Of a stretch of DNA of 34,356 nucleotides, positions 1 to 34,356 are shown in pieces; within the stretch, counting starts at the first letter, position 1, and the number at the start of each line of letters is the position of its first letter. Both the position numbers and the translations under genes were made by a program. The notes under the pieces are model-generated. The model ran no database searches. It worked only from the letters and a program-made list of their open reading frames with translations, and was not told the origin of the DNA. This DNA is from Deltaproteobacteria bacterium (GTDB lineage Bacteria; Bdellovibrionota; Bdellovibrionia; JABDDW01), in assembly GCA_013287405.1 (NCBI GenBank), contig JABDDW010000007.1:1-34356 (forward strand), read 5' to 3'.

Positions 1-154
1 TACAGTCGACGGCTGATTTGTAAGGTTCAGGGGCCAATTCTAAAAGAGTTTTGTCAGAGGTAAGGGCTACAACAAAATATCCTTGAGCCTTCGCTACACG
101 AATTACCTCTAGAATTGTTCCCTTTGGCTCAAGAAAAATGACTGTACCCTTCAT
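1..154 (-). CDS. ATP-grasp-like ligase, N-terminal fragment (runs off the left edge)
   Basis: Only the first 51 codons are visible. The protein starts MKGTVIFLEPKG and continues with a Rossmann-like strand-helix-strand pattern (AKAQGYFVVALTSD). This resembles the pre-ATP-grasp domain of carboxylate-amine ligases, which join a carboxylate to an amine using ATP. The ATG overlaps the TGA of the MFS gene by four bases, and a GAGGG lies about nine bases upstream, so it is almost certainly the fifth gene of the operon that starts near 3977. The catalytic part is outside the window, so the family call rests on the N-terminus alone. Confidence 0.5.
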   Translation of the reverse strand, partial: MKGTVIFLEPKGTILEVIRVAKAQGYFVVALTSDKTLLELAPEPYKSAVDC

Positions 155-1377
155 TTGACTAATCCCTCAACCTGGGGGATGCCCACATTTCGGGTGGCTA
201 CTGAAATTATGCCGATCATGAAAATACCAGCCCCTAAAACAACCAGGGTTCCAGAAATTAAGCCCAAATATTCAATTGAGGCTGAATACGCAAGGGTGTA
301 AGACGACATGAGAAAAGCAGCACAGGCAGAAATTGTGAACTGATACCGAGCTGCTGAAGACTTGGGACTAGCTCGAAAAAATTCTGAAGTATGATGGAGC
401 CACACACACTCATAGAAAAAATTTAAGCCGAGGAAGGAAATCAGACTTAACATTAAACTATCTGTTGAAATTGCTGTCATTAGACTGGCAAGTGCAAATG
501 AAAATATCACTAAAGCCCTTATAGGAAATCCTTGGTCTTTTTCGTCCAAGAATTTTGCCCAGAGCCAATTTATCAAAAATCCACCAGTAATCCCGATAGA
601 CGCGGCAATTTGAAAGCGTCCCACTCCATGAAACCCAGTTTTGAAATGCTCAATAGGTAAATAAGAAACAAGGGCTGAGTAAGCCCCCTGAAAGAGAGCT
701 TGAGAAAAGCAGACAATTAAAAAAGACCGTTTTACCAGCGGCATTTTAAAGATCGTGGATAGTGTCTCTAAGAGGTGTGGATGAACAAGCCCTGAAGCCT
801 GGGGTGTTTGCTGCTTTGGTAGTTCCTTAAGAGTCAAAATGATAATGGTACTTAAAACGTAGCTTGTGACATCAATTATCACAATCTTCCAAATTGAAGC
901 TCTAGCCAATACGAAACCCAAAAGAACCCCAGCAAGGGCTGTAGAGAGAAAAAAACTAAGGTAGAGCAGTTTATTTCGGCTGGTTTGAAGCTCAGGAGGA
1001 GTAATAAGTTTGAGCCATTTTGTCGACGCGGCCCTGCTGATAAACATTAAAAGAGATCGAAACCCAAGGACAGTGCAAAGCAATGACAGTGGGAGCTTGT
1101 AAGCTACGATCAAGCCGCAAAGAACAGTAGAGGTAATTGACACAAATTCGTTTCTTGCAAGTAGCCAACGTGAAATTTTTGTATCAACCCAATGCCCAAG
1201 TCTAGTGCTTACAAGAATTGACGGTAGATAGGCCACTACAAATATAAGGCCTGACTGAACCAGAGACCCCGACGATACCAAAATAAATGCCGAGAGAGCC
1301 AGGGTCAGGAAGTGACTGCCAGCCTGAGATATAAACGACGATGCTAAAAGTTTTTTAAACTCGTCACTACTATGCAC
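151..1377 (-). CDS. MFS family transporter
   Basis: A 408-residue protein dominated by about twelve hydrophobic segments, with short charged loops and a GHWVDTK-type loop between the second and third segments, matching the major facilitator motif A region (G-x-x-x-D). The length is normal for a 12-helix MFS carrier in the inner membrane. The start is GTG, with GAAGAG upstream, and overlaps the diiron oxidase gene by eight bases. Its place between an oxidase and an ATP-grasp-like gene suggests export of the operon's product. The substrate cannot be read from the sequence. Confidence 0.85.
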   Translation of the reverse strand: MHSSDEFKKLLASSFISQAGSHFLTLALSAFILVSSGSLVQSGLIFVVAYLPSILVSTRLGHWVDTKISRWLLARNEFVSITSTVLCGLIVAYKLPLSLLCTVLGFRSLLMFISRAASTKWLKLITPPELQTSRNKLLYLSFFLSTALAGVLLGFVLARASIWKIVIIDVTSYVLSTIIILTLKELPKQQTPQASGLVHPHLLETLSTIFKMPLVKRSFLIVCFSQALFQGAYSALVSYLPIEHFKTGFHGVGRFQIAASIGITGGFLINWLWAKFLDEKDQGFPIRALVIFSFALASLMTAISTDSLMLSLISFLGLNFFYECVWLHHTSEFFRASPKSSAARYQFTISACAAFLMSSYTLAYSASIEYLGLISGTLVVLGAGIFMIGIISVATRNVGIPQVEGLVK

Positions 1378-2149
1378 TTGTCAAGCTCTTCTCTTCTTTG
1401 AAGCAAAGCATGTCAGAAACAGTTTCCCAAAACCTCACCCAAAATACGACGGCGTAGTCAAAACCTTCCATAAATTCTAGTCGCTCATTTTCTGATTTAC
1501 AGAATCTTAAAAAGTTTGAAACAGTCAAATTAACATGCTCAATTTCGATTTTTCTATGTAGTGAAAAGAATTTTCCCTCTTGAAGCTTCTGCTCAACCTC
1601 TTGGTTATGCGCGAGAGAAGAAAAGATCGTTTCAATATTTTCGACGGCTGGAATTTCAAGACCTAGAAGCAAACCTAAAATCTTTGGGTCATTGCCTTTA
1701 GCATCAATGAGTGTGTTCCAAAGGTCTTCAAGATGACGGCCTATACCTTCAGAATCAGAAACGCTTCCACAGTCATTTTTAGTGGCACCTGCTGTAGAGG
1801 CTGCTTCCCAAAACATATCAGGATGAATTTCGTCAGCACGTTTCATTCCTAGCTCTTCATAGGCCGTCTGAATGACATAGTGGCGCTTTTCATTGTCCGA
1901 TACTTGAGCCGCTGCCTGACATAAAAATCGAGGCATAAATGTTGAAAACCTGTGCCATTGGGTTCCTACGGTAACGGCTTTATCTCTTGAGGGGATTGGA
2001 TGACGAATATGGAAATAGAAAAATATATTAGCACTTCTTGCGCGGTGCTCAAAAAACTTGGTCCACTGGCTTAGGTCGTCATTTGTAACTTTATAAAGTT
2101 CTTCTACGACTTTTGTGTTAAAGACCCGATTACCAACTCCCATCTTCAT
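1370..2149 (-). CDS. Heme-oxygenase-like diiron oxidase (HDO/TenA-like fold)
   Basis: This 259-residue protein has the pattern expected of heme-oxygenase-like diiron oxidases such as UndA, CADD and the SznF core: Glu98 (in YEELG), His109 (EIHPDMF), Glu165 (LLGLEIP), then His198, Glu202 and His205 in an H-x3-E-x2-H helix (residues 198-205). All six likely iron ligands are present. Enzymes of this fold carry out O2-dependent N-oxygenation, desaturation or C-C cleavage on amino-acid or fatty-acid-like substrates. The start overlaps the preceding gene (ATGA). AAAGGG sits only two bases before ATG 2149 but eight before the in-frame ATG at 2143, which may be the true start. Which reaction it performs is unknown. 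A plain TenA-like hydrolase is less likely because the ligand set is complete. Confidence 0.7.
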   Translation of the reverse strand: MKMGVGNRVFNTKVVEELYKVTNDDLSQWTKFFEHRARSANIFFYFHIRHPIPSRDKAVTVGTQWHRFSTFMPRFLCQAAAQVSDNEKRHYVIQTAYEELGMKRADEIHPDMFWEAASTAGATKNDCGSVSDSEGIGRHLEDLWNTLIDAKGNDPKILGLLLGLEIPAVENIETIFSSLAHNQEVEQKLQEGKFFSLHRKIEIEHVNLTVSNFLRFCKSENERLEFMEGFDYAVVFWVRFWETVSDMLCFKEEKSLTSA

Positions 2150-2376
2150 GACCCTTTCTCTAAATAATTTGTTTCTATTTTTTCAATTGAACTGACGAGT
2201 TTCTTAAGCCCACCCTCATACATAGTGAGGGATTGTGAATCAAGACAACCTTCTCTTGCTATGCGGTTAAATGCTGTCCGAATCACGCCTACGCCATTAG
2301 CTAATTCATGATAAAGGTCATAAACTTCTTCGCTTTTAATTCTAACCTCTTTGGTGGGCTCCACTCTCTTACTCAT
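2146..2376 (-). CDS. Small stand-alone H-box (DHp-like) protein
   Basis: A 76-residue, mainly helical protein. Residues 22-30 read YHELANGVG, close to the H-box of histidine kinases (H-E-L-x-N/T-P), with His23 as the possible phosphate acceptor. A second amphipathic helix follows (about 47-68), so the whole resembles one dimerisation/phosphotransfer hairpin. There is no room for an ATP-binding domain, so it could not autophosphorylate. It overlaps by four bases with both the response regulator upstream and the oxidase downstream, so it is translationally coupled to a likely partner. Alternatives are a simple coiled-coil adaptor or an Hpt-like protein. The H-box is read directly; the function is inferred. 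Confidence 0.5.
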   Translation of the reverse strand: MSKRVEPTKEVRIKSEEVYDLYHELANGVGVIRTAFNRIAREGCLDSQSLTMYEGGLKKLVSSIEKIETNYLEKGS

Positions 2377-3977
2377 AGGGCAACCTCTTTCTCTTTTGAG
2401 GGTTTAGAGGGTATGACGGTATATTTTTTCTTTCTAAACCTCTTAGTTGGATCGTTAAGGTGTTTGAAATAAAGACTGACTTTGGCCTTAGAAATTTTTA
2501 ATTTTGTTGAGAGGTCCTTATTTGAAGAACCAAATTTTTTCTGGGCCTCGATAAAAAGTTTTTCTTCTACGAGCTGCAAAATTTCTTTAAGACCAGGAAA
2601 ATCGTGTTTTATGAGATCAAATGGTAAATTTAAAATATCCTCTAAACTTAACACCTCTTTACCAGATGAGGCCATCGCGCCTTGCACATTTAATTCAGGT
2701 ATTGAGGCCCAGTCTTTTAGAACGGGCCTGTTGTTTTTATCTCGGGGCGCGTGGATTAAAAGCCTTGTTAATAAATGCTCAATACCTCGAATATTCCCTT
2801 TAATCTCATGGTTCTGAAGATACTCAATGAAGTCTGTCGGAATATCTTTTAAATCAACTTGAACATAGTTCTCGACACAAGCAGCAGGTAAAAGTGCCTT
2901 TACAATGTCTGGAATATCTTCTTTTCTTTCAGATAATGACGGCACTTTGATAATGAGAACAGAAATACGCATGAAGAGATCTTCTCTGAAAGTTCCGTCT
3001 GCCACCATTTGCTCAATATTTCTATTGGTGGCACAAATGAGTTTGAAGTTTGAATGCCTCTCAACGGTACTACCCAAACGATTAAACCTTCCGTTTTGAA
3101 GAACCTTTAAAAGTTTCACTTGCAGATCAAGAGAGAGTTCAGCAATCTCATCTAAAAAAAGTGTTCCGTTATTTGCGAGTTCAAAATATCCAGCCTTAGC
3201 CACTTTTGCATCAGTGTAGGCACCCATATCATTTCCAAAAAGCTCTCTCTCAACAAGAGTTGGCGAAAAAGCTCCACAATTAATTTCAAGATACGACCTT
3301 CCCTCTTGTTTTAAAAATTGTGCTCTAGCCTCATGGATCATTTTTGCAACAGTGGTTTTTCCAGTTCCACTTGGCCCAAGCAATAAAACAGGGCGGTTAC
3401 TTTCCGCTACGGCTTGAGCTTGCACCTTAAGATGCCTAATTACTTTAGAGTGACCAGCAATGTTGATTTTTGAAATCTTCTGACCGCCACGGGTTAAAAG
3501 AGTATTTTCTTGAGAAAGTCTTGCCACTTCCATAGCTCTATTGATTTTTGCCACAATAAGTTCGTCTGGCATTTCTTTTGTAATGAAATCACTTGCGCCA
3601 TTTTTGATGGATGACACAGCGTCGGAGATTTTTTTACTCCCAGTGACCACAAGTATTTGAAGGTCTCTATTCACTTTTAGAAAATGTGGGATTGCCTCAA
3701 TGCCATTCTGTTTATAATCGGTTTCATCTGGACCCATATTTTTATCAAGAAGAACAACATCCACGGTCTCTGTCGCAACGATTTCTAGAGCACCAAGAAC
3801 ATTGTCACAGGATAGGACTCTTAGATTTCTAGCATCTTTAGTGACCGAGCAGATTTCAACCATTCGAAGTCTACTTGCCTCCTCGTCATCAACAATGAGG
3901 ACTGTGGGATTATATTCTTTGTCCGGTGGGTGTTGGTCGTAAGTAAGGTCTTCCTTCAATTCTTTGTCTTTTTTCAT
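2373..3977 (-). CDS. NtrC-type response regulator (REC - AAA+ - Fis HTH)
   Basis: The ATG at 3977 is chosen (534 residues, AGAAGG upstream at rather long spacing). A TTG at 4022 would add 15 residues with no ribosome site. Order: receiver domain with acidic pair VDDEE, phosphorylatable Asp in LLDKNM and conserved Lys in ITKEM; AAA+ domain with Walker A GPSGTGKTT and Walker B GTLFLDEI; C-terminal HTH with a basic tail. The sigma54-contacting loop, normally GAFTGA, reads GAYTDA. Tyr for Phe is tolerated in the family, but Asp for the second Gly is not typical, so sigma54 activation is uncertain. It heads the operon and probably controls it, perhaps with the H-box protein. Confidence 0.88.
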   Translation of the reverse strand: MKKDKELKEDLTYDQHPPDKEYNPTVLIVDDEEASRLRMVEICSVTKDARNLRVLSCDNVLGALEIVATETVDVVLLDKNMGPDETDYKQNGIEAIPHFLKVNRDLQILVVTGSKKISDAVSSIKNGASDFITKEMPDELIVAKINRAMEVARLSQENTLLTRGGQKISKINIAGHSKVIRHLKVQAQAVAESNRPVLLLGPSGTGKTTVAKMIHEARAQFLKQEGRSYLEINCGAFSPTLVERELFGNDMGAYTDAKVAKAGYFELANNGTLFLDEIAELSLDLQVKLLKVLQNGRFNRLGSTVERHSNFKLICATNRNIEQMVADGTFREDLFMRISVLIIKVPSLSERKEDIPDIVKALLPAACVENYVQVDLKDIPTDFIEYLQNHEIKGNIRGIEHLLTRLLIHAPRDKNNRPVLKDWASIPELNVQGAMASSGKEVLSLEDILNLPFDLIKHDFPGLKEILQLVEEKLFIEAQKKFGSSNKDLSTKLKISKAKVSLYFKHLNDPTKRFRKKKYTVIPSKPSKEKEVAL

Positions 3978-4155
3978 GAGTCTTTTAAACCTTCTAAAAT
4001 GGGTGGCCAGGGGTGTACGCAATAATTTCTAAGAAGTGAAGCAAGCTGGTTTTAAAATGGTGAATATCGCCATCAATTGTGAACACAAAGTAAAACCAAC
4101 ACGTTTATTATTCAATCCGTAAAGTTTACAATTTGAAATATATTTGAATTAATTT

Positions 4156-4196
4156 GTTTAATATTTTAAACAAAATTGTTCATAGTTTTAAACTAT
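4156..4196. promoter_or_regulatory. Paired AT palindromes upstream of the regulator operon
   Basis: GTTTAATATTTTAAAC (4156-4171) has 6-base perfect arms. ATAGTTTTAAACTAT (4182-4196) is a perfect 7-base palindrome around a central T. Both carry TTTTAAAC in the same orientation, 22-23 bases apart (about two helical turns). They lie roughly 180-220 bases upstream of the response regulator start, where activator or autoregulation sites would be expected. Binding by the operon's own regulator is only a guess. Confidence 0.35.
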
Positions 4197-4320
4197 AAAC
4201 AAAAACGACTTAGCAAAAAGTCCTAGAGACAAGACATTTTATCTAGAAGATTTAATGAGTTAATCGAAAAAAGCCAAAAAATGTCATTGCGGCACACTTC
4301 GTGCCATTAGGCCCAACTGA

Positions 4321-4339
4321 CTTGCCGAAATTTGGCAAG
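4321..4339 (+). promoter_or_regulatory. Hairpin just upstream of the zinc-ribbon gene ribosome site
   Basis: CTTGCC and GGCAAG form a perfect 6-base stem around a 7-base loop, ending two bases before the AGAAGGGA ribosome site of the gene starting at 4356. No T run follows, so it is not an intrinsic terminator. It could affect translation. Confidence 0.35.
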
Positions 4340-4355
4340 CAGAAGGGAACCAAAA

Positions 4356-4652
4356 ATGATGTCACTCCGATTAACTTGCGCCCAATACCAATGCCAGAGA
4401 CCCCAAAAACCCAAAGCCCTCGTCAAAATTGTAACCCAGTGTCTTGCCTGTTCGTCTCAAAACCTCCTCCATGTGGACGATGACATTCTCTGTGGAAGCT
4501 GTGACTGGAGCAGTTGCAAGGCAAGCGTTGAGTCAGGGCGTTGCGATAAGTTTTTTTCAAAAACAAATCGCCTCACTAACCACATACTCCGCGTCCTCAA
4601 GCAAACAGAGAAACTTTTAACTGAACCTAATCAAGACGCCATTGTGGCGTGA
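4356..4652 (+). CDS. Small zinc-ribbon protein, unknown function
   Basis: A 98-residue protein. The ATG at 4356 is preferred over an upstream TTG because AGAAGGGA lies 7-8 bases before it. Residues about 29-50 hold a zinc-ribbon pattern, CLACSSQN...CGSCDW (C-x2-C, about 16 residues, C-x2-C), typical of small nucleic-acid or protein-binding modules. The rest is basic and helical. The TGA overlaps the ribosome site of the next gene, so the two are coupled. It is not recognised as a named family. It sits at the left edge of the accessory island, on the opposite strand to the flanking operons. Confidence 0.6.
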   Translation: MMSLRLTCAQYQCQRPQKPKALVKIVTQCLACSSQNLLHVDDDILCGSCDWSSCKASVESGRCDKFFSKTNRLTNHILRVLKQTEKLLTEPNQDAIVA

Positions 4653-4662
4653 GGAGAATTTC

Positions 4663-4893
4663 ATGAACGAAATGACTGGTAATCCTACGCCCATTGAACC
4701 GGGAAGTTTTTCAGAGCCACTTATAGAGCTATTTCGGGCATCACAAAAAGTCTGCCGCGTCATAGGTAAAAAAATTTTGGATTTTACCAAAAAACTAGAA
4801 GACGCCGCAACAGAAGCTCGGCGCATAGATCGTAAGGTCAGAGCCTCAAGAGAAAGAGATCACGCGCAGCTCTCACTTTTCCCGCGTGAGTGA
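4663..4893 (+). CDS. Small helical protein, unknown function
   Basis: A 76-residue protein with ATG at 4663 directly after a good GAGGAG. It starts ten bases after the zinc-ribbon gene stops. It is mostly one charged helix rich in Lys, Arg and Glu (about residues 25-70), ending QLSLFPRE. The coiled-coil look and small size suggest a phage-type accessory protein. I do not recognise it. The strong ribosome site and operon position support that it is real. Confidence 0.55.
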   Translation: MNEMTGNPTPIEPGSFSEPLIELFRASQKVCRVIGKKILDFTKKLEDAATEARRIDRKVRASRERDHAQLSLFPRE

Positions 4894-5053
4894 ACCGACT
4901 TCGGTCAGGTTTTAAGAATAGAATTTTTTAAATTTTTTGGAGTTTTAAAAATTGCTTCAACTTTGGTTTGTGCTGCTGATGCTGACGATAAAAATTTTAT
5001 GTTGTTACCCCCGTCGCCAAAAGGATTTAGCAGCCCCTAAATCAAACTACAAC

Positions 5054-5073
5054 CTCTCACGGAAGCTTGAGAG
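5054..5073 (+). promoter_or_regulatory. GGA-loop hairpin in the leader of the small gene at 5088
   Basis: CTCTCA and TGAGAG pair around the 8-base loop CGGAAGCT. The ribosome site TTTAGGAGAG follows about seven bases later, giving a second GGA. A GGA in a hairpin loop plus one at the ribosome site is the layout of CsrA-repressed leaders, and a CsrA-like gene lies at 9023-9265. No binding is shown; this is pattern only. Confidence 0.3.
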
Positions 5074-5087
5074 CGTTTAGGAGAGAT

Positions 5088-5261
5088 ATGAGTAAAGTAA
5101 TTTTAGAAATTAAAAATATTTTTAGAAACCTCTGCGGGTCATTATCCGAAGAAGAGATTCTAAAAAATCAAAGCCTCATAAGAAATATCGAGAGAATCGA
5201 AAAATTACTCTGTTCCAATCAAGAAGGAAATGTCCAAACACAGAATTGGAGTAAAAAGTGA
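5088..5261 (+). CDS. Small protein, unknown, related to the next gene
   Basis: A 57-residue protein with ATG at 5088 and AGGAGA just upstream; an earlier in-frame ATG at 5067 lacks a site. It is helical and contains LSEEEILKNQSLIRNIERIE, which lines up with ISKEELLRNPVVRRQFQALK in the gene that follows. The two look like tandem duplicates. The TGA overlaps the GTG of the second gene. No named family is recognised. Confidence 0.55.
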   Translation: MSKVILEIKNIFRNLCGSLSEEEILKNQSLIRNIERIEKLLCSNQEGNVQTQNWSKK

Positions 5262-5434
5262 AGAGGTTAAAAATTATAGAAGAGTTTGAAAGATTTTTTA
5301 AAAACATATCAAAAGAAGAACTTTTGAGAAATCCCGTCGTCCGAAGACAGTTTCAGGCGCTTAAAACAAAGCTGCTCCTCCTGCGGCATTGCCAAGGTCT
5401 CGGTTATCTCCATCTTGTGAAAGAAGGAATTTAA
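5258..5434 (+). CDS. Small protein, unknown, tandem paralogue
   Basis: A 58-residue gene beginning with GTG inside the stop of the preceding gene (GTGA overlap), with GGAG about seven bases upstream. The protein is basic and helical and shares the S-x-E-E-x-L-x-N/R-N/Q pattern and a following amphipathic helix with its neighbour. Its last 74 bases run under the 3' end of the convergent queE gene. That overlap is unusual and either limits confidence in one of the two ends or marks a rearrangement junction. Confidence 0.5.
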   Translation: MKRLKIIEEFERFFKNISKEELLRNPVVRRQFQALKTKLLLLRHCQGLGYLHLVKEGI

Positions 5435-5843
5435 AACTATGGAACTGTCTGCACGCCACCAAGACCCACCTCTTGTCTAAAAAATCACTTAAGCCACCAA
5501 GAGGTCTTGAGCCATTTGTTTCTAAATGGGTTTCATACCCACTTGCTTTAAGACGGGACAAAAGTTCAAAATCAAGTTGAAGAGTTGGCTCGCCCCCAGT
5601 GATGACAACTCGCTTAGGGCCACCAAGAGCGTCAAGCCGCTCGACAATTTTTTCAGCAGTTAAACTTTCACCCTCTCTAAAATCAGTGTCGCAGAATTTG
5701 CAAAATGATTTTGCGCGATCTTTCTCAAGACCACTCCAACGGTTGCACCCCGCAAACCTCAAAAATAGTGTGCAAGTTCCAGAAAAACTTCCTTCGCCCT
5801 GAAGGGTAGGACCAAATATTGATTTAACTCGATAAGTTTTCAA
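5361..5843 (-). CDS. queE: 7-carboxy-7-deazaguanine synthase, short C-terminus
   Basis: Radical-SAM enzyme that converts 6-carboxytetrahydropterin to 7-carboxy-7-deazaguanine. The cluster motif is C33-x14-C48-x2-C51 with CDTDF, as in QueE proteins using the CX14CX2C spacing; GPTLQGEG at the N-terminus and TGGEPTLQ in the middle match the family. The protein is 160 residues, shorter than the usual roughly 200-230. After LETNGSRPLGG the tail (FLLSQDGDNRDLGN...) does not look like the family's V-S-P-K region. So the 3' end may be truncated or replaced, where it overlaps the small convergent gene. It overlaps queD by four bases. Activity of this copy is uncertain. Confidence 0.85.
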   Translation of the reverse strand: MKTYRVKSIFGPTLQGEGSFSGTCTLFLRFAGCNRWSGLEKDRAKSFCKFCDTDFREGESLTAEKIVERLDALGGPKRVVITGGEPTLQLDFELLSRLKASGYETHLETNGSRPLGGLSDFLDKRWVLVACRQFHSFKFLLSQDGDNRDLGNAAGGAALF

Positions 5844-6280
5844 AACGTCCCCCTGTAAATGGCACTATTTTTATCGTTCTCCTTGACTTCGACTTGAACG
5901 CAATGAGCGCGGCCTTTAGTTTCTTCTTTGAGAAACTTGTTCATTTCAGTCCACAAAAACTCAGCCGTCCCCTCCATACTGACATTAGGAAGTACGGTAA
6001 GTTTGCAGGCCCCTTTTTCTTCAAGGGCCATGAAGTCGTTAAGTAATGGGTCATCGACATTGACTAAAAATGAATGGTCAAACCACATATCAAGTTTTGA
6101 CTTAAATTTTCTGAGTCCCCCGAAATCCACGACAAAGCCGCACTTATCTAAGGTCTCGGCCTCAAATAAAAAATGAAAACTGCGGGAGTAACCATGAATG
6201 AGAGAGCACGGGCCATGGTGTCGCCATTGACGGTGAGAGCAAGGGTAATTCCAAAAAGATTTAGTGGATTGGATTTTCAT
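5840..6280 (-). CDS. queD: 6-carboxy-5,6,7,8-tetrahydropterin synthase
   Basis: A 146-residue QueD/PTPS family protein, converting dihydroneopterin triphosphate to 6-carboxytetrahydropterin. The zinc and catalytic region reads PCSHRQWRHHGPCSLIHGYS: the His residues and the Cys before LIHGY match the family's C-x3-HGH block (here HGY). FDHSFLVNVDD corresponds to the D-H-x-x-L-N segment, and a Glu lies near the C-terminus (EVKEND). It overlaps queE and queC by four bases each, so the three enzymes are made together. It supplies the pterin step of preQ0 synthesis; folE is not in the window, so the host may provide it. Confidence 0.88.
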   Translation of the reverse strand: MKIQSTKSFWNYPCSHRQWRHHGPCSLIHGYSRSFHFLFEAETLDKCGFVVDFGGLRKFKSKLDMWFDHSFLVNVDDPLLNDFMALEEKGACKLTVLPNVSMEGTAEFLWTEMNKFLKEETKGRAHCVQVEVKENDKNSAIYRGTF

Positions 6281-6942
6281 GTGCCCACCTCATAAACGGT
6301 GGGATCTTTAACACCACTTTTTTGAAAGGCTTCAATACGCTCGACACAAGTCCCGCACTTCCCACAATGCTTTTTGCCACCCTTGTAGCAACTCCAGGTT
6401 AAATCAAAGGGAACACCGAGGTTATGTCCAATGCGTGCAATATCGGCCTTAGAGAGACTTACAAAGGGCGTTTGAAGCTTGATCCGCCTATAGGTGCCCA
6501 CTTCGACTGCCGCGGTCATGGGAAGGACAAATTCGGCCCGACAGTCGGGATAAATGGCATGGTCGCCCGCATGATTGCCAAGAGTTATACAATCAGCCTC
6601 TAGACTTTCAGCTAGGCCCGCAGCGATTGAAAGCATGATGCCGTTTCTAAAGGGGACCACTGTTCTTTTCATTGAAAGATCCTCATAGTGGCCGTCTGGC
6701 ACCTCGCCTCCTGATTTCAACAAATCACTTTTAAAAAGTGTGTTTATAAAACCAAGCTCAATGACGTGAAGCGGGATATTAAAATGGTCAGCCAGGGCAT
6801 GAGCTGCAACAAGCTCCATGGCATTATGTTTTGATCCATACTGAAAATGGACGCCGCCGCAAATTTCATAACCTTGAGCTATCGCATGAGCAAGTGCGGT
6901 GGCTGAGTCCATGCCACCGGATAAAACGACGAGCGCTTTCAT
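6277..6942 (-). CDS. queC: 7-cyano-7-deazaguanine (preQ0) synthase
   Basis: A 221-residue ATP-dependent enzyme that turns 7-carboxy-7-deazaguanine into preQ0. The PP-loop is clear at the N-terminus (VVLSGGMDSATAL). The zinc site near the C-terminus has four cysteines in CYKGGKKHCGKCGTC. Length and motifs are normal for QueC. No glutamine amidotransferase (Gat) domain is fused, so the amidated variant made by Gat-QueC phages is not indicated; preQ0 is the expected end product of the operon. It overlaps the transglycosylase gene by four bases. Confidence 0.93.
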   Translation of the reverse strand: MKALVVLSGGMDSATALAHAIAQGYEICGGVHFQYGSKHNAMELVAAHALADHFNIPLHVIELGFINTLFKSDLLKSGGEVPDGHYEDLSMKRTVVPFRNGIMLSIAAGLAESLEADCITLGNHAGDHAIYPDCRAEFVLPMTAAVEVGTYRRIKLQTPFVSLSKADIARIGHNLGVPFDLTWSCYKGGKKHCGKCGTCVERIEAFQKSGVKDPTVYEVGT

Positions 6943-7757
6943 GTTTGTTCCTCCAAGAGAAGTTCAGCGGCGTATTTTGTCGCCGCCGCTAAAAAAAGAT
7001 TTGTGCCAATATTTACCCCAACGTCATCACTGAGCTTTCGCATACTGCGCGCTCCAAGCCGTCGGGTGATGCTGCGGCCGCCATTCCAATTTTCTGGTTT
7101 TAAAAGATCATTGGGATTAAACCCGTAACTATGAATGGCATTAACGATTTGGGGATTTCGTAATTGTTTTGAAAGGGCATGTTTGGTTATTTGAACAATG
7201 GGCAGACCACGCCCCAGATAAAGGGAGCATGAGGCAAATCTCGCGCCCATTTCCCAGGTGCTGGAGTCAGCCATATAAGGCTTGTAAACTTTTAAGAAAG
7301 CAAGGTTAGTAAAACCAAGCCAATGAACTTTTCGACCGTTCACTTTACGCATGATTCCCTTAACAAAGCCTTTATTTTTATCAGTGCCGACAAGCCCGCC
7401 GATACCTACAACGTCGGAACTCTTATAATACTCATCCAAAAGAGAGGGATCTTCCCCTCGTGTGAATATAGGCACTGGCTTAAAACCCCGCTTGAGCATG
7501 GTCTGATAATTTTCAAGTGTTCCTTTGGGATCCCCCACGACATCAAGGGTGAAGTACCGCCAGGGTTCGATCGGGAGGTTTTCGATAAATCGACAATAAT
7601 CATCGACCTGAATTGTTTTACCGGCCTTCCATGCGGTGAAAGCCCCGGAATCAATTAAGATCCGAATCTCATCGCGCCTTTCTAAGAAAAAGCGACTGAC
7701 TTCAGGCTTCACGTAAGGAAAGGCCATTAAAAGATTAAGGGGAGGCCTTTTAGACAA
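6939..7757 (-). CDS. dpdA: DpdA-like transglycosylase, inserts 7-deazaguanine into DNA
   Basis: A 272-residue TGT-superfamily protein of the short phage DpdA kind, expected to swap guanine in DNA for preQ0. Features in order: DSGAFTAW near residue 37 (the DSGGFQ-like base-binding Asp of TGT), FTLDVVGDP, a GIGGLVG loop like the G-G-L-x-x-G of TGT, HWLGFTN, and DSSTWEMGAR, whose Asp matches the nucleophile position by family order. The CxCxxC zinc site of tRNA-modifying TGT is not seen, which argues against a tRNA enzyme. It is encoded between a ParB-like gene and queC with overlaps on both sides, so substrate supply and use are co-expressed. The family assignment is firm; the exact modified base is inferred. 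Confidence 0.82.
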   Translation of the reverse strand: MSKRPPLNLLMAFPYVKPEVSRFFLERRDEIRILIDSGAFTAWKAGKTIQVDDYCRFIENLPIEPWRYFTLDVVGDPKGTLENYQTMLKRGFKPVPIFTRGEDPSLLDEYYKSSDVVGIGGLVGTDKNKGFVKGIMRKVNGRKVHWLGFTNLAFLKVYKPYMADSSTWEMGARFASCSLYLGRGLPIVQITKHALSKQLRNPQIVNAIHSYGFNPNDLLKPENWNGGRSITRRLGARSMRKLSDDVGVNIGTNLFLAAATKYAAELLLEEQT

Positions 7758-8385
7758 TCTCCACCCCCTGAAAACTTGTTTCTAAAAGTTTTGCTTTTAT
7801 ATAAATAGAAACTTCGTCAAAAATTTCCTGGGGGCATTTTATTTTGATAACCGCCGTAATACCGTCAAGATTTTCTTCAGCCTTATCGACGGCCTCAGTA
7901 CCCGTGTCCCATCCACCAAACAGACGCTCTAATTCGTCCTCATCAAATAGCGTTAGTTCTAAATCAAAATTCTGGTGATCAAGGTCTAATATCCACTCGC
8001 TAAGTTGAGAGAAGTCCCAATCTCCAGCACCTTTATTTGCAGCAATGTTGGCAGCTTTTTCTTTTGACTCATCCCACTCAACTTCACGGTACGAAAAGCG
8101 CTCACCCGAAATTTCAATGTAGCCTTCGGCAATGGTGCCTGTCCGGGTGGGCGCTTCGTATTCTTTGAGAATTGTTATTTTTGATTCAGGTGGAATAACT
8201 TTTAATCGCTGATGCCCACCCACCAATTGCTGGCTCTTGCGGTTAAAAACGATTCCAGAAATATCTCCAAATTCGGCCAGAGTTTTTTTGAGCATTAAAA
8301 GTTTTTGATCTGTTATTCGGCGTGGATTTTTGAGGTTGGGCTTAAGATCACTAAGGGAGGAGTTTGGTTTTTTTATGTTAGCCAT
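7750..8385 (-). CDS. ParB/sulfiredoxin-fold protein
   Basis: A 211-residue protein with an N-terminal ParB-like fold: NPRRITDQKL, then VGGHQRLKV (residues about 55-65), matching the G-G-H-x-R box that binds nucleotide in ParB/Srx proteins. A helical middle part (AANIAANKGAGDW) is typical of phage ParB-like proteins found beside DNA methylases and modification genes. The C-terminal 45 residues are not assigned. It overlaps dpdA by eight bases, which suggests it works with DNA modification, for example by target selection or as a nuclease or CTPase, rather than in chromosome partition. No ParA partner is present. Confidence 0.75.
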   Translation of the reverse strand: MANIKKPNSSLSDLKPNLKNPRRITDQKLLMLKKTLAEFGDISGIVFNRKSQQLVGGHQRLKVIPPESKITILKEYEAPTRTGTIAEGYIEISGERFSYREVEWDESKEKAANIAANKGAGDWDFSQLSEWILDLDHQNFDLELTLFDEDELERLFGGWDTGTEAVDKAEENLDGITAVIKIKCPQEIFDEVSIYIKAKLLETSFQGVEIV

Positions 8386-8388
8386 GAC

Positions 8389-8628
8389 TTATCTCTCTTC
8401 GTGATCGGGTTCAGTAATCACCCCATGGCGTTTTGCTTTTGAAATAAGGGTTGTTCTATTTAACCCCAACGCGTTTGCAGCATGAGTCCGGTTTCCATTA
8501 CTTCTCTCCATCGCTTTTGTTAGAAGAGTGGTTTGAAACTGCTCAAGCACCTCTGGAAGATTCAGCGGGAACTTTACCGAAATCGTAATTTCTTCGTCAG
8601 TGTTCAAGTTTGAACTGTTATGATTCAT
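8389..8628 (-). CDS. Fis-type helix-turn-helix protein
   Basis: A 79-residue protein whose C-terminal half is a Fis-family HTH (MERSNGNRTHAANALGLN, residues about 44-61), the same module that ends NtrC-type activators, but with no AAA+ domain. It is the first gene of the queuosine-type operon and lies three bases before the ParB-like gene. It may be the operon's autoregulator; an ACGTTGA/TCAACGT inverted repeat begins three bases upstream of its start. It resembles host Fis in size but has a different N-terminus. Confidence 0.75.
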   Translation of the reverse strand: MNHNSSNLNTDEEITISVKFPLNLPEVLEQFQTTLLTKAMERSNGNRTHAANALGLNRTTLISKAKRHGVITEPDHEER

Positions 8629-8630
8629 AC

Positions 8631-8663
8631 ACGTTGAGAATCCCCCAGACGAATATTCAACGT
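8631..8663. promoter_or_regulatory. Inverted repeat upstream of the DNA-modification operon
   Basis: ACGTTGA (8631-8637) and TCAACGT (8657-8663) form a perfect 7-base inverted repeat with a 19-base spacer. It starts just upstream of the ATG of the Fis-like gene. The position suits repression or autoregulation. A GGGGGA lies inside the spacer on the coding strand but rather far from the start codon for a ribosome site. Confidence 0.35.
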
Positions 8664-8923
8664 CACTGTGTATTTTTCGACGCTAGTTCGATCAAAATAT
8701 GTTTGGGAAAATATTCAAATCAGTCAAAGACAATAAAAGTAGAAACCAGACATTCTTGAATGGAAAACGGTTCGATCATTTTACATAATTAAAAAATATT
8801 TTTTCTGACAAAAGACTCTAAGCACATTTTTGAACTATTTAGGTGTCGAATACTTGCCATTACGCGCTCACCCATTGACTGGCAAAATCTCAAGGCAAAG
8901 AGAAAAATAAAGGGGAACTTTCT
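8664..8923. other. Intergenic region, no gene seen
   Basis: About 260 AT-rich bases between the Fis-like gene and a possible micropeptide. It probably holds the minus-strand promoter for the six-gene operon (TTGACT on the minus strand near 8728, with no convincing -10 at standard spacing). Nothing else was recognised. Confidence 0.4.
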
Positions 8924-9007
8924 TTGAGATATATGATTATAATATTTTTACTTTTTCTTGTCATGTGGTGCTTCCAATTAGAGCTTCACGGGAGTCCGTT
9001 CCCGTGA
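8924..9007 (+). CDS. Possible 27-residue hydrophobic micropeptide
   Basis: TTG at 8924, with AGGGGA seven bases upstream, opens a 27-codon frame; an in-frame ATG follows at 8933. The peptide is a single hydrophobic segment (MIIIFLLFLVMW) with a short polar tail, like type I toxin or small phage membrane peptides. The stop lies inside a strong 9-base hairpin followed by a T-rich stretch, as expected of a gene ending in a terminator. It is opposite in strand to its neighbours. Chance AT-rich composition could also produce this, so it is tentative. Confidence 0.35.
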   Translation: MRYMIIIFLLFLVMWCFQLELHGSPFP

Positions 9008-9008
9008 A
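8985..9008. terminator. 9-base hairpin: terminator (+) or CsrA-type hairpin (-)
   Basis: TTCACGGGA and TCCCGTGAA form a perfect 9-base stem with a 6-base loop. On the plus strand ATTTTT follows after a few bases, so it could end the micropeptide transcript. On the minus strand the loop reads ACGGAC, a GGA in a hexaloop, and it lies 14 bases past the stop of the CsrA-like gene, with no T run in that direction. Confidence 0.5.
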
Positions 9009-9022
9009 CGCAATTTTTCAAA

Positions 9023-9265
9023 TTACTTCCTCATAGATTTCGCCTTTGACGTGTCCTTACCATGGTCACGGTCTGCAAGGTCCTCATCCTTTGATGGGCG
9101 ACCAATTTCACAATCTTCAGTTGTCTCAACAAAAATAAATACTCTCTGACCTTCAATTTTGACAACTCTCACGGTGGTTGAATCACCGATGAGAACTCGT
9201 TGCCCCGGATAACGGGACAATACCGCAGCCCTTCGTTCTTTGGCTCTTTGTTTTGAGTCAGACAC
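9023..9265 (-). CDS. CsrA-like RNA-binding protein
   Basis: An 80-residue protein. Residues 20-56 follow the CsrA pattern: G-Q-R-V-x-I-G-D, then T-V-x-V-V-x-I-x-G-Q-x-V-x-I (compare family G-E-x-I-x-I-G-D, V-x-V-x-G-x-x-V-R-I-G), then a conserved-looking EIGR near the end. The family's Arg44 in VRIG is replaced (VFIF), and a basic 18-residue extension precedes the domain, so RNA recognition may differ. The start is two bases after the DUF1064-like gene. CsrA proteins bind GGA in hairpin loops to block translation. A truncated or phage version is likely. The call rests on motif spacing only. Confidence 0.5.
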   Translation of the reverse strand: MSDSKQRAKERRAAVLSRYPGQRVLIGDSTTVRVVKIEGQRVFIFVETTEDCEIGRPSKDEDLADRDHGKDTSKAKSMRK

Positions 9266-9267
9266 TT

Positions 9268-9789
9268 CTACCCCTTTTTGCCTGCGGGAATAACGTCACT
9301 GAATTGTGAACATTTTAGAGCGCAGACAGAGGTGTCCCTGCTGGGAGTCTCAGCCTTCTGTCTAAATAAATTTTGTTTACTATTTTCTTCTGACCGGGAA
9401 GTAGGTCGAAGCGTTTCTGAAAGGGTGGGTCGCATGTAATTCCCATGCCAAATTTCAAGAGGAGCTGGGCCATAATGCGCCCAAAGTTTTTTCTTAATTT
9501 TCCAATCAGGAGTTTGAAAACCTTTAGCTTCAACAAAAAATATTTCGTTTGTTTTCAAATCCCGACACATGAAATCGGGAATATAGACAATATTAGCTTC
9601 CGTAAGTTTAACTCTGACTTGAGTTTTGAGAAGTTCAATTTCTCCGTGAAGCGCACGATTCTTTAGGTGCAAATAAACTGCTGCCTCTAGCTTTGAAGCA
9701 AACCGATGGCCGTCATAGGAGACGAATTGGTTTCTTAACTTTGATCGTGATCTACGGCAAAAAAATCGAGACGTTCGGTGACCGCTCAC
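9268..9789 (-). CDS. DUF1064-like phage nuclease-fold protein
   Basis: A 173-residue protein with YDGHRFASKLEAAVYLHLK (residues 25-43), then a Gln, YIPDFMCRD and FFVEAKG, ending WKIKKKLW. This series (E, then D in PDF, then E-x-K) is the PD-(D/E)xK-like pattern of DUF1064 proteins common in phages and prophages. It is probably a small DNA endonuclease, perhaps for recombination or packaging. GTG start with GAGGG six bases upstream. The C-terminal 60 residues are low in family signal. It is followed at once by the CsrA-like gene. Confidence 0.7.
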   Translation of the reverse strand: MSGHRTSRFFCRRSRSKLRNQFVSYDGHRFASKLEAAVYLHLKNRALHGEIELLKTQVRVKLTEANIVYIPDFMCRDLKTNEIFFVEAKGFQTPDWKIKKKLWAHYGPAPLEIWHGNYMRPTLSETLRPTSRSEENSKQNLFRQKAETPSRDTSVCALKCSQFSDVIPAGKKG

Positions 9790-10001
9790 TAAAGGCCCTC
9801 ATAAACTGGGTGGAACATTCCTCCCGTGCTCACAAGGTAAGCAATCAAACATATTAAAATCGCCGTTTATTTTTCAACACTTGATTTGGATAGACGACTG
9901 CCGCTTATAGGGAACGCATTTTATTCTATAAAATCCATAAGCGATAACGAGATTGGGCAAAAGAATTACGAGAACGGGCCAACTAAACAAATTTTATATC
10001 A

Positions 10002-10871
10002 TTAACGACCCTTTTTCTTTGCCGGAGACCTCATATTCTCACTTAAAAATTTAGACGGACTCATTCCGAACTGCTTTTTAAAGACCGCTATAAAGGTACT
10101 TGGATTCTGATAGCCGAGAGAAAAAGAAATATCCGCAACCGACTTTCCTCCTTTAAATTCTTTAATGGCATCTGCGAATTTTACCCTACGTCGCCAAGTC
10201 CCAAACGAAAAACCTGTTTCATCAAGAAACGATCTTGTGAACGACCTTCGGGACATGCCAGCGATCTTCGCCCATACATTGATACTCTGCATATCTGACG
10301 GATTTTTCATAACTTGCTCTGCGACCCGTCTCAGTGAATCTGTATGAGGAATGGGAATGGTTAACTGCGACGCTATCTCGGCACGTCGAATTTCATCCAA
10401 GAGAACTTTAATTAAATTTTTTAACATTGAAGACATTGGGGCATCGGGATTCAGTGAGGCGATTCGCGCACCGATAGCCAAAAGTAAATCGGAAGTTTTT
10501 AGAATAACAAGAATTGCTGGCAAACGACTGCATATTATTTTAGGAAGACTGATGTACCAACCACTGGTTCGGGTGCCCATTCTTTGTTCTAGATAAGGGT
10601 AGTTGGGCGGAACAAAAATAAGGGTTCCTGTTGAAAGAACCATGGAGCCCGTTTCGGACCTCATAACAACTTGTCCTATTTCAATAAATGCAAGGATGGC
10701 CGATTGATGGCAAAGCCAAGACAATTCGCGCTGACTGGGTTCGAGAATAAAAAATCCTCCCCAAACTCGATTAGGGTTAGGAAGAACGACGATTTGATCC
10801 GTCGCCGACGGCTTCGGGCCCAGGATTTTATCAAAGGGTTTCGGGCCTCGAATTTTGTCAAAACGCTTCAT
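10002..10871 (-). CDS. AraC family transcription regulator
   Basis: A 289-residue protein. The C-terminal 100 residues hold two HTHs of the AraC type: INVWAKIAGMSRRSFTRSF and then VADISFSLGYQNPSTFIAVF with the typical FGMSPSKFL close. The N-terminal part (about 35-170) looks like a cupin-type sensor domain, with a proline-rich FVPPNYPYLEQR segment. Such regulators sense small molecules. The preceding MTase gene ends 68 bases upstream on the same strand. Its targets are unknown. The N-terminus has a repeated GPKPFDKI/GPKPSATD stretch. AraC genes are less usual in phages, so it may be island cargo. Confidence 0.88.
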   Translation of the reverse strand: MKRFDKIRGPKPFDKILGPKPSATDQIVVLPNPNRVWGGFFILEPSQRELSWLCHQSAILAFIEIGQVVMRSETGSMVLSTGTLIFVPPNYPYLEQRMGTRTSGWYISLPKIICSRLPAILVILKTSDLLLAIGARIASLNPDAPMSSMLKNLIKVLLDEIRRAEIASQLTIPIPHTDSLRRVAEQVMKNPSDMQSINVWAKIAGMSRRSFTRSFLDETGFSFGTWRRRVKFADAIKEFKGGKSVADISFSLGYQNPSTFIAVFKKQFGMSPSKFLSENMRSPAKKKGR

Positions 10872-10939
10872 TTAGGGTATGTTAGCATCTCGCTCCTAAA
10901 TTTACCGTCCTCAAAAGGTATAAGGACAATCTCTAGCGT

Positions 10940-11782
10940 TTACGAATTTCGTCTAAAAATGAAAAGCCTGTCATGGATTCCGTACCAAACAGGCAGTTCA
11001 ACGCAGTCCTCTTCAGTAAAGTTTTTTTCTATATGACTAAAAAAACTATCAGAGGCGTTGCAACCGCCTTCACCCTCGCCAACATAGAGAACAGTTTTAC
11101 CCTTGTATTCCTTTAAGCATTTAAAGGCCATGTCTTCATTATAGGGGGGCCAACATAAAAACAGGGCTCGGTCTTGGTGATCTTTGACCACACTTTCATT
11201 GCCTTCGCACACGTCAAACCACCGACGATGAAATTTTAAACCTGTTTTCGAGTAGTGATTCTGCGGTGACGAATCGAAAGCTAAAATGTCGACCCCAAGC
11301 TTACTCAAAAGATACGCCCAGTATCCACTTCCCGCACCCACCTCTACAATGGGGGAGTATTTCGCAATCGCCTTTAGAGCTTTTTGACTAGGGATGGCCC
11401 AGGCGTATTTATAAATGTAGCGGTGACGGGCCATCAAAAGGAGCATTGAAAAATTCATACTGTTTCCAAAAAGATGGTCTCGAATTGCAGTTTCGTCTCC
11501 ACCGACAAGAGCAAGCACGTTGCGAAGATAATCATTCATTTCGCTCAGTGGTTCTGTTAGAAGGGGTTTTGATTTTATTTGAGGCATCTCAAGTTTGGGG
11601 AAATCTTTCAGTCCATAGTCCATCTTACTTAAAACCTCAAACTCTTTTTTTATGGACTCTGGTTTAAAGTCACACTCAATGCACAAAAGACGTTTTGCAA
11701 TACGATCAGGCGACGGGTCCGGGATCATCTCAGAGTTACAAGTCTTGCAGTTTTCAACTTCCCACATTGGTTTGTATTCCAC
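10940..11782 (-). CDS. Zinc-ribbon SAM-dependent methyltransferase-like protein
   Basis: A 280-residue protein with an N-terminal zinc ribbon (C12-x2-C15, C34-x2-C37) and a Rossmann methyltransferase core: IVEVGAGSGYWAYLL (145-159) is motif I, AFDSSP gives the acidic motif II end, and LFLCWPPYN (207-215) resembles the P-P-Y catalytic motif of amino-methyltransferases. It may methylate DNA or protein. The GTG at 11782 gives a 29-base overlap with the GNAT gene; ATG at 11767 is an equally possible start. Target unknown. The motif IV variant WPPY, without the usual Asp/Asn, is worth noting. Confidence 0.7.
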   Translation of the reverse strand: MEYKPMWEVENCKTCNSEMIPDPSPDRIAKRLLCIECDFKPESIKKEFEVLSKMDYGLKDFPKLEMPQIKSKPLLTEPLSEMNDYLRNVLALVGGDETAIRDHLFGNSMNFSMLLLMARHRYIYKYAWAIPSQKALKAIAKYSPIVEVGAGSGYWAYLLSKLGVDILAFDSSPQNHYSKTGLKFHRRWFDVCEGNESVVKDHQDRALFLCWPPYNEDMAFKCLKEYKGKTVLYVGEGEGGCNASDSFFSHIEKNFTEEDCVELPVWYGIHDRLFIFRRNS

Positions 11783-12299
11783 TCAAAATAAATCGAACGT
11801 CTTTCATTTTCATATACAGAGCTTTCGGGTATTCAGTCGTCTTGGCGGGATCAGCAATTAGATTCTCGAAGCCATGCTTTGCATAATAAGTTTCAGCTCG
11901 AAGGTCTTTTGCATCAACGGTGAGGACATGAGCGGCGGTAATATCAGAACTTTTTGCGGCTACTTCAAACGCACTATGAATCAGCCAATCGCCAAGTTTT
12001 TGTCCGACCATATCTTTATGTCTAGCGAGCCTTCCAATATGAACGGAGCCTAGGGGATAACCTGGCAGATTTCTTCTTGCCTTCGCCGTGGGAAGGTCTT
12101 GGCGTCGAATGGAGCTATTGCTAACAACATAATAGCCGCCGACTTCGTTTTGATCGTTAACCAGGAAATAAAGCTTACAAATATCGCTCTCATGTTCCTT
12201 CACGGCTTTCTGGTGAAGATAATCGTTCAAGACTGGCTGATCACAAGTGAATGCAGAAAAATTAACTTGCCCGTCGTACTTGACTGTTTTCCAACTCAC
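11754..12299 (-). CDS. GNAT acetyltransferase, probable TacT/AtaT-like toxin
   Basis: A 181-residue GNAT. FTCDQPVLNDYLHQKA near the N-terminus matches the C-x3-L-x2-F/Y-L start of GNAT toxins; GGYYVVSNSSI is the family's G-Y-Y-x-L-S strand; IGRLARHKDMVGQKLGDWL is the acetyl-CoA loop; YYAKHGFENL is the usual C-terminal Y-x3-G-F. Toxins of this kind acetylate aminoacyl-tRNA and stop translation. The start is GTG overlapping the stop of the HTH gene (GTGA), as in toxin-antitoxin pairs. The partner is not the usual ribbon-helix-helix DUF1778 antitoxin, so toxicity is inferred. Confidence 0.75.
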   Translation of the reverse strand: MSWKTVKYDGQVNFSAFTCDQPVLNDYLHQKAVKEHESDICKLYFLVNDQNEVGGYYVVSNSSIRRQDLPTAKARRNLPGYPLGSVHIGRLARHKDMVGQKLGDWLIHSAFEVAAKSSDITAAHVLTVDAKDLRAETYYAKHGFENLIADPAKTTEYPKALYMKMKDVRFILSGIQTNVGS

Positions 12300-12808
12300 T
12301 TAGCTTCCACTTTCCTTAGCTGAGAAAGACGTTCCCGTGCTCTCCGTACAGCTTCCGAAGGTTGGTCATTTTGAAGATCCACTGCCAAACGATCAAAATC
12401 TTCGTTGTTCAAAACAAAGTGCCCCATTGTGCTATGGCGAATCTTGAAGTTTTCGACAAGCAGGTGAGCAATCTGATTGAAAAATTCTGTTTCAGGTTCG
12501 GTCCGAATGAGGTCCACAATGGATTTTTGCGATTGATCGTTAAGATCAAGCGGGGCCACCAAAAGCTGCCGAATCATGGATTTTGAAAGAGCATTTTGCA
12601 TCGCTAAATCGACAACCTCTTTGAGCCTTCTCAGGCGCAAAAATTTCGTTGAACTGGCTTCTGAGATTTTAGCCGTTCTCCAATTACGAAGAGTTTTATC
12701 GCCCACATCCAAATAGGAAACAAGGTCGCGCTCACTGATCGCGGCGGTCGATTCCAGCTCATCAAAAATTCGGGCAATTGGGGAAACCCTTAATTTTTTA
12801 GCTTCCAT
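12296..12808 (-). CDS. HTH protein, probable antitoxin partner of the GNAT gene
   Basis: ATG 12808 is chosen because AAGGAGG lies eight bases upstream; a longer frame to 12847 lacks a site. The 170-residue protein has an HTH around residues 20-45 (YLDVGDKTLRNWRTAKIS), followed by a helical region like Xre/MbcA/ParS-type antitoxins, then an unassigned C-terminal domain with acidic and basic helices. The gene precedes and is coupled to the GNAT gene. A palindrome over the likely promoter (12880-12904) suggests autorepression, as is usual for antitoxins. Confidence 0.6.
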   Translation of the reverse strand: MEAKKLRVSPIARIFDELESTAAISERDLVSYLDVGDKTLRNWRTAKISEASSTKFLRLRRLKEVVDLAMQNALSKSMIRQLLVAPLDLNDQSQKSIVDLIRTEPETEFFNQIAHLLVENFKIRHSTMGHFVLNNEDFDRLAVDLQNDQPSEAVRRARERLSQLRKVEAK

Positions 12809-12879
12809 TGAAAACCTCCTTGAGTGGGGGTGTTGATGTCGTTGCATACTTCTGTTCTCCTTAACTTATCGGCATTTAA

Positions 12880-12912
12880 TGGAAAAATATACTTAATTTT
12901 TCCAACTTTCAA
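12880..12912 (-). promoter_or_regulatory. Candidate promoter-operator of the HTH-GNAT pair
   Basis: TGGAAAAAT (12880-12888) and ATTTTTCCA (12896-12904) are perfect 9-base arms with a 7-base spacer. On the minus strand a TTGAAA (12907-12912) lies 17 bases from TATTTT, or 15 bases from TATATT, inside the palindrome, so a protein bound there would cover the promoter. Apart from this, the 290 bases between 12809 and 13098 are AT-rich and show nothing else. Confidence 0.5.
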
Positions 12913-13098
12913 TACCAATATTACCGCATTTTAACCTATATTGCAACAATTCATATAAAATAACAATAAAAACAAATACTTATAGTTATATCAAAACTAG
13001 AAACAACCACTTTTACCAACTCCAGGCGCCCAAGGCCTCCATATACCCTTTGCTACAAAATCGTGCTATTTTTTGTCGCAACAAGAGGAAATTTATCT

Positions 13099-13518
13099 AT
13101 GAAACACAAATCTACCAAAGTCCCACGCCCTTCAAAAAAGCTAAGAATAGGCGCTGAAAGACTCGCAAAACTTATTGCTCTAAATTGCGTCAGAAACACA
13201 TTTCTTGAAAACCTCCATTCAGGCACAACTCCAGACTCCAAAACCGGCGATTTCTCCGATGTCAAAGTTGTAAGTCCCTTCGGCGAAATTCCGTGGAACA
13301 ACCTCTCCCGAATCAGTGACGAAGAAATGAAAAAACTCAATAAAGAAATCGTAAACAAAATTTTTACCTTTCTCCTTCACCTTGAAAACGAAGTCCCTCC
13401 CGTTGGGCAACACTATTTTCGCTTTCCGAGTAATTGGGATGCCGCCGAAATTGATTCAGCCATCCAACGTACTTGGGAGCGAGCTCGTCGTGAGAGTGAA
13501 AATAATCCAAATGAATGA
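13099..13518 (+). CDS. Conserved hypothetical accessory protein
   Basis: A 139-residue protein on the plus strand, ATG 13099 with AGAGGAAA upstream. It has the segments RLAKLIALNCVRNTFLENLH, DFSDVKVVSPFGEIPWN and SRISDEEMKKLNKEIVNK, then RFPSNWDAAEID. The pattern reads like a family often met on plasmids and phage-like islands, but I cannot name a function. There is no signal peptide or membrane segment. It ends three bases before the convergent helicase-loader gene. The well-formed secondary structure and clear ribosome site support that it is real. Confidence 0.65.
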   Translation: MKHKSTKVPRPSKKLRIGAERLAKLIALNCVRNTFLENLHSGTTPDSKTGDFSDVKVVSPFGEIPWNNLSRISDEEMKKLNKEIVNKIFTFLLHLENEVPPVGQHYFRFPSNWDAAEIDSAIQRTWERARRESENNPNE

Positions 13519-13521
13519 ACC

Positions 13522-14373
13522 TCATTGACGACGCTGCAACTCCCTAAGTCGGTCGGCCAGAACATCCCGCCGCCGATCCCTCGCTTTCAAAGTGATCGGT
13601 ACACATAAACCCAAAAGCCGGGAGGCTAACCGCTCGTGCAAAAGGGACTTCACCTCGCCCGAGGCAAGATTTGTCGTCACAAAAGTTGGTAATTCCCAAT
13701 TAAGGCGTCTGTCAATAATTTGAAAAAGCCTTTCTGTCTCCCACGGTTTTCCCTGCTGAGTACCCAGGTCATCCAAAAACAAAACATCGGCGTGAAGGGT
13801 TTCGTTGAAAGTGGGCTCTGAGCGGTCATCACGGCCAAAATCTTTTGTCATCTGGTCAAATAAAAATGGCACCGACCACCACACCATCAGAGGCACACGC
13901 TCAACAGACTCAACATAGCGGTGAACAAAGGACGCCATCAGATGACTTTTTCCAGAACCGGGAGGCCCCTGAAGCCAAAACCCATATCGGTCACTGGGCC
14001 TCCACTTTTTCACAAGCTCAATTTCTCTAGCGCAGTCGGAGTCAACTTGAAAAGAGTCAAGCCGCTTTGCCATTATATTTCCGGGGAACCCTGAGCGCTT
14101 TAGCATAAGGTTCATATCCTGACGTTTACGAATTTCGTTTGCAGCGCGCCCCCTCTCTGCAACCTTCTCCTCGCAAACGGGATGGGGCAGCGGCCGCCAT
14201 GCAATTCTGCCTAAAACGGCTGGTGGAAGTGCTGTGGAATCTTCAAAAGCAAAATCAGGATTTTTTTCGTAACTAAATACCACTCCACACTCAGGGCACC
14301 TATCACTTGGCTTTTCAAATTGTTCGCCATTTGAAATCAACACGGGCTTAAAAACCTTAGAGTGCTGCTGCAT
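13522..14373 (-). CDS. DnaC/IstB-like AAA+ helicase loader
   Basis: A 283-residue AAA+ ATPase. Walker A is FWLQGPPGSGKSHL, Walker B is DVLFLDDLGTQ, a sensor I Asn is in FVTTNLAS, and an Arg-rich sensor II or Arg-finger part follows (HERLASRLLG). The N-terminus has CPECGVVF, half of a zinc ribbon. DnaC-type loaders place the replicative helicase on DNA. It overlaps the 3' end of the initiator gene by 17 bases, matching the lambda O-then-P order. No transposase of the IS21 type is nearby, so the IstB alternative is unlikely. Confidence 0.85.
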   Translation of the reverse strand: MQQHSKVFKPVLISNGEQFEKPSDRCPECGVVFSYEKNPDFAFEDSTALPPAVLGRIAWRPLPHPVCEEKVAERGRAANEIRKRQDMNLMLKRSGFPGNIMAKRLDSFQVDSDCAREIELVKKWRPSDRYGFWLQGPPGSGKSHLMASFVHRYVESVERVPLMVWWSVPFLFDQMTKDFGRDDRSEPTFNETLHADVLFLDDLGTQQGKPWETERLFQIIDRRLNWELPTFVTTNLASGEVKSLLHERLASRLLGLCVPITLKARDRRRDVLADRLRELQRRQ

Positions 14374-15256
14374 TCACCACTCCAATCACCGACGGGTTTT
14401 GAGTTTCGGCATAAGTATCTGTTTTTATTTTCTCAATCACCGCATCGAGGTCGTCGTCGCGCTCATGGGCTCCGGCGGGGCGTTGGTAGCCACTGGCTCG
14501 GCCACGTCCCGGATTACTTGGGAGCTTTGACGTGTGCTCATCCCACCCACGAGAAAGCCAATTGCCCAAGAAGCGTGAGAAATTTTTCTTTCGCTTATGG
14601 GGATTCGTCGTTTCCCAGAACAATGATTTAAAAACCTGCTGTGCGACCCACTTGGGATCGGGGTAAGCGTCAAGCAACGCCTGCTGGGTCTCAAGTGGAA
14701 CTTTACGTTGAAGAAATGTCAGTTCAAGTTTTGAATCGGGGTCAAACGGTTTCAGAGCTTCGACAAGCACGGTCGGAGTTTTTGTGTCCGCACTTACTTC
14801 GTCTCGTTCGTTCGTCCCGTCAGGTTCGTCCCGTTCGTCTCGTCCGTCCGTAAGGGCCAAATCTGAACGTGAACCCTCAACCTCCGAACGTACTGGAGGG
14901 ATAACCTCTTCAGCACGTACAGATCCGATCAGATCCGGTCGGGTCTGATCGCAAAGCTCTAAAGTGCCATTGGCTATGAGCTTTGAAATTGCCGAACGCA
15001 CCTGTACCGCCGTAGCACACGCTCTTTGTGCCAAATATTCAACGTTGATTTTGACCCTGTTTTGTTGTTTCTCTGAGGCCCGACAAAGAATTTCGACAAA
15101 GACGTATCTCTCAGCCGCGTCCAAACCAAACATGGCTTCGCTTGTGGAAATCGCATTTTCCAGGCGAAGCCATGAGCATTTCTTAATATCCTTCCTCCCG
15201 TTATAGTTTTCAAACCCTGGTATCGTGATGGTGATGCCATCAAAGTTCTGTTTCAT
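14357..15256 (-). CDS. Phage O-like replication initiator with winged-helix domain
   Basis: ATG 15256 is preferred: GGAAGGAG lies seven bases upstream. A longer frame to 15370 also overlaps the previous gene by four bases. The 299-residue protein has a winged-helix-like N-terminal domain (about residues 20-110: LRLENAISTSEAMFGLDAAE ... NVEYLAQRACATAVQVRSAI), a charged Glu/Asp/Arg linker (about 125-155), and a C-terminal helical domain (VPLETQQALLDAYPDPKWVA ... KNFSRFLGNWLSRGW) like those that recruit loader or helicase. Repeats in the linker DNA may be the origin. It is followed by a DnaC-like loader. The family call rests on order and layout. Confidence 0.68.
   Translation of the reverse strand: MKQNFDGITITIPGFENYNGRKDIKKCSWLRLENAISTSEAMFGLDAAERYVFVEILCRASEKQQNRVKINVEYLAQRACATAVQVRSAISKLIANGTLELCDQTRPDLIGSVRAEEVIPPVRSEVEGSRSDLALTDGRDERDEPDGTNERDEVSADTKTPTVLVEALKPFDPDSKLELTFLQRKVPLETQQALLDAYPDPKWVAQQVFKSLFWETTNPHKRKKNFSRFLGNWLSRGWDEHTSKLPSNPGRGRASGYQRPAGAHERDDDLDAVIEKIKTDTYAETQNPSVIGVVNAAAL
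14798..14950. repeat. Iteron-like repeats inside the initiator gene (candidate origin)
   Basis: GTTCGTCCCGT occurs at 14810-14820 and 14824-14834 (14-base period). TTCGTCTCGTYCGT occurs at 14798-14811 and 14835-14848. CAGATCCGRT is repeated back to back at 14920-14939, and GATCAGATCC/GGGTCTGATC forms an inverted repeat with one mismatch (14927-14950). The first block encodes the charged linker of the initiator. Lambda has its origin iterons at the same place in gene O. Low-complexity protein sequence could also explain the first block. Confidence 0.45.
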
Positions 15257-15366
15257 TTCAAGTCTCCTTCCCTTAGACCGAATGATGGCCGCCACATGCG
15301 GAAAGAGCCCGCCGCCAGCGTGGCAGTGGGGGTTATTTTCAAAATTGACAATCTGAGCGTTTTCCC

Positions 15367-15702
15367 TCATTTTACCCTTTGTCCTGGGTAGGCCGAGGCT
15401 CGGGCCTGAAGCACCTTAAAGTTGCTTCGGGCGGCGTTTAACTTTTCCCGAAGCAGTTGCGTCGAAGGGGTGTTTTCAAGTTTGACCAGTCGTTCCGATA
15501 AGAGAATGGCTGACTCCAACATGGCTTCACCAAACTCGACGGCGACGATTAAATCCTGCCGACTAGGAACTTGAGAACTATTCTCTTGAAAGCACCCAGG
15601 TAGAAGAGTACGAACTATGTTGGTTCGTTCATCGTGCAGACGGGTATGATTTTTAGGCTTGTGATTAACATTGGACTCAGCCCCTTTTTTAAGAAGTTTC
15701 AT
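15367..15702 (-). CDS. Hypothetical helical protein
   Basis: A 111-residue protein with a basic N-terminus and a long amphipathic C-terminal helix pair (about residues 50-105, with AMLESAILLSERLVKLENTP). It lies between the recombinase and the initiator; its stop overlaps an alternative ATG of the initiator (ATGA). That would make it the first gene of the replication operon. It resembles no family I can name. Possibly a small phage early protein. Confidence 0.5.
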   Translation of the reverse strand: MKLLKKGAESNVNHKPKNHTRLHDERTNIVRTLLPGCFQENSSQVPSRQDLIVAVEFGEAMLESAILLSERLVKLENTPSTQLLREKLNAARSNFKVLQARASAYPGQRVK

Positions 15703-15771
15703 AGGCTTGGCCCGCCATGAGCTTCAGCGGATTCGGTCAGGTACAAATCCACCAGGGGACGCCAAATTCAA

Positions 15772-15904
15772 CTGAGTCGAACCTCTTCACTCGGTCACTA
15801 AATGGGAACGCAGCGACGTTCCCTTTTTTACGTCTGCGTTAAAATTCAGCATATTGAGTTCAGAGAGTTGGACTGTGGGAACGCTGACTTCTACTGAGTC
15901 GAAC
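15772..15904. repeat. Imperfect direct repeat at the recombinase 3' end (candidate att)
   Basis: On the minus strand TTCGACTCAGT-x-GAA-x4-GCGT-Y-CCC is present twice, once inside the recombinase gene (near 15875-15904, coding FDSVEVSVP) and once just beyond its stop (near 15754-15783, where the same frame would read FDSVEFGVPWW). About 120 bases separate them. This looks like two junction copies at an attachment site, or a duplicated 3' end left by repeated insertion. Confidence 0.4.
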
Positions 15905-17607
15905 TTTACCAGACTATACAGATTCACTGCCCCTGATAGAGCATAATTTTTTCGCCCTTCGCAAGGCGGGTGCATTGTCACCTTGTCGGGAAATACTCTT
16001 CTCATAATTCTGTTTGCATCACTCATGTGCTTTGCCAAAATATCGTTGAGCGATTCAAGCCGACGCTTGATGACGGTCGGCGTAATATAGACCTTATCCT
16101 CAAGCTGACCTTTCAAGTAACCCTGACGGGTCTTGAGGTGACTCCGCTTTGCCTCTTCAGATTTTAGAGCGTGAGCGATGGTATCCGACAAATTGCCCTG
16201 AGCGATGAACGCCGTGAAATTCCCAATCGCTGTCTCACAGCGGCTCAACTCCTCTTCCACTAAATCCAACTCCTTTGGAACCGCCCCTTTCTTGCGACCG
16301 ACGATCTCGTTATACTTTTTGGCGATTGTCTCGTAAGTGGCGGGATCACCCAACTTCTCTTTTAAAACCCCGATCAACGTAGTCTCAACGTCCACCATCA
16401 AGACCATCGCCTTGTTCTCGCAACGGTTATGCCCTGTCTCACGTTTATTGTTGAAGCATCCCAAGTAGCCGCCATTTTTTCCCGACGCGATGAACATATT
16501 GCCATCACAGATCGCACATTTGAGAGTTCCGACAAATATGTGTGATGGAAGTCTGTTTGTCCGGCTAAAGATTTTTTGCTCAGTCGTCAGAGCCTCTTCA
16601 CGTTCTCGCCTCATTTGATCTTTTCTCGTTTTGACCTTATCTGCAATGTCAGTTGGAATTATTCGCAAGTCATCTCTCTGAAGAACGAGCCACTCTTTTT
16701 TGGGCCGAGACATTTGCTCCATGCGTTTGCCCTCTGGATTTTTCTTCACTTGGGTCTGTCGATAACTCCAATCACCAAGATATTTAGGTTGGTTCAAAAT
16801 ATTCCACACGGCTTTTTCTGACCAGCGTGTTCCGGCCCTTTTGTTTTTGCCCGGCGGCGGAACTTGATCTCCGTTGAGTCGTGTGGCAATCGCCCGACAA
16901 CCGAGGCCATCGGCAAATTCCTTCCAAATCCTAATCACGATCTGTGACTTCTCATAATCAATCTTGATTTCAAACCATGAGGGCTTCTCATGGCCTTTCA
17001 TAAACAAAGTCTTAGTCGCCACAGAATAATAACCGTAGGGGTTGTGGCCTGTCGAAAAACCTTTGAGGCAGCGCACCTCTAAGCCCCGCATCGTGTGGCG
17101 GGACGTAGCCTTGCTTTGGGCTTCATTGGCATACCCCTTAAAAATAAAGAGATCGCGGGAATTGGGGTCAAGTGTGCTTGTGTTATCAGAAACAGAGATG
17201 CCCTCAACGTCTTGAAAAACGAGAGCGTCATACAAGTCCAGTGTCTCACCGAGTTCGCGGGTCAGGCGGCTTATGTCGTCGGTCAGAAAAAGATCGAAGG
17301 CTTTACTCTTTACGCCCGAAATTCCCAACTCATAACCATCACGGCCCGTCGTGCGACCCGTCTTGGCCTCATCTTTGAGAACCCACCTGTTATCTATGGT
17401 GATCTTTGCGTTCGGGAACCGCCGCGACCGCAGTTGACCAGATTGAATCCGATATTTTATTCTCTCAATCTGTTCGTCACAACTTAGCGGGGAATTACCT
17501 TCGCATGAGTGACGGGCGTAAATACACGCACTCATCTCCATGCGAGAGAGGTGAGTATCATCGTCACTCAATTGGATTATTTTAATCTTTGGATTTTGTG
17601 ATTCCAT
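15787..17607 (-). CDS. Large serine recombinase
   Basis: A site-specific recombinase of about 606 residues from ATG 17607 (other in-frame starts: TTG 17664, ATG 17541; none has a clear ribosome site). The resolvase domain opens ACIYARHSCEGN and includes LFLTDDISRLTREL and a serine soon after the N-terminal strand (in YARHS). A recombinase domain follows (TGHNPYGYYS ... GCRAIATRLNGDQVPPPGK ... VWNILNQPKYLGDW), then a zinc beta-ribbon (CAICDGNMFIASGKNGGYLG and a later Cys pair) and a coiled coil. This is the full layout of large serine integrases that insert and excise mobile elements. The last 100 bases may have been exchanged (see direct repeat). Confidence 0.9.
   Translation of the reverse strand: MESQNPKIKIIQLSDDDTHLSRMEMSACIYARHSCEGNSPLSCDEQIERIKYRIQSGQLRSRRFPNAKITIDNRWVLKDEAKTGRTTGRDGYELGISGVKSKAFDLFLTDDISRLTRELGETLDLYDALVFQDVEGISVSDNTSTLDPNSRDLFIFKGYANEAQSKATSRHTMRGLEVRCLKGFSTGHNPYGYYSVATKTLFMKGHEKPSWFEIKIDYEKSQIVIRIWKEFADGLGCRAIATRLNGDQVPPPGKNKRAGTRWSEKAVWNILNQPKYLGDWSYRQTQVKKNPEGKRMEQMSRPKKEWLVLQRDDLRIIPTDIADKVKTRKDQMRREREEALTTEQKIFSRTNRLPSHIFVGTLKCAICDGNMFIASGKNGGYLGCFNNKRETGHNRCENKAMVLMVDVETTLIGVLKEKLGDPATYETIAKKYNEIVGRKKGAVPKELDLVEEELSRCETAIGNFTAFIAQGNLSDTIAHALKSEEAKRSHLKTRQGYLKGQLEDKVYITPTVIKRRLESLNDILAKHMSDANRIMRRVFPDKVTMHPPCEGRKNYALSGAVNLYSLVKFDSVEVSVPTVQLSELNMLNFNADVKKGTSLRSHLVTE
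15804..15829 (+). terminator. Intrinsic terminator-like hairpin in the recombinase 3' end
   Basis: GGGAACG and CGTTCCC pair (7 bases, 6-base loop) followed by TTTTTT on the plus strand. It lies within the last codons of the minus-strand recombinase. No plus-strand gene directly precedes it, so it may stop antisense or incoming transcription. Confidence 0.5.
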
Positions 17608-17764
17608 TGCCGGTGTCCACGCTTCCAATCCGCTCCATGTCCTCCTCCACCAACACTGTGGCAATCAACTCTAAGAGGTCATCCAAAACATTTTGATGCG
17701 ATGTATTTATAGGTGGGGTTGTCCACTGTAAAGGCGATTCTGCCTTGTAACCATCGTTATCCAA
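17582..17764 (-). CDS. Small protein preceding the recombinase
   Basis: A 60-residue frame starting at TTG 17764 with only a weak GATGAAG upstream. The central helix NVLDDLLELIATVLVEEDME is well formed. It overlaps the recombinase start by 26 bases and the previous small frame by 58 bases. Short helical genes of this kind often precede phage-type recombinases. It may be real but has no firm start. Confidence 0.42.
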   Translation of the reverse strand: MDNDGYKAESPLQWTTPPINTSHQNVLDDLLELIATVLVEEDMERIGSVDTGNGITKSKD

Positions 17765-17931
17765 ACTTCATCGCAACATCCTTTCCGTCTAAATTGAGTT
17801 GGCTTCACCGTTCCGTCTTTGGCATTTAGTTGAGGTATTCGCGCCGTGATTCTGTATTTTTTGTTTGTGAACTTTGCGCTTGATATTCGCGCCATTGGTG
17901 TTCCCGACTTTTCGATGAACCAACGGCCCAT
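17707..17931 (-). CDS. Small basic protein, unknown
   Basis: Up to 74 residues, ATG 17931 or ATG 17895 (the latter with GGGAA six to seven bases upstream). The middle is compact and basic (KKYRITARIPQLNAKDGTVK, then FRRKGCCDEVWITM), better composed than the overlapping 3' end of the upstream gene. It overlaps the next frame by 58 bases. Possibly a DNA-binding regulator of the recombinase. No family recognised. Confidence 0.42.
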   Translation of the reverse strand: MGRWFIEKSGTPMARISSAKFTNKKYRITARIPQLNAKDGTVKPTQFRRKGCCDEVWITMVTRQNRLYSGQPHL

Positions 17932-18296
17932 TTTATAGGGTTTTTACTGTGTCCAAACTTTGACTTGATAACTATCTGACGTGATTTCTCGGTGTTTATT
18001 TTTATCGACAAGTCACCCTCAAGTGCGTCACGAAAAAACAATATCATTTTAAGAATTGTTTTTCTGTCACCACAGTCGGTAGGCGTTGACGTTCCCATAT
18101 TACTTTTAATCTCTTTCACAAAATCATTTATCCCCAGAGAACGGTCTTGATTTTTTTCGACAACAAGCCAATCGCAGATTGCCCCAAAGATACTAAAATT
18201 AGGGTCGGCATGATTCCCCGTAGGGTTTTTGCTATCGTCAACCCCAGTTTGGCCCTCATTGAGCGCGTCGTAAGCTATCTTTAAGTATTGCCCCAT
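17826..18296 (-). CDS. Hypothetical protein downstream of the primase
   Basis: ATG 18296 is chosen because AAAGGGGGG lies seven bases before it; the open frame extends to 18389 but that part lies in an inverted repeat. The 156-residue protein has a folded-looking centre (NFSIFGAICDWLVVEKNQDR, then a DFVKEIKSNMG helix and ILKMILFFRDALEG) and a polar, low-signal tail that overlaps the next small frame by 105 bases. The tail may be out of its original frame. Unknown function. Confidence 0.5.
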   Translation of the reverse strand: MGQYLKIAYDALNEGQTGVDDSKNPTGNHADPNFSIFGAICDWLVVEKNQDRSLGINDFVKEIKSNMGTSTPTDCGDRKTILKMILFFRDALEGDLSIKINTEKSRQIVIKSKFGHSKNPIKWAVGSSKSREHQWREYQAQSSQTKNTESRREYLN

Positions 18297-18312
18297 AAAA
18301 TTCCCCCCTTTG

Positions 18313-18367
18313 ACGACATTAACGACCAATACGACCTTCTCTCTGATACAAACATCGTTAATGTCGT
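18313..18367. promoter_or_regulatory. Perfect 13-base inverted repeat between two genes
   Basis: ACGACATTAACGA (18313-18325) and TCGTTAATGTCGT (18355-18367) are exact complements with a 29-base spacer. The repeat fills the leader of the gene starting at 18296, just upstream of its strong ribosome site, and immediately follows the primase stop. It can act as a DNA operator or as an RNA stem near the ribosome site. ACGAC or GTCGT elements recur around it. Confidence 0.6.
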
Positions 18368-18378
18368 GTACGTCGTTG

Positions 18379-20580
18379 TCATACAGCACACCATCGCTCT
18401 ATTTTTCTAAACCCACCGTCAGCAATTTCAGTTTGTTTAATGGCAAGTCCTTGTGAATCCAAAACACCCAAAAGCCTTTCAATGTCACTGGCTCTCTTAT
18501 TTTTCGAGAAGAAATCCCTGATCTCAGTTCTTGTCATTCCTACCCTCGAAGCCCTCAACGCTTTCAGAAGAGCATCGGCATCGGGGTCACCAGTAGATTC
18601 TCCAAAGATATATCGACATGACCGCTCACAATACTCCCAAACAGCAAGGGCCGCCAAAAGGTGGTCCGGTAGAATGATATTGGAACAATCGAGCAAGGCA
18701 TAAATGCAAGCCAACCTTATGACCTGCGCCTCTGATCTTGCCGTGATGGCTCCGAACAAACCAGCGTGAGATTTGGACAATGCTCCATAAACTCTGTGCC
18801 ACATCTTTCGGGTAGTCGCATTGAATTTAATTCGCTCCGCCGCCTTGGCAAAACGAATCGCACCTGAAAGAGAGCCTTTTATGGCCGTTAAATCTATTGC
18901 GCTAAGGTCACCGCCTTCAGGCAACTCCTTTGATCTGCGTATGCAGACCCACAAAAATCTATTAGCGAACCCATTGGCAGATTCGGTTTCTGAAAGATAA
19001 CGGTGAAGCTCGGCGTTGGTTATGTGACCGATGACCGATATGTGTGAACCAGTCGCTTGTAAGGGATTTGTTCTTGTTAGGGTTCTCAGATTCCCTTTAT
19101 CCCAAGCGTCACGAAGAATCGCCGAGAGGGTGTTTCCATCCCTACTCATTACACGAAGAGTTGACCCAAATTCAGATTGAATAACGAAGAACCTTTTATC
19201 TGAAGCCCCCTTATCAATCACCTTTGTAACTGTTTTACCTTTTTCGATTTTATCAACCTCCACTGGGTCGCGGACTTCATGTATCAATCCTTCTCCACTG
19301 GAAAGGCCGGACCCAATTCGATTCTTGACCCAAAAAAGTTCCAACCCTTCAAAGAGTGATTGGATATGGTCCCACGACGTTCCCTTCCTACCTTTCGATG
19401 AAATACCAACAAGCATAATAAATAACTTGGTGTAATGTTTTGTAGCCTCAACCAAGTAATAAGAGTTACGTCCTACGACATTGCCAAAGGCCGCTAAAAA
19501 TTGGACAAGAAGTGCGGCAGAGTCTGATTCCGTGTGAGGCTCAATCGTTTTTACAAAATCACCAGCGATGCCATGAAAGGCTTCTTTTGAGAGTGGTTCC
19601 GGCCACTCATTTTTTTCTTTGCTTTTACGAGATGTTGTTGATTTGGCGACTTCCGGTTTGACTGAAGTGAGGGACTTGGCAAACGGGTCCGTGCCCTCTG
19701 AATTAAAAACATCAAGCCAATCTATACCCTTCGCACCTTCGGGAATAGACGCGGTTGGCGTGTGTATAAAAACAGTTCGTCCCTCGACGATAAAGCGTTG
19801 GGCAGCTTTGTCGGCGGCGTTTTGACCTGTGCCTGAGCGGTCTTTGTCTGCAAATATGTGGACTGTCTGAATGTCTGGCGCAAGCTCAACGGATTCCAAG
19901 CCCGAAGCACTGATCGCAGAATAGACAGGCAAGCCCGTCGCTTCAGTTACAGCAAATGCTGTTTCAATCCCTTCAGTCAGAGCCACGGTTTCTGTGGCTA
20001 CACCAATTCTTATTGCACCTGTTTTGATGGACCCCATGGACTTCTTTGGAACTTTTTCATCACATTTTGTTCCCTTGTCCGTAAGATAGGTACGATGTAT
20101 CCCGATGCACTGACCGTCCACGTCAGTAACCTTGGCAATCATAGTTGGAAAGTCACAGGCGTATGATTTGCCCTCGTAATATCCAAGTGAGGGATGCAGA
20201 CGAATGACACTTTCAGGTACAATGGACTTTAAGCCACGATTTTTTAAATATAGGCGAAGCGGGTTGGCCTTGGGGTCAGTAAAAGGGACAGAGTTCGTCC
20301 AAATCTCTCTGTGTTGGTCAACCTCAAAGTCAAGGTCATCATCGTCGGCGGTCGCATATCCATGAGGCCAAAAACCTTCCGACTTAAAAATATCCTCTAT
20401 CTTATCTCGATCACATCCCGCAAAACATTTGAGGCGCAATCTACCATTATCCCCAACCCGAACTGAGAGTGACGGGTCGTTATCGTCGTGACAGGGGCAA
20501 CACACCATACAGGTTTCACCTGACTGAGTGCCTCCATATTTTTCAACGATTTTTTCAATTACGTTCTGCTCGATCATCAC
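18379..20580 (-). CDS. Primase-helicase: CHC2 zinc finger, Toprim and DUF3987-like region
   Basis: A 733-residue protein. The N-terminal zinc finger reads CCPCHDDNDPSLSV ... CFAGC (residues about 26-57). The Toprim core has ALTEGIETAF (Glu) and FADKDRSGTGQ (D-x-D). From about 330 the sequence follows DUF3987 proteins, with LVGISSKGRKGTS at the P-loop position and a long helical C-terminal part ending in a winged-helix-like stretch (VGMTRTEIRDFFSKN). Such proteins prime and drive replication of plasmids, phages and integrative elements. The P-loop is atypical (ISSKGRKGTS), so helicase activity is uncertain. Confidence 0.8.
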   Translation of the reverse strand: MMIEQNVIEKIVEKYGGTQSGETCMVCCPCHDDNDPSLSVRVGDNGRLRLKCFAGCDRDKIEDIFKSEGFWPHGYATADDDDLDFEVDQHREIWTNSVPFTDPKANPLRLYLKNRGLKSIVPESVIRLHPSLGYYEGKSYACDFPTMIAKVTDVDGQCIGIHRTYLTDKGTKCDEKVPKKSMGSIKTGAIRIGVATETVALTEGIETAFAVTEATGLPVYSAISASGLESVELAPDIQTVHIFADKDRSGTGQNAADKAAQRFIVEGRTVFIHTPTASIPEGAKGIDWLDVFNSEGTDPFAKSLTSVKPEVAKSTTSRKSKEKNEWPEPLSKEAFHGIAGDFVKTIEPHTESDSAALLVQFLAAFGNVVGRNSYYLVEATKHYTKLFIMLVGISSKGRKGTSWDHIQSLFEGLELFWVKNRIGSGLSSGEGLIHEVRDPVEVDKIEKGKTVTKVIDKGASDKRFFVIQSEFGSTLRVMSRDGNTLSAILRDAWDKGNLRTLTRTNPLQATGSHISVIGHITNAELHRYLSETESANGFANRFLWVCIRRSKELPEGGDLSAIDLTAIKGSLSGAIRFAKAAERIKFNATTRKMWHRVYGALSKSHAGLFGAITARSEAQVIRLACIYALLDCSNIILPDHLLAALAVWEYCERSCRYIFGESTGDPDADALLKALRASRVGMTRTEIRDFFSKNKRASDIERLLGVLDSQGLAIKQTEIADGGFRKIERWCAV

Positions 20581-20773
20581 CCGCCCCCTGCCGTTCCATT
20601 CTTAACAATTGCCCTATTTCACCCTCTAAGCCATTGCGACCAAGTGCCGACAAGATTCGACTTCGTATCATCCTCCATTGAGGTGTTGACGAGTACGCAG
20701 CATCCATTAAATCTAAAATCGATTTACGGGTCTGCTTGATTGTTTCGAGAAGTTTTATGAGTTCCGGTTCCAT
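20555..20773 (-). CDS. Small helical protein upstream of the primase
   Basis: A 72-residue protein with AAGGAG before ATG 20773. Two amphipathic helices (LIKLLETIKQTRKSILDLMD and later SALGRNGLEGEIGQLLRM). It overlaps the primase start by 26 bases, so it is likely translated with it. No family recognised. The tail is Arg- and Asp-rich. Confidence 0.5.
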   Translation of the reverse strand: MEPELIKLLETIKQTRKSILDLMDAAYSSTPQWRMIRSRILSALGRNGLEGEIGQLLRMERQGAGDDRAERN

Positions 20774-20856
20774 ACCGCTCCTTTCAAGTGAAGGAGCAAA
20801 GATAACCGAATGTTTTATTTTGGCGGTAACGGGTTAAGGGGGAGGGTCTAATATCG

Positions 20857-21039
20857 TCACTTAAATTTCATGTATTCTTGGGATTTGAGTCGCTTTTTAA
20901 ACAGGTTATACCAGTCTGTCACAAGTCGAGGACTGATCTCATCATGGGCATTTTTAACACCGAATATTCGGGCTACTTCTTTAGCAATTTCTGCCCAACC
21001 CATTTTAGGTTTTTCAAAAGTCTTTATTTCATAGGTCAT
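20857..21039 (-). CDS. Small DNA-binding-like protein
   Basis: A 60-residue protein with an HTH-like stretch (WAEIAKEVARIFGVKNAHDE, then SPRLVTDWYNLFKKRL), basic C-terminus. Its ATG overlaps the stop of the gene before it (ATGA), so the two form a unit. It could be a regulator or a relaxosome-type accessory of the element. Confidence 0.55.
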   Translation of the reverse strand: MTYEIKTFEKPKMGWAEIAKEVARIFGVKNAHDEISPRLVTDWYNLFKKRLKSQEYMKFK

Positions 21040-21602
21040 TGCATCTTAGCGAGTTCTTCGCATCGCTTCCTCCCCGGCCACTTTTTGAAGGTGTCGCCAC
21101 TTATGTCCCAATCTTCCCGTTTCAACTTCATCATTTTTTTATGGTGCTGAATGTATTCCCTTTGGTGATCTCGCTCTGCTTTGCAAAATTCATTGAAGGC
21201 ATTATTTAACTCGCTCTGCGTAAATGAGAGATCAGCAATGAACTGCCGTGCCGGACTTTTTAAGTCATCCATTTTTCGGACCAACTTGATCGGGGTAAAT
21301 TTCATAAAGGCAACGCCGTCAGGGTTTGGAATGTCATAGTCCACAAATGATCGCAAATCCCATCGCTGTCGCAACACCTCAAAAAGATCATGGTGTTCAT
21401 CAGCAAGCTCATTAGGGATAAAACTCTCGTTGAACTTTAATCCATCATCAGTCTCGTACTGAAACGTCTTGTATTTTTTAGAGATTAGCACTCGGCGCTT
21501 TTTACAGAATTTGTCATAGCGTCGATATAAAGCTCGATAGTCTTTGTCCAAGCGAATGTATTGCCATTTGATAAAATTGAGACTGACTTCTTTGCTACCC
21601 AT
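21036..21602 (-). CDS. Hypothetical protein, coupled to the HTH-like gene
   Basis: A 188-residue, very basic, aromatic-rich protein (FIKWQYIRLDKDYRALYRRY near the N-terminus, several charged helices afterwards, no membrane segment). No zinc or nucleotide motif. It begins the minus-strand group that includes the HTH-like, helical and primase genes. Composition suggests nucleic-acid binding. I cannot assign a family. Confidence 0.55.
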   Translation of the reverse strand: MGSKEVSLNFIKWQYIRLDKDYRALYRRYDKFCKKRRVLISKKYKTFQYETDDGLKFNESFIPNELADEHHDLFEVLRQRWDLRSFVDYDIPNPDGVAFMKFTPIKLVRKMDDLKSPARQFIADLSFTQSELNNAFNEFCKAERDHQREYIQHHKKMMKLKREDWDISGDTFKKWPGRKRCEELAKMQ

Positions 21603-21830
21603 AACCCCATTCCGTTCCGGCCCTTATTTTGGCCAAGAATACTTCGGCGGTGAGGACGTGGCAAACCTTATTGGTTTTGGTGCAAAAAAAACCTCGACTT
21701 CTTACTTCACTGTCACCGCATGATGGCATTTATTTTAACCACATATAGATGCCAGCGTTTATTGGAGGTATAATAGGAGGAGTGGCGCAGATTCCGCCGA
21801 CACTGAACAAAGAATGGAAACGAGGTCCGT

Positions 21831-22109
21831 TTGACTCGTCAAATTAAGAACCCTGAAATCCAAAAGTCTTTAGACGAATTTACACAACACATGATTGCAT
21901 CACGACTGGCAAGCAAAGAAGCCACACGTCATATCTATCAGGCACAGACGAGCATAGGTTCCGCCACGGCCTCCGTTGACTTTGCGGCAAGGGAACTTGA
22001 GAAAGTTGGGGAATCAGCGGCAGCCGAAGCGTTGAGAAATTCCACGGCAAGTTTGGTGAGGGAACGGGAATATCTGGACCGATTGCTCGATCTTATCAGT
22101 TCTGAATAG
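21831..22109 (+). CDS. Hypothetical helical protein before the tyrosine recombinase
   Basis: A 92-residue protein starting at TTG with GAGG five bases upstream. It is almost entirely helical and Ala/Glu-rich (ASVDFAARELEKVGESAAAE), with a tail REYLDRLLDLISSE. It ends nine bases before the recombinase start, so the two are likely one transcript. A TATAAT occurs at 21769-21774 but has no good -35. Function unknown. Confidence 0.55.
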   Translation: MTRQIKNPEIQKSLDEFTQHMIASRLASKEATRHIYQAQTSIGSATASVDFAARELEKVGESAAAEALRNSTASLVREREYLDRLLDLISSE

Positions 22110-22118
22110 GGGGATACC

Positions 22119-22785
22119 ATGAGTCAAAAATTTTGGGTCATTACAAAGGATTTATTTTTGTCGTTGGAGGAAATTCGCCGCCTTTACACAGCACCGACCG
22201 ATGCAAAAGACCTCGCGCTCCAACGAAGAAAAAATGTTGTTCACATAAGAGACTATTTTATTTTGAGGACGCTACTCGAAAGTGGGTTGAGGGTGAGCGA
22301 ACTTACCGCCCTAAAGGTTGGGGATTTCCACAGCAATTCTCTAATTGTTAGACGCGGCAAAGGGGGGTAAAACCCGCAACGTGCTATTGTCAAAAGATAC
22401 TCAGAGAACGCTCAGAGATTTTGTCAAAATAAAATCGAAGATTCTCAAAGAACCCACGGACGCCGACTCATTTTTCTTTATATCTGAGAGGCGTAAGCCC
22501 TACACCACTCGCGGCGTAAGGATGCGTGTGAAATTCTGGTTTAGACAATGTGGTTTTAATTCCAAGTTATCGTGCCATTCCTGTCGTCACTCGTATGTGA
22601 GCCATCTCATTGCCGGAGGGGTTGATTTAGCCACTGTGCGCGACAACGCAGGTCACAGCAACATCGCAACAACCTCTTTGTACGCCCACGTCCTCAAAAA
22701 CGATCTAAACGACTTTACTATTTATAGTTCCGCTTCCAAGGGAACTGAGAACTATTCGGTCCACAAGAAAGAAAAAGCTCAGTGA
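22119..22785 (+). pseudogene. Tyrosine recombinase, catalytic domain, frameshifted at a G6 run
   Basis: Two frames join into one XerC/D-like catalytic domain of about 222 residues. The first (22119-22370) has the Arg of the R-H-R triad in LLESGLRVSELTAL and ends at AAA GGG GGG TAA, just where the conserved RGKGGKTR Lys loop is coded. The second resumes with GGKTRNVLLS and carries CRHSYVSHL (H-x2-R box), AGHSN and the nucleophile Tyr in TTSLYAHV. One G fewer, or a +1 ribosomal shift, would restore the protein. It lacks the usual N-terminal core-binding domain. It could be a dead gene, a programmed shift or a sequencing error in the G run. Confidence 0.82.
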
Positions 22786-22848
22786 TTTCGAGTCCCATTT
22801 TTTCAGAAAGGGGAACTAAAACCTCTCAATCAAAAAGGGGTCGGTAAT

Positions 22849-23697
22849 ATGAAATCGTTAAAGGTCTTTTACTCCGATAAACAAAATGTCACCGACAACA
22901 TTGACTCTGGAAGCCCCAGTGCTGGCAAACCGGCGCAGGTGTTGGCGTCATGGCAAACATTAGGGATACCGCTTGATATTGAGGATCCCAAGCCCTGTAC
23001 CCGCGAACAAATGGCTTTGGCCCACTCACCCGAATACGTCAACGGCGTTCTGAACCTTAAAATCCCCAATGGCTTTGGCAATCGTCTTGAAAGTGTGGCC
23101 CGGTCTTTACCATATACGACGGGGGCTATGAAGGACGCTGCCCTATTTGCTTTTAGGACCGGCTCCCCGGCGGCAGCTTTGGTTTCCGGGTTTCACCACG
23201 CACATTATGATAGTGGCGGGGCATTTTGTACTTTCGAGGGTCTTATCATTGCGTCACAGGTCTTAAAATTAGACGGGGCCACAAGTGTTGGCATTTTGGA
23301 TTGTGACGAACACGCCGGAAACGGAACCAAGTCGATCATCGAAAGACTTTCGCTGGATTACATTTCTCATTGGAGCCTTGGTTACAGCAATGTTGATGAG
23401 AGCAACGCCGATGAATGGCTCAAAAATCTTCCACACCTTTTACAGTCAGAATTTCCGACCATTAAAGTTTTGCTATATCAAGCCGGAGCCGATTGTCATA
23501 TTGACGACCCATTGGGCGGTCGCTTCACCAATGACCAGATGAGATTAAGAGATCGAATAGTTTTCGAGTACTGCAAAGAAAAAGGTATCGGTTGTGCTTT
23601 TGACCTAGCAGGTGGATACCAAGAACCACTGCGAAAGGTTTTGGATATTCACGACGGAACTCTCCGAGAGTGCCATCGAGTGTTTGGGCGTGAGTAA
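22849..23697 (+). CDS. Histone deacetylase superfamily (class II-like) metalloenzyme
   Basis: A 282-residue protein with the full HDAC/acetylpolyamine amidohydrolase active site: His-His dyad at 116-117 (GFHHAHYDSGGAFC), zinc ligands in ILDCDEHAGNGT (Asp153, His155), a third ligand in GADCHIDDPLGG (Asp220) and GGYQEP with the Tyr257 of GGY. Bacterial members hydrolyse acetylated polyamines, lysine or other amides. The gene is in the accessory island, starts behind GGGG and overlaps a TPR gene by eight bases. Its natural substrate is not visible; an acetyl-removal partner for the GNAT toxin is a speculative idea. Confidence 0.85.
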   Translation: MKSLKVFYSDKQNVTDNIDSGSPSAGKPAQVLASWQTLGIPLDIEDPKPCTREQMALAHSPEYVNGVLNLKIPNGFGNRLESVARSLPYTTGAMKDAALFAFRTGSPAAALVSGFHHAHYDSGGAFCTFEGLIIASQVLKLDGATSVGILDCDEHAGNGTKSIIERLSLDYISHWSLGYSNVDESNADEWLKNLPHLLQSEFPTIKVLLYQAGADCHIDDPLGGRFTNDQMRLRDRIVFEYCKEKGIGCAFDLAGGYQEPLRKVLDIHDGTLRECHRVFGRE

Positions 23698-24121
23698 AAA
23701 GTGTGATGAGTTGGTCCAAATCATTGTAGAACTTCTTGACCTTGGTTCTCACGACCACGTTATTCAGGCGTGTAGTGAGCTTGTCAAAAAATACCCCAGA
23801 GAACTAAGATTTTGGTCCCTAATGGGATGCTCCCTCGGCAATCAAGGCCGACATGACGAAGCCAGCAAATGCTTCACCAACGCCTTGGCTATTTCGGGCT
23901 TCCAATGTGGACTTATGACAAACCTAATTTCTTCGACTTTTGGCAGGGGTGAACCCCTTCTTGCGTGTCGAATGATTGACCGATATTTTTATAGGCTATG
24001 TCGAGAGTGCCAACACAATAATCTTATAAATATCATCGAGGCATTGAGGATTGGCGATGTGGACCGGCCAAATCTACCCAAGAACATCTCACGGCTTCTA
24101 AAAAATGTTGAACCCATTTGA
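23690..24121 (+). CDS. TPR-repeat protein coupled to the HDAC-like enzyme
   Basis: GTG 23690 lies inside the end of the deacetylase gene (8-base overlap), giving 143 residues. At least one good TPR is present (LRFWSLMGCSLGNQGRHDEA, then KCFTNALAIS) with weaker flanking helices. Tetratricopeptide proteins are scaffolds, so it may present substrates to, or regulate, the enzyme. An in-frame ATG at 23612 would overlap too far. It ends before the convergent gene at 24150. Confidence 0.65.
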   Translation: MSKKCDELVQIIVELLDLGSHDHVIQACSELVKKYPRELRFWSLMGCSLGNQGRHDEASKCFTNALAISGFQCGLMTNLISSTFGRGEPLLACRMIDRYFYRLCRECQHNNLINIIEALRIGDVDRPNLPKNISRLLKNVEPI

Positions 24122-24149
24122 TTCGATCTTAAATTGAGTCAAAGTCGAA

Positions 24150-24821
24150 TCAACCACTGAGGCTTTCTTCTTCTTTGACAGTTGGATGCACGTCACATGG
24201 TCTGAGACAACTGTATTGTGGCAAAGCCGCCTCAGTTGAGGATCGCTCTATTTGTAACCGACTATTCGATGGGGCCACTTCTTTTCTGAGTTTAGCTTTT
24301 TGCTCACGGCGTATCTCAATCATCATTTTAATCTCGTCGTATGTGTATTTAGGTCGTAGGGCAGAAGGTTCTTTGACCTGTGTCTCTTTGATCTGTTTTT
24401 CAATTTGGATTAAGCCATAACCCTCCGGGGTGCCCAATGCCATTTTGTAAATCCCCTGAGAAATTTCGATGGCTTTTGTTGCTGCCAACAGTTCATGGGG
24501 GGTCGAGTCGTCTGAGGAGAGAACCTTCACGGCGCGAGCCAAAGCCAGCTTTGAGGCAGAAATATAGGTGCTGTGGACTTCTACAATCCCATCAATATGT
24601 TTTTTGATGACCGCTGTGGCGACACCGGCCCTAACATCTTCTCTTTGGCTCACCCATTCAAATGAGGGCGACTGCTTCATTATGTATCGGTATCGGCGAT
24701 CTTTAAAACCTTTTTGGTCTATGAGAAAGGCTCGGACCGACAGGTGTGGGAACCTCGTCGCCCATTCAACCTTGAGGTCATGAACACTTGCGAGAAGCTC
24801 ACCACGTCGTTTTTGTGCCAC
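24150..24821 (-). CDS. Hypothetical protein, possible small-terminase-like DNA-binding protein
   Basis: A 223-residue basic protein, GTG start with AAGGGGGA eight bases upstream. The N-terminal part (FPHLSVRAFLIDQKGFKDRR, about residues 24-43) looks like the HTH of phage small terminase subunits, which choose the packaging site; the centre is helical and the C-terminus disordered. No large terminase is nearby, so this role is weakly supported. It may be a remnant of the island's phage ancestry or another regulator. Confidence 0.45.
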   Translation of the reverse strand: MAQKRRGELLASVHDLKVEWATRFPHLSVRAFLIDQKGFKDRRYRYIMKQSPSFEWVSQREDVRAGVATAVIKKHIDGIVEVHSTYISASKLALARAVKVLSSDDSTPHELLAATKAIEISQGIYKMALGTPEGYGLIQIEKQIKETQVKEPSALRPKYTYDEIKMMIEIRREQKAKLRKEVAPSNSRLQIERSSTEAALPQYSCLRPCDVHPTVKEEESLSG

Positions 24822-24875
24822 TTAAATCCCCCTTGTATCCACTATTCTCCCACCAAAAACGTAAATTTTACATAT

Positions 24876-24903
24876 TTGTCGTTTATAAGAACAGTGTTAT
24901 ATT
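24876..24903 (+). promoter_or_regulatory. Candidate promoter upstream of the lipoprotein genes
   Basis: TTGTCG (24876-24881), 16-base spacer, TATATT (24898-24903) preceded by TG one base before it (extended -10). It would start transcription about 15-20 bases ahead of a terminator-like hairpin and 75 bases before the first lipoprotein ATG. Confidence 0.4.
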
Positions 24904-24924
24904 GCGATGCATTAACAATTAGCG

Positions 24925-24958
24925 AATCCCTTCTCAATTCAAAAGGAAGGGATTTTTT
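24925..24958 (+). terminator. Strong intrinsic terminator before the lipoprotein gene
   Basis: AATCCCTTC and GAAGGGATT (9-base perfect stem, 12-base loop) are followed by TTTT, with the stem's own TT making a T6 run. It lies between the candidate promoter and the lipoprotein start, so it may attenuate it or end a short RNA. Confidence 0.7.
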
Positions 24959-24982
24959 GTGAACAGAAAGTGGAGTTGGAAC

Positions 24983-25387
24983 ATGACTAAAGTGATTGCG
25001 GTTTTTGTATTATCTACTGCTATATTCCTAGCTGCTTGCGGTGGTGGTGGTGGTGGAGGTAACAGTGCGCCCGCTCCGGCAGCCCAAGCAACGGTCGATC
25101 CTGACACAGTTGCCGCTTCGCTTCCGACTTGCGATCAAGCAACCGCCTCAGATCAGTCAAGAAAAGATGCAACTGCTCTTTTACAAAAAGAGACAGAGCG
25201 CCTACAACGACAAACCGATAAGCTGCAAGCAGAAACAGATCAGGTGGTTTCAGATTACCAAGCGGGGCGTATCTCACAGGCAGATGCACAAGCCAAAGCA
25301 GAACCTCTCAAGGCAAGAGCCTATGCTCTAAAAGATCAAACTGCGACGGCTAATGCACTTACCCAATGCCTCAAAGGTAATCAATAA
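24983..25387 (+). CDS. Lipoprotein with Gly-rich linker and coiled coil
   Basis: ATG 24983 gives a signal peptide whose lipobox is LAAC (AIFLAACGGG) at about residue 20, followed by a run of seven glycines. A GTG at 24959 sits right after the terminator T run and is not favoured. The mature part holds a Gln/Lys/Asp-rich coiled coil (QKETERLQRQTDKLQAETDQ) and two Cys residues (TCDQ and QCLK) that could form a disulphide. It is probably anchored in the outer membrane facing the periplasm. No enzyme motif. It is followed by another lipoprotein gene. Confidence 0.7.
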   Translation: MTKVIAVFVLSTAIFLAACGGGGGGGNSAPAPAAQATVDPDTVAASLPTCDQATASDQSRKDATALLQKETERLQRQTDKLQAETDQVVSDYQAGRISQADAQAKAEPLKARAYALKDQTATANALTQCLKGNQ

Positions 25388-25417
25388 ATTCATTTGAAGA
25401 ACGGAAAGAAGAGTCAG

Positions 25418-25780
25418 ATGAAAAATTTATTTATGGTCGCTGCTATTGTTGCATTGGTTGTCGTCACTGGATGTGCGACTCTCTCAACCGAAGGCGCAAA
25501 AGTCCAAATAATGAAAGTAACCACCAATAAACTGGACGTTGAACAGGCAGAGGCAAGTCTGAAAAAAGAAAGTTGCACCTTTGTCAGTGACATAGAGGCT
25601 CCCATTGCAGCCGGAAGCACCGACGAATACTACCGACTTGAAATAGGTCTTAAAAATAAGACCGCCGAGGTTGGCGGCAATGTGGTCATTAGCAGCATGG
25701 AAACCCACATGGGTATGCCCATATACACCAAAGGCAAAGTCTATAAATGCCCACGGGACATGAAATCAGATTCCGTGTAA
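25418..25780 (+). CDS. Small lipoprotein, DUF4156-like
   Basis: ATG 25418, with AAAGAAGAG upstream, gives 120 residues beginning MKNLFMVAAIVALVVVTGCA, a lipobox (VTGC) signal. The rest (KVQIMKVTTNKLDVEQAEAS, Cys pair later, GNVVISSMETHMGMPIYTKG) is like the small DUF4156 envelope lipoproteins. Function unknown. It ends ahead of a very good terminator and follows the other lipoprotein by 30 bases, so the two form one unit. Confidence 0.6.
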   Translation: MKNLFMVAAIVALVVVTGCATLSTEGAKVQIMKVTTNKLDVEQAEASLKKESCTFVSDIEAPIAAGSTDEYYRLEIGLKNKTAEVGGNVVISSMETHMGMPIYTKGKVYKCPRDMKSDSV

Positions 25781-25845
25781 TTTAACAGCGTTCCATCGTC
25801 TGACGGTCGGTTCAGATAGCTGACCTCTGGGAACGCCATAATATT

Positions 25846-25869
25846 AGCCCCTTTCGAGGGGCTTTTTTT
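25846..25869 (+). terminator. Intrinsic terminator of the lipoprotein pair
   Basis: AGCCCCT-TTCG-AGGGGCT is a 7-base stem closed by a stable TTCG tetraloop, followed by a T7 run. It ends the two lipoprotein genes. Confidence 0.9.
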
Positions 25870-26028
25870 CTATCTACGTGAATTCACTCTAACAGGTTTC
25901 AATTACTTACTTAGGTTTAATTCTCGACTTCTTTAGTGACCCGACGTGACGTGACAAGACACGAGTTGGCTATTTTCTGGCTCAGATTGGCTACGACACA
26001 AAAATCGAAAATGACAATCACACCAAAA

Positions 26029-26072
26029 ATCTAGAGCCCTAGACACGCCATCGGTGTTGTAGGGCTCTAGAT
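26029..26072. promoter_or_regulatory. 13-base inverted repeat upstream of the XRE gene
   Basis: ATCTAGAGCCCTA (26029-26041) and TAGGGCTCTAGAT (26060-26072) are exact complements; inside, ACAC and GTGT extend the stem. No T run follows, so it is not a terminator. It ends 40 bases before the XRE start and could be the regulator's operator. Confidence 0.6.
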
Positions 26073-26111
26073 CAGAGAGCGTCATTCAAAACTAAGAAAG
26101 GATTGACGCCA

Positions 26112-26450
26112 ATGAAAAGAAGTCAACAAAAGCGAATCACTCTTAAGAGTAAAGTCATTCGCTACATGAGAGTTTCAAAAAGAATCGCTCAAAGCCGCGC
26201 GGCCCTAGCCGCCGATTGTTCGGAAGCTGCTATAGGCCACTACGAAACTGGCCGCATGGACATTTCCGAAGAGAGGCTTACCAAGCTCATCAAATTTTAC
26301 GGTTACTCTTTGGAAGATTTTCAAGAGTTCTTAGAGGGCAAGTCACTTCCAGTAATCAGTATAAAGAACGAATGTATTTCATTGTTAGATCACATCGACG
26401 ACACAAAGCTCAGAGCCGTTCATGCGGTTCTCACAAGTTTTGTTCAATAA
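26112..26450 (+). CDS. XRE-family HTH regulator
   Basis: ATG 26112 with AAAGGA upstream; 112 residues. The HTH is RYMRVSKRIAQSRAALAADC then SEAAIGHYETGRMDISEERL and KLIKFYGYSLEDF, the usual five-helix XRE layout. The C-terminal 35 residues (SLLDHIDDTKLRAVHAVLTS) may dimerise. It sits behind a strong inverted repeat and is followed by a small membrane protein, so local control is likely. It may be a phage-type repressor remnant or an antitoxin-like regulator. Confidence 0.8.
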   Translation: MKRSQQKRITLKSKVIRYMRVSKRIAQSRAALAADCSEAAIGHYETGRMDISEERLTKLIKFYGYSLEDFQEFLEGKSLPVISIKNECISLLDHIDDTKLRAVHAVLTSFVQ

Positions 26451-26466
26451 TTTTTTGGAGGCAAAG

Positions 26467-26670
26467 ATGGATATTACAAATTTAATAGCTCACTTAGTCA
26501 AGGTTGGGATTGTCCTGCTAATAGTGGGAAAGCTCGGACAAGTTACTTATGACTACGCTGTAAAGACCGCTCACGAGCAACAATTCGGACTTATTAGCCT
26601 TGGCAGACTCAGCCGCGAGCTAGAGTCACCAAAACATTCTTATCGGCGTGCTCCCACAGATAGTCGATGA
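26467..26670 (+). CDS. Small single-span membrane protein
   Basis: ATG 26467 with GGAGG seven to eight bases upstream; 67 residues. A hydrophobic segment (about residues 6-22, IAHLVKVGIVLLIVGKLG) is followed by a basic tail. It starts 16 bases after the XRE gene and is likely co-transcribed. It may be a small toxin-like or signalling membrane peptide. Confidence 0.55.
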   Translation: MDITNLIAHLVKVGIVLLIVGKLGQVTYDYAVKTAHEQQFGLISLGRLSRELESPKHSYRRAPTDSR

Positions 26671-26767
26671 CTTGGATTGGGGTTCAAGATGTTACTTTAC
26701 TAACGGTAGGTGACAGGTAGACTTATGGCTGGGCCTCCAAACCGACAACTATGACGAAGGGTTGCAT

Positions 26768-27016
26768 GTGAAGAAAATTAAAACCCTTAAGTCAAAAAAA
26801 GTTGCTTTGACACCTCCGAATACTGATCTGGGTCCGTCATTCCTGATCGTAGGAATTGGAGCATCAGCGGGCGGCCCAAACTCTGCTGAGTTTAAGGTTA
26901 AACCTTCTAGTGCCATCGCACTTGGAATTGTGGACATGGTGTTGCCGCCCCAAGGTATTGCGGAAGAGTTAGCCAGGATTTCTAACTTTCCCGATGAAAT
27001 GAACTCTTCGAGATAA
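26768..27016 (+). pseudogene. Internally deleted CheB-domain remnant
   Basis: GTG 26768 with GAAGGG upstream. FLIVGIGASAGG is the N-terminal signature of CheB methylesterase (often in CheB-CheR hybrids); directly after comes PSSAIALGIVDMVLPPQGIAEEL, read in two parts, the far C-terminal end of the same domain. The roughly 150 residues between, with the catalytic His and Asp, are gone, yet the frame is intact. The 82-residue product cannot be an active esterase. It marks decay of a chemosensory hybrid next to the kinase cluster. Confidence 0.75.
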
Positions 27017-27056
27017 AAACGAAACAAACGCCTGGTCTTGCTTGAGGAACCAATGT

Positions 27057-27974
27057 TTATCCGCTCACACGAATTATTTTAAATTTTTCAAATTCTTGGT
27101 CAAAAGTTCCATCTGTCCCTTCGTATACTTCTTTATGCCAGTTAGGGAGATCCAACATCGTTGGTCCTTTCACCTCAATAGGCGAAAAGATAAGAATTTC
27201 TCTACCTCGCTCAGTAACCTCATTTATTTTGTTCCTGAGCTCCCTTGTGATTATTTTCTCCACCAAATTGGGTGAACTTTTTTTCGAACGATCTAACGTC
27301 CCGCTGTGGGTTGGAGCTGGGAACACAGGAATCACAAATCTCAAAGGTTTCTGAGTGATGTCGTTTCCAGTCAAACTTCTTTCTACAATGCGAGGCTGGT
27401 GCTTGTGGATCATATTTCTTGGAAAATCAGTTTTGGAAGAGACCACTAACGCTGAAATAATTGCCAATATAGCAAAGCCAATAGGCCAAGATCCTCCGAG
27501 GTCTTCCTCGACCTCTAGCACATCGACAAGGCTAATATGACGAGGCTTATCTAGGAACCATCCTATCATTGAGCGACATTCTTTAACATCTATCGGCTTG
27601 TGGAGAAATACGGGACGCGGCAATTGGGGACCGGCAAGTCTCACAAAGACTTTTTCAGTAAGAGCTGATGTCATCATAAAGGGTATATTTCTATATTTTT
27701 TATAACAGGACTTCCACAAATCCAACCCCGTCTCTTCTCCTTTAAGGTAGTGATCGGCAATAATCAAATCATAATGCTCACCCGATTTTAAGAGATTCTC
27801 TGCCTCTTCAGTCGACTTTACCCACTTAAGGTCCGCGTTCTTTTTGACCGACCGGAGAGTGCTAGCGATGAGCCATTCACTCTCCGATTCATCTTCTACA
27901 ATAAGAACCTTAGGTCCAAATTGATGCGTCGTCAGGTGGACATTCTCTAGTTCTGCAAGTTCGGCTAAACTCAT
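27057..27974 (-). CDS. Membrane-anchored REC protein
   Basis: A 305-residue protein with AAGGAGG six bases before ATG. The REC domain (about 21-145) has acidic residues Glu27/Asp28, phospho-Asp74 (IIADHYL), Thr/Ser at 102-103 and Lys126 (LHKPID). A single membrane span (about 164-179, PIGFAILAIISALVVS) comes after it, then a 120-residue tail with no known domain. REC domains are nearly always soluble, so this places the receiver in the cytoplasm and the tail outside. It ends the minus-strand signalling group. Unknown output. Confidence 0.75.
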   Translation of the reverse strand: MSLAELAELENVHLTTHQFGPKVLIVEDESESEWLIASTLRSVKKNADLKWVKSTEEAENLLKSGEHYDLIIADHYLKGEETGLDLWKSCYKKYRNIPFMMTSALTEKVFVRLAGPQLPRPVFLHKPIDVKECRSMIGWFLDKPRHISLVDVLEVEEDLGGSWPIGFAILAIISALVVSSKTDFPRNMIHKHQPRIVERSLTGNDITQKPLRFVIPVFPAPTHSGTLDRSKKSSPNLVEKIITRELRNKINEVTERGREILIFSPIEVKGPTMLDLPNWHKEVYEGTDGTFDQEFEKFKIIRVSG

Positions 27975-28155
27975 TTAGAACCTCCTTTCAAGTTAAGGGG
28001 CGAAGCACCTCCATGTGCAAGAAATAGTGAGGTGGAGGGCTTAAGACTTATTCTACGAGAGAAATGTAAAAAAAAAATGACTTGAAAGTGAGGATTTAGT
28101 AATAATTCCTGGAATTAGATTCAGTGGCTATGGCAACCAAATTGAATTCGCGCCC

Positions 28156-28851
28156 TCACCGATTTTCCTTAACACTCATTTCGATCATCCAGTTTCTAAT
28201 CAAGTTGACGGATTTCTCGCTAATCGTACAGAAACCAAATTGAATTCGCCAGCGACCGTGGTTAAGGGCATCACAGGCCGACACCTCCATTACAGGAGGT
28301 TCAAATCCGATCTCGCTAAAAAGGGGCGAAGTGAGTCGAAAACAAGTGCCAACTTTTAAGTAGGCGCTCCAGATAATCTCAATACCAGTTTCAGAAATTG
28401 AAGTGATATTCATGGGCACATAGAGAGTTGCTCTTGCAGTTTCTATGAACTGATATTTATTAACATAATACGGGTTAAGAGGCTTTTTCTTATGCAGCAG
28501 TTTTTCGACCTTTGCATTTAAGACTACCTGATTAAATGGCTTTACAATGTAGTCATCAACACCCGATTTCAGGGATTTCTGAACGTGGTCTTCATCATTG
28601 TTTGATGTCATCATTATGATTTTCGCATCTTCAAATTGGTGCGTGTGTCTCAACCTCTTTGTGAAATCAAGGCCCGAAATATAAGGCATATTAGTATCAG
28701 TGATCGTGAGATCGACCTGGTGGGATTCCAAAAATGTCAACGCTTCCACGGCATCAAAGGCCAAAGAAACTTTATGCTGATATTTTTCCAGATATGTCTT
28801 ACAGAGTTTTAGAGTATCTAAATCATCATCAACGACTAATATACGTGCCAT
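28156..28851 (-). CDS. REC protein with PilZ-like C-terminus
   Basis: ATG 28851 with GGAGAAGG just upstream (231 residues). The REC domain has VVDDD, phospho-Asp52 (TITDTNM) and Lys in YIVKPFN. The C-terminal 100 residues (ARATLYVPMNITSISETGIE and later GRWRIQFGF) resemble PilZ-type beta barrels, which bind cyclic di-GMP, though the R-x3-R motif is not clear. It likely receives phosphate from the kinases upstream and couples it to motility or envelope. The 114-base gap suggests separate control. Confidence 0.72.
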   Translation of the reverse strand: MARILVVDDDLDTLKLCKTYLEKYQHKVSLAFDAVEALTFLESHQVDLTITDTNMPYISGLDFTKRLRHTHQFEDAKIIMMTSNNDEDHVQKSLKSGVDDYIVKPFNQVVLNAKVEKLLHKKKPLNPYYVNKYQFIETARATLYVPMNITSISETGIEIIWSAYLKVGTCFRLTSPLFSEIGFEPPVMEVSACDALNHGRWRIQFGFCTISEKSVNLIRNWMIEMSVKENR

Positions 28852-28965
28852 ATGCCTTCTCCGGTTAAACGGTTGTGGGCAATCCCTGTTCACTCTTTAC
28901 TCATTATTATAAGAAATTGATGTGTTGGGATTATGACTAAATTATTACGATTTCAGGAAAGTTCC

Positions 28966-31014
28966 TCAGGCGGCGTTAGTTAGGACTACTTCAATAAGGT
29001 GACTCTTGCGAATTGGCTTTGTGATATGAGCGTTGAAGCCTGCGGCAAGACATTTTTCTGCTTCTTCTTTTAAAGCATAAGCGGTGAGGGCAATAATAGG
29101 AGTTTTGGTTTTTCCCGAATTTTGCTCCCATGCTCGAATAACCTTTAGAGCTCCGTAACCATCCATCACTGGCATTTGTAGGTCCATGAGAACAAGATCA
29201 AATTGAACGTTCTTAAATTTTTCAACGGCCACCATTCCGTCTTCTGCCATTTCTATTCTAAATGGTGTGTCTTTAAAATAAGATTGAATCAAGAATCTAT
29301 TTTCTTCAGAATCATCAGCGATAAGCAATCTTAAGGGTTTTAATTCGATTTGAGGTGAGGTCGTCTTAACTTCCAAACTGGTCTTACCTGGTGATTCTAG
29401 ATTTAGCACCTTGGCGATGGTTTGACTCAGTTCAAAGGGTTTTATTGGTTTGAAAATATAGTTTGTTATACCTAGTGCCTTTATACGCTCTAAATCTCCA
29501 TGACGGTGATTCGTTGGTAACATCAACACGATGGAATTCAAATTTTTTATATCGTCTTTGAGCTTGGCTAAAATGTCTAAACCCCCGCTGGCAATCCCTG
29601 GTATGCGGATGTCCGCCAAAATGATGTCAAAAGTTCCTTTAGAGTTCGTAGGTGATTTTATTAATTTGCTGACTTGATCTTCATTCAATACGGAGCGGAC
29701 ACTGGCCCCCCAACCTCTAAAAAGTTCAGACAAAATCAAACATACGGCGGCATTATCATCAATGATGAGGATATCCTTGCCTTTTAAATCTAAGGAGGGG
29801 GCAATTGTCATTGCATTTGACAATGGCGGTCTCATAAATGGAATTTTAAATGAAAAGGTACTGCCTTTACCTAATTCGCTTTCAACTAAAATCACGGCTC
29901 CCATAAGTTCTGAAAGCCTTTTACAGATAGATAGCCCTAATCCAGACCCTTCTTTTTTGCTGCTGGGATCAGATTGCAGTTGGGTAAAATGATCAAAAAC
30001 TTTTGAAACTTGATCTTTAGGTATTCCAATTCCCGTATCTTTGACCGAAAAGACCACCTTCGTTTTATTTTCTGTCTGCGCTTCATTAGCTACAGACAAA
30101 ACAATTTCACCAGCCTTTGTGAATTTTATGGCATTTCCCAAAAGGTTTATAAGTATCTGTTTTATTCGACTTGAATCGCCCATCACGTACCGAGGAACTT
30201 CGGGTTGGACCTTTAAAACGAGTTCTAACCCTTTTGAATGGGCTCTCGGCGAGGTAATATCCAAGACTGTTTCTACTGTCTCTAAAAGATCAAATTCACT
30301 ATTTTCAATTTTAAAATGCCCCGACTCAATTTTCGAAAGATCCAAAATATTATTCACAAGACTTAAAAGGTTGTCCGAAGACTTATTGAGCATCAAAACA
30401 TAATTAGATTGTTCTTCTGTAAGCTTCGTCTGAGAAAGGAGGTCGGCCATACCGATAATGCAGTTCATTGGGGTTCGAATGTCATGGCTCATGTTTGCGA
30501 AAAATTCGGATCTCGCCTGAGAAGCCTTCAAAGCAATTTGGCGTTCACGTTCTTTTTCTTCGTTTATTTTCAATAATTGAGCTTGCTGTTTTATCTTCTT
30601 ATTTTTTCTGTAAAGATCCACAAAAATAGCCACTTTGGATCGCAAGATATGGGGATCGAAAGGCTTAAATAGATAATCAACAGCGCCGACGTCATAGCCC
30701 AGGTAAACGAATTTATCTTCCTTACTTATTGCGGTCACAAAAATAATCGGGACGTCTTTAAGTTTCGGCTGTTGTTTGATTAATGTTGCCGTTTGAAAAC
30801 CATCGAGATCTGGCATTTGTACGTCTAGGAGTATGAGGGCAAAATCATGGTCAATAAGTTTGGTTAAAGCTTCGCGCCCTGAACTTGCTTTAACCAGGTT
30901 ATATTCCTCAGTCGATAGCACAGCTTCAATAGTGAGAAGTCCATCAGCCCTATCATCGACTATGAGAATATCAACTTTCTCGTCATTAAAGCTCTCTTTA
31001 CGCTGCGGCTTCAT
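28966..31014 (-). CDS. Hybrid histidine kinase (REC - HisKA - HATPase - REC - REC)
   Basis: A 682-residue soluble kinase. Receiver 1 (about 10-130) has [12 protein letters not shown] with the phospho-Asp; a coiled coil leads to [14 protein letters not shown] (phospho-His); the HATPase has GNAIKFTK and DTGIGIP and GSGLGLSI; receiver 2 (about 410-530) keeps IIDDN and ILADIRIPG; receiver 3 has [12 protein letters not shown] and ITKPI. There is no membrane segment, so it is a cytoplasmic relay, possibly passing phosphate from the larger kinase whose gene overlaps its start by 17 bases. Names of partners are not readable. Confidence 0.9.
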
Positions 31015-34000
31015 CGAGGCTCTCGGCTTTAGAGTTTTCCGTTTTTTTCATCCACATGTACATAATCGCAAGTAAGTTTTGAGTATCTACTGGTTTTGTA
31101 ATGTAATCAGATGCACCAGCTTCAATGGCTTTTTCTCGATCACCTTTCATGGCCTTTGCGGTAAGAGAAATAATCGGAAGTGATTTGAATTCAGGAATAC
31201 TACGGATATTTCGGGTTGCATCAAGCCCATCCATGTCAGGCATCATCGTGTCCATTAAGATCATATCAACGTCTGGATTTTCATTTAGAAGTGTAATCGC
31301 AACTTTTCCAGTTTCCGCGGAGATCACGGTCATGTTACGCGACTCAAGAATACTACTAATGGCAAATATGTTTCGCGCGTCGTCGTCAACTATCAGAATC
31401 TTCTTTCCTGTAAAGTCGGCATTTTTTGGCAAAGGCAGTACCTTCACTACATTTTCAGGGGTTACTCTTCTACCGGTGTCGGCACCAGTGTAATTTTGGG
31501 GTAAATAAAGAGTAAACGTACTACCATCTCCCTTGGCACTTTTGACCTCAATGAACCCACCAAGCAAACGGGCAATTTCTCGGCTAATCGTTAGTCCCAG
31601 TCCTGTTCCTCCGTACTTCCTACTTGTACCACCATCGGCTTGTTGGAAAGCCTCGAAAATGAGCTGTTGCTTATCAATCGGGATACCGATCCCAGTATCT
31701 TGGACTGAAAACGCTATTACTTTTTCCCGATGATTTAAATTTTCTTTTAGAAATGAGTTATTCTGGTCTGGGACAAATATTTTAAGACTCACTTTTCCAT
31801 GCTCAGTAAACTTAAATGCATTTGACAATAAATTTTTTAGGATCTGTTGCAAACGATAATTGTCGGTAAAAATTTCTTTTGGCACTTTAGGATCTAACTC
31901 CACCATAAAGTCTAATGCCTTGTGATCGGCAATGGGCTTGAAGGTCTGTTTCGTATATTCCTGAACTTCTGAGAGTTTAACCTCTTTTGGTTCAATTGGC
32001 ATTTTGCCTGCTTCCACCTTCGAGAGGTCAAGTATTTCATTAATAAGGGCCAATAAATCGCACCCAGCCGAGTGGACGGTCGCGGCATATTCGACTTCTT
32101 TTGGTTTAAGATTCTGGTCCTTATTTTCTGACAGCATTTTAGAGAGAATCAAAAGGCTGTTTAAAGGTGTGCGGAGTTCATGAGACATATTAGCTAAAAA
32201 CTCTGACTTATACTTGGATATAAGTGAAAGTTGCTCCGCCTTTTCTTCGAGAGATCGGCTGGCCTGTTCTACCTCTTGATTTTTAACTTCCAGTAATTTT
32301 GCCTTGTCTTCAAGTTCCTTGGCTTGAGATTCGAGACCTTTATTGGAACGCTGTAGTTCCTTAAGCAATTCTTCAGTTCTCATACTAGAGGAGATCACGT
32401 TCAAAGTGATCCCAATACTATCCATAAGCTGATCAAGAAAGTTTAAATAGTTCATGCTAAATGGTCGAAGTGAAGCTAACTCAATAACGGCTTTGAGTTG
32501 ACCTTCAAATAAGACGGGTAGAACAACAATGTTGAGTGGTTTTACTTCGCCCAGGCCTGAATCAATTGGGGCGTAATCTTCATTTGACGAGGTGATGAGG
32601 ATTCTCTTTTTTTCAAAAGCGCATTGCCCAACAAGGCCTTCCTTTAGACGGTATTTTGTTGTTTCTCCTCGCTCCTTACTGAGAGCGTAAGAAGCAACAA
32701 GTTTCAAAGTCGAATCTTGAGATACCTCATCGGCCATAAAAAATGCGCCGACTTGCGCATCTACAAGGGGTGTGAGATCCGACATAATAAGCTGGGCAAC
32801 GGCTTCAATGCTTCTTTGACCTTGCATCATTCCAGAAAATTTTGCGAGGTTCGTTTTGAGCCAGTCTTGGGCCGTATTCTTATGTGTTGTATCTTTAAGA
32901 TTACCGATCATCTGGTTAATATTATCTTTAAGTGCGGCAACTTCTCCTTGAGCCTTAACTGTAATGGATCGTGTTAAATCTCCTTTAGTAACAGCAGTCG
33001 AAACTTCGGCAATGGCTCGCACTTGGGACGTGAGGTTTCCTGCAAGCTGGTTAACGTTGTCAGTCAAGTCCTTCCACGTGCCCGACGCACCTGGAACTTT
33101 GGCTTGGCCCCCAAGTTTTCCTTCAATACCAACTTCTCTTGCCACAGATGTAACTTGTTCGCCGAATGTTCGAAGTGTGTCAGTCATACTGTTAATTGTT
33201 TCAGCAAGGGCCGCAACTTCCCCTTTTGCTTCAAGAACGAATTTCTGATTGAGGTCGCCCTTAGCAACGGCGGTAACGACCTTAACGATACCTCGCACTT
33301 GATTAGTTAAGTTGCTTGCCATCACGTTAACATTGTCGGTCAGATCTTTCCAAGTGCCGGCAACGCCAGGAACTCTTGCCTGGGCGCCAAGTTTTCCTTC
33401 GATACCAACCTCTCTCGCCACTGTCGTAACTTGATCAGCAAATGTTCTGAGTGTATCGGTCATGCTGTTGATTGTTTCAGCAAGGGCCGCAACTTCGCCC
33501 TTAGCTTCAAGAACGAATTTCTGATTGAGGTCGCCGTTTGCTACGGCGGTAACGACCTTTACAATACCACGAACTTGTTTCGTGAGGTTACCCGCCATAA
33601 AATTAACGTTATCTGTTAAATCTTTCCAGATTCCCGAAACACCTTTAACGTCAGCTTGTCCGCCAAGTTTTCCTTCTGTACCAACCTCTTTTGCAACACG
33701 CGTAACCTCGGCTGCGAAGGAGTTCAATTGATCCACCATGATGTTGATTGTATTTTTAAGTTCAAAGATTTCACCCTTGGCATCGACTGTGATTTTTTGA
33801 GAGAGGTCGCCCTTAGCAACAGCTGTTGTGACCTTAGCGATATTACGAACTTGAGAGGTCAAGTTTCCTGCGAGTTGGTTAACGTTGTCAGTGAGATCCT
33901 TCCAAGTTCCCGAAATACCTTTAACCTGCGCTTGACCGCCAAGTTTTCCTTCTGTACCAACCTCTTTTGCAACACGCGTAACCTCGGCAGCGAAGCTATT

Positions 34001-34356
34001 GAGCTGGTCCACCAGATTGTTAATTGTGTTTTTAAGTTCTAAAATCTCACCTTTAACGTCAACTGTAATTTTCTGAGACAGGTCACCTTTAGCAACGGCT
34101 GTAGTAACTTTTGCAATGTTACGAACTTGAGAGGTCAAGTTTCCTGCGAGCTGGTTAACGTTGTCGGTAAGATCTTTCCATGTACCTGACACACCTTTAA
34201 CTTGAGCTTGACCGCCAAGTTTTCCTTCCGTACCAACCTCTTTTGCAACACGCGTAACCTCTGATGCGAAGGAGTTCAATTGATCCACCATGATGTTGAT
34301 TGTGTTTTTAAGTTCAAAGATTTCACCTTTGGCATCGACTGTGATTTTTTGAGAAA
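30998..34356 (-). CDS. Poly-HAMP hybrid histidine kinase (5' end outside the window)
   Basis: The frame is open to the window edge, so at least 1118 residues are seen. It starts with five complete and one partial 92-residue HAMP repeats (each with VDQLNSFA- or [12 protein letters not shown] helices and a [11 protein letters not shown] block), then a GAF-like domain ([18 protein letters not shown]), a coiled coil, HisKA with [14 protein letters not shown], HATPase ([14 protein letters not shown] N box, [15 protein letters not shown]), and a C-terminal REC with [13 protein letters not shown] and ITKPVD. The poly-HAMP style is that of group III (Nik1-like) kinases and some bacterial ones, linked to osmotic or redox sensing in those. 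The N-terminal part is unknown. Confidence 0.9.
32911..34356 (-). repeat. 276-base tandem repeats encoding the HAMP units
   Basis: The same block (CGCCAAGTTTTCCTTC...) recurs at 33661, 33937 and 34213, exactly 276 bases apart, and more diverged copies at about 33112 and 33388. Copies near the right edge are the most alike at DNA level, so repeat number may change by recombination. Confidence 0.85.

Follow-up and report, generated by a model that had tools for sequence, protein, structure and literature searches.

A phage-type preQ0 DNA-modification cassette with a broken queE, probably a remnant in a decayed prophage

In mycobacteriophage CRB2, ORF1 to ORF5 encode a ParB-superfamily protein, a DpdA-like protein, QueC, QueD and QueE, and its authors suggest that the ParB protein adjoining DpdA could be a homolog of DpdB (PMC6392294), which has elsewhere been termed a ParB-like ATPase (PMC12839542). 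The modified base has been quantified in other systems: dPreQ0 accounts for ~28% of G in Rosebush DNA and ~32% of G in CAjan DNA, with none detected in CAjan without dpdA, and 9g dpdA alone in E. coli yields dPreQ0 from host preQ0 at 0.3% of plasmid guanines (PMC6884629). The long QueC of 9g is a Gat-QueC (PMC6884629). The accessible text of that paper does not contain the word ‘ParB’, and our literature search, whose coverage of journals was incomplete, returned only PMC6392294 for ParB, queC, queD, queE and phage together.

We analysed a 34,356-nucleotide stretch of DNA (the window) that contains the same ParB, DpdA, queC, queD, queE succession as CRB2. The cassette occupies 5361-8628 on the minus strand as six open reading frames, with a 3-nt gap between the Fis-like and ParB-like genes and overlaps of 8, 4, 4 and 4 nt between the remaining neighbours (Table 1). 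An earlier note, made from the sequence alone, had described an operon of six overlapping or nearly touching genes for 7-deazaguanine DNA modification, as known from phages. The spacing agrees, the preQ0 and DpdA genes match phage families, and Pfam and PHROGs matches confirm the Fis-like, ParB-like, DpdA-like, QueC and QueD identities. The sixth assignment, QueE, was right as to family (phrog_2076, radical SAM) but not as to a complete gene, and a complete operon is not supported: queE homology ends at residue 123 and folE was not found.

QueC scores above its curated cut-off (TIGR00364, 190.7 versus 150.3 bits). QueD falls below the NCBIfam cut-off (TIGR03367, 38 versus 89 bits), yet it is full length against phage QueDs, and its C-x3-HGY motif is common to a phage QueD subgroup in the alignment. 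ParB-like relatives at 70-78% identity are 208-212 aa long, against 211 aa in the window. Judged by sequence, the ParB-like, DpdA, QueC and QueD proteins look intact. Across 91 related loci, many with little upstream DNA, no ORF had the Fis-like gene as its best match (BLASTP E 1e-3), so it apparently lies outside the conserved module, possibly as a local regulator.

Table 1 Coordinates of the cassette genes, the queE junction and nearby early-type genes in the window.
Feature	Positions	Strand	Evidence
queE, truncated frame, 160 aa	5361-5843	-	phrog_2076 7.2e-23 (residues 2-115 only), radical SAM 4e-11
Apparent deletion or rearrangement junction within queE	5470-5480	.	homology end
QueD, 146 aa	5840-6280	-	PF01242 2.5e-24, phrog_2389 9.6e-38
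QueC, preQ0 synthase, 221 aa	6277-6942	-	PF06508 9.7e-63
DpdA, DNA-guanine transglycosylase, phage 9g type, 272 aa	6939-7757	-	phrog_887 2.8e-31
ParB-like protein, 211 aa	7750-8385	-	phrog_620 3.7e-26, phrog_498 3.9e-28
Fis-like helix-turn-helix protein, 79 aa	8389-8628	-	HTH_8 PF02954 2.5e-11
Phage-type Holliday junction resolvase (DUF1064), just upstream of cassette	9268-9789	-	phrog_190 1.2e-23, PF06356 9.4e-9
DnaC-like loader	13522-14373		
Large serine recombinase	15787-17664		
Primase-helicase	18379-20580		

The transglycosylase has the TGT/DpdA fold of the TGT superfamily and aligns with phage 9g DpdA by hhalign (probability 99.5, E 3.7e-23). His145 in its VHWLG motif, invariant in 34 relatives, aligns with the histidine of the 9g motif VHGFG, which is His196 by count; a conserved histidine at position 196 that is absent from DpdA2 has been described (PMC6884629), a numbering that we take to refer to 9g DpdA. 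The protein has no Pfam match and none among the NCBIfam matches listed up to E 10, whereas E. coli Tgt scores 637 bits, and the hhalign alignment with E. coli Tgt is limited to 15 columns (E 0.068). The tRNA-guanine transglycosylase (Tgt) assignment was accordingly rejected. By sequence, DpdA does not group with tRNA TGT enzymes; such a grouping is what the earlier note had named as counting against its reading. We classify the enzyme as DpdA of the phage 9g type (DpdA1), predicted to insert a 7-deazaguanine into DNA.

The queE frame is broken. Its QueE-like portion, which retains the CX14CX2C motif, spans residues 1-123 (window 5475-5843), and the remainder of the 160-aa frame is not QueE-like. 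The protein covers positions 1-122 of the 208 in profile TIGR04508 (queE_Cx14CxxC), scoring 116 bits against a cut-off of 240. In tblastn with four close QueE relatives (68-80% identical), homology stops at residue 123, position 5475; the alignment with a fifth, more distant relative (59%) reaches 5430 and is gapped. Among the 120 of 905 matches listed, which include the window protein itself, the other 119 QueE proteins are 184-224 aa long. The conserved SPK, DLK and LSLQTHK stretches in the C-terminal half of relatives are absent from the window frame, the missing C-terminal ~85 residues appear in no downstream frame, and tblastn with the C-terminal half gave no credible match to the window (best E 0.024, at a different position). 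With about 85 of 208 residues lost, the truncated QueE is very probably inactive.

Related loci show what normally lies beyond this point. DpdA relatives were collected from an IMG/VR scan (315 confirmed, best 80 kept) and a genome scan (11), giving 91 loci. FolE is present in 75 of the best 80 viral loci and in 10 of the 11 genome loci; the window yielded no FolE by tblastn (best match E 0.27). The order ParB-DpdA-QueC-QueD-QueE is common in viral contigs; with FolE added at the end, it occurs exactly in 16 of the 91 loci, and ParB-DpdA-QueC-FolE-QueD-QueE occurs in 23. A queE scan confirmed 11 viral loci with QueE 36-68% identical to the nearest intact QueE (P0128), including the contigs of L006, L008, L079 and L051 (recovered as L186, L187, L189 and L190, respectively) and seven new loci. 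FolE follows queE directly in all 11, within about 200 nt. In the wider set, just 26 of 72 eligible loci have FolE starting ≤400 nt behind QueE, so the expectation of folE and late genes behind queE is drawn from the loci closest by queE.

A terminase gene follows folE in all five contigs examined: TerS, TerL, portal and head genes in L008, TerS in L082, and TerL plus portal in L184, L185 and L188, with weak portal matches in the latter two. FolE also lies ahead of terminase in the mycobacteriophages StAugustine and Typha, in Typha with one gene between. Neither the FolE, TerS, TerL, portal and head proteins of L008 nor TerS of L082 had a match in the window (tblastn E 0.01). Among 29 different window proteins compared with PHROGs, none was structural, barring one weak match to ‘pilot protein for DNA ejection’ at 24959-25387 (E 4.6e-4). 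These searches uphold the earlier note on the absence of phage structural genes, but not its view that the absence marks a distinct element, as the folE, terminase and portal genes of related phages lie directly behind queE, at the point where the cassette is interrupted here. The interruption thus falls about where the late region would be expected to start.

Early-type genes occur near the cassette, namely the resolvase, DnaC-like loader, serine recombinase and primase-helicase. The replication genes at 13.5-20.6 kb had no useful relatives in viral contigs (searches with three of the genes), so they are at most candidate members of the same prophage. Neither a tRNA nor a convincing att repeat was found, and integration borders were not located. 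A QueE relative at 68% identity, among the 120 of 905 matches listed, is from Bdellovibrio sp. HAGR004. Among phage matches of the ParB-like protein, the first-ranked comes from Bdellovibrio phage phi1422 (52% over 114 residues), where the ParB-like gene adjoins terminase genes and the surrounding 12 kb has no annotated DpdA. These two matches, one to a named QueE relative and one to a phage ParB, suggest a host that is probably Bdellovibrio-like, and we infer that a temperate phage of such a host carried the cassette.

The likely explanation is a decayed prophage in which the front of a phage DNA-modification cassette survives. In relatives with an intact cassette, preQ0 would be built from GTP by FolE, QueD, QueE and QueC, and DpdA would swap guanines in phage DNA for preQ0 with the ParB-like protein, encoded just ahead of it, as a putative assistant; the outcome, as published for other phages, would be restriction-resistant phage DNA. 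In the window, a deletion or rearrangement, presumably a single deletion event, would have cut queE after residue 123 and removed the rest of that gene together with folE and the terminase, portal and head genes. What is left would modify DNA only if the host supplied FolE and QueE or imported preQ0, and would otherwise be inert. Possibly the remnant could be fed by a host that has a queuosine pathway, since 9g dpdA uses E. coli preQ0. With five of the six genes apparently intact, the decay may be recent or some genes may still be under selection.

A living capsid-free element, such as a phage satellite or island that modifies its own DNA with preQ0 against restriction, draws on host FolE and QueE and borrows the capsid of a helper phage, would account for the nearby DnaC-like loader, primase, large serine recombinase and phage-type resolvase, for the five intact-looking cassette genes and for scanned proteins that include no structural ones apart from the weak pilot-protein match. 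It would not account for a queE cut mid-gene exactly where the folE and late genes of relatives begin, and the recombinase sits mid-element with no tRNA or convincing att repeat found. No second copy of the capsid-free layout was noticed among the 80 viral (best of 315) and 11 genome loci kept. We regard such an element as very unlikely. Decay of a prophage is the simpler reading and replaces that of a capsid-free element with modified DNA.

The intact genes and the use of host preQ0 by phage 9g DpdA (PMC6884629) would also suit a domesticated remnant, in which the host keeps ParB-DpdA-QueC-QueD, adds its own FolE and QueE and places preQ0 in its own chromosome; but no restriction partner was recognised among 10 proteins compared with PADLOC, where matches were generic, and we think this unlikely. 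An assembly chimera, with a phage contig joined to chromosome at 5475 and a prophage that is in reality complete, could explain a break inside a gene and the failure to find its second half in the contig. Against such a misassembly, the region to the right of the cassette likewise has no late genes recognised before chromosomal-looking sensor kinases, and the truncated QueE is recorded on two contigs, which may share source data; we judge it highly improbable. A decayed prophage remains our preferred reading, and its cassette is a pointer to phages of the preQ0 type whose hosts are probably Bdellovibrio-like.

The earlier note had singled out a ParB-like protein directly coupled to the transglycosylase. 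The adjacency is real, but it is the usual order rather than a peculiarity of this locus. The ParB profile matches 79 of the best 80 (of 315) viral DpdA loci. These loci hold 82 DpdA ORFs, 77 of them eligible with >500 nt upstream, and ParB ends ≤300 nt ahead of DpdA in 74 of the 77. By BLAST, ParB lies ahead of DpdA in 58 of 72 loci, and the profile matches 6 of the 11 genome DpdA loci. ParB and DpdA share one frame in L033, possibly through a frameshift at the normal gene overlap, and ParB immediately precedes the DpdA match in phage Nicole72. No ParB is annotated by DpdA within the surrounding 8-10 kb in the queuoviruses 9g, EC151 and 83AMN. In the loci examined, a ParB-like gene nearly always ahead of dpdA is thus a regularity of a large phage DpdA clade.

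No DpdA was found in the available flanks of the best 80 viral ParB-like relatives. At these loci, 27 of 82 ParB ORFs exceed 420 aa, and in all eight of the long ORFs that were tested the ParB domain is followed by an N6_N4 DNA methyltransferase domain. ParB-methyltransferase fusions in phages have already been described, and some ParB-fold proteins bind CTP, ATP or GTP (PMC12704722). The 74/77 linkage, the one fused frame and the placement of ParB ahead of methyltransferase in 8/8 ORFs would fit a dedicated, nucleotide-dependent DpdA partner that loads or moves DpdA along DNA, a counterpart of DpdB unrecognised by the DpdB model; we offer this tentatively and think it rather doubtful. ParB is not universally needed, as Queuovirinae such as 9g have none annotated beside DpdA. 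More generally, the ParB-dpdA regularity raises the possibility that ParB-like proteins are helpers of DNA base-modifying enzymes.

Bacterial Dpd islands pair DpdA with DpdB, a DGQHR protein, and may also carry restriction genes. They resemble the window in placing a TGT-fold DNA transglycosylase beside a protein described as ParB-like (PMC12839542), with preQ0 genes nearby. Up to E 10, the window DpdA and ParB had no match listed to the models NF041059 (DpdA) and NF041060 (DpdB). Positive controls taken from plasmid L175 reached 563 and 456 bits against these models, and 9g DpdA, too, attained only E 0.018. By hhalign, the ParB profile aligns only weakly with DpdB (probability 3%, E 0.015), but also with the StAugustine ParB used as a control (2.7%, E 0.017), so a remote ParB-DpdB kinship is still possible.

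Phage 9g and its type (Queuovirinae) have a homologous DpdA with the conserved histidine in common with the window, but differ in a long QueC, the presence of FolE, no ParB annotated by DpdA and a polymerase clamp gene after DpdA. In the mycobacteriophage ParB-DpdA-preQ0 modules (CRB2 and Rosebush group, StAugustine, Typha), DpdA is about 28-30% identical to that of the window. In StAugustine and Typha, ParB lies upstream of DpdA, followed by QueD and QueE and then by FolE and terminase. They have an extra gene between ParB and DpdA as well as FolE and virion genes, and Typha has no annotated QueC, whereas in the window queE is broken and folE and late genes were not found. The uncultured IMG/VR phages L006 and L008 carry ParB-DpdA-QueC-QueD-QueE-FolE, of which the window has the first five in the same order. 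Together with L184, they have QueC 62-73% and QueE 59-71% identical to the window, and differ from it in a full-length QueE followed by FolE and terminase or portal genes. We place the locus in a known class, DNA modification with preQ0 of the phage type, of which it is a damaged copy.

Among viral relatives of the window's ParB-like protein, in all eight long ORFs (>420 aa) tested, an N6_N4 DNA methyltransferase domain follows a ParB-like domain of the window type. At L033, a locus with a DpdA relative, a ParB domain and then DpdA were seen within one unbroken reading frame (6845-8230), which may be a true fusion or a frameshift where both genes usually overlap.

In the alignment, a phage QueD subgroup, including the window protein, carries C-x3-HGY, whereas other QueDs carry HGH. 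We take the changed position to be a zinc ligand, so that one presumed ligand has been swapped for tyrosine in this subgroup.

Features by locus (unprefixed coordinates are window positions)
Feature	Position or carriers	Strand	Remarks
Small tandem reading frames	5067-5261; about 5261-5434	+	
C-x3-HGY QueD	5840-6280; L006, L028, L005 and others		
Large serine recombinase	15787-17664		phrog_95 integrase; similar to XisF
Tyrosine integrase	22345-22785		only C-terminal part matched
Histone-deacetylase-like ORF	22849-23697		domain matched in part only
ParB-like + N6_N4 DNA methyltransferase ORFs	L095, L096, L106, L117, L121, L126, L132, L153		
dpdB-dpdA-dpdB-queE-queD-queC-VUT	L175 5477-9001; L177 5277-8928		

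At its broken 3' end, queE overlaps the second of the two small frames, and a PHROGs scan of the first frame returned no match; by eye, the two frames appear similar to each other. The serine recombinase sits mid-region, away from either end, and the partial integrase and partial histone-deacetylase-like ORF perhaps represent a second decayed element. Further along, a sensor kinase gene rich in HAMP domains contains five direct repeats (32909-34312; period 276 nt, 66-75% alike).

Among bacterial Dpd islands, two alphaproteobacterial plasmids (L175 and L177) share a gene order in which one DpdA is flanked by two different DpdB proteins, those of L175 being ~30% identical to each other.
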